Part shown: positions 1 to 64,000 of the stretch, piece after piece
Numbering within the stretch: position 1 is the first letter of the stretch
How the letters are laid out: each line of letters starts with the position of its first letter
DNA from: an uncultured Alphaproteobacteria bacterium
GTDB taxonomy: Bacteria > Pseudomonadota > Alphaproteobacteria > Methylaequorales > Methylaequoraceae
NCBI GenBank assembly: GCA_902563305.1
Contig: CACEWP010000002.1
Coordinates: forward strand, 1 to 64,000
Length of the DNA: 64,000 nucleotides
Direction: 5' to 3'
Translations under genes and position numbers: made by a program
Notes under the pieces: model-generated
The model's input: the letters and a program-made list of their open reading frames with translations, nothing else
Told to the model about the DNA's origin: nothing
The model's database searches: none

Positions 1-172
1 TATTTTTTTTGTTTTCAGTTGGTGGTGAAAGTAGCCGACCTGAATCAGTATTATCATCAATTATTATTTTCTTAATGACTTGAGAATCTTGAGAGTATGA
101 ACTTTTATTCAAAAAAAGAGCTAAGAACAGTACAATAATATACATTTTTGATTTATTTTTAGTGATTTTCAT
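1..172 (-). CDS. Exported protein, N-terminal fragment (runs off the window)
   Basis: This reading frame is open from an ATG at 172 to the window edge and is absent from the ORF track because it is truncated. It encodes about 57 residues: a short basic N-terminus (MKITKNKSK), a hydrophobic run (MYIIVLFLALFL) and then SSYSQDSQ, which looks like a Sec signal peptide with cleavage near YSQ. The start overlaps the 3' end of the upstream IMPase-like gene by 14 bp, suggesting translational coupling. An in-frame ATG at 145 is possible but would remove the basic n-region. The mature protein is not visible, so no function can be given. Confidence 0.6.
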   Translation of the reverse strand, partial: MKITKNKSKMYIIVLFLALFLNKSSYSQDSQVIKKIIIDDNTDSGRLLSPPTENKKN

Positions 173-935
173 ATTTATTTTCTATCATCTCTTTAATTAT
201 CTTTCCAATATATTTGTTGCTTGCTACATAAATTTTTTTTTCATTGATCTCTAATTCAAGAAAAACTCCACCTGTCTCTGATATTATAAAAGAAATTTGT
301 TCATTAATTCTTAGACTTGAGTCTGAGAATAATAAGCAATCAATCTTACCACTACTTAAAAGTGATATATCATGAAGAATTGAACCACTCTCTCTTATTT
401 CAATGTTATTATCATTTTGCATAATTTGTCTTATATTCCCCAATATTTTCCTATTTTCTATTTTTAAATTCTTAAAGAAAAATGATGATATTGAATCTTT
501 TAATTTTTTTTTTTCTGATACTCTTATGCGATAATCATTTTTAAAACCACCAAATCCAATTTGAAAATAAAAGTTTTCATCTCTTATTGGATTATAAAGT
601 ACACATGCATTAATTTTGTTATCTTCTTTCAATGAAATGCTGATTACAAAATTATCAATACCTCTAGAGAAATTTGTAGTACTATCAATTGGATCGATTA
701 TCCAACAGTCTTCTAATTCATTATTTATTGATTTGATTTTTAAGTTTGGTCTGATTTTTATCAGAACTTCCTTAAGATCATTTAGAATATTTAATTTTGT
801 AATTTCTATAAATTTTTCAGTATTTTTTACTGAACTCTGTAATTTCTCAATCTCAGTAAAATCTCTTATCATTTTTTTTCCAGAAATTCTTATAGTTTTA
901 TTTAAAACATTTAATATAGGACTTTGGATGCTCAT
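159..935 (-). CDS. Inositol monophosphatase-family protein, probably catalytically degenerate
   Basis: The 258-residue length and the block DPIDSTTNF (about residues 81-89), followed by a long strand and YNPIRDENFYF, identify the IMPase/SuhB fold. These enzymes are Mg-dependent phosphatases, and SuhB also binds RNA polymerase. Key metal ligands appear to be missing. No GEE(S/T) glutamate pair precedes the DPID motif, the glycine of DGT is serine, and the usual WDxAAG motif near the C-terminus reads RINEQIS. The family fold is clear, but normal phosphatase activity is doubtful. It lies 2 bp after efp on the same strand, an alphaproteobacterial arrangement. Confidence 0.75.
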   Translation of the reverse strand: MSIQSPILNVLNKTIRISGKKMIRDFTEIEKLQSSVKNTEKFIEITKLNILNDLKEVLIKIRPNLKIKSINNELEDCWIIDPIDSTTNFSRGIDNFVISISLKEDNKINACVLYNPIRDENFYFQIGFGGFKNDYRIRVSEKKKLKDSISSFFFKNLKIENRKILGNIRQIMQNDNNIEIRESGSILHDISLLSSGKIDCLLFSDSSLRINEQISFIISETGGVFLELEINEKKIYVASNKYIGKIIKEMIENKYENH

Positions 936-937
936 AC

Positions 938-1507
938 TTAGTCTTTGGCTTTTTCTACATAATTCAAAGTTTCAGAGCTAATAAGAACTTTGTCTCCTTC
1001 TTTTATGTGAGGGGGTACTAGTATTTTTAGATTATTATTTGTTACTGCATTTTTAAAAGATGATGATGCTGTTTGTCCTTTAACAACCGCATCGGAGCTT
1101 TTGATTTCTACCTTAATGTTTTTTGGAAACTTAACTTTTGCTACTTTTTCATCAACTAACTCTAAAATTATTTGCATACCATCTTCAAGTAGTCTTTCTT
1201 TACCTTTTATTAATTCTGCTGAATATGTCATTTGTTCAAAGTTTTGATTGTTCATAACTGTAAAAGTTTCACTTTCAATAAAAAGAAAAGTAACTTCAAC
1301 TTCGTTTACAGAAATTTTCTCTACATTTTCAGAGGTTCTCCATCTTTCATTGTATTTGACACCACTTTTAATATCTTTCATTTCAACTTGCACAAATGCT
1401 CCGCCTTTACCTGGTTTTATAATATTAGTACTAAGAACCTCCATCATTTTGTCTTTGTGTTTTAAAACGTTCCCAACTCTGATTAGATTAGCGTTAATTT
1501 TCATCAT
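938..1507 (-). CDS. efp: Translation elongation factor P
   Basis: EF-P enters the ribosomal E site and relieves stalling at polyproline. The 189-residue length matches the family, with the KOW-like N-terminal domain and two OB folds. The loop KPGKGGAF carries lysine at the usual modification position, as in lysylated EF-Ps; no modification gene (epmA/epmB) is in the window. Two adjacent ATG codons (1507 and 1504) are possible starts. The start overlaps the end of thiE by 14 bp, so it is part of the gap-to-IMPase minus-strand operon. Confidence 0.95.
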   Translation of the reverse strand: MMKINANLIRVGNVLKHKDKMMEVLSTNIIKPGKGGAFVQVEMKDIKSGVKYNERWRTSENVEKISVNEVEVTFLFIESETFTVMNNQNFEQMTYSAELIKGKERLLEDGMQIILELVDEKVAKVKFPKNIKVEIKSSDAVVKGQTASSSFKNAVTNNNLKILVPPHIKEGDKVLISSETLNYVEKAKD

Positions 1508-2138
1508 TTTTGTTTTCTTTTAAAATTTTGTTAAAAAGTAATGCCGATTCAATTGGCCCTTTTTCATAGTTCCAAAAACTATTGATCATTGCTATGTTAA
1601 GGGGTTTGTATTTAAGTAATTGCATAAAGTTACTATGGTTTATCCCACCAATTAAGGTAAAAGGCAATCTTAATTTTTTTAATGAAACAAATAAGCTTTC
1701 TATGTTGATAGTTCTTTTTTTTATCTTTGAAAATGTTTTAAATAATGGTCCAAACGCCACATAATCAGCTTTTTGATTTTTTGCTTTATCGTAAAGTATT
1801 AGTGAATCCGAACAACTAACTCCAACGATAAAATTTTCGCCAAATTTCATCTTTGCATCTTGACAATTTTTATCACCCTGTCCTAGGTGAATTCCATCGA
1901 ATTTGAATCTTTCTGCTATCTCAAAATCATCATTGATTATCATTTTAATTTTCTTTCTTTTACATATTTCACGAATTTTATTGTAGTGCCTTTCCACAAA
2001 TTTCAATTTGTTCAACATTGAAGAATATTTAGGGCGAAATTGGAAAAAATTTACTTTTATAATATCTGTAATTCTATCAAAGTTTTGATGATTGAAATTT
2101 TTATTTATTTTTGGTGGGGAGATAATGTAAAATTTCAT
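1494..2138 (-). CDS. thiE: Thiamine-phosphate synthase (ThiE family)
   Basis: ThiE joins HMP-pyrophosphate to thiazole phosphate to give thiamine monophosphate. The 214-residue TIM barrel retains family signatures: QFRPK (substrate-binding Arg and Lys), GIHLGQGD, VGVSCSD, ADYVAFGPLF followed by a KTFSK loop in place of TPTK, and LIGGIN near the end. The loops are more divergent than in textbook ThiE, but the phosphate and pyrophosphate contacts look preserved. It lies between the unknown 118-aa gene and efp. Other thiamine genes are elsewhere in the window (thiD, thiC, thiOSG), which supports a real biosynthetic role. TenI-like divergence cannot be excluded. Confidence 0.8.
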   Translation of the reverse strand: MKFYIISPPKINKNFNHQNFDRITDIIKVNFFQFRPKYSSMLNKLKFVERHYNKIREICKRKKIKMIINDDFEIAERFKFDGIHLGQGDKNCQDAKMKFGENFIVGVSCSDSLILYDKAKNQKADYVAFGPLFKTFSKIKKRTINIESLFVSLKKLRLPFTLIGGINHSNFMQLLKYKPLNIAMINSFWNYEKGPIESALLFNKILKENKNDEN

Positions 2139-2155
2139 TTTAAAAAACTCTAAAA

Positions 2156-2512
2156 TTAGATTTCTTTAATTCTTAATTTTTTGATTAAAAGAATTTTAAC
2201 TTTTTCGTTTTTTGCAATTGATAGAATCTTATTAAAGTTACTGCTCATATTTGTTTCATCCATTGCAAATATTTTAATTTTTAGTCCTATCAATGCAAGT
2301 GATAATCCTACGTTATTCCCAAGCTCAACAATATAATTAAGATTTCTTTTTTGTAGTTTCTCATTCATTATCTTTACATAAAGAGGTCCTTGCCAAACTA
2401 TAGAACTATATCTGTGCAAAAGATTTACCTTCTTTAGTGGATATTTTTTTTTAATAAGTTGTAGATCTTTTAGATTTTTAATTTCGAACGTTTCATTGTC
2501 ATAAATTCCCAT
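2156..2512 (-). CDS. Conserved hypothetical protein between gap and thiE
   Basis: This is a 118-residue soluble protein without signal peptide or membrane segment. The central part (HRYSSIVWQGPLYVKIMNE, then YIVELGNNVGLSLALIGLKIKIFAMDE) has alternating strand and helix character. It resembles, from memory, a small alphaproteobacterial protein family with an L-D/E-x-G-D/N-x-x-G-x-A-L-x-A-L core, but I cannot name it. The ATG overlaps the gap stop codon (TAATG), so the two are translationally coupled. The conserved spot between glycolytic and thiE genes suggests a real housekeeping protein. Function unknown. Confidence 0.65.
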   Translation of the reverse strand: MGIYDNETFEIKNLKDLQLIKKKYPLKKVNLLHRYSSIVWQGPLYVKIMNEKLQKRNLNYIVELGNNVGLSLALIGLKIKIFAMDETNMSSNFNKILSIAKNEKVKILLIKKLRIKEI

Positions 2513-3510
2513 TAAATAATTTTTTTAATTACATCAATAAGTCTATTAGAAAATCCCCATTCATTGTCATACCATGATAAGACTCTACAAAATTTATCAT
2601 TAATTACAGTTATTTCCGACAAATCAATAACAGAACTATGGGGGTTATGATTAAAATCTCCTGAAACCATTGGATCTGAAACGGTTTGAATTATAGATTT
2701 GAATTCTTTTTTTTCAGAGTTTAAAAAGATTTCTTTAAGTTCACTAGACGATGTAGGACGTTTTGAGTAAAACTTAAAGTCTACTAAAGAAACATTAGGA
2801 GTCGGAACTCGTATTGCACTTCCATCGATTTTACCCTTTAAATTCGGTAGTACTTCTCCAACTGCTCTAGCTGCTCCAGTTGAGGTTGGAATTATTGAAA
2901 TGAGAGAATTTCTAGCTCTTCTTAAATCTTTATGCAGAGTGTCAATCGTATTTTGATCCCCAGTTACTGAATGAACAGTTGTCATATAACCAGAATCAAT
3001 TCCAATAATTTTATCTACAAGGTAAGCAATAGGAGCTAGACAATTTGTTGTGCATGAGCCATTTGAGATTATTACATGCTCTTTTTTGATATCTTTTTCG
3101 TTAATTCCATAGACTACGGTTATGTCTGGATCTTTTGATGGTGCAGAAATTAAAACTTTTTTTGCACCTGCATTTATATGAAGATAAGCTTTATCTCTAT
3201 CTGTAAAAATACCTGTAGATTCAATTACTAAATCGACTCCTAGTTTGTTCCAAGAAAGTTTTATAGGATTTGATTCTTTTAAAAACTTTATTTGATGATT
3301 ATTAATAGTGACAGAATCATTAACTTTATTAAATTTATATGGTAAAGTTCCATGTACAGTGTCATATTTTAATAAGTGAAGATTGCTATCAATATTTCCT
3401 AAATCATTAATTGCCACGATGTTAAATTCTTTAACATTCCTTTCCAGGAATGCTCGAAGGGTTAGTCTTCCAATCCTTCCAAAACCATTGATTGCTACTT
3501 TAATTTTCAT
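2512..3510 (-). CDS. gap: Glyceraldehyde-3-phosphate dehydrogenase (NAD type)
   Basis: GAPDH oxidises and phosphorylates glyceraldehyde-3-phosphate in glycolysis and gluconeogenesis. The 332-residue length is standard. The N-terminal Rossmann motif is NGFGRIGR, followed by the acidic cofactor-specificity residue in AINDLG. The catalytic cysteine lies in NGSCTTNCLAP (about residue 153; Gly replaces the common Ala) and the histidine in TTVHSVTGDQ. WYDNEWGFSNR closes the domain. It is the first gene of a tightly packed minus-strand run through efp. The 82-bp divergent gap to the zapA cluster must hold promoters for both directions; I see no convincing consensus there. Confidence 0.96.
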   Translation of the reverse strand: MKIKVAINGFGRIGRLTLRAFLERNVKEFNIVAINDLGNIDSNLHLLKYDTVHGTLPYKFNKVNDSVTINNHQIKFLKESNPIKLSWNKLGVDLVIESTGIFTDRDKAYLHINAGAKKVLISAPSKDPDITVVYGINEKDIKKEHVIISNGSCTTNCLAPIAYLVDKIIGIDSGYMTTVHSVTGDQNTIDTLHKDLRRARNSLISIIPTSTGAARAVGEVLPNLKGKIDGSAIRVPTPNVSLVDFKFYSKRPTSSSELKEIFLNSEKKEFKSIIQTVSDPMVSGDFNHNPHSSVIDLSEITVINDKFCRVLSWYDNEWGFSNRLIDVIKKII

Positions 3511-3592
3511 GACAGATAATAATTATAATTATTGATTAATGAAAATTTATTGTATTGTAAAGGACTAGAAAAAATAAAGTTTATAAAACGTA

Positions 3593-3778
3593 ATGGAAAA
3601 AAATATAAAAGAGATCTTAAATAGAATAAGGAAGATTAATAAGAAAATAAATAAATCCAATTTTTCAAGAAAAAAAGAGGGAGATAAAAAGCTTCTAAAA
3701 AAAACTATTATTATGTTAGAGAAAATTTTAAATTATATCGAAAAAAAAGATGCCGATATTAAAAATAAAAATCAATAA
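3593..3778 (+). CDS. Small charged coiled-coil protein upstream of zapA
   Basis: This 61-residue, lysine-rich, helix-only protein (EILNRIRKINKKINK, KKTIIMLEKILNYIEKK) overlaps zapA by 29 bp. In many Alphaproteobacteria a short coiled-coil DUF4164 protein sits directly upstream of zapA, and this is the positional equivalent. The sequence is too biased for secure assignment. A role next to the Z-ring protein ZapA is a guess from position only. No clear ribosome-binding site precedes the ATG. Confidence 0.5.
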   Translation: MEKNIKEILNRIRKINKKINKSNFSRKKEGDKKLLKKTIIMLEKILNYIEKKDADIKNKNQ

Positions 3779-4025
3779 TAAAAACATTGAATTAGAATGT
3801 GGTGAAGGGGAAGAAGAATTACTTCGTGAAGCTGAGCAAGAAATTAATTTAAAATTAAAAAAACATAAAGAGTTACAATCTTTATCAGAATCAAAAAAAT
3901 ATCTTATGATTGCATTGATAGTAATTAGTGAAAAAATTGTTGAAGAAAAAAAAAAATCAGACAATGAAGTGTATTATAAAGAAATCATTAAAGAGTTAGA
4001 AAAACTTGAGCAAATTTTAAAATAA
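3750..4025 (+). CDS. zapA: Cell division protein ZapA
   Basis: ZapA binds and bundles FtsZ at the division ring. This 91-residue protein has the family layout: a short beta N-terminus (ILKIKINNKNIELECGEGEEE), then a helix with ALIVISEKIVEE, ending in a long coiled coil. The acidic C-E-G-E-E turn followed by L-x-x-A-x-x-I is typical. It starts inside the preceding small gene and ends 7 bp before the folate cyclo-ligase gene, the order known from Proteobacteria. The 7-bp gap leaves no room for the 6S RNA gene that separates the same pair in enterics. Confidence 0.8.
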   Translation: MPILKIKINNKNIELECGEGEEELLREAEQEINLKLKKHKELQSLSESKKYLMIALIVISEKIVEEKKKSDNEVYYKEIIKELEKLEQILK

Positions 4026-4032
4026 ATACAAA

Positions 4033-4587
4033 ATGGTTGAAATTCAAAAAACTAAAATTAGAAAAAATATTATTAAATCAAGACAGTTGATTAAAAATAG
4101 AAATTTAAAAGAAAACAAAATAAAGGAAAAATTAGTCCAACTTATAAACACCAATAATATCATTGTATCTACTTATTTTTCTATTAATCATGAAGTAAAT
4201 ATTAATAATTTTACAAAGTATTTACTTGGAAAAAACCAAAGAATAGTTTTACCGTTTATAGATAAATCAAATTCACATTTACTTTTTAAAGAGTGGAAAA
4301 TAAAAGAAAACCTTTTTCCAGGCAAATATGGAATAATGACACCAGCAAATAATAGTTTTTTAAGCCCAAAAATATTACTTATACCAATGGTTGCTTTCGA
4401 TGTTAAAAAAAATCGTCTTGGATATGGGGGTGGATATTATGATAGAACTATTTCATACTTAGAGAAAAAAAGTAAAATTCTGAAATTTGGAATTGCATTT
4501 GATGAGCAGGAGATTAAAAAAGTCCCTACATTAAATTTTGATAAAAAAATGGACTTAATTGTTACTCAATCAAGAATAATTATTTAA
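4033..4587 (+). CDS. 5-formyltetrahydrofolate cyclo-ligase
   Basis: This enzyme converts 5-formyl-THF to 5,10-methenyl-THF with ATP, returning stored folate to the one-carbon pool. The 184-residue protein begins with the basic helix of the family (KTKIRKNIIKSRQLIKNRN). It carries VAFDVKKNRLGYGGGYYDRTI, the glycine-rich ATP/phosphate signature, at about residues 117-137. It works in the same pool as Fhs (formate-THF ligase, 55669) in this window. The order zapA-ygfA is conserved in Proteobacteria. Confidence 0.92.
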   Translation: MVEIQKTKIRKNIIKSRQLIKNRNLKENKIKEKLVQLINTNNIIVSTYFSINHEVNINNFTKYLLGKNQRIVLPFIDKSNSHLLFKEWKIKENLFPGKYGIMTPANNSFLSPKILLIPMVAFDVKKNRLGYGGGYYDRTISYLEKKSKILKFGIAFDEQEIKKVPTLNFDKKMDLIVTQSRIII

Positions 4588-4599
4588 TATGTGTAAACA

Positions 4600-5397
4600 A
4601 TGAATATACTTATTTGTGGTGATATCGTTGGTAGGTCGGGAAGGGAGGTTATCGAGAGATTTATTCCTGATCTCATATCAGAATATAATTTAGGTTTTGT
4701 AATAGTTAATGCTGAAAATTCAGCTAGTGGATTTGGAATTACTAAAAAAATTTGTGATCAACTTTATAAACTAGGTGTTGACGTAATTACTTCTGGAAAT
4801 CATATATGGGACCAAAAAGAAATTATAAACTATATTGATAATGATAAGAGGTTAATTCGTCCGTGTAATTATCCTTCAGAAACCCCTGGAAGGGGATACG
4901 GTGTATTTAAACTGAGCAATGGAAATCTAATTTCAATTATAAATGTTATGTGTAGACTTTTTATGGATAGCATTGGGGATCCTTTTAGATCATTAGATGA
5001 AATTATAGAACAAATTAAGATAAAGCATGGAACTCATACAATAGTCGTAGACATTCATGGAGAGTCTACATCAGAAAAGATGGCATTAGGACACTATTTG
5101 GACGGCCGAGTTACAGCTGTTTTAGGAACTCATACTCATATACCGACTTCAGATCTTCAAATATTAGAGAAAGGTACTTTCTATCAGACTGACCTAGGAA
5201 TGTGTGGAGATTATGATTCAGTCATAGGTATGAAAAAAGAAGCTTGTATACAAAGATTTACAAAAAGTTTTCTTAAGACAAGACTTGAACCGGCTAGTGG
5301 TGAGGGTACATTATGTGGTACAATAATAAAAATTGATAAAGAAAGCAAAGTTTCTGAGTTTCAGCAAATTTTAAAAGGTGGGAGACTAAATAAATAA
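4600..5397 (+). CDS. YmdB-family metallophosphoesterase
   Basis: The 265-residue protein matches the TIGR00282/YmdB phosphoesterase family, cyclic-nucleotide phosphodiesterase-like proteins with a dinuclear metal centre. Visible ligand motifs are GDIVGRSGRE at the N-terminus, NAENSASGFG, TSGNHIWD and DIHGESTSEK, with GTHTHIPT later. In Alphaproteobacteria this gene commonly sits between the folate cyclo-ligase and yebC, as here; its stop overlaps the yebC start (AATAATGG). The physiological substrate in this group is not established. Confidence 0.88.
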   Translation: MNILICGDIVGRSGREVIERFIPDLISEYNLGFVIVNAENSASGFGITKKICDQLYKLGVDVITSGNHIWDQKEIINYIDNDKRLIRPCNYPSETPGRGYGVFKLSNGNLISIINVMCRLFMDSIGDPFRSLDEIIEQIKIKHGTHTIVVDIHGESTSEKMALGHYLDGRVTAVLGTHTHIPTSDLQILEKGTFYQTDLGMCGDYDSVIGMKKEACIQRFTKSFLKTRLEPASGEGTLCGTIIKIDKESKVSEFQQILKGGRLNK

Positions 5398-6146
5398 TGG
5401 CAGGTCATTCGAAATTTAAAAATATCATGCACAGAAAAGGCGCTCAGGATAAAAAGAGAGCAAAACTTTTTTCACGTCTCATTAGAGAAATTTCAGTTGC
5501 ATCTAAAATCGGAGGAGTGGATCCAGATGCGAATCCAAGACTAAGAGCTGCTGTTAACAATGCTTTGTCATCTAATATGTCAAAAGACAGTATTCAAAAG
5601 GCAATTAATAAAAACCAAGCTAACTCTGAGAATGAACAATTTTTGGAAATTACATACGAAGGCTTTGGACCTTCTGGTGTTGCAATTATTATTGAATCTC
5701 TGACAGATAATAAAAATAGAAGTGCCTCGGAGATCAGGTCTACTTTTTCAAAATATGATGGAAATCTGGGAATAAGTGGTTCAGTAAAACATAATTTTAA
5801 TAAAACAGGAAGAATCACATATCCTAGTGATTCAGATGATTTCGACAATTTTTTTGAATTTTGTGTATCTTTAAACGTTGAGGACATCATAGAGAATGAA
5901 ACTACTTTTGATATTATAACTTCTTTGGAATCATTTCATGATGTAATGATAAGTTTAGAAAAAAAATATTCTTTACCAACATTCTCATCAATAGAATGGA
6001 GACCTGTAAACATTGTTGATGTCAAAAATGAAGATCATGCAAAAAAACTTTTAACTTTATTAAACAAATTAGAAGATCTAGATGATGTCCAAACTGTTGT
6101 CTCAAACTTTAATATAGATGAAGAAATTTTGAATAGTATTATTTAA
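5397..6146 (+). CDS. yebC: YebC/PmpR family regulatory protein
   Basis: The N-terminus MAGHSKFKNIMHRKGAQDKKRAK is diagnostic (typical form: AGHSKWANIKHRK). The 249-residue length, the ALSSNMSKDSIQKAI helix, and YEGFGPSGVAIIIE with SVKHNFNKTG complete the three-domain YebC fold. Members act as DNA-binding regulators or as translation factors at proline-rich stalls. The gene overlaps its neighbours by 1 bp on both sides and precedes ruvC, the standard proteobacterial order. Confidence 0.95.
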   Translation: MAGHSKFKNIMHRKGAQDKKRAKLFSRLIREISVASKIGGVDPDANPRLRAAVNNALSSNMSKDSIQKAINKNQANSENEQFLEITYEGFGPSGVAIIIESLTDNKNRSASEIRSTFSKYDGNLGISGSVKHNFNKTGRITYPSDSDDFDNFFEFCVSLNVEDIIENETTFDIITSLESFHDVMISLEKKYSLPTFSSIEWRPVNIVDVKNEDHAKKLLTLLNKLEDLDDVQTVVSNFNIDEEILNSII

Positions 6147-6652
6147 TGGATGAGCAACTTATAATGGGAATTGATCCGGGTTTAAATTCAACTGGATGGG
6201 GTATGATTAAAAGTTATAAAAATAAAGAAATTTACTTGTCTCACGGAGTTATAAAAACTAATAATAAAGTAAAATTAGGAGAAAGGCTGAATATAATTCA
6301 TAAAGATTTAATAAATTTAATAATTAAATTTAAACCAGATTTTATTTCAGTTGAAAAGATTTTCTCAAATGTAAACGCAGATTCAACTTTAAAATTAGGC
6401 AAAGCAAGAGGTATTGTTTTCTTAGCTGCTGCGCAAAAACAAATTAATATAAGTGAGTATTCTCCAAATACTGTCAAAAAAAATTTAGTTGGTTATGGTC
6501 ATGCCAACAAACTTCAAATTATTGAAATGATAAAAAGAATTTATCCAAACATAAATACTATTGATGACAATGCTGCTGACGCCTTAGCAGTGGCTACTTG
6601 TCATGCAATGCAAAATCAATCAAAAATACCACAGATGTCAAACCAGAAATGA
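6146..6652 (+). CDS. ruvC: Holliday junction resolvase RuvC
   Basis: RuvC cleaves Holliday junctions as a dimer, working with RuvAB. The 168-residue RNase H-fold protein has the catalytic acid in MGIDPGLNSTGWG, the second acid in ISVEKIFSN, and the C-terminal pair in IDDNAADALAVA. The length is normal. The stop codon overlaps the ruvA ATG (ATGA), which also fixes the ruvA start. Confidence 0.96.
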   Translation: MDEQLIMGIDPGLNSTGWGMIKSYKNKEIYLSHGVIKTNNKVKLGERLNIIHKDLINLIIKFKPDFISVEKIFSNVNADSTLKLGKARGIVFLAAAQKQINISEYSPNTVKKNLVGYGHANKLQIIEMIKRIYPNINTIDDNAADALAVATCHAMQNQSKIPQMSNQK

Positions 6653-7251
6653 TTGTAAAACTCAAAGGAAATATTGAACAATTTGATCAAAATTTTCTTG
6701 ACCTTGATGTGAATGGTACTGTTTACAGAATTCTAATGTCAAATAGAAATATAGAGAGACTTGGTCCAATAGGATCGCAAATAATAATCTTTATTTATGA
6801 AATTATTAAAGAGGATTCTCGAATATTTGCAGGCTTTTTAAATAACGAAGAACGTGAGACCTTTGGAGAACTTTTAACAGTTCAGGGCGTTGGGAGTAAA
6901 ATGGCTTTAAATATTATGTCAAATCTTGAAAATGAAATTATTATTAATTCAATTTTAAATGAAGATGCTAAAATATTCAATAGTATAAGTGGTGTTGGAA
7001 GTAAATTAGCTTTAAGAATAATTAATGAATTAAAAGAAAAATTTAAAAAAAAACTATTAAAAAAAGAAATTACTATTTCAAAAGACAACAACTCTACTTT
7101 TAAGGATCTTGTTTCATGTCTAGTCAATTTAGGTTTTAGTCAAAAAATATGTGAAACTACTGCGAGTTATGTTATAAGTGAAAATCAAGAAAAAAAACTC
7201 GAAGAATTGATTCCTATAGCAATAAAAAGTTTATCAAATCCTAGTTCATAA
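6649..7251 (+). CDS. ruvA: Holliday junction branch-migration protein RuvA
   Basis: RuvA tetramers hold the four-way junction and load the RuvB motor. I start the gene at the ATG at 6649 (MIVKLKGNIEQF) rather than the ORF-track start at 6598, because RuvA begins with M-I-x-x-L-x-G and this ATG gives a 4-bp overlap with ruvC. The 200-residue product has the OB domain, helix-hairpin-helix pairs (TVQGVGSKMALNIMSN and ISGVGSKLALRIINEL) and a C-terminal RuvB-binding helix set. Confidence 0.95.
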   Translation: MIVKLKGNIEQFDQNFLDLDVNGTVYRILMSNRNIERLGPIGSQIIIFIYEIIKEDSRIFAGFLNNEERETFGELLTVQGVGSKMALNIMSNLENEIIINSILNEDAKIFNSISGVGSKLALRIINELKEKFKKKLLKKEITISKDNNSTFKDLVSCLVNLGFSQKICETTASYVISENQEKKLEELIPIAIKSLSNPSS

Positions 7252-7258
7252 GGTTAAA

Positions 7259-8248
7259 GTGGAAAAAGAAGATATTACCTTAACTCCCAAAGAGATAAAA
7301 GAAGATAAAAAAATCAATCTTCGACCTAAGGCTATTACAGATTTTATAGGTCAAGAAAATTTAAAATTAAATTTGGATACCTTTATAAAGTCATCTGTTA
7401 AAACTAAAAATAATTTAGATCACATAATTTTGTACGGCCCTCCAGGACTTGGGAAAACAACCCTAGCAAACATTATTGCACATGAAAAAAACGTAAATAT
7501 TCACTCTACATCTGGTCCTGCATTTTCAAAGAAAGGTGACTTAGTTACTCTACTTAGTAATCTGGCAGATGGTGATATATTATTTATTGATGAGATCCAT
7601 AGACTGTCGCCAATAATTGAAGAGTCACTATATCCAGCTATGGAAGATTTTAAATGTGATTATATCATTGGAGCAGGTCCCTCTGCCCGTGTTATGCAGA
7701 TTTCAATTGAAAAATTTACACTCATTGGCGCTACAACCAGACTCGGTTTATTAAGCCGACCCCTGAGAGACAGATTTGGGATTCCACTCCAGTTAGAATT
7801 TTATAACCCAGAGAGTTTGAAAGAAATTTTAATTCTGAATGCAAAGAAATTGAATGTCGATATTGAACAAATGGCAGCCTTCGAAATAGCAAAAAGATCA
7901 AGAGGAACACCTCGGATAGCTATAAGACTTCTAAAAAGAATTCTAGACTTTTCAATTGTTCAGAATTCTCAAGGTATTAATATGGACATTGTTTTAAATT
8001 CTTTAAAACAAATGAGAATTGATTCTGAAGGCCTGGATGAAATGGATAGAAAATATCTCAAGTGTATTTCTAATGATTATAATGGTGGACCAGTTGGAGT
8101 TGAAACTTTAAGTGCAGCACTTTTAGAACAAAGGGATATTATTGAAGATGTAATAGAACCCTACTTAATGCAAAAAGGACTTGTTCAAAGAACGTCAAGA
8201 GGAAGAATAGTCTCAAGAAAAGGGATGAATCACATAAAATCGAATTAA
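7259..8248 (+). CDS. ruvB: Holliday junction ATPase RuvB
   Basis: RuvB is the AAA+ hexameric motor for branch migration. Its 329 residues include LRPKAITDFIGQ, Walker A GPPGLGKTT, Walker B FIDEIHRL, sensor 1 GATTRLGLLSRPLRDRFG, the C-terminal winged helix and GLVQRTSRGR. The start is a GTG at 7259, preceded by AAGGT. It lies 7 bp after ruvA. Confidence 0.97.
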   Translation: MEKEDITLTPKEIKEDKKINLRPKAITDFIGQENLKLNLDTFIKSSVKTKNNLDHIILYGPPGLGKTTLANIIAHEKNVNIHSTSGPAFSKKGDLVTLLSNLADGDILFIDEIHRLSPIIEESLYPAMEDFKCDYIIGAGPSARVMQISIEKFTLIGATTRLGLLSRPLRDRFGIPLQLEFYNPESLKEILILNAKKLNVDIEQMAAFEIAKRSRGTPRIAIRLLKRILDFSIVQNSQGINMDIVLNSLKQMRIDSEGLDEMDRKYLKCISNDYNGGPVGVETLSAALLEQRDIIEDVIEPYLMQKGLVQRTSRGRIVSRKGMNHIKSN

Positions 8249-8252
8249 AAAG

Positions 8253-8666
8253 ATGAAAAAATTACACGAAGATTTCTTTACTGTTTATTATGAAAACACT
8301 GATTCTTCAGGCTTTGTATATCACACTTGTTATTTAAACTTTTGTGAAAGAGCAAGAAGCAACATGATTAATCAAGATTTTCCAAATTTAGCTCAAATGC
8401 TTCTTAATAATTCAAGATTTTTTGTTGTAAAAAAAATTAATGCAAATTTTTTTAAACCATCTTTTTTATTTGATAAGTTAAAAGTTGTAACATTTTTCAA
8501 TGGAAATTCTTATACCTCAATAAATCTTATTCAGAAAATAATAAAAGAAAAAATTGATATATTTGAATTGTCAGTTCAATTAGTGTGGATAAATGGAAAG
8601 GAAAAAAAACCAATAAAAATTCCAATTGATATAATTTCTAGATTTCAATCGATGGAAGTAGTATAA
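8253..8666 (+). CDS. ybgC: YbgC-type acyl-CoA thioesterase (Tol-Pal associated)
   Basis: This is a 137-residue hot-dog-fold protein. The signature YYENTDSSGFVYHTCYLNFCERAR corresponds to the 4-hydroxybenzoyl-CoA-thioesterase/YbgC active-site segment, with Asp in the NTD turn as the catalytic residue. YbgC hydrolyses short acyl-CoA thioesters and is almost always the first gene of tol-pal operons. It sits between ruvB and tolQ with gaps of 4 and 7 bp. Confidence 0.92.
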   Translation: MKKLHEDFFTVYYENTDSSGFVYHTCYLNFCERARSNMINQDFPNLAQMLLNNSRFFVVKKINANFFKPSFLFDKLKVVTFFNGNSYTSINLIQKIIKEKIDIFELSVQLVWINGKEKKPIKIPIDIISRFQSMEVV

Positions 8667-8673
8667 CTTTGTT

Positions 8674-9387
8674 ATGGACGAAACTATTGAAAAGAAAATA
8701 ATAGAAGAATCTTCTGATTTTTCAATCTTTTCCTTATTTTTACAAGCAGACGTAGTCGTAAAAATTGTAATAATTTTGCTCTTAATTTCATCAATTTGGT
8801 CATGGACTATTATTTTTTCAAAATATTCCAACCTTAAAGGTATTTTGATGGAAACAGAAGATTTTGAGGAAAAGTTTTATTCAAGCGAAACCTTAAGTAA
8901 ATTGTCAAAAAGAATTGGTGGTCAACCTACACATCCAATGGAAGCTGTTTTTTTTGCTGCAATGGTTTATTTTGATAGAATTAAAACAGGTTTTTCTAAT
9001 AAAAACTTTGATTTTAAAAAAAGTTTTTGTGAAAACGTTAAAAAAGAGATGGAAATTGTTATAAATAAAGAGCTGACTGGATTAGAGAAGGGATTAAATT
9101 TTCTGGCATCAGTAGGTTCCACAGCTCCATTTATTGGACTTTTTGGAACAGTCTGGGGGATTATGAATAGTTTTACCGCAATTGGTATTTCACAAAACAC
9201 AAGTTTAGCTGTTGTTGCACCTGGAATTGCTGAAGCCTTATTTGCAACTGCACTTGGACTTGTGGCAGCCATTCCAGCTGTATTGTTTTTTAATAAATTT
9301 AATAATATGCTAGAAAGTATTAATAATAAATTAGAGGTTTTTTCAGATGAAATACTGGTAATAATTTCAAAAGAAATTTTTAGGTAA
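8674..9387 (+). CDS. tolQ: Tol-Pal motor subunit TolQ
   Basis: TolQ forms the proton-conducting inner-membrane motor with TolR, energising TolA. The 237-residue protein has a first membrane helix at about residues 25-45 (VVVKIVIILLLISSIWSW), a large cytoplasmic loop, and two C-terminal helices with the MotA/ExbB signature (LNFLASVGSTAPFIGLFGTVWGIM). It lies in ybgC-tolQRAB-pal order. Confidence 0.96.
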   Translation: MDETIEKKIIEESSDFSIFSLFLQADVVVKIVIILLLISSIWSWTIIFSKYSNLKGILMETEDFEEKFYSSETLSKLSKRIGGQPTHPMEAVFFAAMVYFDRIKTGFSNKNFDFKKSFCENVKKEMEIVINKELTGLEKGLNFLASVGSTAPFIGLFGTVWGIMNSFTAIGISQNTSLAVVAPGIAEALFATALGLVAAIPAVLFFNKFNNMLESINNKLEVFSDEILVIISKEIFR

Positions 9388-9394
9388 ATTTGAT

Positions 9395-9796
9395 TTGAAA
9401 AAAAAATATCGTAATAAAAAAGCTATTTCTGAGATAAATGTTACACCATTTGTGGACGTAATGCTTGTTTTGTTAATTATTTTTATGGTAACAGCCCCAT
9501 TGTTGACATCTGGTATAAAAATAAATTTACCTGAAAGTTCATCGATTCTTAAAAACGAAAAGAAAGACCCTGTCACTGTTTCATTAAATTCAAATGGTGA
9601 AATTTTTATTCAAAAGAAAAAATTTTCAAAAGAACAACTTATAATTAAACTTACATTATTAAAAGAGAACAATAAAAATCTAAAAATATATATAAAAGGT
9701 GATAAAAAATTAAATTATGGAAAAGTAATGGAATTAATGAACTTGATAAATAAATCTGGCTTCAAAAAAGTAGCACTTGTGACTAAACTAAAATAG
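9395..9796 (+). CDS. tolR: Tol-Pal motor subunit TolR
   Basis: This ExbD-like protein of 133 residues has a short cytoplasmic tail (AISEINVTPFVDVMLVLLIIFMV). It carries the conserved Asp of the single membrane helix, which is essential for proton flow, and a periplasmic domain. The start codon is TTG at 9395, with a weak AGG upstream in the tolQ stop region. No ATG fits the family N-terminus. It lies 7 bp after tolQ. Confidence 0.95.
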   Translation: MKKKYRNKKAISEINVTPFVDVMLVLLIIFMVTAPLLTSGIKINLPESSSILKNEKKDPVTVSLNSNGEIFIQKKKFSKEQLIIKLTLLKENNKNLKIYIKGDKKLNYGKVMELMNLINKSGFKKVALVTKLK

Positions 9797-9803
9797 ATTT
9801 GAT

Positions 9804-10589
9804 ATGGTTTCAGGCCTCTTTAAGTCTTTTTTTCTCCATTTTCTTATTATAGGGCTGTTCATGTATGGAGCAGAGCTATTTAAACAAAACAAAAGATTTG
9901 AAATAAATGAGATTCCACTTGATATAGTAGACATTTCCGAACAAACCGTAAATAAGATAGAAAATAAAACAAAAAAACAATTACAAAAAAAAGTAAATAA
10001 AAAAAATCAGAGTGGTTTTCAACCTCCAAAAGTTAAATCAAAACCTAAACCTCCAGAATTTAAGATTAAAGAAAAAAAGGTAGAAAGAAAAAAAGAAGAA
10101 AAACTTGAAGATAAAAAAAAAGAAGAAAAACAAAAGAAAAGAGTTGATAATATTTTAAAGTCAATCGAAAAAATTAAATCTGAGAAGAATAATAAAAAAA
10201 ATGAGAAAAAAAAGGATATAGAAAAAGTTGATGATACAAAAGTTGAGGACGACGTTAAAGTTGCTAAACTTGGAGAAAAGTTGACAATTTCAGAAAAAGA
10301 TGCGATCAGGCGACAATTTTATAGATGTTGGATTGTTCCTGCAGGAGCTAAGAATATTCAGGATTACAAGGTCTCAATTAAATTGACATTAAATAAAGAC
10401 GGTGAAGTTATAAATTCAAAAATTTTAAATAAAGTTAAGATGAACAATTCATTCTTCAGAACCCTTGCAGAAAGTGCTGTAAGAGCGGTAAATCATCCAG
10501 ATTGTAAAAAATTGAAGGTACCAAAAAAAAAATATGAAACTTGGAAGGAAACAATTTTAGATTTTGATCCTTCAGTAATGATTAATTAG
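9804..10589 (+). CDS. tolA: Tol-Pal energy transducer TolA
   Basis: TolA spans the periplasm from TolQR to TolB-Pal. The 261-residue protein has an N-terminal membrane anchor (LFKSFFLHFLIIGLFMYG), then a long Lys/Glu-rich helical arm (about residues 50-150), and a C-terminal TonB/TolA fold (DAIRRQFYRCWIVPAGAKN, YKVSIKLTLNKDGEV). The arm is shorter than in enterics, which is common in alphaproteobacteria. The gap to tolB is 47 bp. Confidence 0.93.
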   Translation: MVSGLFKSFFLHFLIIGLFMYGAELFKQNKRFEINEIPLDIVDISEQTVNKIENKTKKQLQKKVNKKNQSGFQPPKVKSKPKPPEFKIKEKKVERKKEEKLEDKKKEEKQKKRVDNILKSIEKIKSEKNNKKNEKKKDIEKVDDTKVEDDVKVAKLGEKLTISEKDAIRRQFYRCWIVPAGAKNIQDYKVSIKLTLNKDGEVINSKILNKVKMNNSFFRTLAESAVRAVNHPDCKKLKVPKKKYETWKETILDFDPSVMIN

Positions 10590-10636
10590 ACAAATTTGCT
10601 TTCTAATAATAAATTCTCTAAGATATTTAAAATGTT

Positions 10637-11938
10637 ATGAAATACTTTTTACTATTCTTAATAATATTTCCTCTCTCAATTCATGCTGAGTTAAGGATTG
10701 ATATTACCCAAGGTAATATGGATCCAATTCCTGTTGCAATTTTAGAATTTAATTCAAACGATACAGAATCCAAAGAAATCTCTTCTAATATTAATAGTGT
10801 AATATCTAATAATCTTCAAAGATCTGGTCTTTTTTCAGTGCTACCCCGAAAACTTTTTTTTAATGTTTCCATTCCGTTTGAAAAGAAACCAACTTTCTCT
10901 GACTGGAAAATAACAACAGCTCAGGGTTTGGTACACGGAAAATTAAATTTGAAAAACGAAAAATTAGACATTGAATTTAGGCTTTGGGATATTTTATCAC
11001 AAAAACAAATGGTAGCTCAGAAATTAACTACGGAAAAAAGCAATTGGAGAAGAATAGCTCACGTTATTTCAGATATAATTTATGAAAGAATTACTGGTGA
11101 ATCAGGATACTTTGATAGTAGAGTAGTTTATATTTCTGAATCAGGTCCTAAGAGTAATAGAAAAAAAAGATTAGCAATTATAGACCAGGATGGTGCAAAC
11201 CATAAATTTCTTACTGACGGATCTTATTTGGCTTTGACACCCCGATTTTCTCCGGCTGCGCAAGAGGTCGCTTATCTATCTTATAACAAAAGAATTCCAA
11301 GAATTTTTCTTCTTGATTTAAATACAGGTTCACAAAAAGTTCTAGGAGATTTTCCTGGGATGACCTTTAGTCCTCGATATTCTCCTGATGGAAAAAAACT
11401 AGTAATGAGTTTAGCTAAAAATGGAAATACAGATATATATGAAATGAATTTAAGTAATTTAAAAATCGAGAGGTTAACTTCTTATGATGGAATAGATACA
11501 GCTCCGTCATATTCTCCAGATGGAGATTTTATTACATTTGAATCGGATAGAAGTGGAAGTCAAAAGATTTACATTATGAATTTAAAAACAAAAAAAGTAA
11601 AAAGAATAAGTTTTGGTAAAGGTAAATACGCTACTCCAGTTTGGTCTCCAAGAGGAGATCTAATTGCTTTTACTAAACTTCTTAATGGTGAGTTTTATAT
11701 TGGAGTTATGTATACTGACGGAAAAGGTGAGAGGGTAGTATATAAGTCTTATCTTGTTGAAGGTCCTTCCTGGTCTCCAAACGGCAGAGTTATTTCATTT
11801 TATAGTCAAGACAAATTATCAGGTGGAAAAATAACTAATCCAAAAATAAAAATGGTTGATCTTACTGGAATAAATTTAAGAGAGCTTGTTACTCCTTCAG
11901 ATGCGTCGGATCCTGCATGGTCAGGTTTGTTGCCCTAG
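10637..11938 (+). CDS. tolB: Tol-Pal periplasmic protein TolB
   Basis: The product is a 433-residue periplasmic protein with a cleavable signal peptide (MKYFLLFLIIFPLSIHAE). An N-terminal anticodon-binding-like domain is followed by a six-bladed beta propeller with repeated sites such as FSPRYSPDGKKL, APSYSPDGDFI, TPVWSPRGDLI and GPSWSPNGRVI. It docks Pal and TolA during outer-membrane constriction. Unusually, a 397-bp interval rather than a short gap separates it from pal. Confidence 0.96.
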   Translation: MKYFLLFLIIFPLSIHAELRIDITQGNMDPIPVAILEFNSNDTESKEISSNINSVISNNLQRSGLFSVLPRKLFFNVSIPFEKKPTFSDWKITTAQGLVHGKLNLKNEKLDIEFRLWDILSQKQMVAQKLTTEKSNWRRIAHVISDIIYERITGESGYFDSRVVYISESGPKSNRKKRLAIIDQDGANHKFLTDGSYLALTPRFSPAAQEVAYLSYNKRIPRIFLLDLNTGSQKVLGDFPGMTFSPRYSPDGKKLVMSLAKNGNTDIYEMNLSNLKIERLTSYDGIDTAPSYSPDGDFITFESDRSGSQKIYIMNLKTKKVKRISFGKGKYATPVWSPRGDLIAFTKLLNGEFYIGVMYTDGKGERVVYKSYLVEGPSWSPNGRVISFYSQDKLSGGKITNPKIKMVDLTGINLRELVTPSDASDPAWSGLLP

Positions 11939-11965
11939 GTTTGTAAAAAAAAAAGCTAGTTGTGA

Positions 11966-11995
11966 TTGACTTATGCATTGTCAAAATGTAAAACT
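11966..11995 (+). promoter_or_regulatory. Sigma70-like promoter / duplicated 30-mer, copy 1
   Basis: TTGACT (11966-11971) and TAAAAC are separated by 17 bp, inside a 30-base element that closely matches one upstream of pal at 12262-12291. The two share TTGACTTAT at the left, CAAA in the middle and TGTAAAACT at the right, at identical spacing. It lies 33 bp before the small lipoprotein ATG. Promoter function is inferred from consensus and position. The shared element could also be an operator. Confidence 0.5.
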
Positions 11996-12027
11996 GTACT
12001 AAGTTTAATTTTAAAGGTACTCAAAAT

Positions 12028-12201
12028 ATGAAAATCAAATTCTTCACTCTACTAATACTTGCTCTATTTGTTTCTAGTTGTGCTCAAGATCAATACGTAG
12101 GGAGCGATAGCCTTATTATTGATGATTCTTTCCAAGCAATTCCAACGCACGATTCTGTAGACTGCTTTGGCTCATGCACAGTTAAGATCTATAATAGATA
12201 A
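12028..12201 (+). CDS. Small lipoprotein between tolB and pal (absent from ORF track)
   Basis: This 57-codon ORF (MKIKFFTLLILALFVSSC...) has a textbook lipoprotein signal: two lysines, a hydrophobic core and the lipobox FVSSC, with the lipidated Cys at about residue 18. The mature part is about 40 residues, acidic, and contains a C-x3-C pair (DCFGSC). AAAGG lies 10 bp upstream of the ATG, and a promoter-like element precedes it. I know of no named family. Its placement inside the Tol-Pal operon suggests an envelope role, which is inference only. Confidence 0.7.
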   Translation: MKIKFFTLLILALFVSSCAQDQYVGSDSLIIDDSFQAIPTHDSVDCFGSCTVKIYNR

Positions 12202-12250
12202 ACATACCGATTTCTCGAAAATTGACTTTCTTTATAATATTTCTTAATTG

Positions 12251-12298
12251 AACCTTAACCGTTGACTTATTATTGCGCAAATTGTAAAACTTAAGGTT
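12251..12298 (+). promoter_or_regulatory. pal promoter region: 30-mer copy 2 framed by an inverted repeat
   Basis: TTGACT (12262-12267), 17 bp and TAAAAC lie inside the second copy of the 30-mer seen before the small lipoprotein gene. A perfect 8-base inverted repeat, AACCTTAA (12251-12258) and TTAAGGTT (12291-12298), frames the element. TATAAT at 12298-12303 is an alternative -10, with TTGCGC at 19 bp. The inverted repeat could be an operator or a cruciform; copy 1 lacks it. Expression of pal separately from tolQRAB is the likely purpose. Confidence 0.5.
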
Positions 12299-12335
12299 AT
12301 AATACTAAAAATAATAACGTAAGGATTATATAGTT

Positions 12336-12821
12336 ATGAAAAAAAAATACTTGTCTTTATTTTTCGCAGGGATCTTAATGATCTCGGGTTGCGAAACTAT
12401 AGGTGGTTCTTCCGGAGCAGGAAGCACACCAGGATATGAATACGGTGACTCAAAGCAAGCTAATTTGCAAGCTTATCTTCAAAATGAGATAGGTGATAGA
12501 GTTTATTTTGAGACCGACAAACACAATATTTCCTCTGCCTCGGCATATGTTCTTGAGTCTCAGGCTAATTGGCTTAAATCAACTCCAGGTTTTCAATTGT
12601 TAATTGAAGGTCACTGCGATGAAAGAGGCACAAGAGAATATAACCTAGCACTTGGTGAAAGAAGAGGAAACTCTGTTAAAGAATTTTTAACCTCTCTTGG
12701 TGTTGATGCTGGAAGATTGACTGTGATCAGTTATGGAAAAGAACGCCCTGCTGCAGAAGGCAGCACATCTGAAGCATGGGCTGAAAACAGGAGAGCAGTT
12801 CTAGTCGTAAGTGGTAACTAG
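12336..12821 (+). CDS. pal: Peptidoglycan-associated lipoprotein Pal
   Basis: Pal anchors the outer membrane to peptidoglycan and is moved by Tol during division. The 161-residue protein has a lipoprotein signal ending in LMISGC, a short linker, and an OmpA-like domain with VYFETDKHNIS, LLIEGHCDERGTREYNLALGERR and NRRAVLVV (meso-DAP binding). AAGGA precedes the ATG. Codons appear less AT-biased than in neighbours, consistent with high expression. An intrinsic terminator follows. Confidence 0.97.
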   Translation: MKKKYLSLFFAGILMISGCETIGGSSGAGSTPGYEYGDSKQANLQAYLQNEIGDRVYFETDKHNISSASAYVLESQANWLKSTPGFQLLIEGHCDERGTREYNLALGERRGNSVKEFLTSLGVDAGRLTVISYGKERPAAEGSTSEAWAENRRAVLVVSGN

Positions 12822-12849
12822 AAGTAATGAATCCTTACTAATTAAAATT

Positions 12850-12877
12850 AGGGCTATACTTTTAGCCCTTTTTTTTT
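12850..12877 (+). terminator. Intrinsic terminator after pal, running into the cpoB start codon
   Basis: GGGCTA (12851-12856) pairs with TAGCCC (12863-12868) across a 6-base loop, with one more A-T pair, followed by nine Ts. The next bases are the ATG of cpoB at 12878. This is a canonical Rho-independent terminator. Its position means cpoB is either expressed by read-through or starts from RNA made past the U-tract; no Shine-Dalgarno sequence remains for cpoB. Confidence 0.85.
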
Positions 12878-13780
12878 ATGAATAAATTAAAAATAAAACC
12901 TCTTGGCCTTCTCTTAGCTTTTCAACTCATTTTCTCGAATATCTACTCACAAGATTTAGACGTTGACGAACTTTTAGAAAGATTAGATAGAATCGAAAAG
13001 AACATATCAGATATTCAAAAAGGGAGGTTTGATGAAGTAGAAAAATCTCTTTCTTCTGGATATATTTCTAGAAATGAATCAAAATTAGGAGATTTTGAAA
13101 CAAAAATTAGAACTAACTTTGGTTTGGTAGAGGAGTCTAATAATCAAATAAAAAATATTGAAGAAAAATTGAATCTTATTGATAAAGATTTACAATCTCG
13201 AATTAAAAAATTAGAAAATGAAATCAAAAAATTAATAAAGTTACAATCGTCGAATAAAGAGTCTACGAAAAAAAAAACATTTCTTGAAAACATTCCTAAG
13301 AATGAAAATTTAGCAAACCCAAAGATTAAGATAGGAGAAGATAAGAAGGTTATGTCAGAATTGTCAAAAGGAAAAAACGAATTGAATGAGGATCAAATTA
13401 AGAAAAAATATGAAAATGCAATCAAACTTCTTTGGGCTAATAAGTATGAAGAGGCTGAGAAACAGCTAATTCAATTAAAAAGCATTCAACCTGAAGATTT
13501 AATGCCAAATATCCAATATTGGTTGGGTGAAGTATATTATGCTAAGAAAAATTTTCAACAAGCTGTTATTGAGTTTGGTGAAGGTTTTCAAAACTATCCA
13601 GATTCCATAAAAGGTCCAGATAATCTTCTGAAACTTGGATTGTCCTTTTCAAATCTAAATAAAAAGAATGAAGCTTGTAGTGCGTTTTTTGAACTAGAAG
13701 TAAAATACAAAAATTCAGGTAAAAACGTTCTTGAAAGGTCGCAAGAAGAAAGAAAAAAATTAAATTGTCCTAAAGAATAA
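12878..13780 (+). CDS. cpoB: Tol-Pal coordinator CpoB/YbgF
   Basis: The product is a 300-residue periplasmic protein with a signal peptide (GLLLAFQLIFSNIYSQ), an N-terminal trimeric coiled coil (DELLERLDRIEKNISDIQ) and C-terminal TPR repeats from about residue 170 (KYENAIKLLWANKYEEAEK, ...YWLGEVYYAKKNFQQAV). CpoB couples Tol-Pal to peptidoglycan synthesis at the septum. It starts directly on the U-tract of the pal terminator, with no ribosome-binding site. Confidence 0.92.
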   Translation: MNKLKIKPLGLLLAFQLIFSNIYSQDLDVDELLERLDRIEKNISDIQKGRFDEVEKSLSSGYISRNESKLGDFETKIRTNFGLVEESNNQIKNIEEKLNLIDKDLQSRIKKLENEIKKLIKLQSSNKESTKKKTFLENIPKNENLANPKIKIGEDKKVMSELSKGKNELNEDQIKKKYENAIKLLWANKYEEAEKQLIQLKSIQPEDLMPNIQYWLGEVYYAKKNFQQAVIEFGEGFQNYPDSIKGPDNLLKLGLSFSNLNKKNEACSAFFELEVKYKNSGKNVLERSQEERKKLNCPKE

Positions 13781-13789
13781 AGTCTAATA

Positions 13790-15091
13790 ATGAGTCAACC
13801 ACTTACACACTCTGAATTTTCATCAATAATGTCTAATCATTTTTTTCTTTTAGAAAAAAAACCTCATGTGGCATTGAGCTTTTCTGGAGGCTCAGATAGT
13901 TTGGCACTTTTAATTTTATTGAATAGTTGGATTAAAAAAAGAGATGGAATTCTTACTTTAATCCATTTCAACCATAAACTAAGAAAAGAATCGTATCTTG
14001 AAGCTGTTTTTACAAAAAAACTTAGTAAAAAGTTTAATCTTAATTTTAAAATCTTGAATTGGGATAATGAAAAACCAAAAAGTGCAATAATGTTCAAAGC
14101 CAGACATTTAAGGTATAAAAAAATCATTGATTTTTGCAAGAAAGAAAAAATTATTACTCTTATGACAGCTCACCATCACAACGATTCACTTGAAACTTAT
14201 TTGATGAGAAAAGAAAGAAAATTTTCAACACTTGGCTTAGCAGGTATTCCAACAAGGAACAATAGGGATAACGTCCAGATTCTTAGACCACTAATAAATA
14301 TTGGTAAGGAAAGATTAATTAAGACATGCAACAAATATAAATATAAATGGATAGAAGACTCTAGCAACAAAAATCATAGATTTGAAAGAATTAGAATAAG
14401 AAATTCAATAACAAATTTTTCCAAAAAGGAAAAATCCAAAATAATCAATGATTTTAATAAATGTAAAAAAGCAAACTACGGCATTGAGAGAAAAATTGGA
14501 GAGTTTTTTGTTGATAATCTCAAATTTCAAAATTTTGGAGAATTTCTAGTGGATAAACAGAAGTTTCTAGATGAACCTAAATCTAACCAAATAGAGATTA
14601 TGAAAAGAATCTTAGTCACATGTTCAGGAGGTGTTTACCCTCCTCGGACTCGGTCAATTACGTTAATGTTAAAGCAAATTGAGAAATTAAAGAGATTGAA
14701 TTTTACAATTAATTCATGTGTTATAGAATTAAATAAAAAAAGTATACATTTTTTTAGAGAATATCAAAAAATAAAAAGAGAAATCAAAAAAGAAACAATA
14801 GTAAGGAAAGGGACTCCACTTCTTTGGGATGATAGATTTGAGATTAAGTCTATGCTGAGTGATTTAAAATGCTTTATTTTTGATGATTCAATCTGGATAA
14901 AAATAAAAAAAGATTTTAATTTTATAAGATTAAATAAGAAAATAAATTATAGAATCCTTAAAACGTTGCCCGTTTTACAAATAAAAAGAAAAATAATGAT
15001 CCCTTTTTTATCAGATGAAAAAGAAATGTTATCAAATGGTGTATCTGTTATATTTAGTCCAAAAATACCATTAACAAAAAAAAATTTTTAA
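13790..15091 (+). CDS. tilS: tRNA(Ile)-lysidine synthetase
   Basis: TilS converts the CAU anticodon of a minor tRNA-Ile to lysidine-AU, so that it reads AUA, a frequent codon in such an AT-rich genome. The N-terminal N-type ATP pyrophosphatase motif is SFSGGSDSLAL (about residues 29-39), followed by HFNHKLR and TAHHHNDSLETYLMR. The C-terminal half is lysine-rich and divergent. The 433-residue length is normal. The position between ybgF/cpoB and ftsH is the alphaproteobacterial order. Confidence 0.94.
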   Translation: MSQPLTHSEFSSIMSNHFFLLEKKPHVALSFSGGSDSLALLILLNSWIKKRDGILTLIHFNHKLRKESYLEAVFTKKLSKKFNLNFKILNWDNEKPKSAIMFKARHLRYKKIIDFCKKEKIITLMTAHHHNDSLETYLMRKERKFSTLGLAGIPTRNNRDNVQILRPLINIGKERLIKTCNKYKYKWIEDSSNKNHRFERIRIRNSITNFSKKEKSKIINDFNKCKKANYGIERKIGEFFVDNLKFQNFGEFLVDKQKFLDEPKSNQIEIMKRILVTCSGGVYPPRTRSITLMLKQIEKLKRLNFTINSCVIELNKKSIHFFREYQKIKREIKKETIVRKGTPLLWDDRFEIKSMLSDLKCFIFDDSIWIKIKKDFNFIRLNKKINYRILKTLPVLQIKRKIMIPFLSDEKEMLSNGVSVIFSPKIPLTKKNF

Positions 15092-15133
15092 ATATTAATT
15101 GAGATTAAAATATATATAATTATATCATATTAG

Positions 15134-17065
15134 ATGAATAATAATCTTTTAAAAAATCTAGCTATCTGGTTACTTATTGGGTTTCTGGTCTTCCTCATCA
15201 TTGATTTTTATAAAGCTAACGATGTTTCTCAAAGAACATCTCCTATTTCCTACTCAAATTTTCTCACAGAAATCAAAAATGGAAATGTTTCCAGGGTTGA
15301 TATTAGAGGTAATAACATAAAAGGTGAATACACGAATGGTTCATTTTTTTCAACTTATGCACCGAATGACATGAATTTAATCGAAAAGTTAGAAAAAAAT
15401 AATGTTGAGATAAATGCTTTACCACTAGATAAAGGATCACCTGGTTTAATTGATATCTTAATATCTTGGTTCCCCATGTTGCTTCTGATTGGTGTTTGGA
15501 TATTCTTTATGAGGCAAATGCAGTCAGGAAGCGGGAGAGCAATGGGTTTTGGTAAATCAAGGGCAAAACTATTAAATGAAAACAAAGATAAAGTTACTTT
15601 TACAGATGTGGCTGGTATAGACGAGGCTAAGGCTGAATTAGAAGAAATAGTAGAATTTCTTAAAGATCCAACAAAATTTCAAAGACTTGGAGGAAAAATA
15701 CCTAAAGGTGCTCTTTTGGTTGGACCGCCTGGAACTGGAAAAACACTTCTAGCAAGAGCAATTGCCGGGGAAGCTAACGTTCCTTTCTTTTCAATTTCGG
15801 GATCGGATTTCGTTGAAATGTTTGTTGGTGTTGGTGCAAGTCGAGTCAGAGATATGTTTGAACAAGGTAGGAAAAATGCGCCTTGTATAATTTTTATTGA
15901 CGAGATAGATGCAGTTGGAAGACATAGAGGTGCCGGATTAGGAGGTGGTAACGATGAAAGAGAACAAACTCTGAACCAACTTTTAGTTGAAATGGATGGA
16001 TTTGATTCAACCCAGGGAGTAATTTTAATAGCCGCAACAAACCGACCTGATGTTTTAGATCCTGCTCTTCTACGACCTGGAAGATTTGATAGACAAGTTG
16101 TTGTTCCTAACCCAGACATTACCGGTAGAACAAAAATTTTAGAGGTACATACAAGAAAATTGGCTTTAGCTCCAGACGTTGATATTAAAGTTATTGCAAG
16201 AGGAACACCAGGCTTTTCGGGTGCAGATCTTGCAAATTTATCAAATGAAGCTGCTCTTTTGGCAGCAAGAAGAAATAAAAGGCTAGTTACGATGTTAGAT
16301 TTTGAAGATGCTAAAGATAAGGTCATGATGGGTGCAGAAAGAAGGTCAATGGTAATGACTATAAAAGAGAAAGAGTTAACAGCCTATCACGAAGCAGGAC
16401 ACGCACTTGTTGGAATATTCACACCTGGAAATGATCCACTACACAAAGTTACGATCATCCCCCGAGGAAGAGCTTTAGGAGTCACGATGAACCTTCCAGA
16501 AAGAGATAAATATTCCGAAACTAAGTCTGAAATGAAGGCCAAGCTCGCCATGATATTTGGTGGAAGAGTTGCTGAGGAATTAATCTTTGGTAAGGACCAT
16601 ATAACTTCAGGCGCATCTAATGATATTTTACAAGCTACTCAAAGAGCAAGAGCAATGGTCGTTGAATGGGGTATGAGTGATATTCTTGGTCCTTTAAGAT
16701 ACTCAGAAAATGAAGAAGACGTCTTTCTTGGAAGATCTGTTACACAAAGAAAGAGTATGTCAGATGAGACAGCAAAATTAATCGACCAAGAAATTAGAAA
16801 ACTTATTGATAACGCTGAATCTCATGCAAGAAAAACCTTAAAGAAAAATATTAAACATCTTCATAACCTTGCAAAAGCATTACTCGAGTATGAAACATTA
16901 TCAGGTGACGAAGTTAAGGAGTTAATAAGCAAGGGCAAATTTAAAATTAAAAAAGGATCCGATGATACACCTCAGAATAGAAAAACTTCAATACCGTTAG
17001 GAGGACGTAAAGAAGTTAAAAAAAGAAGGAATCTAGGTCTCAACCCCAATCCCGCAGCAACTTAA
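15134..17065 (+). CDS. ftsH: Membrane-anchored ATP-dependent zinc protease FtsH
   Basis: FtsH degrades misfolded membrane proteins and regulators, including RpoH (gene at 27452) in other bacteria. The 643-residue protein has two membrane helices (about 9-27 and 110-127) around a periplasmic domain. It has Walker A GPPGTGKT, Walker [13 protein letters not shown], the second region of homology ([20 protein letters not shown]) and the zinc site HEAGH. The order tilS-ftsH-folP-glmM is conserved. Confidence 0.98.
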
Positions 17066-17076
17066 TAAATATATAG

Positions 17077-18144
17077 TTGATCTTTTCAGATATAAAATAC
17101 AATTTAAGGCCTTTAGGGTCAGTCAATAATGAGGTTGGGAAGAATTTATCCAAAAAAGATCAAGCAATCTTTATCCAAGGAGTTTATTTTTCAAAGATTG
17201 AAGTGATTTCTAGGCATAAATTAGTTAAGAAAAGAAAAATATATGGTTTTCCAGATTTTTTTTCCAATTTTAGTCAAAATAAATACGTATGTGAACTTTT
17301 CAATAAGTTAAATTATCAAAACAAAAATTTAAATAAAAATTTATTTAAAAAAAAAAAATTTTCATTATTTGGTATTCTAAATATAACTCCTGATAGTTTT
17401 TCGGATGGTGGAACAAATTTGAATTTATTAGAAGCAATTAAAAATGCTCACAAAATGGTGAAAAATGGAGCCTCATTTATTGATATTGGAGGAGAATCAA
17501 CCAGACCTGGCGCAGACACTGTAAGTGCAGAGAAAGAAATATCTAGAGTGATGCCTGTAATACAAAGACTTAACTGTGATAAAATTGATTTGTCCTTAGA
17601 TACCAGGAACTCTTCCACAATGGAATTTGGTATTATATCCGGTGTAAAAATTATAAATGACGTAAGTGGTCTTATTCATGATAAAAGAAGTATTGATGTG
17701 ATTAAAAAATATAATGTTCCAATAGTTTTAATGCATATGCCTGGCACACCAAAGACAATGATGAAAAAAAATAAATACTCTGATGTAGTATTAGAAGTAT
17801 ATGATTTTTTAGAAGATAGAATAAATTATATAACTCAGCATGGAATAAACCGTGAAAATATTATTGTTGACCCTGGAATTGGGTTTGGAAAGAATTACGA
17901 ACAAAATCTAGACTTGATAAAAAACTTATCAATATTCCATTCTTTAGGTGTGCCTCTAATGCTTGGTGTTTCAAGGAAAAGATTTATTCAGTCTATATCT
18001 AATGAATCTGATCCACAACAAAGATTAGGAGGAACTATTTCAGCTACTCTATTAGCAATTAAACAAGGTATTAGAATACATAGAGTTCACGACGTAAAGG
18101 AAGTAAATCAAGCACTAATGGTTTATGAGAGATTAGTTAATTAA
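17077..18144 (+). CDS. folP: Dihydropteroate synthase with alphaproteobacterial N-terminal extension
   Basis: FolP condenses p-aminobenzoate with hydroxymethyl-dihydropterin diphosphate in folate synthesis. The catalytic barrel starts near residue 96 with LFGILNITPDSFSDGG, then GASFIDIGGESTRPGA, DPGIGFGKN and LGVSRKRFI. The 95-residue extension (YNLRPLG..., IEVISRHKLV) resembles the one seen in alphaproteobacterial FolP, supporting the early TTG start at 17077. No SD is visible there, so the exact start is uncertain. Confidence 0.93.
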   Translation: MIFSDIKYNLRPLGSVNNEVGKNLSKKDQAIFIQGVYFSKIEVISRHKLVKKRKIYGFPDFFSNFSQNKYVCELFNKLNYQNKNLNKNLFKKKKFSLFGILNITPDSFSDGGTNLNLLEAIKNAHKMVKNGASFIDIGGESTRPGADTVSAEKEISRVMPVIQRLNCDKIDLSLDTRNSSTMEFGIISGVKIINDVSGLIHDKRSIDVIKKYNVPIVLMHMPGTPKTMMKKNKYSDVVLEVYDFLEDRINYITQHGINRENIIVDPGIGFGKNYEQNLDLIKNLSIFHSLGVPLMLGVSRKRFIQSISNESDPQQRLGGTISATLLAIKQGIRIHRVHDVKEVNQALMVYERLVN

Positions 18145-19464
18145 TGAAAAAAAAATACTTTGGTACTGATGGAATTAGAGGAACTTTTAATGAATTTCCT
18201 ATAACATCGTCATTTTTCTTTGATTTGACTCAATCTATAAAAAAAACTTATCAAAATATCGAAAAGGTTCTTATAGGTAAAGATACCAGAGAATCATCTG
18301 ACTCTATAGAGTCTGATATTGCTCTAGGATTTAAGAATGTTAACGTGAATTGTTTTTCATGTGGAGTTGTTTCTACACCGATGTTATCTTTCAATACTAA
18401 AGAATTTAATTATGATTTGGGGATTATGATTTCTGCATCTCATAATCCTTTCAATGACAATGGAGTAAAGATATTTGATAAGAATGGAGAAAAACTTAGT
18501 GATAATGACGAATTGAAAATAGAAAAAAATTTAAATTTAACTAATTCTAACCATTCCTTGGAAGATAACTTTAAAACTATTAGGAGTGTGAACTTTTCTA
18601 AATACGAAGAAACTTTAGTAAAAAAATTTTCTGAACTAAATAAATTTAATCAAAAAGTTTTTTTAGATTGTGCAAACGGTTCATTAAGTAAAATTGCTCC
18701 AAAAATTTTTGAAAGATTGAATTTAAATTTTTTATGTTTGGGAACTACCCCAAACGGAGTTAATATAAATAAAAATTGTGGAGCAACATATCCGCTTGAA
18801 CTCTCTAAAAACACTAAAAAAAGTAAATCAAATCTTGGTATCTCATTTGATGGAGATGCTGATAGGGTTATTTTTTGTGACGAGTTAGGTCAAATTGTAG
18901 ACGGAGATTATATTTTGGCAATTCTTGCTTTATTTTTAAAAAATAAAAATCAGTTAAAAAATAGCTTGGTAGTGGGTACAAAAATGTCAAACCTAGGGTT
19001 CAGAAATTTTTTGTATAAAAATAATATAAATTGCCTCCTCTCAAACGTAGGGGATAGGTATGTGGTTGAATTGATGAAGAAAAACAACTGCATTTTAGGA
19101 GGAGAACAATCAGGACACATAATTTTTTCAGAAAATTCTTTTTGTGGAGATGGAATATATACAGCTCTTATGATTATTCAAATCTTAGAAGAGAACAAAT
19201 GTAGTCTTTCAAGTCTATGTAAAAAATTATTCGTAAAAGTTCCTCAAAGGTTAGTAAATTTTAAATTAAAAAATAATCCTGAAGAGATTATAAATAATAT
19301 AAATATAAAAAAAATTTCAGATAAAATTTTAAATTTAAATGATTATGACATTCTTTTAAGAAAGTCTGGTACAGAAAATTTGTTAAGATTAATGGTTCAA
19401 GGTACCTCAGAGAAACAAGTAAATGATTTTATTCAAGAATTTGAATATGAAATTAAAGAAATAG

Positions 19465-19478
<14 letters not shown>
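18144..19478 (+). CDS. glmM: Phosphoglucosamine mutase
   Basis: GlmM interconverts glucosamine-6-phosphate and glucosamine-1-phosphate for peptidoglycan and LPS precursors. The 444-residue protein has KYFGTDGIRGTFN at the start, the phosphoserine loop ISASHNPFNDNG, the metal loop FDGDADRV, the sugar loop GGEQSGH and the phosphate site LRKSGTENLLRLMV. A second hexose phosphomutase (61144) is clearly distinct. It overlaps folP by 1 bp. Confidence 0.96.
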
Positions 19479-22119
<2,641 letters not shown>

Positions 22120-22139
22120 TTAAATAATTTCCAAATATT

Positions 22140-23966
22140 ATGTTTTTTCTATCTGATGAAATATTTATTTATTTAAGTCTCATTATGGTTGTAATGAGCA
22201 TGATTTTTTATGCGCTAGACTATTTATCTATTGTTATAAAATCAATAGTGATTCTTACATTTTTACTTATTTTTTTTTCTTTATTTCCATTTATTGATAA
22301 TAGTGGACAAAATCTTCTAAATCCTCAGGCCATACTGAGAGGATTTAGTAATACTTCGTTGATTACAGTTTTATGTCTATTGATTCTAGGACAAGGAGTT
22401 GTTCAAACAAGAGCATTAGACAACGTTTTATCTAATTTAATGAGGTTTTTTCCTGATAAACCAAACTTAATTATAATCTTATGCCTATTTTTTGTTTTAA
22501 TTCTGAGTGCATTCATTAACAACACTCCTGTAGTGATTATTTTCATTCCTATTCTGCAGGGTATTATTAAGAATATGAACTCTTCTTTGGGAAGGTTTCT
22601 AATGCCACTAAGCTATGTTGCGATTTTAGGAGGAATGACGACTCTTATTGGATCAAGTACAAATTTATTGGTGTCAGATTCTTTAAAAACAATTTCAAAT
22701 GTTGATTTAGGTTTTTTTGATTTTACTTTAGCAGGGTCTATAATTGCCTTCTCGGGTTTTTTATACGTAATTATTTTTTCTAAGTTTAAGATATTTCTAA
22801 AAGATAGGTCACCTACTGCTAATGAATTACTTAATGATAGAGAGAATAATTTTATAACACAGGTAATTATTAATGAAAATTCTGATTTAATTGGAATAAG
22901 TACAGTTGAGGGAAAGTTTCCAGGTCTAGAAAAAATAAAAGTATTAATGATTCAGAGGGGGGAACACGCTGAACATGGTCCTTTTGAGGGACTTATCTTA
23001 GAGAGAGGGGATATTCTTGTTGTGTCTATAAGTCGTGAACAACTTACAGAAATACTAGCCAAAAATATTGTTTCTTTAGAACATACTCAAAAAGACAATG
23101 AATCTTTAGAGGACCAACTTATTACAGAAGCAATGGTAACTCCATCATCTAGCCTAGTAGGAAATACAATTGAAAATGTTAGTTTTAGATATAGATACAA
23201 TTGTTTAGTAATTGGCTTGCAAAGAAAGTCTAGAATTATAACAAAACAAATGGGAGAGCTACCGTTAGAGCCTGGTGATACTTTATTAATTCAGGGTAAT
23301 GCTGAGGTGATTAAGAACTTGAGGACACAAAGCGATCTTCTTCCAATGGAATGGGCCACTTCCGAGATACACAATAAAGAAATAGCTAATAAATCATTAT
23401 TAATTTTTCTTACTGTCGTATCTTTGGGAGCATTTGAAATACTTCCACTTGTTGTTGCTTCTTTATTAGGAGTAGTGTCAATTCTTTTCTTCAAAGTTTT
23501 GAATATCAGACAGGTTTTTAGGAGTATTGATAATAATCTTCTACTTTTAATTGTCACATCTTTGGCTCTTGGTCAAGTTATTCAGGTAACAGGAACTGCA
23601 AATTTTTTGTCTGAAATACTCTTACAAATTTTAGAAGGGTCATCCCCAATGACAGTTATTTTATGTTTTTATATATTTGTTTCAATTACTACAAACTTTA
23701 TTTCTAATAATGCATGTGCTGTGTTATTTTCTCCAATAGCTATTGATATAGCTGATAAATTATCTGTTGACCCAAAGACTCTTGCTATTGCTCTGATTTT
23801 TGCTGTAAATACTTCTTTTTTAACTCCATTAGCATATCAAACAAATTTATTGGTGATGGGACCAGGTCATTATAAATTTATTGATTACGTAAAATTTGGA
23901 ATTCCATTAACAGTGTTATGTTGGATTATCTTTTTTATTACATTCCCGATATTTTATAAAATATGA
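22140..23966 (+). CDS. SLC13/DASS-family transporter with TrkA-C regulatory domains
   Basis: The 608-residue membrane protein consists of an N-terminal permease half (LSAFINNTPVVIIFIPI and GGMTTLIGSSTNLLV, the sodium/anion-binding hairpin with the S-N-T signature). Next come two soluble TrkA-C/RCK-C-like domains (about residues 225-400, e.g. VLMIQRGEHAEHGPFEGLILERGD), then a C-terminal half repeating the motif (FISNNACAVLFSPIA, LTPLAYQTNLLVMGPG). Such proteins import sulfate, dicarboxylates or other anions with sodium. The substrate cannot be told from sequence. The downstream gene serC overlaps by 4 bp. Confidence 0.85.
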   Translation: MFFLSDEIFIYLSLIMVVMSMIFYALDYLSIVIKSIVILTFLLIFFSLFPFIDNSGQNLLNPQAILRGFSNTSLITVLCLLILGQGVVQTRALDNVLSNLMRFFPDKPNLIIILCLFFVLILSAFINNTPVVIIFIPILQGIIKNMNSSLGRFLMPLSYVAILGGMTTLIGSSTNLLVSDSLKTISNVDLGFFDFTLAGSIIAFSGFLYVIIFSKFKIFLKDRSPTANELLNDRENNFITQVIINENSDLIGISTVEGKFPGLEKIKVLMIQRGEHAEHGPFEGLILERGDILVVSISREQLTEILAKNIVSLEHTQKDNESLEDQLITEAMVTPSSSLVGNTIENVSFRYRYNCLVIGLQRKSRIITKQMGELPLEPGDTLLIQGNAEVIKNLRTQSDLLPMEWATSEIHNKEIANKSLLIFLTVVSLGAFEILPLVVASLLGVVSILFFKVLNIRQVFRSIDNNLLLLIVTSLALGQVIQVTGTANFLSEILLQILEGSSPMTVILCFYIFVSITTNFISNNACAVLFSPIAIDIADKLSVDPKTLAIALIFAVNTSFLTPLAYQTNLLVMGPGHYKFIDYVKFGIPLTVLCWIIFFITFPIFYKI

Positions 23967-25033
23967 GACTACCTAAAATTAATAAACCTATAAACCCTAG
24001 ATTTTCATGCGGCCCAACTACAAAGCCGAGTGGTTGGGATTTAAAAAAAATAAACAATAAATATCTTGGTCGATATCATAGAGCAGATGATGTAAAAGAA
24101 TTCATTCAAAATCAACTCAACAGAATAAGAAAAATCTTAAAAATTCCCAGTAATTTTAAAATCTTTATTTCACCAGGTTCATGTACAGGAGCAATGGAAG
24201 CGGTTATATGGAGTTTTTTCGGAAGAAGAGAAATTACTTGCCTGATTTATGATTATTGGGGAATGGAATGGTACAACGATCTCAAAAAATTAAATTTAAA
24301 AATTGATGCTAGAATTTCACTTGATGGTTCGATTCCGAGCTTAGATAAAATCCCATTACAAAATGATTTGCTATTTGTATGGACTGGGACAACAATTGGT
24401 ATTTCATTAAATAATTTAGAATTCTTAAATTCAAAACAAGAAGGATTGATTGTTTGCGATATCAATTCAGCAGCCTTTATTTATGATATTCCTTGGAAAA
24501 AAATAGATATTTCAATTTTTTCATGGCAAAAAGCACTAGGTTCAGAGTCTCAGCATGGTATTGTTGTTATGAGTCCGAAGGCAATAGAGAGACTTGAATC
24601 CAGACCTATTCCTAAAATTTTTGATTTTACGAAAAATAATTTTTTAATAAACACACCCTCATTATTAACAATCTCAGATCTAGAATTATGTTTAGATTTA
24701 TATGAAAAAAATGGTGGTTTAATCAGTAGTAATGAAATCTCGATGGAAAATAAAAGAGTTTTTGATAAATGGGAAGAGAATAATAATTTTGTTAAATATT
24801 TTGTAAAAGAAAAAAAGTATCAGGCAATAACTCCGGTTTATATGATTTTCAAGCAAAAAATCTCGTATGAAGAAATTTTTAAATTTTTAAGTTTTAACGA
24901 AATCGCATTTGATATTAGGAATTATAGAAAGACTATGCCGGGAATCAGAATTTGGACAGGACCTACAATAAAAAAAAATGATTTAATTGCTCTTACAAAT
25001 TGGCTAGATTGGTGTTTTAATAATTTTGAGTAA
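23963..25033 (+). CDS. serC: Phosphoserine aminotransferase
   Basis: SerC transaminates 3-phosphohydroxypyruvate to phosphoserine. The 356-residue protein opens with RFSCGPTTKPSGWDL and carries LGRYHRADDVKEFI, ISPGSCTGAMEAVIW and the PLP-lysine segment FSWQKALGSESQHG, all as in the alphaproteobacterial subtype. It is normally followed by serA. Here hisZ follows after 3 bp and no serA is present in the window. Confidence 0.92.
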   Translation: MRLPKINKPINPRFSCGPTTKPSGWDLKKINNKYLGRYHRADDVKEFIQNQLNRIRKILKIPSNFKIFISPGSCTGAMEAVIWSFFGRREITCLIYDYWGMEWYNDLKKLNLKIDARISLDGSIPSLDKIPLQNDLLFVWTGTTIGISLNNLEFLNSKQEGLIVCDINSAAFIYDIPWKKIDISIFSWQKALGSESQHGIVVMSPKAIERLESRPIPKIFDFTKNNFLINTPSLLTISDLELCLDLYEKNGGLISSNEISMENKRVFDKWEENNNFVKYFVKEKKYQAITPVYMIFKQKISYEEIFKFLSFNEIAFDIRNYRKTMPGIRIWTGPTIKKNDLIALTNWLDWCFNNFE

Positions 25034-25036
25034 CAA

Positions 25037-28345
<3,309 letters not shown>

Positions 28346-28354
28346 AATTACGCT

Positions 28355-28382
28355 ATAATACTTAAAAAAAAACAAATTGCAA
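28355..28382 (-). promoter_or_regulatory. rpoH promoter, probably giving a leaderless mRNA
   Basis: On the minus strand TTGCAA (28382-28377), a 16-bp spacer and TATTAT (28360-28355) form a good sigma70 promoter. Only nine bases separate the -10 from the ATG, so initiation is expected within about three bases of the start codon. That would leave no 5' UTR and no Shine-Dalgarno sequence. Confidence 0.6.
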
Positions 28383-28395
28383 GAATAAAATGAAT

Positions 28396-28432
28396 ATAAG
28401 ATGAACAAATTATTATTTTTCGTTCATCTTAT
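28396..28432 (-). terminator. Strong hairpin between rluD and rpoH, probable rluD terminator
   Basis: ATAAGATGAAC (28396-28406) is an exact 11-base inverted repeat of GTTCATCTTAT (28422-28432), with a 15-base loop. In the minus-strand RNA it is followed by ATTCATTTTATTC, a broken U-tract. It begins 12 bp after the rluD stop and ends 14 bp before the rpoH -35, so it most likely ends rluD transcription. A regulatory role for rpoH is less likely because the rpoH promoter lies downstream of it. Confidence 0.6.
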
Positions 28433-28443
28433 GAGAATTTTAT

Positions 28444-29430
28444 TTAATTTTCTGATAAATTTTTTAATAATCTGATGAAATCCCTAGGTAATTTAGAATT
28501 GAAAGATAAATATTCATTTTTAATGGGATGATAGAAACCAAGAAAATTAGCGTGTAAAGCATGTCGTTGAGGTTCTATAAAATTTTTTAATAAGAAATTT
28601 TTCAAATCATTTGGAAGATTTAGATAGTAATTATTCCTACTATATTTTTTATCTCCGATTATAGGGTTGCCGATGTGGCTCATGTGAACCCTGATCTGAT
28701 GGGTTCTTCCGGTTAATAGCTTACATTTAACATGACTTATTTTTATTTTCTCATTAATTATAAATGAATTGAGTAATGAAAACTTTGTAATAGCAACTTT
28801 ACCTGCATCTGATGAAGTAACTGTCATTTTTTTTCTGTTCAATTTTGACCTTGCAATATTTGTTTCTATGACTCCTTTTGGATTAGTTAATTGATTCCAT
28901 GTCAACAAGTTATATTCCCTATCAATAGATTTATCTTTAAATTGTTTTGATAAACTATTGTGGGTAATGTCATCTTTAGCAAAAACTAATAGTCCACTTG
29001 TCATTTTATCAATTCTATGAACTACTCCTGGTCTTAATACACCTCCAATTCCAGAAAGATTTTTACAATGGGATAATAACGCATTTACTAGAGTATTATC
29101 CTTATTTCCTGCTCCAGGATGAACAACTGTTCCAGCATTTTTATCTATAACAATTAAATTATTATCCTCATATATAATATTAAGATTCAATTTTTGAGGA
29201 AGTAATTCATACTTTTTTGGTTCAGGAATTAATAATGAGAGTTCCCCTGATTCTTTTAATTTAAAAGAGGGTTGGTTTATAACTTTTTCATTAAACTTTA
29301 AAAAACCATCTATAATTAACTGCTTAAGGCGATTTCTTGATAAGTATTTAAATTTTTGAGAAATATATACGTCAACTCTTTTATCTAGATCATTGCTAGT
29401 TACAAAAATAGATATATAATTTGGCTTCAA
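28444..29430 (-). CDS. rluD: RluA-family 23S rRNA pseudouridine synthase (RluD-like)
   Basis: The enzyme isomerises uridines in 23S rRNA. The 328-residue protein has an N-terminal S4 domain (RNRLKQLIIDGFLKFNEK) and the catalytic segment GVVHRIDKMTSGLLVFAK, with the catalytic Asp in HRIDK-x-TSG. TGRTHQIRVHMSHIGNPIIGD follows. The start is TTG at 29430, supported by AAGGA nine bases upstream. It begins exactly at the first base of the divergent gene's ATG. Confidence 0.92.
   Translation of the reverse strand: MKPNYISIFVTSNDLDKRVDVYISQKFKYLSRNRLKQLIIDGFLKFNEKVINQPSFKLKESGELSLLIPEPKKYELLPQKLNLNIIYEDNNLIVIDKNAGTVVHPGAGNKDNTLVNALLSHCKNLSGIGGVLRPGVVHRIDKMTSGLLVFAKDDITHNSLSKQFKDKSIDREYNLLTWNQLTNPKGVIETNIARSKLNRKKMTVTSSDAGKVAITKFSLLNSFIINEKIKISHVKCKLLTGRTHQIRVHMSHIGNPIIGDKKYSRNNYYLNLPNDLKNFLLKNFIEPQRHALHANFLGFYHPIKNEYLSFNSKLPRDFIRLLKNLSEN
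29393..29420 (+). promoter_or_regulatory. Promoter inside rluD for the downstream DUF6476-like gene
   Basis: TTGCTA (29393-29398), a 16-bp spacer and a perfect TATAAT (29415-29420) lie within the 5' coding part of rluD, on the opposite strand. Nine bases separate the -10 from the ATG at 29430, so the transcript should be leaderless or nearly so. Confidence 0.55.
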
Positions 29431-29717
29431 TGAAAAGATTCCTTAAGTTTATTGTATTTTTTTTTGGATTTTTAATTTGTTTACTTTTACTTATTACAAT
29501 ATTTACTATTTATTATAAATATTTTAAACACAATTCAGAAAATATTAATTTTTTAAGATTAAAACCTCAAATTGAATTATTTTACGATGTAAAAGACTTT
29601 CATATAGAGGGTAATAAGTTACATTTACAACTTGAAAATAAAAATGATAGTAGTCAAATTATACGGAGTTATAATATTAAAAAAGGCAATTTATTGTCTG
29701 AAGTAGAAATAAAATGA
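29430..29717 (+). CDS. Small single-span membrane protein, DUF6476-like
   Basis: This 95-residue protein starts at the ATG at 29430 rather than the TTG at 29421. It has one membrane helix (FIVFFFGFLICLLLLITIFTI) and a C-terminal domain ending SYNIKKGNLLSEVEIK. That ending matches the layout of the small DUF6476 proteins found beside rluA-family genes in Alphaproteobacteria (helix, short domain, ending in G-x-L-x-x-E-V). Function unknown. It overlaps the next gene by 4 bp, so the two are probably co-translated. Confidence 0.6.
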   Translation: MKRFLKFIVFFFGFLICLLLLITIFTIYYKYFKHNSENINFLRLKPQIELFYDVKDFHIEGNKLHLQLENKNDSSQIIRSYNIKKGNLLSEVEIK

Positions 29718-30169
29718 TTTCGAAAACTTTATTACTTTTCCTCAGCACTTGGATAATTGAAAATACTGAATTTAAAGAAAAGATTGATAGTCCAAACCTT
29801 TTTAAATTATCTCAAAAAGAAATGGCAGATAAGGCATGTTTTTCTTCATATAATTGTAGAGTTAAAGCTTACTATGTAAAAGATAGTGGAATTTTTTACA
29901 TTGACCAACTCGAGCCTGAAAAGAATGTTTGTGATAAATCAATAATTCTTCACGAACTAATTCATCATTACCAAAAAAACAATGATAGATCATTTGATCT
30001 TGATGAAAAAACATTATGGACTCTTCAGGAAAGGCAGGCAATTTATTACCAAAATCTCTTTCTAATTTCTCAAAAGCGTTTGAATAATAATAAAGGTCCA
30101 GAAAATGTTTTACAGTGCGAGGGTGGATCTTATTTGGATTTACAATATAAGTACAATGATTCAAAATAA
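29714..30169 (+). CDS. HExxH protein, putative zinc metallopeptidase (DUF6647-like), copy 1
   Basis: The 151-residue protein has a zincin-type motif, ILHELIHHYQ, and a downstream acidic helix TLQERQAIYYQNLF that could supply the third zinc ligand. Two cysteines precede the motif (KACFSSYNC) and one lies just before it (NVCDKS). The N-terminus is mildly hydrophobic, but a signal peptide is not clear. A paralogue with the same plan lies at 55264. I believe this corresponds to the uncharacterised DUF6647 family. The substrate is unknown. Confidence 0.6.
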   Translation: MISKTLLLFLSTWIIENTEFKEKIDSPNLFKLSQKEMADKACFSSYNCRVKAYYVKDSGIFYIDQLEPEKNVCDKSIILHELIHHYQKNNDRSFDLDEKTLWTLQERQAIYYQNLFLISQKRLNNNKGPENVLQCEGGSYLDLQYKYNDSK

Positions 30170-30201
30170 TTTTTTATCTTAATATAATAGAAATATGAAT
30201 C

Positions 30202-31014
30202 GTGAAGAAATTAACTTGTGAACAGCTATCGGAGAAAGTATTTAAAAAAAAGATTTTTAGAGGTGAAGTTTTTGTAATCAAAAATTCAAAAGAGATTGCT
30301 AAAATTACTCAAATCATTCAAATGTATTTCCTTTATATTTTTAATGTAAATATAAAAAATAGTGGAAAAAAGCAATTATTATTAAAAGATCAGAACAACT
30401 TGTTTTTTACAATTTTACAGAACAGAGTTAAGAGATGTAAATCGATAAGAAAATACTTTACTAAATTTTTAGAAAATATAGGTTTCAATGTTCAAGAAAC
30501 TTATATGGATCTCATAACATTAAGATTCAGTCCCAGTAACGGAGAAGATTCTCTTGGTACTTTAAATCCTGTAAAAGCACACAGAGACACTTGGGCCTCA
30601 AACTTGTTTCACCAAATAAACTTTTGGTTTCCGATTCATAAAGTTACAGACAAAAACTCTATTTTTCTTATCCCAAAATATTTTAATAAAAAAATAAGTA
30701 ATAATAGTGGTATTTGGAATTATGCTTTTTATAAGCAAAAAAAAAACTATCCTTCAACTCCAATCACTAACGAAAATTTTTATAAAAACGAAATCCTAAG
30801 ATTTTCATTAATTAAAGGAGAAGTGTTATGTTTTTCAGGTCATCATTTACATGGAAGTAACTTAGGAAATTGTGAAAGATTTAATCTGGAGACAAGGGTT
30901 GTATGTAAAAATGACAATAAAAAATATAAGATTCCTAAGAATTTAGATTCAGAAAATAAAATTGAGAAAAAGAAATGGTTTAAAAATTTAGTTTCTGGAA
31001 AAAGTTATACTTAA
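30202..31014 (+). CDS. Putative 2-oxoglutarate/Fe(II) oxygenase (phytanoyl-CoA dioxygenase-like)
   Basis: The 270-residue soluble protein contains H-x-D in KAHRDTWASN (His127, Asp129), a distal histidine in FSGHHLHGSN (about His217) and a following Arg (ERFNLETR) that could bind 2-oxoglutarate. Together with INFWFPIHK and IFLIPKYF this is the layout of the PhyH-like double-stranded beta helix. The start is GTG at 30202; a nearby ATG is out of frame. It converges with blh, overlapping by 4 bp. A role in carotenoid or retinal modification is possible from position but not shown. Confidence 0.55.
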   Translation: MKKLTCEQLSEKVFKKKIFRGEVFVIKNSKEIAKITQIIQMYFLYIFNVNIKNSGKKQLLLKDQNNLFFTILQNRVKRCKSIRKYFTKFLENIGFNVQETYMDLITLRFSPSNGEDSLGTLNPVKAHRDTWASNLFHQINFWFPIHKVTDKNSIFLIPKYFNKKISNNSGIWNYAFYKQKKNYPSTPITNENFYKNEILRFSLIKGEVLCFSGHHLHGSNLGNCERFNLETRVVCKNDNKKYKIPKNLDSENKIEKKKWFKNLVSGKSYT

Positions 31015-31892
31015 TTATTCTTTGTAAAATTTATTAATACAATGTGTGAAATAGTAAGAGATGATAGTCCAATCACTACATAACTCAATGCTAAAGTATT
31101 AACAGAATCATAAAAGAAAAAGAAAATCAAAGTAAAAAATAGCAGAGTCAGTAATGTCATTGGGATAGTTTTTAAAATTAATTTAGATGCTTTTAATTGT
31201 AAATTATTTTTTTCTTCAATTAGATGACGGGTAGAATGAAGAAAACAGAAATATATAAAAAAAGAAAATAGTGGTTCAAAAAACCAGAAACAGAAAAATA
31301 ATAAGAATATTTCTATTGCTAAAATTCTTTGTTCTTGTGATTTAGTAATCGAATTCAGATTTTTTACGAACCACACGATTATAAGCAGGACTACAAGAAA
31401 ATAAATGTAATTAAAGTAAAGACTAACACTAGATAAAAAATTAGTTTCAACAAAAAAAAATGAAAAAATTTCAATTGATCTTTCTAAATGAAACTTAAAA
31501 GGTAGAGTTATAACTATCATTCCTCGTATAAAAATTTCCATTAAATTTTTTTTTGTTATGCTGTCACTAATTCCGAAATGTAAAGCTGACAAAAATAAAA
31601 ATAATAGAAAAACAAAATTAGGAAAATTTATCCACATAATAAAGAAAATTAATGGAATGGTTATATACGCTATCAAAAAGAATATTGTTTCTAATTTATT
31701 TTTTATAATTCTTTTATGTTTAGCGATTGAAATATCCAAACTACCATGGGCTAAACCAGGCCAAAGAAGCGGTAAAGAAAAAAGTAAGATTTGATTTAAA
31801 TAGTGCCCAGTAAGATCATTTTCGTAAAACTTAATGATTGGAATCATTATAACAATTGTATAAAAAAATAACTTTGTCTCTAGTTGCTTCAT
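31011..31892 (-). CDS. blh: Beta-carotene 15,15'-dioxygenase, Brp/Blh family
   Basis: Blh cleaves beta-carotene into two retinals, the rhodopsin chromophore. The 293-residue polytopic membrane protein carries the iron-binding histidines of the family: PGLAHGSLDI (His49), SALHFGISD (His105) and FLHSTRHLIEE near the C-terminus. It is the last gene of the rhodopsin-crtEIBY-blh run and abuts crtY with no gap. Confidence 0.93.
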   Translation of the reverse strand: MKQLETKLFFYTIVIMIPIIKFYENDLTGHYLNQILLFSLPLLWPGLAHGSLDISIAKHKRIIKNKLETIFFLIAYITIPLIFFIMWINFPNFVFLLFLFLSALHFGISDSITKKNLMEIFIRGMIVITLPFKFHLERSIEIFSFFFVETNFLSSVSLYFNYIYFLVVLLIIVWFVKNLNSITKSQEQRILAIEIFLLFFCFWFFEPLFSFFIYFCFLHSTRHLIEEKNNLQLKASKLILKTIPMTLLTLLFFTLIFFFFYDSVNTLALSYVVIGLSSLTISHIVLINFTKNN

Positions 31893-33005
31893 TTATTTCT
31901 CAAGTACTGCTTTAATAAGTAAAAACTTTGGAAGTGTTATTATAATTCTTAATATCTCAAGAAGATTAGCTGAGTTTGTTAAAAATCGAACTATTGAATA
32001 CAAATTATTGTACTTGAAAAACTTTTCAAAAAATAATTTTAAACCGCGTGGATTTTTTAAAGCAAATTTACAAAAAGTATTATCTAAAAAATCATAGACC
32101 ATTCTTTTTTTAATTTGGGGCTTTTTTCCCTCAATTATACAATCAACAAGTTGTCTCGAGAAAGTGAAAGAGTTTTGTAAAGAATAACCTGTAGACTGTT
32201 TTACCCAATTACCTGCAGTACCAATTTTAATATAATTATTAGTATTTTCTTCTTGAAACTTAAACATTGGAATAATTCCAGTCTCCAAGTTCATAATTTT
32301 ATATTTTTTACCAAAGTAGTTCTTTGATATATATTCTTCTAAATCTTTTTTGTAGTCTGGTAATGTTAGCACTTTATCGGAAAAATATGTTGTTTCAATT
32401 AAGACTTTTTTCTTACTATAAGGCAGTATATAAATAAAGTTAAAATCTTTCTTGTTATCTTGAAGATCCATAAGTATAACCTCATCTTCATTTATTGCTT
32501 CATCCTCAAAAACAATCTCCGCCCCATAGAAATGCTGAATTAGTTTTTTTGATTTATGTATGTCTTTATCTATTCTGCTATCAAATAATAAAGAGGATTT
32601 GTATTTTATTTTCTTGGTGCCTACAGTAATTGAATCATTGTCTTTTTTTAAATAATTTATATTTTGACCCATTAATAGTTTAAAATTTTGATGTTTATTT
32701 AATCTTTCTAAAAAAAATTTGAATACATCTTGAGACTTTATTCTCATATATTTAATTCTATCAGAGTAGAGTGTGGTTTTTTTTTCATTTATAATCACAC
32801 AAATTTTTTCCCATTTATTTTCGGCATATTTCGTTAAAATATTTTGGGGTATGTTCCAAAAACATAAATTTTTGTAGAGATTTATTTTTTTTCTTTTTTC
32901 TAGTATTAAAACTCTTTTGTTCGTTCTCTCTATTATTTCATAGGCAAGAATAAGGCCAGAAACACCGGCGCCTATTATAATTATATCGAAATTATTTTCA
33001 GTCAC
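31893..33005 (-). CDS. crtY: Lycopene beta-cyclase (CrtY type)
   Basis: CrtY converts lycopene to beta-carotene. The 370-residue flavoprotein has the N-terminal dinucleotide motif IIIGAGVSGLILAYEI, a middle ILPYSKKKVLIETTYFS segment and IGTAGNWVKQSTGYSLQNSF, a signature of CrtY/CrtL cyclases. It lies 4 bp after crtB. The presence of a cyclase and Blh indicates that the pathway ends in retinal rather than linear carotenoids. Confidence 0.92.
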   Translation of the reverse strand: MTENNFDIIIIGAGVSGLILAYEIIERTNKRVLILEKRKKINLYKNLCFWNIPQNILTKYAENKWEKICVIINEKKTTLYSDRIKYMRIKSQDVFKFFLERLNKHQNFKLLMGQNINYLKKDNDSITVGTKKIKYKSSLLFDSRIDKDIHKSKKLIQHFYGAEIVFEDEAINEDEVILMDLQDNKKDFNFIYILPYSKKKVLIETTYFSDKVLTLPDYKKDLEEYISKNYFGKKYKIMNLETGIIPMFKFQEENTNNYIKIGTAGNWVKQSTGYSLQNSFTFSRQLVDCIIEGKKPQIKKRMVYDFLDNTFCKFALKNPRGLKLFFEKFFKYNNLYSIVRFLTNSANLLEILRIIITLPKFLLIKAVLEK

Positions 33006-33009
33006 ACTG

Positions 33010-33912
33010 TTATGAATAAAGATTTTTAAGACTATTATTTAATTTTTTTTCTAAATCATTATTATAATATCTTCTTTTATCAAAGATTAATTTAAAAAAA
33101 ACTTTAATTGTTTTGATCACTTTTTCTAATTTTGAAAGATAGATTCTTTGGCTCCAGATATTATAGTTATTTTCTCTAATTTTTTTTCCTATAGATTGAT
33201 ATAAATATGAAGCAATTGCAATTGGAATCCTATACCTTACTGGTAATTTCATTACTCCTTCCCATGCCAAACAATAGATCTGATCAGAAATATCTAAAAG
33301 TAATTTTAAATCTTTTTTAAATTTAATTTGAAGTTCATTATCATTAAGAAGTTTACTAAAATGACAATTTACGCTATTTCTAATTTCTTCTGGAAAGTAA
33401 ATTCTTCCACTTTCCAGGTCTTCTTTTATATCTCTAGCTATATTAGTAAGTTGCATAGCTATACCTAAATAAATACCTTTATTTGTTAAAGACTCTTCTT
33501 TGACCTCCATAATCTTACACATCATTAACCCCACAGTTCCAGCAACCTTATAACTATAATTAAAAAGTTGATCATAATCTTTAATATTAACTTTATTCAA
33601 ATCACATAAAACACCATTTATTAAGTCTATTGCTATTAGTGGACTTATATTATATTTAGACATTAATCTAATAAAACTTTTAACTATTTGATCATTTGAT
33701 TTATTTTTCTTTAATTCTTTTTTAATACCCTCTAATTTAAATTTAGATTTTTTTTTGGTGAAATAATTATTATCTGCTATATCATCTACCAATCTACAAA
33801 ATAAATATAGTTTTCTTATGTCGACTTGTTTTTCTTTAGAAAAGAATAGAGAAGCAAAATAAAAAGTCTTGGCTCTTTTTTTTAATGATAGATTACTTTG
33901 CCTGTCATTCAT
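33010..33912 (-). CDS. crtB: Phytoene synthase
   Basis: CrtB joins two GGPP molecules head-to-head into phytoene. The 300-residue protein has both aspartate-rich sites, LVDDIADN and LTNIARDIKEDLESGRIYFPEE, and the helical squalene/phytoene synthase fold (AGTVGLMMCKIM). It overlaps crtI by 8 bp, indicating translational coupling. Confidence 0.95.
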   Translation of the reverse strand: MNDRQSNLSLKKRAKTFYFASLFFSKEKQVDIRKLYLFCRLVDDIADNNYFTKKKSKFKLEGIKKELKKNKSNDQIVKSFIRLMSKYNISPLIAIDLINGVLCDLNKVNIKDYDQLFNYSYKVAGTVGLMMCKIMEVKEESLTNKGIYLGIAMQLTNIARDIKEDLESGRIYFPEEIRNSVNCHFSKLLNDNELQIKFKKDLKLLLDISDQIYCLAWEGVMKLPVRYRIPIAIASYLYQSIGKKIRENNYNIWSQRIYLSKLEKVIKTIKVFFKLIFDKRRYYNNDLEKKLNNSLKNLYS

Positions 33913-35377
33913 TCTTGAGAATATTTTCTAATACCTTGGCAGAACTCATAACACCAGGAACTCCGGCACCTGGATGACATCCTGCTCCAACAAAATAAAG
34001 ATTTTTAAAGTTTTCTGATTTATTGTGGAATCTAAACCAAGCTGACTGTCTGAATATTGGAGAAATTGAAAAACCAGTCCCATACAACGAATTATAATCT
34101 TTTTTAAAATCAGATGGTGACATATGAAAACAGGTAATTAAATTCTTACGAAGTTCAGGAAGAATTGATTTTTCAAGAGCAATAAGAATTTTTTCTTGAT
34201 AAATCTTACCATAATTTTTCCAGTCGATATTATTTTTAAGATTTGGTACAGGTGATAAAACATAAAAACAATCGCAATTCTTTGGGGCCATTGCTTTGTC
34301 TGTTGCTGTTGGTCTATGAAGGTATAAACTAAAATCTTCTGCCAGGATTTGTTTATTAAAAATATCTTTTAATAAACCTTCGTATCTCTTTCCCATCCAT
34401 ATGGTATGATGAGCAATTTTTGAATACTTTTTTTTGGTACCAAAGTAGATTACAAATAGTCCCATTGAAAAATCCATCTTTTCAATCTTTTTCTTATTCC
34501 ATTTCTTGTTTAGCTTAGTATTAATTAAATATTTATATGTAAATGCAGGGTCTGTATTTAAAATAATTTTGTCTGCGGATATTTTTCTTTTTTTAACTTT
34601 GATTCCAACTGCTACATTTTTATCAAAAACAATATTTGTTACCTCTGAATTTTTAAATATTTTAATATTCTCTTCTTTCATTAATTTTTCAAACCCTTTA
34701 ATTATTTTACCTGTTCCACCCATTGCATAATGAACTCCCCATTTTCTTTCCAAAAAGTGAATAAGATTATAAATTGATGTTGTTTCAATAGGGTTTCCTC
34801 CGAGAAGTAAAGGTTGAATACTGAAAGCTTGTCTAATTTGTTCATTCTTTATAAATTTTGATACTAGCTGAAAAACGCTTAAATAACTCTTTAATGTTAT
34901 CAATGTTGGTATCTGCTTAAGCATAAAAAAGAAGTCATGAAATGGAACAAAAGATAGTTTGTTGAAGCCAATATTAAAAATTTTTTCAGAAAAGTTCAAA
35001 AGACGTCGATAACCAATAACATCTTTATTGTTAAATTTAGATATTTCTTTTTCTGTTTTTTTTAAACAACTTGAGTAATCAAAAGTTTTTTTGTTAGATG
35101 AAAAATAAAATCTGTACCATGGTTCTACTTCAACAAATTTTACATATTTTGATCTATCTTTTCCAAAAAGTTGAAATAGTTCATTAAATAGGAAAGGCGC
35201 TGTAATGACTGTTGGTCCAGCATCGAAAGTGAAACCTGACTTTTTAAAAACTCTTGCTCTTCCACCTAGCTGATCAAGTTTCTCATAAATTGAAACTTCG
35301 TATCCCATTGCTTTCAATCTTAGTGCAGCTGAAATACCACCAAAACCCGAACCTACAACGACTGCAGTTTTTTTCAT
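33905..35377 (-). CDS. crtI: Phytoene desaturase (CrtI type)
   Basis: CrtI performs the four desaturations from phytoene to lycopene. The 490-residue flavoprotein has VVGSGFGGISAALRLKAMGY, DQLGGRARVFKKSGFTFDAGPTV and the C-terminal bacterial-desaturase signature YFVGAGCHPGAGVPGVMSSAK. It overlaps crtE by 4 bp and crtB by 8 bp. Confidence 0.96.
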   Translation of the reverse strand: MKKTAVVVGSGFGGISAALRLKAMGYEVSIYEKLDQLGGRARVFKKSGFTFDAGPTVITAPFLFNELFQLFGKDRSKYVKFVEVEPWYRFYFSSNKKTFDYSSCLKKTEKEISKFNNKDVIGYRRLLNFSEKIFNIGFNKLSFVPFHDFFFMLKQIPTLITLKSYLSVFQLVSKFIKNEQIRQAFSIQPLLLGGNPIETTSIYNLIHFLERKWGVHYAMGGTGKIIKGFEKLMKEENIKIFKNSEVTNIVFDKNVAVGIKVKKRKISADKIILNTDPAFTYKYLINTKLNKKWNKKKIEKMDFSMGLFVIYFGTKKKYSKIAHHTIWMGKRYEGLLKDIFNKQILAEDFSLYLHRPTATDKAMAPKNCDCFYVLSPVPNLKNNIDWKNYGKIYQEKILIALEKSILPELRKNLITCFHMSPSDFKKDYNSLYGTGFSISPIFRQSAWFRFHNKSENFKNLYFVGAGCHPGAGVPGVMSSAKVLENILKNE

Positions 35378-36468
35378 CTATATTTTTTTATATTTTTGGT
35401 GAGTCTTGTTATTATTGAACTTATTACGAAACTGACTATTTTGGATAATCCTTCATCAGTTTTATTTGAAATATCAATGGCTTTTTGTGACACCTCATTT
35501 AAATGGCGAAATGACATATCAAGCGCACCATTTTTTTTAATTTTTTCTAACCAGAAACTGATTTCGTCTTCAGAAATTGAATCATATCTTTTTTTAAGAA
35601 ACCTTTGCAGGATGAATTTTTCTCCGTTAGTTGCATTTTCTATAAAATGCATTATCAAAATATTCATTTTTCCTTCTTTGAGATCTCTGCCTGGTAAGCC
35701 CCTATCTTTTAATCCAAGAAAATCAGATAAATCATCTTGTATCTGATAAGCGATTCCAGTTTCATATAGAGGGGAAAAATAATTATCTTCAAAATTTATT
35801 CCTGACAGTATTAGTGCTAATTTAATAGGTAAACATATTAGCCCACCAGTTTTTGCTTTTGATGTAGACTCATAATCGTGCATTTTTAAATTAAAATCTG
35901 ATCTACTTAATATTTCGACTGATTGTCCTTTAACAGTTTGTTTTATCGTATTACTTAATTCTCTGATTGCTTTGCACTTAAGACTAGAGTCTACGTCAGC
36001 ATTCGCAAGAATTTCAAATGAAGCGGAAATGAAAAAGTCTCCTAGGTTTATAGCTGTATGGTCTCCAAATCTATTCCATATTGTAGGAAGTCCTCTTCTT
36101 AAGATATCTCTGTCTTGGAGGTCATCATGTATTAATGATGCATTATGAATAAATTCACAACACATTGCTATATTAAATGAAACTTTCTTCTCCAATCCAA
36201 ATAATTTAGAAGATAAAAGAGCAAGGATAGCTCTAAACCTCTTTCCACCTGATTTTAACTGATATTTTGCACAATGCCCCATCCATGTATCATCACACAA
36301 AATTTCTGACATATTTTTATCCAACTTTTTTAGATCATTTTTGTAAAACGAGTGATCTAAAAAACTTAAATCTATATTTTTTTGAAAATCATCCAGGCTT
36401 AACCAGTTTTTATTACTGTATAAAAACTGCAGATCTTTTTCAATTTTTTGTGTTTGCAATTTTTCCAT
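35374..36468 (-). CDS. crtE: Geranylgeranyl diphosphate synthase
   Basis: CrtE extends FPP to C20 GGPP for carotenoids. It has the first aspartate-rich motif in SLIHDDLQDRD and the second in YQIQDDLSDF. The annotated start here is the ATG at 36468 (MEKLQTQK, 364 residues). The longer ORF start at 36492 would begin within the terminator hairpin that precedes the gene. No ribosome-binding site is present; TTTTTTTTGATC directly precedes the ATG. The protein is longer than IspA (292 residues, 46677). Confidence 0.92.
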   Translation of the reverse strand: MEKLQTQKIEKDLQFLYSNKNWLSLDDFQKNIDLSFLDHSFYKNDLKKLDKNMSEILCDDTWMGHCAKYQLKSGGKRFRAILALLSSKLFGLEKKVSFNIAMCCEFIHNASLIHDDLQDRDILRRGLPTIWNRFGDHTAINLGDFFISASFEILANADVDSSLKCKAIRELSNTIKQTVKGQSVEILSRSDFNLKMHDYESTSKAKTGGLICLPIKLALILSGINFEDNYFSPLYETGIAYQIQDDLSDFLGLKDRGLPGRDLKEGKMNILIMHFIENATNGEKFILQRFLKKRYDSISEDEISFWLEKIKKNGALDMSFRHLNEVSQKAIDISNKTDEGLSKIVSFVISSIITRLTKNIKKYR

Positions 36469-36472
36469 GATC

Positions 36473-36508
36473 AAAAAAAAGGGAAACATCAATTTTGATG
36501 TTTCCCTT
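36473..36508 (-). terminator. Terminator between rhodopsin and crtE, ending at the crtE start codon
   Basis: GGGAAACATCAA (36481-36492) and TTGATGTTTCCC (36495-36506) are perfect inverted repeats. On the minus-strand RNA they are followed by eight Us, then GATC and the crtE ATG. This is one of the strongest intrinsic terminators in the window. Rhodopsin transcripts should mostly end here, with read-through supplying the carotenoid genes. Confidence 0.85.
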
Positions 36509-36528
36509 ATAAATTAATTACATAATTT

Positions 36529-37224
36529 TTAGGCTTTTGCAGAATCTGCTTTAGCAGCAGCCCAAATAATTACACCAAACGCAATCTTGTTGATGTAATC
36601 AGCGAGGTTATATACCCAGTTAAGTGTTTCAGGATCTGCTCCACCACCTAAGTAACCTAGGAAATATCCAATTGGGTAAATTGACCAACCAATTGACACA
36701 ATCCATTTTAATGCATTAAAAGCAGATTTCATTCCTTCAGAATTACTTGATGCACTTGCTTGAGCAGCCTCACCAGCAAATACCTCATAAAGAATGTAAA
36801 TCCACCCGGCCATTCCTACTATGAAACCGACTGTTGCGTTAATGTAGCCAGCCTCTCCCATGAAACCACCGACTAGCATTATGATTGTTCCTATTAATAA
36901 TCTCCAAAAAATTCCGGCAGTAGCAGCACCCACCGCAGCGAGAATTAGATAGAACTCAATCATTTGAAGAGGAACTGTTAATAACCAATCAATATACCTG
37001 TATACTGTTGGAGATTCACCTGTAGAGACCCAAACGTCTCTCATGTAATAGTAATGAACAGCTGCTATAAGAGTTACTAGTCCAGCTACTCTTACTGAAG
37101 TTGCCCATTGTTTAGAAACGCTATTGGCTTCAAGGAAGAAGAATGCTGTAGATGCAACCATTGAAACTGAAATTATCCAGAAGGTAACACCAACAAAATC
37201 TTCGGGTTTTAGCATATAATCCAT
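36529..37224 (-). CDS. Proteorhodopsin, proton-pump type, blue-tuned
   Basis: This is a seven-helix retinal protein of 231 residues. In RYIDWLLTVPLQMIEF, Asp79, Thr83 and Glu90 match Asp97, Thr101 and Glu108 of green proteorhodopsin, the D-T-E triad of outward proton pumps. Gln87 occupies the position 105 tuning site, where Gln gives blue absorption and Leu green. The retinal Schiff-base lysine is Lys213 (DYINKIAFG), and His57 matches the His75 partner. The usual N-terminal signal peptide is absent. AAGGA precedes the ATG. Codons look less AT-biased than in neighbours, consistent with high expression. Confidence 0.97.
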   Translation of the reverse strand: MDYMLKPEDFVGVTFWIISVSMVASTAFFFLEANSVSKQWATSVRVAGLVTLIAAVHYYYMRDVWVSTGESPTVYRYIDWLLTVPLQMIEFYLILAAVGAATAGIFWRLLIGTIIMLVGGFMGEAGYINATVGFIVGMAGWIYILYEVFAGEAAQASASSNSEGMKSAFNALKWIVSIGWSIYPIGYFLGYLGGGADPETLNWVYNLADYINKIAFGVIIWAAAKADSAKA

Positions 37225-37340
37225 AAGATTATCCTTTCGTATTAATTAAATCTTGAGCAACAATGCTCAAAAGTTAAAGTTTGTACAAGCAGATTAGGTG
37301 GGCATGATTATGCTATTGCCCAAAAAACCTCCCCATAAAG
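37225..37340 (-). promoter_or_regulatory. Structured leader upstream of the rhodopsin gene
   Basis: Going upstream of the ATG: the SD AAGGA; a 7-bp hairpin TTGAGCA/TGCTCAA with a 4-base loop (37253-37270); and a two-part helix formed by GGGCA/TGCCC (37300-37304 with 37317-37321) stacked below AGGT/ACCT (37296-37299 with 37327-37330). An alternative GCAT/ATGC hairpin lies inside. A TAGTAT -10-like box lies at 37349-37344, but a -35 at normal spacing is not evident. Long leaders are rare in this window. Whether this is a folded regulatory RNA is unproven. Confidence 0.4.
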
Positions 37341-37425
37341 TTAATACTAGGATGACTAAAAATTTTTTTTATTCAAGAAAAAAAAATAGGATTTTTCATA
37401 AATAACTGATTTTATTGATAAAAAA

Positions 37426-37902
37426 TTATAATAAAAGAGAAAGTGATGCTGTAATTGTTGCATTAATTCTTAATTTTTTAAACCATGGCGCTAAACTATT
37501 TTTAAGGATTTTAAGATCAATAAATAGGCTTAAAAAAAGAGAGATAAATATAATAAAATAATCATAATATTTAAAATATAAATTATTGTAAGTAAGAACT
37601 AACAGTAGCGGAATTAAAGGTATCACAAGCAAATTATTTTTTCTATGAATGATCATTTTCTGCCACTGCATTCCTGAGAGAAACGAGATAATTAATGAGG
37701 CATAAGTAAATGAAATTTTTTCAACATTCATAAAATTTGATAAAAAAGGACTGTAATCAAAATATTTTGCTAGTGGTGAAATATAAAATGGAATGATTCC
37801 TAAATATGTAATTAGGATTACTTTTTTATTAGAAGAACTCATATTCCCATTAAAAAATTTAATATTTATCTGTCTTGCTTGATCAAATTTAATGTTTATC
37901 AT
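37426..37902 (-). CDS. DUF3429 family membrane protein
   Basis: The product is a polytopic membrane protein with four to five helices. The segments LGIIPFYISPL, ASLIISFLSGMQW (the typical L-S-F-x-G-G-x-x-W) and a closing WFKKLRINATITASLSLLL match DUF3429. The function is unknown. The start is ambiguous: the ATG at 37902 gives 158 residues, and the ATG at 37842 (MSSSNKKVILI) gives 138 and fits the family N-terminus better. It is divergent from the DUF3126 gene. Confidence 0.65.
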   Translation of the reverse strand: MINIKFDQARQINIKFFNGNMSSSNKKVILITYLGIIPFYISPLAKYFDYSPFLSNFMNVEKISFTYASLIISFLSGMQWQKMIIHRKNNLLVIPLIPLLLVLTYNNLYFKYYDYFIIFISLFLSLFIDLKILKNSLAPWFKKLRINATITASLSLLL

Positions 37903-37924
37903 ATAGATTTTGGAGTTTCTAGCA

Positions 37925-38137
37925 ATGACAGATGATGAATTGATTAGTATCAGAAATTATCTAAACAAAATTTTTAATACCCAAGAGTTTGTTGTAAAGA
38001 AAAGAAAATCAATTGACGATTCTTGCGAAGTTTATCTTAATGATGAATTTTTAGGTTTAATATATAAAGAAAGTGAAGATGGAGAAGATGATTATCAATT
38101 TCACATGACTATCTTAAAAGAAGATCTTAATCAATAA
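37925..38137 (+). CDS. DUF3126 family protein
   Basis: This 70-residue soluble protein runs from the ATG at 37925 (MTDDELISIRNYL). It shows the alphaproteobacterial DUF3126 pattern: an N-terminal helix, a basic turn, DDSCEVYLNDEFLGLIYKESEDGEDDYQFHMTIL. No function is known. The TTG at 37910 in the ORF track adds five residues not typical of the family. Confidence 0.75.
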   Translation: MTDDELISIRNYLNKIFNTQEFVVKKRKSIDDSCEVYLNDEFLGLIYKESEDGEDDYQFHMTILKEDLNQ

Positions 38138-38150
38138 TAAAGTTAGATTT

Positions 38151-38876
38151 ATGGGTATATTAAAGTTATTTTTAATCTTATTGTTAATGAGTTCATATTT
38201 AAATGCACATCATAAGATATACAGTCCAAGAGTAGAAGAAGGGAGACAATCTCTGGAATGGAGAGGACATTTCAATCATGATGATAGGGATGAATATAAT
38301 AAATCTCATCACCATGTTTTTGAAACTGAATATTCTTGGTCAAGCTTTTGGCAATCAGAATTGGAGTTTCATGTATCTGACAATGAGGAAACTCCTCTGG
38401 ATTGGGAAAAAACTGAATTTCAAAATCAACTTCAAATATTTGATTTTAATAATTTTGCTGGAGCTCTTTATTTTTCATATAATTATGTTACCAAACAGGA
38501 TGAGGCAGATGAAATTGAATACAAATATTTAAATGAGTTTAATAATGATCATTTTAGTTTAATAACAAATTTTATTTTTGAAAAAGGAGTTGGAAGCAAG
38601 GCTTCAGGTTCAACAACTTTTGATCTAAGTAATCAATTAATGCTAAAGAATGTCGTTATTGCTGATGTTGACATAGGAGTTGTTGGATTTAGTACTTTTG
38701 GAGAAGTATCAAGTTTTGAGACTTTTGGTTCGCAAAAACATCTATATGGAGTCCAATTTGAGACAGAATTTGAGTTAGATAAATTTGATTATGAGATTTC
38801 TTTATCCTACCTTCATGGACTAACTGATGCCTCGACAAATCATATGTTTTTATGGAATATGGAATTAGAGTTTTAA
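38151..38876 (+). CDS. Exported protein, probable small outer-membrane beta-barrel
   Basis: The 241-residue protein has a signal peptide (ILKLFLILLLMSSYLNA, then HHKIYSPRVEEG). The remainder consists of alternating aromatic and polar strands, for example HVFETEYSWSSFWQSELEFHV and LYGVQFETEFELDKFDYEISLSYLHG, and ends in a phenylalanine (MELEF), all typical of outer-membrane barrels. The histidine-rich first mature residues could bind metal. No specific family is identified. It ends 2 bp before the convergent lipoprotein gene. Confidence 0.55.
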   Translation: MGILKLFLILLLMSSYLNAHHKIYSPRVEEGRQSLEWRGHFNHDDRDEYNKSHHHVFETEYSWSSFWQSELEFHVSDNEETPLDWEKTEFQNQLQIFDFNNFAGALYFSYNYVTKQDEADEIEYKYLNEFNNDHFSLITNFIFEKGVGSKASGSTTFDLSNQLMLKNVVIADVDIGVVGFSTFGEVSSFETFGSQKHLYGVQFETEFELDKFDYEISLSYLHGLTDASTNHMFLWNMELEF

Positions 38877-38878
38877 AA

Positions 38879-39883
38879 TTAGAAGCCAAGCTCTTTTAAT
38901 TTTTTAAGATAATTTTCTTCACTTATGAGACCTCTTTCTCTCATACTCTCCAATGACTTCAATGTAAGCTGATTTTGGCTAGACTGAATGGTATTCATAT
39001 TAACCGGGTTTTGTTGATAATATCCTCTGTATTGATTTTGATAATTTGGGTAGGGTTGTTGAGAATTCATATCATATGGAGTTTGGCGATAATTTGGTGG
39101 GTAGCGATTACCATATCTAGGTTGAGGTTGATAGGGATTTCTAATAGATTTAAGCTCATTTCTAAGACTTTGGACCTCATTTCTCAAGTCTTGAACTCCA
39201 ATGGTTGATTGAAGCGCTGTTCTTTGTTCTTGACTATTTAAAAAACTTCTAGCTTTAAGTGCTTGATTTGTAAAAACTAACCAATCTTTTCTATTCTTGG
39301 CTTTTGTAGGTCTAAAAACTCCAGAATTAGGTAGAGCACTAAGTCTGAACTTATTATTAATTGTTTGAAATCTTGAACCAGGAGCATAAGGGTTTTTCTT
39401 TAGATCAGGATTAACACCTGAAGCCAACATTGGATCTGTTTCTGACATATTACCTTTTCTAAGAATTGAGCCAAAAATTAGGTTAAGTCCAGATTTATTA
39501 TAAAATATTCTACCTGATGTGACTCTATTTGCGGATAGTCCTTTTTGTTTATACCAACCTTCAATTGTGAAAACAACGTCCTCATTGGATTGAGCTTCTA
39601 ATAGTGCTTCACTAATTGCGATTGCATAATCATCTACCTTATTGTTAGGAAAAAGTTGCTGAGGTTTTGAACCCCAAGTCGTAAGTACAAGTTTTAGTGC
39701 TCCCTCAATTCTTTGGGGATCAATCTTTATTGGATGAACATTTTTAATACGTTCATCTTCAACTTCTAATTGAACTCTTTCAAAACCACTTTTATAGAAA
39801 TACTTATTATCTTCAAAAAAGTCTGAGACTGTGGAACATCCCATTAAAAAAACAGTTATAATTAAAGTTAATAAGAATTTCAT
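38879..39883 (-). CDS. Lipoprotein with C-terminal SHOCT domain
   Basis: The 334-residue protein has a lipobox (ITVFLMGC), so it is membrane-anchored by lipid. An N-terminal globular domain (about residues 40-210) precedes a short coiled coil (DLRNEVQSLRNELKSIRN), a Pro/Gln/Tyr-rich low-complexity linker and a SHOCT-like ending (LKSLESMRERGLISEENYLKKLKEL). SHOCT segments often mediate oligomerisation. The function is unknown. It lies downstream of the porin, separated by that gene's terminator. Confidence 0.65.
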   Translation of the reverse strand: MKFLLTLIITVFLMGCSTVSDFFEDNKYFYKSGFERVQLEVEDERIKNVHPIKIDPQRIEGALKLVLTTWGSKPQQLFPNNKVDDYAIAISEALLEAQSNEDVVFTIEGWYKQKGLSANRVTSGRIFYNKSGLNLIFGSILRKGNMSETDPMLASGVNPDLKKNPYAPGSRFQTINNKFRLSALPNSGVFRPTKAKNRKDWLVFTNQALKARSFLNSQEQRTALQSTIGVQDLRNEVQSLRNELKSIRNPYQPQPRYGNRYPPNYRQTPYDMNSQQPYPNYQNQYRGYYQQNPVNMNTIQSSQNQLTLKSLESMRERGLISEENYLKKLKELGF

Positions 39884-39940
39884 AAAAAATATATATTTGA
39901 GTTGATTCTATCTTTTTATTTATTTTTTTAAACAAAAAAA

Positions 39941-39964
39941 AAAGGAGAGCATATACTCTCCTTT
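39941..39964 (-). terminator. Terminator after the porin gene
   Basis: AAAGGAGAG (39941-39949) and CTCTCCTTT (39956-39964) pair across a 6-base loop. On the minus strand a run of Ts follows (complement of the A-run at 39934-39943). It lies 30 bp past the porin stop codon. The flanking A and T tracts would let it act in both directions. Confidence 0.85.
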
Positions 39965-39993
39965 TTTATAACTATAATTAGTTAGTTAGATTT

Positions 39994-41316
39994 CTACCAG
40001 AAGAAGAACGCTCCAACTCCACCAAAGGAATCTTCTTGTTCATCGTCTGCGAGGTACCATGATTTTTCAGCATAACCACCTTCAGCTACTAATCTAAAGT
40101 TATCAGTAACGTTGTGCCAAATCATACCAGAATGCATGATATTGCCATTAGGTGTACCAGTAGTATTCATATCACTACCGGTTTTCTTCATGAAGTTACC
40201 ACCGTAAGAATAACCTACTGAAGTACCTTGACCAAAATCAAAAGTACCCTGGATGTATCCACCGTAAGTTTTTCTTTCTTTACCAACATCATCAAGTGCT
40301 CCAACAGAAGTTGATGCAGCAGCACCTGTACCGCCAGTAGCGTGTTGACCTCTCATACCCATTGCAGTTCCATAAAAACCTGTAGCAACAAGTGAGAAAC
40401 CTTCATAAGTAAGTTTTGTACCAAAACCTACACCAGCAGAGTCTACATCAGTGTCATCATCAGTGTCAAATGTTGTTCCACTTGCGGAAGAGCTGTTTTT
40501 GAAAGCCTCGCCCTGAGCCGTAGTTCTCTCTGTATTTTGATAAGAACCATCAACCCATAAATTTACGCCCAGACCAGTTTGGAAGAAGTCTCCATTCCAA
40601 GTGATTTGCGCTTCAACTCTAGGAGATGACATGTCTGTAGCAGAGAAAGCATCAGTATCTGCACGAATTTCATCTGGATCAAATATAGCAACTTTTGCAT
40701 TAAATCCAGCACCTAAATCAGGTAAAGTCCATGATACTTGCGGTTTGAAGTCAGTGTAAAGATAACCAACACCAATTCTACCGAGTGTAGTGTTTGAGTT
40801 ATTAGCTGTTGCAGCCGCACCAACACCAAATAAAAGCATATCATTAAGGATAGCGTTACTTTGGTGAATACCAAGACTACGTCCAACTAAAACAGACCCG
40901 AAGAAACCAGCTATTGAACCACTTGTTTCACGAATGTTTATTTGACCGTTCCCTAAAGAGTTTTCGTCACCGTTCATATGAGTGTATAAGCCAAGTCTTG
41001 CAGACATGTCTAATCCATTAGCCGTTGGAGCTTTTAAAGTCATACCCCATACGTTTGGTAAAAGACCAGTCACAATACTTACGTCATCATTACCTCCCAT
41101 AATACCTGCGGTAGTATCGAAAGCAACAGTTGCTCCACCAGAAGTAGTTGGTGCATCTGATACACTGTTTTTCATAACGAATGCGTTAGCCGCGCCGTCA
41201 AATGAAACTTCCCAACCTTCTTGACTCATCAACAAAATTTTTGAATCAACTGAAGTGGAAGCTAAAGCCATGACAGCTGGAATAGCAGCTACAGCAATTT
41301 TTTTAGAAATTTTCAT
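39994..41316 (-). CDS. Outer-membrane porin
   Basis: The 440-residue protein has a signal peptide (KKIAVAAIPAVMALASTSVDS). The mature region is rich in Gly, Ser, Thr, Asn and Asp and alternates short strands (ARLGLYTHMNGD, FGQGTSVGYSYGGNFMKK), ending in GGVGAFFFW with the C-terminal aromatic needed for barrel insertion. It resembles alphaproteobacterial general porins. The SD AAGGAAGGA is the strongest in the window and codons are less AT-rich than average, both suggesting abundant expression. A strong terminator follows. Confidence 0.85.
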   Translation of the reverse strand: MKISKKIAVAAIPAVMALASTSVDSKILLMSQEGWEVSFDGAANAFVMKNSVSDAPTTSGGATVAFDTTAGIMGGNDDVSIVTGLLPNVWGMTLKAPTANGLDMSARLGLYTHMNGDENSLGNGQINIRETSGSIAGFFGSVLVGRSLGIHQSNAILNDMLLFGVGAAATANNSNTTLGRIGVGYLYTDFKPQVSWTLPDLGAGFNAKVAIFDPDEIRADTDAFSATDMSSPRVEAQITWNGDFFQTGLGVNLWVDGSYQNTERTTAQGEAFKNSSSASGTTFDTDDDTDVDSAGVGFGTKLTYEGFSLVATGFYGTAMGMRGQHATGGTGAAASTSVGALDDVGKERKTYGGYIQGTFDFGQGTSVGYSYGGNFMKKTGSDMNTTGTPNGNIMHSGMIWHNVTDNFRLVAEGGYAEKSWYLADDEQEDSFGGVGAFFFW

Positions 41317-41449
41317 ATATTTCCTTCCTTAGTTTGTTAATATATTCAATTTTAATCATTTCATCTTACATTTTAAATTTTTTTGTAAAACTTATTACTA
41401 CAATTCACTGCATTTTTATCATAAATTGTTGTTTTTTTACAACAGTTTG

Positions 41450-42187
41450 CTATTTTAGTATATAATTAACTGGTATTCTTATTTTTAGGTACCCTTTAGA
41501 GTTCAATATTTCACTAGGCGGTTTTGGAAAATTGAACTTTTTTAAAATTTTCATTGTTGAATTATAAAGTCGTTTTGGTGCTTTATTTTTAATTTCAATA
41601 TCTATTAGCCTACCGTCTTTATCAATAATTAAAATCGAAGTAATTGTTCCTTGTTCTCTTCTTTTAATTGATTGAATGGGGTATGACTTTGATGCCATTT
41701 TATTAATTTCTAAAGATACAAAACTCAAATATTCACTAAGAATTTTATCAACTTTGACATTAACATTTTTTTTGAGAGACTGATTTGGTATTGAGGGTTT
41801 AATTACTTTTGATGGTTTTGGTGCGTTTTTAGATATTTTTTTTTTAACTAAATTATCAGTTTCTTTGATTGGTTGTTTTGGAATAATTTCTTTATTTTTT
41901 GGTTTAACTAAATCTTTTTTTTCGATTTTTTTGTTTAAAGATAGAGTATCCTTTTTTTTTAAAATTTTTTTTGGTACTTCTTTTTTTGGTATTTCTTTTT
42001 TATGAGATTGTTTGACAGGTTTTGGTTTTGTTACTTCAGGAGATGCGATACTAAAATCCCTAAATTCGCTTAAATTTACAACATAAACTTCACTATCTTT
42101 CTTTTCTGTATTTAAGAAATAAATTACAGATAAGTGCATGGTTGCAGAGAAAATAATTGAATAAATTAGAAATCTTATATTAGTCAT
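41450..42187 (-). CDS. tonB: TonB-like energy transducer
   Basis: The 245-residue protein has an N-terminal anchor (FLIYSIIFSATMHLSVIYFL), a long Lys/Pro-rich periplasm-spanning region (KPKPVKQSHKKEIPKKEV...) and a C-terminal TonB fold (GTITSILIIDKDGRLIDIEI, KKFNFPKPPSEI). TonB energises outer-membrane receptors. It is the last gene of an ExbB-ExbD-ExbD-TonB set and overlaps ExbD by 8 bp. It is distinct from the TolA at 9804. No TonB-dependent receptor is in the window. Confidence 0.82.
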   Translation of the reverse strand: MTNIRFLIYSIIFSATMHLSVIYFLNTEKKDSEVYVVNLSEFRDFSIASPEVTKPKPVKQSHKKEIPKKEVPKKILKKKDTLSLNKKIEKKDLVKPKNKEIIPKQPIKETDNLVKKKISKNAPKPSKVIKPSIPNQSLKKNVNVKVDKILSEYLSFVSLEINKMASKSYPIQSIKRREQGTITSILIIDKDGRLIDIEIKNKAPKRLYNSTMKILKKFNFPKPPSEILNSKGYLKIRIPVNYILK

Positions 42188-42584
42188 CTTTTTCAGAAAC
42201 TTTGATAAATACTTTTTTTATCCCATTTGATTTCATCTCCTGCATCAAATTATTGAATACGTGAATTGAGGCTTTTTTATCAACATCTAGAATATGTTTA
42301 CTTTCAGTCGATGTTAAAAGTTCTGGTATTTCCTTGAGATCAACTATTTTATTATCATAAAAAATCTGGTTTTTTTCGTTAATTGTAAAAACTAAATCTT
42401 CTCTTAAATTTTTTATTTCTGCCCCGTGCTCAGATTCAGGTCTTTCAATATCAATTAAATCTTTTTTACTTACAACTCCAGTCAACAGAAAAAAAATAAG
42501 TAATAAAAAGATTAAATTTATCATTGGTATCAAATTTACCATTTCGATTGAATCTTTTTGTTTATGGAATTTTTTTAGGTTCAT
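42180..42584 (-). CDS. exbD: ExbD-family proton-channel subunit, second copy
   Basis: The 134-residue protein has a cytoplasmic tail (SIEMVNLIPMINLIFLLLIFFLLTG), one membrane helix and a small periplasmic domain. Unlike standard ExbD/TolR, the helix start reads NLIPMINLIF: the usual conserved Asp of P-x-x-D is replaced by Asn. This may be a structural partner of the first ExbD rather than a proton carrier. It overlaps its neighbours by 23 bp and 8 bp. Confidence 0.8.
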   Translation of the reverse strand: MNLKKFHKQKDSIEMVNLIPMINLIFLLLIFFLLTGVVSKKDLIDIERPESEHGAEIKNLREDLVFTINEKNQIFYDNKIVDLKEIPELLTSTESKHILDVDKKASIHVFNNLMQEMKSNGIKKVFIKVSEKDD

Positions 42585-42972
42585 TTGAAAAATTGACTTC
42601 TTTGATTTTATGTATCTTAATTACATCTAAAATTTCTATAAGAGTTTGAAAAGACGTATTCTTGTCATTTAATATTGCAATTTTTTTAAAACCAATGGAT
42701 TCCCATTTCTTTAAATAATCGTTTTCCAAAGTCTTTAGCTCAATGACTTTTTCATTTAAAAATATTTTTTCATTTCTTAAATATAAAATCATCAATTTAT
42801 CTTTATTTTGATTGTTTGAAATTTGTTTATTATTATTTACGGAGAAACTTATTTCGTTGTTTTTATTAAAATTTGTTGCAAGCATAAAAAAAACTAACAT
42901 TAGAAATATAATATCAATTAAAGGTATAATATTAATCTTTTGAATATTCTTTTTTTTTTGAACTTTTAACAT
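42562..42972 (-). CDS. exbD: ExbD-family proton-channel subunit, first copy
   Basis: The 136-residue protein begins with a lysine-rich tail and KINIIPLIDIIFLMLVFFMLAT. It keeps the conserved membrane aspartate (PLID) essential for proton-driven force generation. A small periplasmic domain follows. It lies directly after exbB (1-bp overlap) and before the Asp-lacking second exbD, forming a tandem ExbD pair. Confidence 0.85.
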   Translation of the reverse strand: MLKVQKKKNIQKINIIPLIDIIFLMLVFFMLATNFNKNNEISFSVNNNKQISNNQNKDKLMILYLRNEKIFLNEKVIELKTLENDYLKKWESIGFKKIAILNDKNTSFQTLIEILDVIKIHKIKEVNFSNEPKKIP

Positions 42973-43592
42973 TACCTTTTTAATTTAGATAACCTCTGAA
43001 TAATGATTTCAAAGTTTTCAGATAAAGAACTAACTTTTTTATCAAGAAAATAATGAGAGATTAGGGCAGGTATGGCAACAATCAAACCCATAGCAGTTGT
43101 TAGTAAAGCAGTCCATATACCTCCAGCAAGTATGGATGGATCAACTAGACTTCCTCCAAGCTCAAGTTCATTGAAAGAATCAATCATTCCAATTACAGTT
43201 CCCAGCAATCCAATAAGTGGGCTGACTTGTGATATTATTTCTAAGGAAGGCAAAAAGGAATTTGCCTTTTTAAATTCTTTGCTAATTAGAATATTAATTT
43301 CTTGCTCGATAAGGTTTTCTGTTTGATGAGAATCAATTAGATCAACAATATTTTCTATGAGTAATTTCTTCGAACTACTCATCTTTTTAAGTCCATTTTG
43401 TTTGACATCGATTAACTTGTATTGTGTTGTAATAGAATCTAAGAAAGTTGAGAGCCTTGAAAAATCAAATTTTTTTATAATAAATATTTCAAAATATTTT
43501 AAAATTACAATTGCTATTGTTATAATTGACAACAAAAATAACAATGTGAATATTATTCCTCCTTTATCCATAAAATTTAAAAAAGTTTCCAT
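42972..43592 (-). CDS. exbB: ExbB/MotA/TolQ-family motor subunit
   Basis: The 206-residue membrane protein has one N-terminal helix (GIIFTLLFLLSIITIAIVILKYF), a cytoplasmic loop and the C-terminal pair of helices with LEIISQVSPLIGLLGTVIGMIDSFNEL and WTALLTTAMGLIVAIPALISHYF. It matches ExbB rather than TolQ (8674), both by sequence and by its TonB partner. It starts 13 bp after the ABC ATPase gene. Confidence 0.87.
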   Translation of the reverse strand: METFLNFMDKGGIIFTLLFLLSIITIAIVILKYFEIFIIKKFDFSRLSTFLDSITTQYKLIDVKQNGLKKMSSSKKLLIENIVDLIDSHQTENLIEQEINILISKEFKKANSFLPSLEIISQVSPLIGLLGTVIGMIDSFNELELGGSLVDPSILAGGIWTALLTTAMGLIVAIPALISHYFLDKKVSSLSENFEIIIQRLSKLKR

Positions 43593-43605
43593 AAAATTTC
43601 TTAAA

Positions 43606-44358
43606 TTATATTAAACCTTCTAAAAGTGACGGGAACTTTTTTTTGAGATGGGAATATTCATTTTGTATAATTTTATCATCGATACTTAATTTATTTCTCT
43701 TTGATTTGACTTTATGATCGTAAACTACTGAAGCGGGTCTTTTTGAAAAGAAAAGAATTCTTTCACCCAATAGTATTGCTTCTTTAAGGTTATGAGTAAT
43801 AAGTATTATGGTTATGGGGTTTTTTTTCCAATAATTTATAAGTACTGAGTATAAACTTTCTGCGGTAGGTTGATCCAAGGAGACAAAAGGTTCGTCCATT
43901 AGTAAAACTTTGGGGTTTCTTACCAATGCCCTTGCAAGTGAAACTTTTCTTCTCATTCCACCTGAGATAGATTTTGGGAAATAATCTTTAAATTCTTGAA
44001 GATTAAAATCTGAAAGAAGTTTATTTATTCTCTCTTTTGATTTGACATCTTCATCACAAACTAATTCAATGTTTTCTTCAACTGTAAGCCAAGGTAGAAG
44101 CCTTGATGTTTGGAAGACATACCCGAAGTTCTCATTGATCTCTAATTCTTTTTTGTCAAAGGTCAATTTTTGATTTTCTGCTTCAATTAATCCACCAATA
44201 ATATTCATAAGTGTAGTTTTTCCGCACCCTGAAGGACCTACTATACAAACAAATTCATTAGAATTTATTTTTATATTAATATTTTTAAGAACTTCTACAG
44301 TTGAACTATCATGCTTATTAGAGAAAGATTTATTTTTTATATTAATTTCAAAATCCAA
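43606..44358 (-). CDS. ABC transporter ATP-binding protein (NitT/TauT type)
   Basis: The protein has Walker A GPSGCGKTT, Q-loop FQTSRLLPWLTVEEN, signature SISGGMRRKVSLARAL, Walker B VLLMDEPFVSLD and the switch His in ILITHNLKEA. These match the SsuB/TauB/NrtD group. I place the start at TTG 44358 (250 residues), because GGAGGT ends seven bases upstream and the longer ORF start overlaps the permease. The permease stop codon lies within this SD. Confidence 0.88.
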   Translation of the reverse strand: MDFEINIKNKSFSNKHDSSTVEVLKNINIKINSNEFVCIVGPSGCGKTTLMNIIGGLIEAENQKLTFDKKELEINENFGYVFQTSRLLPWLTVEENIELVCDEDVKSKERINKLLSDFNLQEFKDYFPKSISGGMRRKVSLARALVRNPKVLLMDEPFVSLDQPTAESLYSVLINYWKKNPITIILITHNLKEAILLGERILFFSKRPASVVYDHKVKSKRNKLSIDDKIIQNEYSHLKKKFPSLLEGLI

Positions 44359-44362
44359 AACT

Positions 44363-45112
44363 TTACCTCCACATTGATATTTTTTTTTCAAAGGGTCTAA
44401 CTAAAATAAATTCTACAAAAATAATTAGAACAACAAAAACTAAAGTGTATGCTAAAATACCTGAAATATCAAAAAATTGAAAGAATCCAAATAATTTAAA
44501 CCCTACACCATTACTTCTACCTAGGAGTTCAACTACTAAAACAATTTTCCAGATTAAAGATAATCCTGATCTTGCTGATGACAACAAATATGGAAAAAGT
44601 TGCGGAAGTATAACCTTGAAGAAAAATTTATTACCAGAGATTTTGTAGAATTTAGCAACATCAATATAGTCTTTCTCTATTGATCTGGCTCCCTCTCTCA
44701 TTATAACTGCAACCATAGGTATCTTATTAAGAGATACCGCTAAAATTGCAGCAATTTCATTGAGTCCAAACCACACGTAGCATAAAATTATTATTACCAG
44801 TGCTGGAACATTTAATCCTAATATCAACCAATCATCTAAAAAAGTATTTAATTTTTGATTTCTGCCCATGTAAATTCCTACAAACGTTCCGATAAACATT
44901 GCGATTAAAAACGATAAAAAAACTCTTTTTAAGGTTACAGCAGTATGATAATAAATTTCGTAATCTTCTGATTCAGAAATAATTTTAGAATAAACCTCTT
45001 TAGGTCCAGGTAAAAGATCTATATCTAAGTAAAGGCTTGATAATTGCCAAATTCCAAAAAAAATTATGATCGATGCAACCCTAATAATTGCGTTTGGACT
45101 GCTCTTTTCCAT
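44363..45112 (-). CDS. ABC transporter permease (NitT/TauT type)
   Basis: The 249-residue membrane protein has about six helices and the cytoplasmic EAA-like loop SIEKDYIDVAKFYKISGNKFFFKVILPQLFPYLLS, which contacts the ATPase. The overall pattern is SsuC/TauC-like. It lies 2 bp after the binding-protein gene and 4 bp before the ATPase. Confidence 0.88.
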   Translation of the reverse strand: MEKSSPNAIIRVASIIIFFGIWQLSSLYLDIDLLPGPKEVYSKIISESEDYEIYYHTAVTLKRVFLSFLIAMFIGTFVGIYMGRNQKLNTFLDDWLILGLNVPALVIIILCYVWFGLNEIAAILAVSLNKIPMVAVIMREGARSIEKDYIDVAKFYKISGNKFFFKVILPQLFPYLLSSARSGLSLIWKIVLVVELLGRSNGVGFKLFGFFQFFDISGILAYTLVFVVLIIFVEFILVRPFEKKISMWR

Positions 45113-45114
45113 TT

Positions 45115-46122
45115 TTACCTAGTCCAAAAAGTTCCAGGTGAGAGTGATTTAGCCTTACCAACGAGTTCTTTGCCTCCAACATCGGATAAAATTGAATAAA
45201 GCTTTTTTGAACCGTTGATTTGTTCAGTTGAAAATTCACCCTCAGGTATTCCTTCTCTATATATATCTCTAAGTTTTAAAAAAAGTTTATCATTTTTGGC
45301 ATTCATGTGAGGTCTAACTTTTTCCCAGACATCGTCAGAGGTTAACATTAATTTTTTTGCTTGATCAGATGTTGATAAAAAATCATTTAAAAGAGATTTC
45401 TGTTTAATTGCCCATTCCTCTTTAAAAACCCAACCTATAACTGGAATACCTGTTGGAAGGTCTAGTTTTTTTAAAATATCAGTAATATTAATTACTTTGG
45501 TGAATTTTTTGTTTGTTAGGAGTTTAGCTTGATATGGCCAATATGTTAGGATTGCATCAAAACTGTTTTGTTCAATTTTTTTATTCAGGAGAGGAGGGGC
45601 TCCAAAAATCTGTCTGCTCACATCTTTTAATTCTTTACCGTATTCTTTCTTATAATATGCTCTGAATATCAGCCATCCTTTATCAACTTGACCGCCAGCA
45701 ATACCTATTTTTTTTCCTTCAAGGTCTCCTTCATCTTCTATTTTTGAGTCTATCGATGCTATCAGACCGCCTGCAGACATGGAATGAGGAACAAATGCAA
45801 ATTCTCTTCCTTCACTTCTTTGTCTAGAAACCCAGAACCAATCTGTTACTATTAAATCAACTGCACCACCTTGCAGAGCAACAGCGGCAGCATTTTTACT
45901 TGCAAGTTCCACGATTTCAATATTGAAACCATTTTTTTTATCGAGCTCAAGATCTTTAATTAGTTTAAGTTCCCAGTTAACGCTTCCATATTGAAGTGAA
46001 CCAATTTTAATATTTTTAGCTTCTAAGAATGAATGGAAAACAAAAAATAAGCTAAAATATAAAAATAAATAAAATTTTTTAATTTTTTTATTAGAGTTAT
46101 TGCACATAATTTTAATTATCAT
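45115..46122 (-). CDS. ABC transporter periplasmic substrate-binding protein (NitT/TauT type)
   Basis: The 335-residue exported protein has a signal peptide (FYLFLYFSLFFVFHSFLEA). The NMT1/SsuA-like fold shows NAAAVALQGGAVDLIVTDWFWVSRQR, DLEGKKIGIAGGQVDKGW and FDAILTYWPYQAKLL. The substrate cannot be read from sequence; relatives I recall occur near quinoprotein dehydrogenase genes rather than taurine genes. It is the first gene of the ABC-ExbBDD-TonB run. The ATG at 46107 is an alternative start. Confidence 0.8.
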   Translation of the reverse strand: MIIKIMCNNSNKKIKKFYLFLYFSLFFVFHSFLEAKNIKIGSLQYGSVNWELKLIKDLELDKKNGFNIEIVELASKNAAAVALQGGAVDLIVTDWFWVSRQRSEGREFAFVPHSMSAGGLIASIDSKIEDEGDLEGKKIGIAGGQVDKGWLIFRAYYKKEYGKELKDVSRQIFGAPPLLNKKIEQNSFDAILTYWPYQAKLLTNKKFTKVINITDILKKLDLPTGIPVIGWVFKEEWAIKQKSLLNDFLSTSDQAKKLMLTSDDVWEKVRPHMNAKNDKLFLKLRDIYREGIPEGEFSTEQINGSKKLYSILSDVGGKELVGKAKSLSPGTFWTR

Positions 46123-46203
46123 TCCTTTATTAATTAATATATTGTAATTTCTATACTTAATATCAAACTGCTGTCAATGTTAGTTTTTTTTGATGAATGT
46201 AAT

Positions 46204-46437
46204 ATGAAAGCTAAAGTATATAATTTAGATCTAAATGGCTATAAATGTCCTATTCCAATTCTAAAGATTTCAAAGAAATTTAAAGAAATCAAAAAAGGTG
46301 ATATTATTGAAGTTAATACCGATGATCCCAAAGCTGAAAAGGATATAAATGAACTTTGTGAAAATATTAAAATAAAAATCTTAAAAAAAGATTTTATCGG
46401 TAGTAAAAAAATGTTTTTTAAACTCCAAAAATATTAA
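46204..46437 (+). CDS. TusA/SirA-family sulfur carrier-like protein
   Basis: The 77-residue protein (from the ATG at 46204, MKAKVYNLDLNG) carries the defining motif YKCPIPILKISKKF (CPxP), with the cysteine that carries persulfide in TusA proteins, and the strand-helix pattern IIEVNTDDPKAEKDI. It could deliver sulfur for tRNA, molybdenum-cofactor or thiamine chemistry. The ORF-track start at 46177 adds nine unlikely residues. Confidence 0.82.
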   Translation: MKAKVYNLDLNGYKCPIPILKISKKFKEIKKGDIIEVNTDDPKAEKDINELCENIKIKILKKDFIGSKKMFFKLQKY

Positions 46438-46450
46438 TAATTAATTTAAA

Positions 46451-46690
46451 ATGAAAGAAATATTAGACAAAAAAATAGATAATCTCTCCTATGAGCAGGC
46501 TTTTGAAAAACTTCAAAAAATTATTCAATTACTTGAGGAGGGAAATGTTTCTCTTGATAACTCAATAAAATATTATGAACAAGGAATTTTACTAAAAGAT
46601 TATTGTGAGAAAAAATTACAAAATGCGGAAATGAAAATAAGGACTGTCATCAATAAACCTGAAGACAGTAAAAAAGATGAAAGAGATTGA
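46451..46690 (+). CDS. xseB: Exodeoxyribonuclease VII small subunit
   Basis: XseB supports XseA in degrading single-stranded DNA. The 79-residue helical protein has LSYEQAFEKLQKIIQLLEEGNVSLDNSIKYYEQG, the family signature. It overlaps ispA by 14 bp, the classic xseB-ispA arrangement. Confidence 0.93.
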   Translation: MKEILDKKIDNLSYEQAFEKLQKIIQLLEEGNVSLDNSIKYYEQGILLKDYCEKKLQNAEMKIRTVINKPEDSKKDERD

Positions 46691-47555
46691 AAGATTCATT
46701 CTTCATTTTGCTCATGAATTTGACAAACTTTTAATAAAGCTTTTACCAAAAAATCAATATTCTTCAAAATTGTATAATGCAATGAAATATTCAATTAATG
46801 TAGGTGGTAAAAGGTTAAGACCATTATTTTTGATTGAGATAGCAAAAATTTTTAAAGTTAAAAAAAATATGGCATTAAGGGCTGCTGCTGCAATAGAATT
46901 AATTCATTGTTACTCATTAGTTCATGATGATCTTCCTGCAATGGATGATGATGATATGAGAAGAGGGCACATGACTTGTCATAAAAAGTTTGATGATGCA
47001 ACTGCGATATTAGTTGGAGACGCATTTCAATCATTGGCTTTTGAAATTCTATCTGATAAAAGAACCCATCCTAACCCTGAGGTAAGATGTTTATTGATAA
47101 ATGAACTATCTCAGGCATCTGGTGCACTAGGAATGGTTGGGGGACAAATGCTTGACCTAGTTGCCGAAAAAAAAAAGCTTTCTCTTCAAGAGATTTTAGT
47201 TCTTCAAAAACTAAAAACAGGTGAATTGTTTCGGTTTTCCTGTATTGCAGGTCCAATTTTATCTGAAGAGAAAAATTTAAAAAATTTTGACGAATTTGCT
47301 CATAATCTTGGTTTGGCATTTCAAATAAAAGACGATCTATTAGATATTGAGGGTGATGAAAAAAAAATGGGTAAAAAACTAAATAAAGATGCTTCAAGAG
47401 GAAAGAGTACTCTCATTTCTTTTTTTGGAAAAGAAAACGCTAAAAAAAAATCAAATGATTTAATTAATAATTCCAAAAAAATTTTAAGACCTTATGGGAA
47501 ACAAGCAAAAAGAATTATAGATTTAACTAACTTTGTTATTACTAGAAATAATTAA
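46677..47555 (+). CDS. ispA: Farnesyl diphosphate synthase
   Basis: IspA makes C10/C15 isoprenoid diphosphates, the feed for CrtE, quinones and undecaprenyl phosphate. The 292-residue protein has GGKRLRPLF, the first motif SLVHDDLPAMDDDDMRRG and the second FQIKDDLLDIEGDEKKMGK. The four-residue insertion in the first motif (DDxxxxD) marks the bacterial FPP synthase class. dxs, usually next, is absent. Confidence 0.92.
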   Translation: MKEIERFILHFAHEFDKLLIKLLPKNQYSSKLYNAMKYSINVGGKRLRPLFLIEIAKIFKVKKNMALRAAAAIELIHCYSLVHDDLPAMDDDDMRRGHMTCHKKFDDATAILVGDAFQSLAFEILSDKRTHPNPEVRCLLINELSQASGALGMVGGQMLDLVAEKKKLSLQEILVLQKLKTGELFRFSCIAGPILSEEKNLKNFDEFAHNLGLAFQIKDDLLDIEGDEKKMGKKLNKDASRGKSTLISFFGKENAKKKSNDLINNSKKILRPYGKQAKRIIDLTNFVITRNN

Positions 47556-48320
47556 ATGTTCATTACCAGAATAGTGCCTAAGAGTCTAGATAGACAGAGA
47601 ATTGATTTTATTCTTAAAGAATTAGATCTGGCTGAATCTAGAAATCAGGCACTAGGATTAATTATCTCAGGCAAGGTATTTGTTGATGAAATTAAAACCA
47701 TAAAACCAGGAAAAATAATTAAAAGTAATGCAACAATCAAACTTATAAAGAGTGATCATAAATGGGTTTCAAGGGGTGGAATAAAATTAAACCATGCTAT
47801 TGATAAGTTAGACCTTGAAGTATCTGAAAAGATATCTCTAGATATAGGGTGCTCAACGGGAGGTTTTACTGATGTTCTTCTTCATAGAGGAGTAAAAAAG
47901 GTATATGGGATAGATGTTGGTTATGGACAGTTTGACTGGAAACTTAGAAATTCCGATAGAGTTGTTTTATTGGAAAGAACTAATGCTAGAGATATCAATA
48001 CAAAAAAAGTTCCCGAACTGATAGATTTTGTTGTTTGTGATGTAAGCTTTATATCAATTAGAAAGATTCTTATTCCAGTTAAGAAAGTCCTGAATAAAAA
48101 ATATGATATAGTTGCATTAATCAAACCTCAATTTGAAGCTTCAAAAAGTCAAATTGGTCGAGGAGGGATTATTAAAGATGTCTTGTTACATAAAAAAATT
48201 TGTGAGGATATTCTTAATTGGTCAAAAGAAAATTTCCAAAATCACTCAATTAAGATTATTGATAGCCCTATTTTGGGACAAAAAGGCAATAAAGAATTTT
48301 TTATACATATAAAATGTTAG
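47556..48320 (+). CDS. tlyA: TlyA-family rRNA 2'-O-methyltransferase / haemolysin-like protein
   Basis: TlyA methylates 16S/23S rRNA cytidines. The 254-residue protein has an N-terminal S4 RNA-binding domain ([20 protein letters not shown]) and an FtsJ-like Rossmann domain with [41 protein letters not shown] and ALIKPQFEA, consistent with the K-D-K-E catalytic set. It immediately follows ispA. The 3' end overlaps aroC by 4 bp. Confidence 0.9.
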
Positions 48321-49387
48321 ATTTTATTTTTAAGATTTAACAAATATAAGTCAGCGAGAGTTATCGCAACCATTGCCTCTCCAATCGGTACAGCTCTAAT
48401 TCCTACACATGGATCATGTCGACCTTTTGTGATAATCGATGTATTCTTATAATTTACATCGATAGTTTTTCTTTTAGAGAGAATAGAACTTGTGGGTTTA
48501 ACTACAAATTTTACAACAATATCTTGACCAGATGATATTCCTCCAAGTGAGCCACCTGAATTATTAGACTTAAAAAAAACCTTTTTATTTTTATATACTA
48601 TTTCATCTGAATTTTCTTCTCCACGTAATTCTGCACTTTTAAATCCATTTCCCATTTCAAAACCCTTCACTGCTGGTATACTCATTATAGCTTGTGCAAG
48701 TAGTGCATCAATTTTAGAAAAAACTGGTTCACCTAGTCCCATTGGAACTCCTGTTGCAGTTATTTGAATTATAGCTCCAACTGAAGACCCTTCTTTTCTA
48801 ACTTTTAAAAGATATTTTTCCCATGTCTCTAAAACATGTTTATCTGGACAAAAAAAACTGTTGTTATCTACTTCATTCCAGTCCCAATTTTTTGGGTTAA
48901 TCTTTTTTTCTCCAATTTGAATTAATGCCCCTCTAATTTTAATCTTCGTTCCAAGAATTTTTTGTGCAATGGCCCCTGCAGCAACTCTCATTGCAGTTTC
49001 GCGTGCAGATGCTCTTCCACCTCCTCTATAATCTCTAATGCCATATTTAACTTGATATGTATAATCCGCATGGCCTGGTCTAAATTTATTTTTAATATCA
49101 TCATAATCTTTTGATCTCTGATCAGAGTTGTAAATAATTAAAGAGATTGGAGTGCCAGTTGTTTTTTTATTAAATGTTCCAGATAAAATTTTTACTTTAT
49201 CTTCCTCTTTTCTTTGAGTTGTAAATTTTGATTGCCCTGGTTTCCTTCTATCTAAAAATTTTTGAATATATTTTTCATCAATTTCTAAGTTTGGAGGAAC
49301 CCCGTCTATTACACAACCCAAAGCCTCCCCATGACTTTCTCCCCAAGTTGTAACTTTGAAAATTTGTCCTAAGGTGCTTCCTGTCAT
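48317..49387 (-). CDS. aroC: Chorismate synthase
   Basis: AroC makes chorismate from EPSP using reduced FMN. The 356-residue protein has the family signatures [39 protein letters not shown] and [10 protein letters not shown], then [14 protein letters not shown]. It lies 2 bp after fabI, an alphaproteobacterial pairing. Confidence 0.96.
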
Positions 49388-49389
49388 TA

Positions 49390-50202
49390 TTAACGTTCTA
49401 CAGTTATATCAGGTGCATCAACAGATTTCATTCCAACAACATGATAACCACAGTCAACATGAATTACTTCACCAGTAACGCCTGATGATAGGTCGGACAA
49501 TAAATAAATAGAATTTTTCCCAACCTCATCTATTGATGTAACTCTTCCAAGTGGAGAGTTATATTCATTCCACTTTAGTATATATCTAAAATCTGAAATT
49601 CCTGACGCAGCTAAAGTTTTTATTGGACCTGCAGATATAGCATTTACTCTTATATTTTTTTTTCCAAGGTCAACTGCTATATATTTAACGCTTGTTTCTA
49701 AGGCAGATTTAGCAATCCCCATTACATTGTAATGTGGCATAACTCTTTCAGCACCAAGATACGAAAGAGTTAGAATTTGTCCACCAGATTTCATGTATTT
49801 TTGAGCCCGTTGACATAAAGCTGTAAATGAATAACAAGAAACATCCAGAGTATTAATAAAGTTTTCTCTTGAAGTATTAACATACTCGCCCTTCAGTTGG
49901 TCTTTATCTGAAAATGCAATGGAGTGAACAAGGAAGTCAAAAGAATCCCATGTTTTTGATAAGGCATTGAAAAAGCTTTCTATGCTTGAATCTGAACTGA
50001 CATCACATTGTAAAACTAAATTTGAATTACATTGTTGTGCTAGAGGTTCAACTCTTTTTTTGATCGAATCATTAACGTAAGAAAAACCAAGCTCAGCTCC
50101 ATAATCACTTAAACTTTTAGCTATTCCCCATGCTATTGATTTATCATTCGCTATCCCTAATATTAGTCCTTTTTTGCCTTTTAAATTAATTAATGAATCC
50201 AT
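49390..50202 (-). CDS. fabI: Enoyl-[acyl-carrier-protein] reductase FabI
   Basis: FabI reduces trans-2-enoyl-ACP in fatty-acid elongation. The short-chain dehydrogenase fold shows [40 protein letters not shown] and the catalytic [22 protein letters not shown] (Tyr...Tyr-x6-Lys). I start at ATG 50202 (270 residues) rather than the TTG at 50211. It is divergent from pdxH. Confidence 0.95.
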
Positions 50203-50220
50203 TTTTTCCAACCAAATTTA

Positions 50221-50250
50221 TTGATTAACAATTATCTATTCATATATTAT
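50221..50250 (+). promoter_or_regulatory. Candidate pdxH promoter
   Basis: TTGATT (50221-50226), an 18-bp spacer and TATTAT (50245-50250) lie in the fabI-pdxH divergent gap, 20 bp before the pdxH ATG. It matches the sigma70 consensus moderately well in an AT-rich background. Confidence 0.4.
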
Positions 50251-50270
50251 ATACTAATAAAAAAGATATA

Positions 50271-50840
50271 ATGAATCCTTTTAAAAAATTTAATTTGTGG
50301 TTTAACTTAGCCAAAAAAAATCACCCCTTCGATCACACTGCTTTTGCTTTAGGTACAACCATTAATAAAGAAGTATATGTGAGAATGGTTTTGTTAAAAA
50401 TAATAATGGAAGATGGTTTTGTTTTTTTTACTAATTTGAAAAGTAAAAAAGGGCAACATTTTAATGCTAATAAGAATTTATCTATGTGCTTTTATTGGGA
50501 ATCTATTCACAAACAAATAAGAATTGTTGGAAAAGGTTCAATTGTAAGCAAAAAAATATCTGATGATTATTTTAATTCACGGCCTAGAGGAAGCCAAATT
50601 GGTGCATGGGTCTCTAAACAATCATCTGAAATACCATCTTTTGATTACCTAAAGAAAAGAGAAATGCATTTTGAAAAAAAATTTAAAGATTACCAGGTAC
50701 CTAGACCAGACTATTGGGAGGGTATAAAAATTAAACCTAGAGAGTTTGAATTTTGGCAACAAGGAGATTATAGGCTTCACAAAAGAGAAGCTTATTATTT
50801 AAAAAACAATAATTGGAAAAGAAAAATACTTTCTCCTTAA
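50271..50840 (+). CDS. pdxH: Pyridoxine/pyridoxamine 5'-phosphate oxidase
   Basis: PdxH oxidises PNP and PMP to pyridoxal phosphate with FMN. The 189-residue protein shows the FMN-binding split barrel: RMVLLKIIMEDGFVFFTNLKSKKG, CFYWESIHKQIRIVGK, RPRGSQIGAWVSKQS and the C-terminal EFWQQGDYRLHKRE. PLP is needed by HemA (next gene, convergent), SerC and others here. The stop codon abuts the hemA stop. Confidence 0.95.
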   Translation: MNPFKKFNLWFNLAKKNHPFDHTAFALGTTINKEVYVRMVLLKIIMEDGFVFFTNLKSKKGQHFNANKNLSMCFYWESIHKQIRIVGKGSIVSKKISDDYFNSRPRGSQIGAWVSKQSSEIPSFDYLKKREMHFEKKFKDYQVPRPDYWEGIKIKPREFEFWQQGDYRLHKREAYYLKNNNWKRKILSP

Positions 50841-52055
50841 TCAAGCTGCTTTTTTTATATTTAAATTTTCAAAAACAAAGCACAAAGCTTTTACTAAATT
50901 TTTAATCATCCTAGGCGTATGTTGAGGGGAAGCTGTTATTCTTAGTCTTTCTTTACCTTTAGGAACAGTCGGATAGTTTATGGGTTGTACATAAACTTGA
51001 AAATTATCAAGAAGGATCTGACTTGCTTTTTTACATAATAATGGATCTCCAATTATTACTGGAATGATATGACTATCATTGTCAATAAATGGAATATTAT
51101 TTTTTTTAAGAGATTTTTTAAGATCTTTAACAACTTTGAATAGACTTTGTCTTTCACTAGAAGAAAATTTTAAATGTCTTATCGAAGCATACGCTCCAGC
51201 AGCTATACATGGGGGAAGCGATGTTGTAAAAATAAAACCTGAAGCGAAGCTTCGGATAAAATCAATTGTATCTTTTTTTCCAGTGATATAACCACCGATT
51301 ACTCCGAATGCCTTTGCTAATGTGCCTTGAACAATGTCAACCTGATCCATAACTCCATCCCGTTCTGCAACACCTGCACCTCTTTGACCATATATTCCTA
51401 CAGCATGAACCTCATCTAAAAATGTAATAGCATTATATTTTTTGGCTAGATAACATATCTCTCGGATCGGAGAAAAATCTCCATCCATAGAATATACAGA
51501 TTCAAAAGCAATAACTTTAGATGAGTGCTCGGAATACTTTTTTAGATTTTTCTCTAAATCATTGAGGTCGTTATGTTTAAAGATTATTTTCTTAGCTCCA
51601 GAATTTTTCATACCCTGGATTATTGATGCATGATTTTTTTCATCTGAAAAAAAAATACATTCTGGAAGCTTTTTTCCTAAGGTTGACAGAGTTGCTTGAT
51701 TTGCCAGGTAACCAGAATTGAATAAAAGTGCTGATTCCTTTTGATGCAAATAACATAATTCTCTTTCTAGTAAAACATGATAATGATTAGTTCCTGAAAT
51801 ATTTCTTGTACCTCCGGAGCCAGCTCCAACCTTATTTAATGCTTGAATCATACTTTCTAAAACAATTTTATTCTGACTCATTCCTAAGTAGTCATTACTG
51901 CACCAGACAATCACTTCTGAAACAGAATTTTCTTTATAATTTAAAGCTTTTGGGAAATTTCCAGCTAATTTTTCTAAGTCAGCAAATATCCTGTAGTTAC
52001 CGTCATCTTTAAGATTTTTTAAATTTTTTTTGAAGTATTCAAGGTAATTTATCAT
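50841..52055 (-). CDS. hemA: 5-aminolevulinate synthase (C4 pathway)
   Basis: The enzyme condenses succinyl-CoA and glycine to 5-aminolevulinate, a route typical of Alphaproteobacteria. The 404-residue alpha-oxoamine synthase has VWCSNDYLGMSQN, GAGSGGTRNISGTNHYH, FLDEVHAVGIYGQRGAGVAERDG and the PLP lysine in GTLAKAFGVIGG. The ERDG/AERDG segment separates ALAS from KBL and BioF. It overlaps msrB by 4 bp. Confidence 0.96.
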   Translation of the reverse strand: MINYLEYFKKNLKNLKDDGNYRIFADLEKLAGNFPKALNYKENSVSEVIVWCSNDYLGMSQNKIVLESMIQALNKVGAGSGGTRNISGTNHYHVLLERELCYLHQKESALLFNSGYLANQATLSTLGKKLPECIFFSDEKNHASIIQGMKNSGAKKIIFKHNDLNDLEKNLKKYSEHSSKVIAFESVYSMDGDFSPIREICYLAKKYNAITFLDEVHAVGIYGQRGAGVAERDGVMDQVDIVQGTLAKAFGVIGGYITGKKDTIDFIRSFASGFIFTTSLPPCIAAGAYASIRHLKFSSSERQSLFKVVKDLKKSLKKNNIPFIDNDSHIIPVIIGDPLLCKKASQILLDNFQVYVQPINYPTVPKGKERLRITASPQHTPRMIKNLVKALCFVFENLNIKKAA

Positions 52056-52429
52056 TTTTTTACAAAATTTAGTGCAACAGAATTAATACAATATCTTTTA
52101 AATGATGGTTTCGGACCGTCGTCAAAAACATGTCCTAGATGTGCATTACATTTTGAACACACAACTTCAGTTCTTTGCATGCCAAAAGTGTTATCACTTA
52201 CAGTGTCAATTGCATCTTCATTAATAGAGGAATGAAAACTTGGCCAGCCAGTTGATGAGTTGAATTTGTCATCTGAACAAAATAATTCTGAATCACAACA
52301 AATACATTTATAAACCCCGTCTTCGAAGCAGTCATAAAATTCGCCAGAAAAGGGAGGTTCAGTTGCAGAATTCTGTGTGACCTGAAATGCAAGTTCCGAC
52401 AATTTAAATTTTAAATCTGATTTCCTCAT
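52052..52429 (-). CDS. msrB: Peptide methionine (R)-S-oxide reductase MsrB
   Basis: MsrB repairs oxidised methionine (R-form). The 125-residue protein has paired zinc cysteines (CICC and CSKC), the fold signature FNSSTGWPSFH and the catalytic cysteine in KRYCINSVAL. It is likely co-transcribed with hemA downstream. Confidence 0.95.
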   Translation of the reverse strand: MRKSDLKFKLSELAFQVTQNSATEPPFSGEFYDCFEDGVYKCICCDSELFCSDDKFNSSTGWPSFHSSINEDAIDTVSDNTFGMQRTEVVCSKCNAHLGHVFDDGPKPSFKRYCINSVALNFVKK

Positions 52430-52494
52430 TCTAATTCACATATAATAAAGATATTATAAATTAAAATAAAAATATTTACAGTTTATAGTTTTAT

Positions 52495-53589
52495 ATGGTT
52501 ATTATTTTTGGTGCAGGCATAATTGGGCTCTTTTTGGGACATGAATTGTTAAAAAAAGGGATAAAAGTAAAAATTTTTGATACAAGTGAAATAAAAGGTA
52601 AGTCGACTGATGCATCTGTTGGAATGCTAGCACCATTAATTGAGGCAAAACCTCAAGAGAAAAAAATATTTCACCTTATGAATGAATCTAAAATTTTATG
52701 GGAAAAACTCCAAAAAAATAAAGAATTTAGCAAAAAAGTTGGATTAAAAAATAATTCATCATTGATGGTTGCGCTGAATAAAGATGATGAAGAGAAACTA
52801 AAATTCAAAAAAAAATTTTTTGGAATAATGGGTTTTGAAACCTCTCTTTTAACTCCTAAAGAGACTCTTCATAAGGAACCAAATCTTAACTCCAATGTTA
52901 CGGCATCTTTGTTTTGTAAAAAACAGGATCAAGTTAACCCTGTAAGTCTAAAAAATTTCTTACATAAAGAAATTTTGAGACTTGGAGGAGAAATAATAAT
53001 TGGTCGTAAGATAAATAAAATTGAAGTGAAGAAAAATAAAGTTTTTTTTAATAATAAAAGCTTTAATTACAAAAAAATTATAATTTCATGCGGTACATGG
53101 AGCAATGAAATAATCTACAACTCTTTTGGAATAAAAGTGCCCATTCGCCCTATTAAAGGTGTATCTCTGATTTTAAAAACATCGTTACAACCATTTCATC
53201 ATAATCTTTGGTTCAGGAATATTTATATAGCACAACGCGAAAAGGGTATTCTGGCAATAGGAGCAACAGAAGAGGATAAAGGTCTTGAAAGTTCAATTAG
53301 AATGGATGAATTATATTACTTAATTAATTCGTTGTGGGAATCTATGCCAAAACTTGAGGAACTTGAATTAAAGGAGATTAAAGTAGGTTTACGTCCAAGT
53401 GTTTTTGATGGGAATCCTATAATTGGTCCCTTGGATAAAATTTCTCAAGATATAATTTGTAATTTTGGACATTACAGAAATGGGATATTATTAGCACCAA
53501 TAAGTTCTAAAATTGTTATTGATTATATTTTAGGAAAAGAAATCAAAAAAGTTCATAAATTTTTTTCTCCTAATAGATTTAAATTATAA
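52495..53589 (+). CDS. thiO: Glycine oxidase ThiO
   Basis: ThiO is an FAD enzyme oxidising glycine to the iminoglycine used by ThiG. The 364-residue DAO-fold protein has IIFGAGIIGLFLGHELLKKG, TDASVGMLAPLIEAKP, IISCGTWSNEI and a C-terminal VGLRPSVFDGNPIIGP ... GHYRNGILLAPISS. The context thiO-thiS-thiG makes the assignment firm over other amino-acid oxidases. Confidence 0.92.
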   Translation: MVIIFGAGIIGLFLGHELLKKGIKVKIFDTSEIKGKSTDASVGMLAPLIEAKPQEKKIFHLMNESKILWEKLQKNKEFSKKVGLKNNSSLMVALNKDDEEKLKFKKKFFGIMGFETSLLTPKETLHKEPNLNSNVTASLFCKKQDQVNPVSLKNFLHKEILRLGGEIIIGRKINKIEVKKNKVFFNNKSFNYKKIIISCGTWSNEIIYNSFGIKVPIRPIKGVSLILKTSLQPFHHNLWFRNIYIAQREKGILAIGATEEDKGLESSIRMDELYYLINSLWESMPKLEELELKEIKVGLRPSVFDGNPIIGPLDKISQDIICNFGHYRNGILLAPISSKIVIDYILGKEIKKVHKFFSPNRFKL

Positions 53590-53613
53590 TTTTTTAGTTT
53601 ATCATTTGGATAA

Positions 53614-53844
53614 ATGGAAACTTTAAAAAATATCTACATAATCAACGGACAAAATTTTATTTGTAACCTAAAAGAACCTTCTTTGGAGAAATTGATTGAA
53701 ACGTTTCTTAACAAAACAATAATGTCACAATCTAATATTGCAGTTGCAGTAAATAATAAGGTGGTAGAAAAGAGAAATTGGAAGAAAAAAAAAATATATT
53801 TCAAAGATAGAGTTGAGATAGTAGCACCATTCTTTGGAGGTTAA
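53614..53844 (+). CDS. thiS: Thiamine sulfur-carrier protein ThiS
   Basis: This ubiquitin-like protein of 76 residues ends in the required diglycine (VEIVAPFFGG), which is adenylated and thiocarboxylated to deliver sulfur to ThiG. IAVAVNNKVVEKRNW is the typical middle strand. It is slightly longer at the N-terminus than most. No thiF activator is in the window. It lies 5 bp before thiG. Confidence 0.92.
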   Translation: METLKNIYIINGQNFICNLKEPSLEKLIETFLNKTIMSQSNIAVAVNNKVVEKRNWKKKKIYFKDRVEIVAPFFGG

Positions 53845-53849
53845 AAATA

Positions 53850-54623
53850 ATGAGTAAAGATGAATTACTTATTGACGGAAAGAAATTTACTTCAAGACTT
53901 ATTATGGGTACATCACTGTTCCCTAATTTAGAAGTCTTAAATAAATCTCTCCTGTCTTCAGGGACTGAAATAATTACTCTTTCAGTCAGAAGATTAAATT
54001 TATCAAATAAAAAGGGTTTTTTGAGCCATATTAAAAAGAAATATACTTTATTACCTAATACTGCCGGATGTTTTACTAAAAAAGAGGCAATAATTACAGC
54101 TGAACTGGCAAGAGAAATGCTCACAACAAACTGGATAAAACTAGAGTTAATTAGTGATGAAGAAATGTTATTACCAGATCCAATTGAGTTATACGAAGCC
54201 TGTAAATATTTAGTTAAAAATAAATTTAAAATATTTGCTTATTGCTCTGATGACCCAATTCTTTGTAAGAGACTTGAGGATATTGGTTGTGAAATAGTGA
54301 TGCCACTTATCTCTCCTATTGGTTCAGGTTTGGGAATAAGAAATGAACATAATCTTGAAATCATTAGGAAAATATGTTCTGGAAAAGTTTTTGTAGATGC
54401 TGGGATTGGAAAACCTAGTGATGCATCTAAAATTATGGAAATGGGATTTGATGGTGTCTTATTAAATTCATCAGTTGCTAGATCTTTAAATCCCGAAGAT
54501 ATGGCCAATGCAATGCGTTTGGCAGTTATTTCAGGAAGATTGGGTTATAAATCTGGTTTTATAGAAAAAAGTAAATTGGCTCTAAGTAGCACAACATTTA
54601 AAGGAAAAATTTCTAATTTTTGA
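53850..54623 (+). CDS. thiG: Thiazole synthase ThiG
   Basis: ThiG builds the thiazole phosphate from DXP, dehydroglycine and ThiS thiocarboxylate. The 257-residue barrel shows LIMGTSLFPNLEVL, IITLSVRRLN, LLPNTAGCFTKKEAI, WIKLELISDEEMLLPDP, MPLISPIGSGLGI and VFVDAGIGKPSDASKIMEMG. GGAGG lies just before the ATG. The 3' end overlaps pyrE by 11 bp. Confidence 0.95.
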   Translation: MSKDELLIDGKKFTSRLIMGTSLFPNLEVLNKSLLSSGTEIITLSVRRLNLSNKKGFLSHIKKKYTLLPNTAGCFTKKEAIITAELAREMLTTNWIKLELISDEEMLLPDPIELYEACKYLVKNKFKIFAYCSDDPILCKRLEDIGCEIVMPLISPIGSGLGIRNEHNLEIIRKICSGKVFVDAGIGKPSDASKIMEMGFDGVLLNSSVARSLNPEDMANAMRLAVISGRLGYKSGFIEKSKLALSSTTFKGKISNF

Positions 54624-55251
54624 TATTTAGCTTAAGTAAAAAGTTCTCAATAATTTTTACCTCTTCAAAATTCAGGATTTTTTTCTTAATTGCAGCATCG
54701 ATAACATATTTCCAATTTGTTAAAAAAGTGACTTCAATTTTCTTTTTTTTGAAAATGAAGAGTTCATTAACAACCCCATAGTTAAAAATTACTAAAATTC
54801 CAAATATATTTGCACCAAATTTATTAATAGCATCAAGAAACCTTAGTTTACTTCCACCGTCCGTCATTAGATCTTCAACAAGAAGAACATTATCTTTTTT
54901 ACTCATTAACCCTTCGATTTGTGAGTTTTTACCAAATTTTTTTTTTTCTTTCCGAATATAGGTCATTGGTAAGTTCAAATTACTTGCTAAAAAAGAAGCG
55001 AATGGAATACCCGCTGATTCTCCACCTGCAATATTTGAAATTTTATTGAATTTTTTTTTTTCTTTTAATTTAGTGATTGCAAGTTGAATTAGTTTCTCTC
55101 TTTCTTTTGGAAATGATATGATACGCCTACAATCGCAATAGACAGGACTTTTTTTACCAGATGTTAATTTGAATTGTTTTTTTGGACTAAAATTTATACA
55201 TTTTAAATCTATAAGAATTTCCGCTGCAATGCTGGATAGTTTACTGTACAT
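54613..55251 (-). CDS. pyrE: Orotate phosphoribosyltransferase
   Basis: PyrE converts orotate and PRPP to OMP in pyrimidine synthesis. The 212-residue protein has FKLTSGKKSPVYCDCRR, GGESAGIPFASFLA, YIRKEKKKFGKNSQIEG and the PRPP motif VLLVEDLMTDGGSKL. The start is 12 bp from the divergent HExxH gene. A -35/-10 pair ends six bases before the ATG. Confidence 0.95.
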   Translation of the reverse strand: MYSKLSSIAAEILIDLKCINFSPKKQFKLTSGKKSPVYCDCRRIISFPKEREKLIQLAITKLKEKKKFNKISNIAGGESAGIPFASFLASNLNLPMTYIRKEKKKFGKNSQIEGLMSKKDNVLLVEDLMTDGGSKLRFLDAINKFGANIFGILVIFNYGVVNELFIFKKKKIEVTFLTNWKYVIDAAIKKKILNFEEVKIIENFLLKLNIKN

Positions 55252-55257
55252 ACTTTA

Positions 55258-55286
55258 TTTATAATGACTTTAAAAAACTTAGTAAA
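55258..55286 (-). promoter_or_regulatory. pyrE promoter, probably giving a leaderless mRNA
   Basis: On the minus strand TTTACT (55286-55281), exactly 17 bp and TATAAA (55263-55258) are followed by TAAAGT and the pyrE ATG. Initiation six to eight bases past the -10 falls on the start codon itself. The element lies mostly inside the 5' end of the divergent HExxH gene. Confidence 0.55.
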
Positions 55287-55653
55287 TATTTTATTACATT
55301 GGATTTCAATAAACACCAATTACGATACAAATCAATTTAATATTCCAATTAATATAGTTGAGCCAGAAATAATTCAAAAAATGGTGTGCGGAGGAAAATG
55401 TCCAGTTGTTGCTTTTTTTTCAGAAAATCAGGGAATTTTTTTATCTACAAAAAATTTTGATGATTTATGCTATCAATCCATACTTCTTCATGAAATGATT
55501 CATTATTTTCAGTCTGATTCTATGATGGAGAATGCATTTAAAGAAAAAGAAGCTTATGAACTACAAAATAAATTTTTAGAAGATTTGTCAATAAAAAATG
55601 ATATGATTAGTGTTCTTAATGTAAAAAGATGCAGATCAAAACAAATAAACTAA
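55264..55653 (+). CDS. HExxH protein, putative zinc metallopeptidase (DUF6647-like), copy 2
   Basis: The 129-residue protein contains ILLHEMIHYFQ and the downstream acidic helix KEKEAYELQNKFL. Cysteines lie before the motif (MVCGGKC and DDLCYQ), at positions resembling the paralogue at 29714. Both share an N-terminal L-x-x-W-I segment, G-I-F before the motif, and the third-ligand helix. No signal peptide is obvious. It is probably the first gene of a unit with fhs (15-bp gap). Function unknown. Confidence 0.6.
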   Translation: MTLKNLVNILLHWISINTNYDTNQFNIPINIVEPEIIQKMVCGGKCPVVAFFSENQGIFLSTKNFDDLCYQSILLHEMIHYFQSDSMMENAFKEKEAYELQNKFLEDLSIKNDMISVLNVKRCRSKQIN

Positions 55654-55668
55654 ATTAGTGGAGTAAAA

Positions 55669-57351
55669 ATGAGTGAATATAAAACAGACTTAGAAATTGC
55701 AAGAGAAGCAAATAAACTACCTATTTCAAAAGTTGCATCAGAAAGACTTTCAATTAGTGAAAAAAATCTGATTCCATTTGGGCATTTCAAAGCTAAACTT
55801 AGTTCTAGTTATTTAAATGAGCTTGATAAAAAAGATGATGGAAAATTAATCTTAGTTACTGCCATGACACCTACTACAGCAGGTGAGGGGAAAACCACAA
55901 CATCTGTTGGTTTGACAGATGGATTAAATTTTATCGGGAAAAAAGCAATGGTAGCACTTCGTGAACCAAGTCTCGGTCCTTGTTTTGGAATGAAAGGTGG
56001 AGCTGCTGGCGGAGGTTTTGCTCAGGTTGTACCAATGGAAGACATTAACTTACATTTTACTGGTGATTTCCATGCAATAACTTCTGCGCATATGTTACTC
56101 TCAGCAATGGTAGATAACCACATTTATTGGAACCTTGAACCAAAGATTGACAGTAGAAGAGTTACATGGAGAAGAGTTGTAGATATGAATGACAGGGCAC
56201 TAAGGTCAATAACCAATTCTCTAGGGGGAATATCCAATGGATTTTCCAGAGAAGATGGTTTTGATATCACCGTTGCTTCCGAAGTGATGGCAATATTATG
56301 TTTAGCAAAGGATTTTGAAGATTTAACTGAAAGGCTAGGAAAAATAATAATTGGTTATACTAGAGATTTAGAGCCAATTTTCTGTAAAGATATCAAAGCT
56401 GATGGAGCTATGTCTGTGTTACTTAAAGATGCATTACAACCTAACCTTGTTCAAACCTTAGAAAACAATCCAGCTTTTATTCATGGAGGACCTTTTGCTA
56501 ATATTGCTCATGGTTGCAATACAGTTATTGCTACCAAAACTGCTTTAAAGCTTACTGACTACGTAGTAACTGAAGCTGGTTTTGGTGCTGATTTAGGAGC
56601 AGAAAAATTTTTAAATATTAAATGCAGGAAAACTGGATTAAGACCCTCCTGTGCGGTTGTAGTTGCAACAGTTAGAGCTTTAAAGTTACATGGTAATGCT
56701 GATGCAAAAAATCTTGGTGAAGAAAATCTGAAAGCTGTAGAGGAAGGACTACCTAATCTACTTCGACACATAGAAAATTTATCTAAATTTGGTATTCCAA
56801 CAGTTGTTGCTCTTAATAGGTTTCCAACAGATACAGAAAATGAAATTTCTAGAGTTCAAAAGGTATGTGAAGAAGTTGGAGTTACTGCAATATTAGCCGA
56901 GCATTGGAAAGATGGTGGAAAGGGAGCATCAAAACTTGCAGAAACTGTGATAGATACAATTGATAAAAAAGATTCAGATTTAAAGTTTTTATACGAAGAT
57001 AAAGACAAACCAATTGAAAAAATTAAAAAGATTTCTAAAGAGATTTACAGAGCTAAAGATATAAACTTTTCACCAGTAGCAATAAAAAAATTAGATGAGA
57101 TCTCTAAATTAGGTTTTGATCATTTCCCAGTCTGTATGGCAAAGACTCAATATAGTTTTAGTACCGATCCAACGAATAAATGTGCACCAACAAATCATGA
57201 TATTCAAATACGAGAAATTAGACTATCTGCTGGAGCTGAATTTATTGTTGCTATTGCAGGTGATATTATGACAATGCCTGGGCTTCCAAAAAAACCTGCA
57301 GCTTATGAGGTTCGAATAGGGTCTGATGGAAATATTCAAGGATTATTCTAA
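55669..57351 (+). CDS. fhs: Formate-tetrahydrofolate ligase
   Basis: Fhs makes 10-formyl-THF from formate, THF and ATP, a major one-carbon entry in marine alphaproteobacteria that oxidise C1 compounds. The 560-residue protein has the ATP site [39 protein letters not shown] and the C-terminal [22 protein letters not shown] precedes the ATG. The 3' end overlaps the glycosyltransferase gene by 9 bp. Confidence 0.97.
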
Positions 57352-58464
57352 AGATTCATTATAAACCTTAAGAAATTCTTTTTTTATTATTTCTATTGAA
57401 AATCTTTTTTGAATTAATTTTCTACCATTGTCTCCATAAAATTTAGCAAGCTTTGGGTTTGTTAGTATTTTTTCTATGGCAATAGATAGAGAAACATGAT
57501 CTCTTGGTGGAACTAAAATCCCATTAAAATTATCTAAGCATACTTCTTTACAACCCTCTACATTCGAGGTCACTATAGGAAGTCCACAACTAGCCGCTTC
57601 AAGAAGAGTTTTTGGCAGGCCTTCTCTGTATGATGGTAAGACAGCAATCTTAGATTTTTGAAGAAAAGGGATAACATTTTTTTCTTTCTGTTTCCAAATT
57701 ATTAATTTTTCTTTTTCCCATTTTTTAAGTTTCTCAGTTGTTATTGATGCTCTATTACTAGGGTCCGGATTTCCAAGAATTAATACTGATAATTTTCTTT
57801 TCTCTTTTAAAATTTTAATAGCATCAATTAATTCCAATATTCCTTTATCATATAATATCCTTGAATGAAAAATTAGATCATAAATTTTTCTTTTTTTTTT
57901 AAAGATAAACTTTTTTGTATCCACTCCTGAACCCTCAATTATTGTTGTTTTTGTATGTTTAGTAATATTATATTTTTTTAATGTTTGTTCGTCGTCTTTG
58001 TTTTGGAAAATAAATAAAACTTTATTTTTTATTAAGAATAAATTTATTAGCTTAAGGAATATATTTTTTAAAATCTTGGTTTTAAATGTTTTATTAATAA
58101 AAAGATAACCAAGTCCAACAACACATAAAATTAACTGAGTTTTTTTTAAAAATAATGAAATTATAGACGTATATAATATTGGTTTAAGCGCAACACTTTG
58201 AATAATATCAGGTTTATAATCAAAAGTTATCTTTAAAAGCTTAAACAAACAGAAAATTTCTTTTAACGGGTTTAATGACTTTCTGTCAATATTAATATTT
58301 TCGGTTTTAAATCCTTGTGATTTGATAATATTCTCACTTTCTGAAAACTTACATAGAACCAATACTTCATAATTTTTTTTTAGAGCATATTTAGCTTGAT
58401 CTATTTTGTGTGATAAAAAATATTCATCTTCACTTACGAAATATAAAAGTTTATATTTTCTCAT
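57343..58464 (-). CDS. Glycosyltransferase family 4-like protein
   Basis: The 373-residue GT-B protein has an N-terminal acceptor domain ([22 protein letters not shown]) and a C-terminal nucleotide-sugar domain with [32 protein letters not shown] and [26 protein letters not shown], the E-x7-E motif of retaining GT4 enzymes. It lies beside the galU-ugd-pgm genes, suggesting surface polysaccharide or LPS assembly. The acceptor and sugar are unknown. Confidence 0.85.
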
Positions 58465-58478
58465 AGTTAGGTAGTTAA

Positions 58479-58925
58479 ATGTTATATTATATTATTTTTG
58501 GAGTTATTTTAGCAACAGTTTTACTTGTTTTACTAATTGAATTTATACATGATTCACATGAGAGGTTTAAAAAAAAGTTAAAGTTTTTTGGAGTAATCTT
58601 AATTTCATTTTTTGTTCTGATAATTATGTCAAGATTTCCGCAAGCAATTTCAGTTATTCCTGCCGTTTTTTTAATTTTGTTCAGATGGCGTTTTTTGATT
58701 AATTTTCTTATACAAACTTTTCTTAGCAATCCAAAAAATACAAAATTTTCAAAAAATATTGATGAGCAAGAAGCTTTCGAAATTTTGGGTTTAAAAAGAG
58801 GTGCATCTAGAAAAGAGATTTTAGACAAATATCAAGAGTTAATGAAAAAAAATCATCCAGATAAAGGGGGGTCTGATTGGATAACAAAAAAGTTAAATAA
58901 GGCTCGAGATACTCTTTTGGGTTGA
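58479..58925 (+). CDS. Membrane-anchored J-domain protein (TIM14/DjlA-like)
   Basis: The 148-residue protein has two to three N-terminal membrane helices (YYIIFGVILATVLLVLLIEFI; FFGVILISFFVLIIM; VIPAVFLILFRW) and a C-terminal J domain (about residues 95-148) with EAFEILGLKRGASRKEI and the HPD tripeptide in MKKNHPDKGGSDW. The layout resembles the alphaproteobacterial relatives of mitochondrial Tim14/Pam18, which recruit DnaK to membranes. It lies upstream of galU. Confidence 0.82.
   Translation: MLYYIIFGVILATVLLVLLIEFIHDSHERFKKKLKFFGVILISFFVLIIMSRFPQAISVIPAVFLILFRWRFLINFLIQTFLSNPKNTKFSKNIDEQEAFEILGLKRGASRKEILDKYQELMKKNHPDKGGSDWITKKLNKARDTLLG
58486..58515 (-). promoter_or_regulatory. Promoter for the glycosyltransferase gene, inside the J-protein gene
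   Basis: On the minus strand TTGCTA (58515-58510), 18 bp and TATAAT (58491-58486) lie within the first codons of the divergent J-protein gene, about 21 bp upstream of the glycosyltransferase ATG. The start codons of the two genes are only 14 bp apart, so the promoter must be intragenic. Confidence 0.5.
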
Positions 58926-58958
58926 GATTTTTTTTTTTTACTTTAACCTTCTTTTTTT

Positions 58959-59828
58959 ATGGTTAATAAAATTAAAAAAGCAATATTTCCAATCGCAGGT
59001 TTAGGAACTCGTTTTCTTCCAGCCACCAAAACCTTACCGAAAGAAATGCTTACTGTTCTTGACAGACCTGTATTAGAATGGGCTGTGATTGAAGCTTCAA
59101 AATCAGGAATAGAAGAGATGATATTTGTTACATCATCAAAAAAAAATTCAATATTTGAATACTTTGATAGATCTTTGGAATTAGAAAGTATATTAAAGAA
59201 AAAAAAAAAAAATAAAGAATTAAAAATCATTCAAAATCAAAATAAATTAGGTAATTTTACATACGTTGTTCAAGATGAACCAAAAGGACTTGGGCACGCA
59301 GTTTGGTGTGCGAAGAGGTTTATTAATCAGAATGAAAATTTTGTTGTGATTCTCCCTGATGATATAATTCTATCGAAAGTACCTGTTATTAGTCAAATGA
59401 TAGAAATTCACAAGAAAACCAATGGTGGTTCCATTTTGGCTTTACAAAGCGTTCCAAAGAAAGAAGTATATAAATATGGCGTAATAGATCCAGAAAAAAA
59501 AATAAATGATTTTTACTCTATCAAAAATTTAGTCGAAAAACCAAAACCAACTAAAGCTCCCTCAAATTTGACTGTTGTTGGTAGATATATTCTTAATTAT
59601 AAAGTTTTTACCCAACTAGAAAAACAAAAAAAAGGGTATGGAAATGAAATTCAATTAACTGATAGTTTAATAAGTTTAACAACTAATCCAGGTTTATTTG
59701 GCTATGAATTTAGTGGAGAAAGATTTGATTGTGGTAATAAACTTGGTTTTATTGAAGCAAATGTTAAGTTTGGATTAAATGATAAATCCATAACTGATGA
59801 TTTAAAAGGTATACTGAGAAATATATGA
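58959..59828 (+). CDS. galU: UTP-glucose-1-phosphate uridylyltransferase
   Basis: GalU makes UDP-glucose. The 289-residue protein has IFPIAGLGTRFLPATKTLPKEML, VQDEPKGLGHAVWCAK, VVILPDDIIL and LVEKPKPTKAPSN. A run of 14 adenines encodes lysines at about residues 80-85, a possible slippage site. TTCTTTTTTT directly precedes the ATG, with no ribosome-binding site. It overlaps ugd by 4 bp and feeds it with substrate. Confidence 0.93.
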   Translation: MVNKIKKAIFPIAGLGTRFLPATKTLPKEMLTVLDRPVLEWAVIEASKSGIEEMIFVTSSKKNSIFEYFDRSLELESILKKKKKNKELKIIQNQNKLGNFTYVVQDEPKGLGHAVWCAKRFINQNENFVVILPDDIILSKVPVISQMIEIHKKTNGGSILALQSVPKKEVYKYGVIDPEKKINDFYSIKNLVEKPKPTKAPSNLTVVGRYILNYKVFTQLEKQKKGYGNEIQLTDSLISLTTNPGLFGYEFSGERFDCGNKLGFIEANVKFGLNDKSITDDLKGILRNI

Positions 59829-61144
59829 AAATAACTGTGGTTGGAACCGGTTACGTCGGCTTAGTCTCTGGAACATGTTTTGCTGAATTTGGGGTTAATG
59901 TTGTATGCGTTGATAAAGATAGAGAAAAAATAAAGAAATTAAAAAAAGGAATTATCCCAATTTTTGAACCTGGTTTGGAAGAGCTTGTAAAAAAAAATAT
60001 TAAAGAAAAAAGATTGTTTTTTCAGACAAATTTATCTGAATCTTTAAACGGATCTGAGGCAGTTTTTATTGCAGTGGGAACACCATCAAGGAGAGGAGAC
60101 GGGCATGCAGATCTAAGTTATGTTTATGCTGCAGCAAAAGAAATAGCTAAAAATTTAAAAAATTATGCAGTAATTGTGAATAAATCTACTGTTCCCATAG
60201 GTACTGGCAAAGAGGTACATAAGATTATTGAAGAAATAAACCCTCAACTTGAGTTTGATGTTGCATCAAATCCAGAGTTTTTAAGAGAGGGTTCAGCTAT
60301 TAACGATTTTATGCGACCTGACAGAGTAGTAATTGGAAGTGAAAATCAAAGAGCTCAGAATATTTTGAAGGAACTCTACAGACCACTATATTTGTTGGAA
60401 ACTCCAATTTTATTTACCAAAAGAGAGACTGCAGAACTAATAAAATATGCAGCGAATTCATTTCTAGCAACTAAAATTGCTTTTATAAATGAAATATCAG
60501 ATCTATGTGAAAAAGTTGGAGCCAACGTAAGTGATGTTTCTATTGGTATTGGACTTGATGGGAGAATTGGAAAGAAATTTTTACACCCCGGTCCAGGTTA
60601 TGGGGGATCATGTTTCCCGAAAGATACACTTGCCTTAGTAAAAACTGCGCAAGACTATAAATCGCCACTAAAATTAATTGAACAAGTAGTAGATAGTAAT
60701 AAAAAAAGAAAAAGATCTATGTATAGGAGAATTTTGAAAGCTATTCCAAAAGACAATTCAAATAAGATTATATCAATTCTTGGTCTGACTTTTAAACCTA
60801 ATACTGATGATATGAGAGATAGCCCAAGTCTTGATATAATTCCATCTTTAGTAAAAAGTAATTGTAAACTTAGAGTTTTTGATCCTGAAGGAATGTTAGA
60901 GGCTAAGAAAAATTTTCTAAAATACGACTCCAAAATTACTTGGTGTAAAAATGCTTATGAGGCCTCTGAGAACTCAGATGCTTTGGTAATTCTCACAGAA
61001 TGGAATCAATTTAGGGCTCTCGACCTTAACAAACTAAAGAAATTAATGAAAAGACAAATTATAATTGATTTGAGGAATATATATAATCCAAGAGAAATTA
61101 AGGAAAATGGATTTGAATATCATTCGATAGGAAGATCTATTTGA
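59825..61144 (+). CDS. ugd: UDP-glucose 6-dehydrogenase
   Basis: Ugd oxidises UDP-glucose to UDP-glucuronate in two NAD steps. The 439-residue protein has VVGTGYVGLVSGTCFAEFG, NKSTVPIGTGKEV, NPEFLREGSAINDF, the catalytic cysteine in GPGYGGSCFPKDTLAL and LGLTFKPNTDDMRDSPSL. It is coupled to galU and pgm by 4-bp and 1-bp overlaps. Confidence 0.96.
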   Translation: MKITVVGTGYVGLVSGTCFAEFGVNVVCVDKDREKIKKLKKGIIPIFEPGLEELVKKNIKEKRLFFQTNLSESLNGSEAVFIAVGTPSRRGDGHADLSYVYAAAKEIAKNLKNYAVIVNKSTVPIGTGKEVHKIIEEINPQLEFDVASNPEFLREGSAINDFMRPDRVVIGSENQRAQNILKELYRPLYLLETPILFTKRETAELIKYAANSFLATKIAFINEISDLCEKVGANVSDVSIGIGLDGRIGKKFLHPGPGYGGSCFPKDTLALVKTAQDYKSPLKLIEQVVDSNKKRKRSMYRRILKAIPKDNSNKIISILGLTFKPNTDDMRDSPSLDIIPSLVKSNCKLRVFDPEGMLEAKKNFLKYDSKITWCKNAYEASENSDALVILTEWNQFRALDLNKLKKLMKRQIIIDLRNIYNPREIKENGFEYHSIGRSI

Positions 61145-62526
61145 TGGTAAATATTTCACACTCATTTGATAGCTCTATTATAAGGTCGTACGATATAAGA
61201 GGAGTTTTCAATAAAACCTTATTTGAGAAAGATGCTAGAGTTATTGGACAACTATTTGGTCTCAAAGTTGGGAAAAATAACACAGTAAACATTGGATATG
61301 ATGGAAGACATTCATCAAAACCTTTAAAAGAATCATTAATAGAAGGTATACTGGAATCTGGTGCTGATGTATGTGAGATTGGACTAGTTCCTACACCATT
61401 GTTATATTATTCCTGTATTGCAAATAAATCTGAAGGCGGGATTATGGTTACAGGGTCACATAACCCCAAAGATTATAATGGATTTAAATTTGTTTTGAAA
61501 AACCTTCCATTTTATGGATCTGATTTGGAAAAGTTTGCAATAAAAGCAAAAAATTTTTCTCTAAAAGACTCATTGGGAAATCGTTATAAAAAGTGCTTTA
61601 TCGATAGTTATTTAAATAAAATCTTTACTAATTTTGCACAAAAAAAAAAAATTAATATTGTCTGGGACTCTGGTAATGGTTCGGCAGGTGAGGTTATGGA
61701 TTTATTATCAAAAAGAATTGATGGTAAACAAAAATTACTTTTTAAAAAAATTGATGGAAACTTTCCTAATCATCATCCAGATCCCTCAGATCCTAAAAAC
61801 CTTTTATTTTGTAAAGAGGAAATTTTAAAAAGTAATTATGACTTAGGAATAGCATTTGACGGGGACGGAGACAGGATTGGGGTAGTGGATGATAAAGGTA
61901 GAGACGTTCCTGGAGATATTTTACTTTTAGTCTTATCAAAAAACGTTTTAAAAAGTAAAAATAAAGCTGTAATTATTGGAGATGTAAAATGCAGTCAGGT
62001 CTTGTTTGATGAGATTAACAGACTTGGTGGCAAGTCTATTATATCTCAAACAGGACACAGTCATGTTAAGGTAAATATGAAGAATTATGATGCTGATTTG
62101 GCTGGAGAAATGAGTGGACATATTTTCTTCAAGTCAAACTTTGGTTTTGATGATGCTTTATTTGCTAGCTTAGAACTTGTTAAATTTTTGACAAATACTG
62201 ATAAAAAATTATCAGAAATAATTGATGAAATTCCAAGAGTCTACAACACTCCAGAGATTAGAATAGATTGTGATGACGATAAAAAGTTTTTACTCATTGA
62301 AAATGTTACTAAAAGTCAAAGAAAATTAAAAAAAAAAATAGTAGATATTGATGGATTAAGAGTGAAATCAGATGATGGATGGTGGTTGTTAAGAGCATCT
62401 AATACACAACCCGGAATCGTTTTACGATGTGAATCAAAAAGTATGGATGGTCTAAAACAACAAATAAAACAAGTAAAGTTAGCTATTAAAGAATTTGATT
62501 CAAAAATTGCTAAAAATATTGGTTGA
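61144..62526 (+). CDS. Phosphomannomutase/phosphoglucomutase
   Basis: The enzyme interconverts hexose 6- and 1-phosphates, supplying glucose-1-phosphate to GalU or mannose-1-phosphate. The 460-residue protein (ATG at 61144, TGATG overlap with ugd) has IIRSYDIRGVFNKTL, the phosphoserine loop VTGSHNPKDYNGFKF, the metal loop FDGDGDRIGVVD, GEMSGHIFF and the phosphate-binding RASNTQPGIVLRCE. It belongs to the AlgC/ManB type, unlike GlmM at 18144. Confidence 0.92.
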   Translation: MVNISHSFDSSIIRSYDIRGVFNKTLFEKDARVIGQLFGLKVGKNNTVNIGYDGRHSSKPLKESLIEGILESGADVCEIGLVPTPLLYYSCIANKSEGGIMVTGSHNPKDYNGFKFVLKNLPFYGSDLEKFAIKAKNFSLKDSLGNRYKKCFIDSYLNKIFTNFAQKKKINIVWDSGNGSAGEVMDLLSKRIDGKQKLLFKKIDGNFPNHHPDPSDPKNLLFCKEEILKSNYDLGIAFDGDGDRIGVVDDKGRDVPGDILLLVLSKNVLKSKNKAVIIGDVKCSQVLFDEINRLGGKSIISQTGHSHVKVNMKNYDADLAGEMSGHIFFKSNFGFDDALFASLELVKFLTNTDKKLSEIIDEIPRVYNTPEIRIDCDDDKKFLLIENVTKSQRKLKKKIVDIDGLRVKSDDGWWLLRASNTQPGIVLRCESKSMDGLKQQIKQVKLAIKEFDSKIAKNIG

Positions 62527-62569
62527 AAATCTAAAGAGACTTTTCTAATTTATTAGTAGGAAGATATAG

Positions 62570-62884
62570 ATGTCAGATGAAAATAAATCGAATTCCACGG
62601 GTGTTGTAACTAAAGAAAAAATTGAAGTTAAGAAACCAAAATTATATAAGGTTATTTTATTAAATGACGATTACACTCCTATGGAATATGTGGTAAAATT
62701 ATTAAGAATAGTTTTTATGAAAAGTGAGAATGAGGCTGTAAATATAATGCTAATGGTTCACAAAAAAGGCTCAGGTATATGTGGGATTTTTACCAAAGAA
62801 ATTGCTGAAACAAAGGTTGAAACAGTTTTAAGGATGGCTAAAAGCGACCAACATCCTCTAAAATGCATAATGGAGTTAGATTAA
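62570..62884 (+). CDS. clpS: ClpS adaptor protein
   Basis: ClpS delivers N-degron substrates to ClpAP. The 104-residue protein has the flexible N-terminus, LYKVILLNDDYTPMEYVVKLL, MLMVHKKGSGICGIFTKEIAETKV and the hydrophobic-pocket residues of the family. AGGAAG precedes the ATG. Its stop overlaps the clpA ATG (TAATG). Confidence 0.96.
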   Translation: MSDENKSNSTGVVTKEKIEVKKPKLYKVILLNDDYTPMEYVVKLLRIVFMKSENEAVNIMLMVHKKGSGICGIFTKEIAETKVETVLRMAKSDQHPLKCIMELD

Positions 62885-64000
62885 TGATCTCAGATGAACT
62901 AGAAAAAACACTTCAAAGAACTCAAAAATATGCAAAATCACTAAATCATCAATACATGACTTTGGAACATCTTTTGTTATCAATGCTCGAAGATAGTGAC
63001 GTTCTAAAGGTTTTTGAAGCCTGTTTAATAGATACAAAAAAATTAAAGATAGACTTAGAGGGTTTTATAAAAGATAATTTAAAGGAACTTATAATTGAAT
63101 CTTCTAGTAAAGAAATTAAACCAACCTTGGGGTTTCAGAGAGTTATTCAAAGAGCAGTTATTCATGTTCAGTCTTCAGGAAAAGAAGAAGCAAATGCCGC
63201 CAACGTTTTGGTTGCGATATTTAGCGAAAGGGAATCTCACGCAGTCTATTTCTTACAACAACAAAATCTTAACAGACTTGATGTTGTAAATTATCTTTCA
63301 CATGGAATTGAACGAGATTCCGAATTAGATGAAATGAACGATTCAGTAAATGATTTTTCAGAAAAAGATCAACCAAAAAAAGCAAATGAAATTATTGAGA
63401 AATATTGCGTAAACTTGAACAAAAAAGCTATTGATGGAAAGATAGATCCAATTATAGGAAGAGAAAAAGAGATAAAAAGAACAATTCATGTTCTAGCTAG
63501 AAGAAATAAAAATAACCCAATATATGTAGGTGATCCAGGTGTGGGTAAAACTGCATTAGCTGAGGGTATTGCCTTAAAAATTACTAAAAAAGAGGTACCA
63601 GAATTACTCTTAGAATCAAAAATTTACTCACTTGACTTGGGTGCCCTATTAGCTGGCACAAAGTTTAGAGGAGATTTCGAAGAACGATTGAAAAAAGTTA
63701 TCGATTTTTTTCAAAAATTCGAGAATTGCATCTTGTTTATTGATGAGATTCATACACTCATCGGGGCAGGAGGAACAAGCTCGGGGTCTATGGATGCTTC
63801 AAATATTCTAAAACCAGCTTTAACTAAAGGAAATTTTAAATGTATAGGTTCTACAACTTACAGTGAATATAGAAATTATTTTGAAAAAGATAGAGCACTA
63901 TGTAGAAGATTTCAAAAAATTGATGTTGACGAACCGTCAATTGAAGATTCTGTGAAAATTTTGGAAGGTGTTAAAACTTATTATGAAGATTTTCATGGTG
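62884..64000 (+). CDS. clpA: ATP-dependent Clp protease ATPase ClpA (5' part, truncated by window end)
   Basis: The frame is open from the ATG at 62884 to the window edge (372 codons) and is missing from the ORF track because it has no stop. It has the double Clp-N repeat at the start ([26 protein letters not shown]), the linker with [28 protein letters not shown], Walker A GDPGVGKT and Walker [17 protein letters not shown] of the first AAA+ domain. The pairing with clpS identifies ClpA rather than ClpB or ClpC. Confidence 0.95.

Follow-up and report, generated by a model that had tools for sequence, protein, structure and literature searches.

Organization of the rhodopsin locus

The window, by which the whole analysed stretch of 64,000 nucleotides is meant, carries on its minus strand a proteorhodopsin gene that ends with a TAA stop codon and is followed by genes for retinal synthesis in the order crtE-crtI-crtB-crtY-blh, with a hairpin and a U-tract in between (Table 1). 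The families of all five downstream genes were confirmed with Pfam and NCBIfam profiles; since the window protein falls below the cut-off of the NCBIfam CrtE equivalog model, the name CrtE is based on polyprenyl synthase homology and gene context. The same genes are found in the same order (pR, crtEIBY, blh) in the proteorhodopsin cluster of Vibrio campbellii (PMC3380642). From crtE to blh, neighbouring genes overlap or are separated by at most 4 nt, and all five therefore probably rely on polymerases that enter at crtE. The only real gap of the cluster is the 60 nt between the rhodopsin gene and crtE, which hold the hairpin.

Table 1. Features of the rhodopsin and pal-cpoB loci in the window.
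Feature	Position	Strand	Basis
pal	12336-12821	+	NCBIfam TIGR02802 Pal_lipo, above cut-off
Hairpin AGGGCTATACTTTTAGCCCT and U8 behind pal, directly followed by the cpoB/ybgF ATG	12850-12877	+	Sequence; relatives
cpoB/ybgF	ATG 12878	+	NCBIfam TIGR02795 tol_pal_ybgF, slightly below cut-off
blh	31011-31892	-	TIGR03753, 147.6 bits, above cut-off
crtY, lycopene cyclase	31893-33005	-	Pfam Lycopene_cycl PF05834, E = 3.2e-42
crtB, phytoene synthase, overlaps crtI	33010-33912	-	Pfam SQS_PSY PF00494, E = 1.9e-51
crtI, phytoene desaturase, overlaps crtE	33905-35377	-	TIGR02734 crtI_fam, 528 bits, above cut-off
crtE-like geranylgeranyl diphosphate synthase, 364 aa	35374-36468	-	Pfam polyprenyl_synt PF00348, E = 6.5e-56
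crtE start codon, 4 nt past the U-tract	36466-36468	-	Codon-wise N-terminal conservation in relatives
U-tract: U6 behind the 13-bp stem, or U8 with the two terminal A-U pairs assigned to the tail	36473-36478	-	Sequence
Terminator hairpin AAGGGAAACATCAAAATTGATGTTTCCCTT, perfect 13-bp stem, 4-nt loop, 20 nt past the rhodopsin stop	36479-36508	-	Sequence, folding, conservation in 26/26 family junctions and covariation
Proteorhodopsin gene, 231 aa	36529-37224	-	Pfam Bac_rhodopsin PF01036, E = 1.4e-48
Rhodopsin mRNA 5'-UTR stem-loop TTTTGAGCATTGTTGCTCAAGA, upstream of the rhodopsin Shine-Dalgarno sequence	37251-37272	-	Folding

The rhodopsin is most closely related to those of HIMB59-type single-cell and metagenome genomes, one of them named HIMB59-MED-G10, and the best match shows 98% identity. 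From these relatives we infer that the source genome, which is compact and AT-rich, belongs to the HIMB59/AEGEAN-169 clade of tiny-genome ocean bacteria, referred to as AEGEAN-169 or SAR11 subclade V as well (PMC10308909). A rhodopsin is present in 25 of the 32 genomes of the window's GTDB family, most of the 32 being incomplete.

Upstream, the rhodopsin gene is equipped with a strong and conserved Shine-Dalgarno (SD) sequence, ACGAAAGGAT. Of 26 family members, 25 show a hairpin in the 5' leader, the remaining one being unreadable (N) at this place; the folding energies of -3.3 to -11.7 kcal/mol stand without a null comparison, and the sequence of the hairpin differs between members. In the closest relatives this stem-loop is preceded by a conserved TAATCTGCTTGTA stretch, which may hold the -10 element of the rhodopsin promoter.

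The hairpin and U-tract between rhodopsin and crtE

Read on the minus strand, the junction consists of AAGGGAAACATCAAAATTGATGTTTCCCTT, TTTTTT, GATC and ATGGAAAAATTG in direct succession, so that the gapless series of inverted repeat, U-tract, GATC and crtE ATG described in the initial annotation was confirmed both by reading and by folding. Counted from the GGG, the inverted repeat comprises 12 bp and is followed by U8, two of these U residues being able to pair with the AA at the stem base. Only five of the 13 stem pairs are G-C; the fold has an energy of -18.1 kcal/mol and a z-score of -6.0 relative to dinucleotide shuffles. With a stem in the range of about 7-15 bp, a short loop and a U-rich tract directly behind, the element has the build of an intrinsic terminator. 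The spacer before the hairpin is short and offers, on inspection by eye, no evident conserved partner strand for an antiterminator, as a regulated attenuator or riboswitch would have. A search of Rfam around the junction returned sub-threshold, chance-like matches, none of them near the gathering score.

Strong hairpin-plus-U sites behind genes are rare in this organism: in a sample of its own genome amounting to 783 kb of stretches only a handful were found, among which the rhodopsin-crtE site is the second strongest.

Conservation and covariation in the family

For comparison, all loci collected in the family were reduced to 26 distinct rhodopsin-crtE junctions. A G/C hairpin followed by a U-tract is present in 26 of 26, the U-tract carrying in some of them an A interruption that is absorbed in the stem. 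Thus the terminator that had been proposed to separate rhodopsin from the five retinal genes is a family-wide feature. The stems vary in sequence yet stay complementary, as in GGGAAACATC, GGGGGAACATC, GGGAAGCAT, GGGGAAGTA, GGGGGAATAT and GGGGAAAGT among others. The stem covariation score is 0.241 compared with 0.149 +/- 0.015 after shuffling, and 15 cells are changed on both sides of the stem compared with 4.8 in shuffled alignments, either value being reached in none of 500 shuffles, which ignore relatedness. In the 22 aligned sequences, whose excision as hairpins favours structure somewhat, 93.7% of the cells are paired, compared with 48-62% when the arms are slid against each other, and this slid control agrees with the shuffles. 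The same test gave no excess over the shuffles in how many pairs had changed doubly or in how many pair types occurred. The structure is thus conserved by compensatory change, as is to be expected for an intrinsic terminator. Conservation of the hairpin and of its distance to crtE had been suggested as a check; the former holds throughout, with covarying stems, and the latter in part, as the U-tract lies 0-6 nt from the ATG in 17 of the 26 junctions, with an overall range of 0 to 25 nt across the family.

The crtE start codon and its surroundings

In relatives, codon-wise conservation begins at the ATG behind the U-tract (MKKNSSYKNYISNLNF, MKNSSYKNYISNLNF with a three-base indel, MIKNLSYKNYLKNLNF and MFKNQSYKSFKENLDF), which was therefore taken as the crtE start. 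A second ATG, at 36489 (minus strand) within the 3' arm of the stem, shares the crtE frame in three sequences, those of the window, L008 and L009; since the frame is lost in L002 and L005, this ATG was rejected as the conserved start. The U-tract abuts the start codon in five junctions (0 nt) and is separated from it by 1-6 nt in twelve, by 9 and 13 nt in two, and by 21-25 nt in seven junctions of one subclade. A spacing of 0-6 nt leaves no room for an ordinary promoter with a transcription start between terminator and ATG, and crtE transcripts initiated upstream must therefore read through the hairpin. Judged from this spacing, polymerases transcribing crtE should start upstream and pass through the hairpin.

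A leaderless sigma-70 promoter placed directly at the crtE ATG is unlikely as well. Where terminator and ATG are closely fused (17 junctions), positions -12 to -7 fall within the U-tract or the stem's C/U-rich end, and a good match to TATAAT is present there in 0 of 17, the nearest being TATTTT in L003/L004.

Alternatively, the terminator might be essentially complete and crtE might be transcribed from a promoter of its own that overlaps the 3' end of the rhodopsin gene or the hairpin. The seven widely spaced junctions would speak for such a promoter, as their 21-25 nt are similar in sequence and several contain TATACT/TATAGT-like stretches, and so would the last rhodopsin codons, where same-codon conservation is slightly higher than average (0.63 versus a mean of 0.53, over only 6 columns). 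However, synonymous-site conservation gave no strong signal of an embedded promoter in the rhodopsin 3' end, promoter-like motifs in the region are not in excess (50 versus 45.6 +/- 6.1 expected), the fused junctions lack a good in-register -10 for a leaderless start, and any promoter located before the hairpin would send its transcripts into the terminator as well. We regard a separate crtE promoter as quite improbable.

No SD sequence was scored before crtE in 25 of the 26 junctions, the exception being L016 with GGAG. The missing SD is real, but it does not distinguish crtE as had been implied, because most genes of this genome do without one: by a rough count with simple start calls, an SD-like motif precedes 17% of 688 genes, compared with 6% at a control position. 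According to the predicted folds, the hairpin covers positions -20 to -11 relative to the ATG in the fused junctions, while the values at the ATG itself vary.

A probable partial terminator within one transcription unit

Taken together, hairpin and U-tract are probably a partial intrinsic terminator inside a single rhodopsin-crtEIBY-blh transcription unit. Most RNA polymerases coming from the rhodopsin promoter would stop in the U-tract and release an opsin mRNA that is monocistronic and protected by a hairpin at its 3' end, and thus carries a hairpin at each end, while the fraction that reads through would yield an mRNA encoding all five retinal enzymes. On this mRNA crtE would be translated independently of an SD sequence from the ATG a few nucleotides past the U-tract, and initiation may make use of the U-rich stretch, for instance via ribosomal protein S1. 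Each retinal enzyme turns over many retinal molecules, and such enzymes are thus presumably needed in smaller amounts than the opsin. One promoter would then probably yield much more pump than pigment enzyme. From the sequence we infer efficient termination and a high opsin-to-enzyme ratio, and the strength of the terminator could lie anywhere from weak to nearly complete.

Proteorhodopsin is among the commonest light-capturing systems of the sea, and to our knowledge little is known about the balance that cells keep between opsin and retinal synthesis. A terminator that is conserved at the very start of the first retinal gene would constitute a concrete control point and predicts a fixed opsin-to-enzyme ratio from one promoter.

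Intra-operon terminators that set ratios are an established kind of element; partial terminators of E. coli are located within rplJL-rpoBC and rpsU-dnaG. In B. subtilis, Rend-seq determined a partial terminator between secA and prfB (PMC8073009). As in these cases, the rhodopsin-crtE site is a terminator between co-directional genes, and if leaky it would work like them, lowering downstream expression. It differs in that its U-tract abuts the start codon, with 0-6 nt in most junctions and across a whole family, and in being known here from its sequence.

Hairpins behind proteorhodopsin genes outside the family

A hairpin follows almost every proteorhodopsin gene surveyed outside the family, usually 5-30 nt past the stop codon, in a sample that is uneven since these loci were chosen by similarity to the window's rhodopsin. 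The gene behind it is not a retinal gene in SAR11, whereas it is crtE or crtI in SAR116 and crtI or crtE in gammaproteobacteria. An opsin message ended or protected by a hairpin is, as far as these sequences tell, general, and in several lineages retinal genes lie directly behind it. In two SAR116 loci (L056 and L060) crtE starts about 10 nt after the U-tract and has an SD sequence, and in two gammaproteobacterial loci (L017 and L033) crtI lies close behind the hairpin; these close starts support the partial-terminator reading. Counting against it are three further gammaproteobacterial loci (L031, L070 and L077), in which a strong hairpin, TACAAGGAG...CTCCTTGTA, stands directly before crtI without a proper U-tract. 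This fits mRNA protection better than termination and suggests a role in RNA stability or processing.

The hairpin of the window might accordingly act by mRNA protection, too. In the puf operon of Rhodobacter, an intercistronic hairpin behind abundant pigment-protein genes is held to set stoichiometry (PMC11354728, citing Klug 1987). By analogy, the rhodopsin hairpin would mainly protect or end a processed opsin mRNA whose downstream part is cleaved off and decays faster, with little true termination. The puf precedent itself, the U-tract-less hairpins before crtI just described and the presence of hairpins at both the 5' and the 3' end of the rhodopsin message are in line with such a mode of action. 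Both systems place a hairpin behind the gene of an abundant photosystem protein. Unlike the puf element, which acts via segmental mRNA stability, the rhodopsin-crtE stem has a U-tract directly behind it in 26 of 26 HIMB59-family junctions, which a pure stabilizer would not need; furthermore, the genes downstream of the rhodopsin hairpin make the chromophore, whereas those downstream in puf encode reaction-centre subunits. Predominant action through mRNA stability therefore appears unlikely.

For the partial terminator preferred here, the survey qualifies the purpose that the initial annotation had assigned to it, namely a device for the ratio of opsin to enzymes. The layout fits this proposal, but the hairpin is general behind proteorhodopsin and follows it in SAR11 without any retinal gene, and therefore it need not exist for the sake of stoichiometry. 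Its first job would thus be to end or protect the opsin mRNA, ratio-setting following from the layout.

The pal-cpoB junction and other strong terminators

A census for terminators abutting the next start codon revealed one other clear case, located between pal and cpoB in the same window (Table 1). Most pal-cpoB junctions of relatives likewise show a hairpin of the GGGCTAA..TTAGCCC type, a U-tract and the ATG directly behind; the exceptions are three loci of group g9 (L141, L142 and L156), whose hairpin lacks the U-tract. Hence the fusion of terminator and start codon is not unique to rhodopsin-crtE, and the design recurs inside a presumed operon.

This recurrence could also be taken as a sign of genome streamlining alone, by which deletion would have brought the next start codon up against an ordinary terminator at a gene end, with no selected ratio. 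The compact, AT-rich genome with its few strong terminators and the spread of 0 to 25 nt between U-tract and crtE ATG would agree with this. Streamlining accounts for the small spacing but not for the retention of a terminator before a co-directional operon that has no space for a promoter, nor for a hairpin conserved in 26 of 26 junctions, and as the sole explanation it is very improbable.

Several other strong terminators follow genes that were assigned, by reading of their sequences rather than by profile matches, to outer-membrane beta-barrel-like, PQQ dehydrogenase-like, small cupredoxin-like and repeat-rich proteins, and they mostly lie tens of nucleotides from the next gene. Strong terminators thus seem to mark the ends of envelope and periplasmic messages that are assumed to be strongly expressed. 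Their position is as expected for the ends of such messages and supports the reading of the rhodopsin-crtE element as a partial terminator.

More speculatively, and with considerable doubt, the U-tract might do double duty, serving polymerase release as well as, in the read-through RNA, an SD-independent landing of ribosomes. One short element would then set both transcription and translation of a downstream operon needed at low dose, and this would hold for no fewer than two unrelated operons, those of rhodopsin-crtE and pal-cpoB. The second occurrence of the design, at pal-cpoB, suggests that start-codon-fused terminators serve streamlined genomes as compact dosage devices. A literature search, with subscription papers largely outside its reach, found no description of a terminator between opsin or proteorhodopsin and retinal or crt genes; the fusion of U-tract to start codon throughout the clade, its location between the opsin gene and the chromophore genes, and the second instance at pal-cpoB look new.

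Three further sites were noted. The strongest gene-end hairpin-plus-U site of the sampled genome (L111, near 13305, minus strand) lies behind a gene encoding a repeat-rich GDMPPPGDMGPGG protein. In the window, a near-palindromic terminator at 39938-39967, with A- and T-runs on both sides and scored on both strands, is situated behind the gene of an outer-membrane-type protein (39994-41316, minus strand). Near position 16055 of L168 (minus strand), a strong terminator stands behind a PQQ dehydrogenase-like gene, and a cytochrome c-like gene comes about 90 nt further on, possibly another case of an abundant gene, a terminator and a partner gene.
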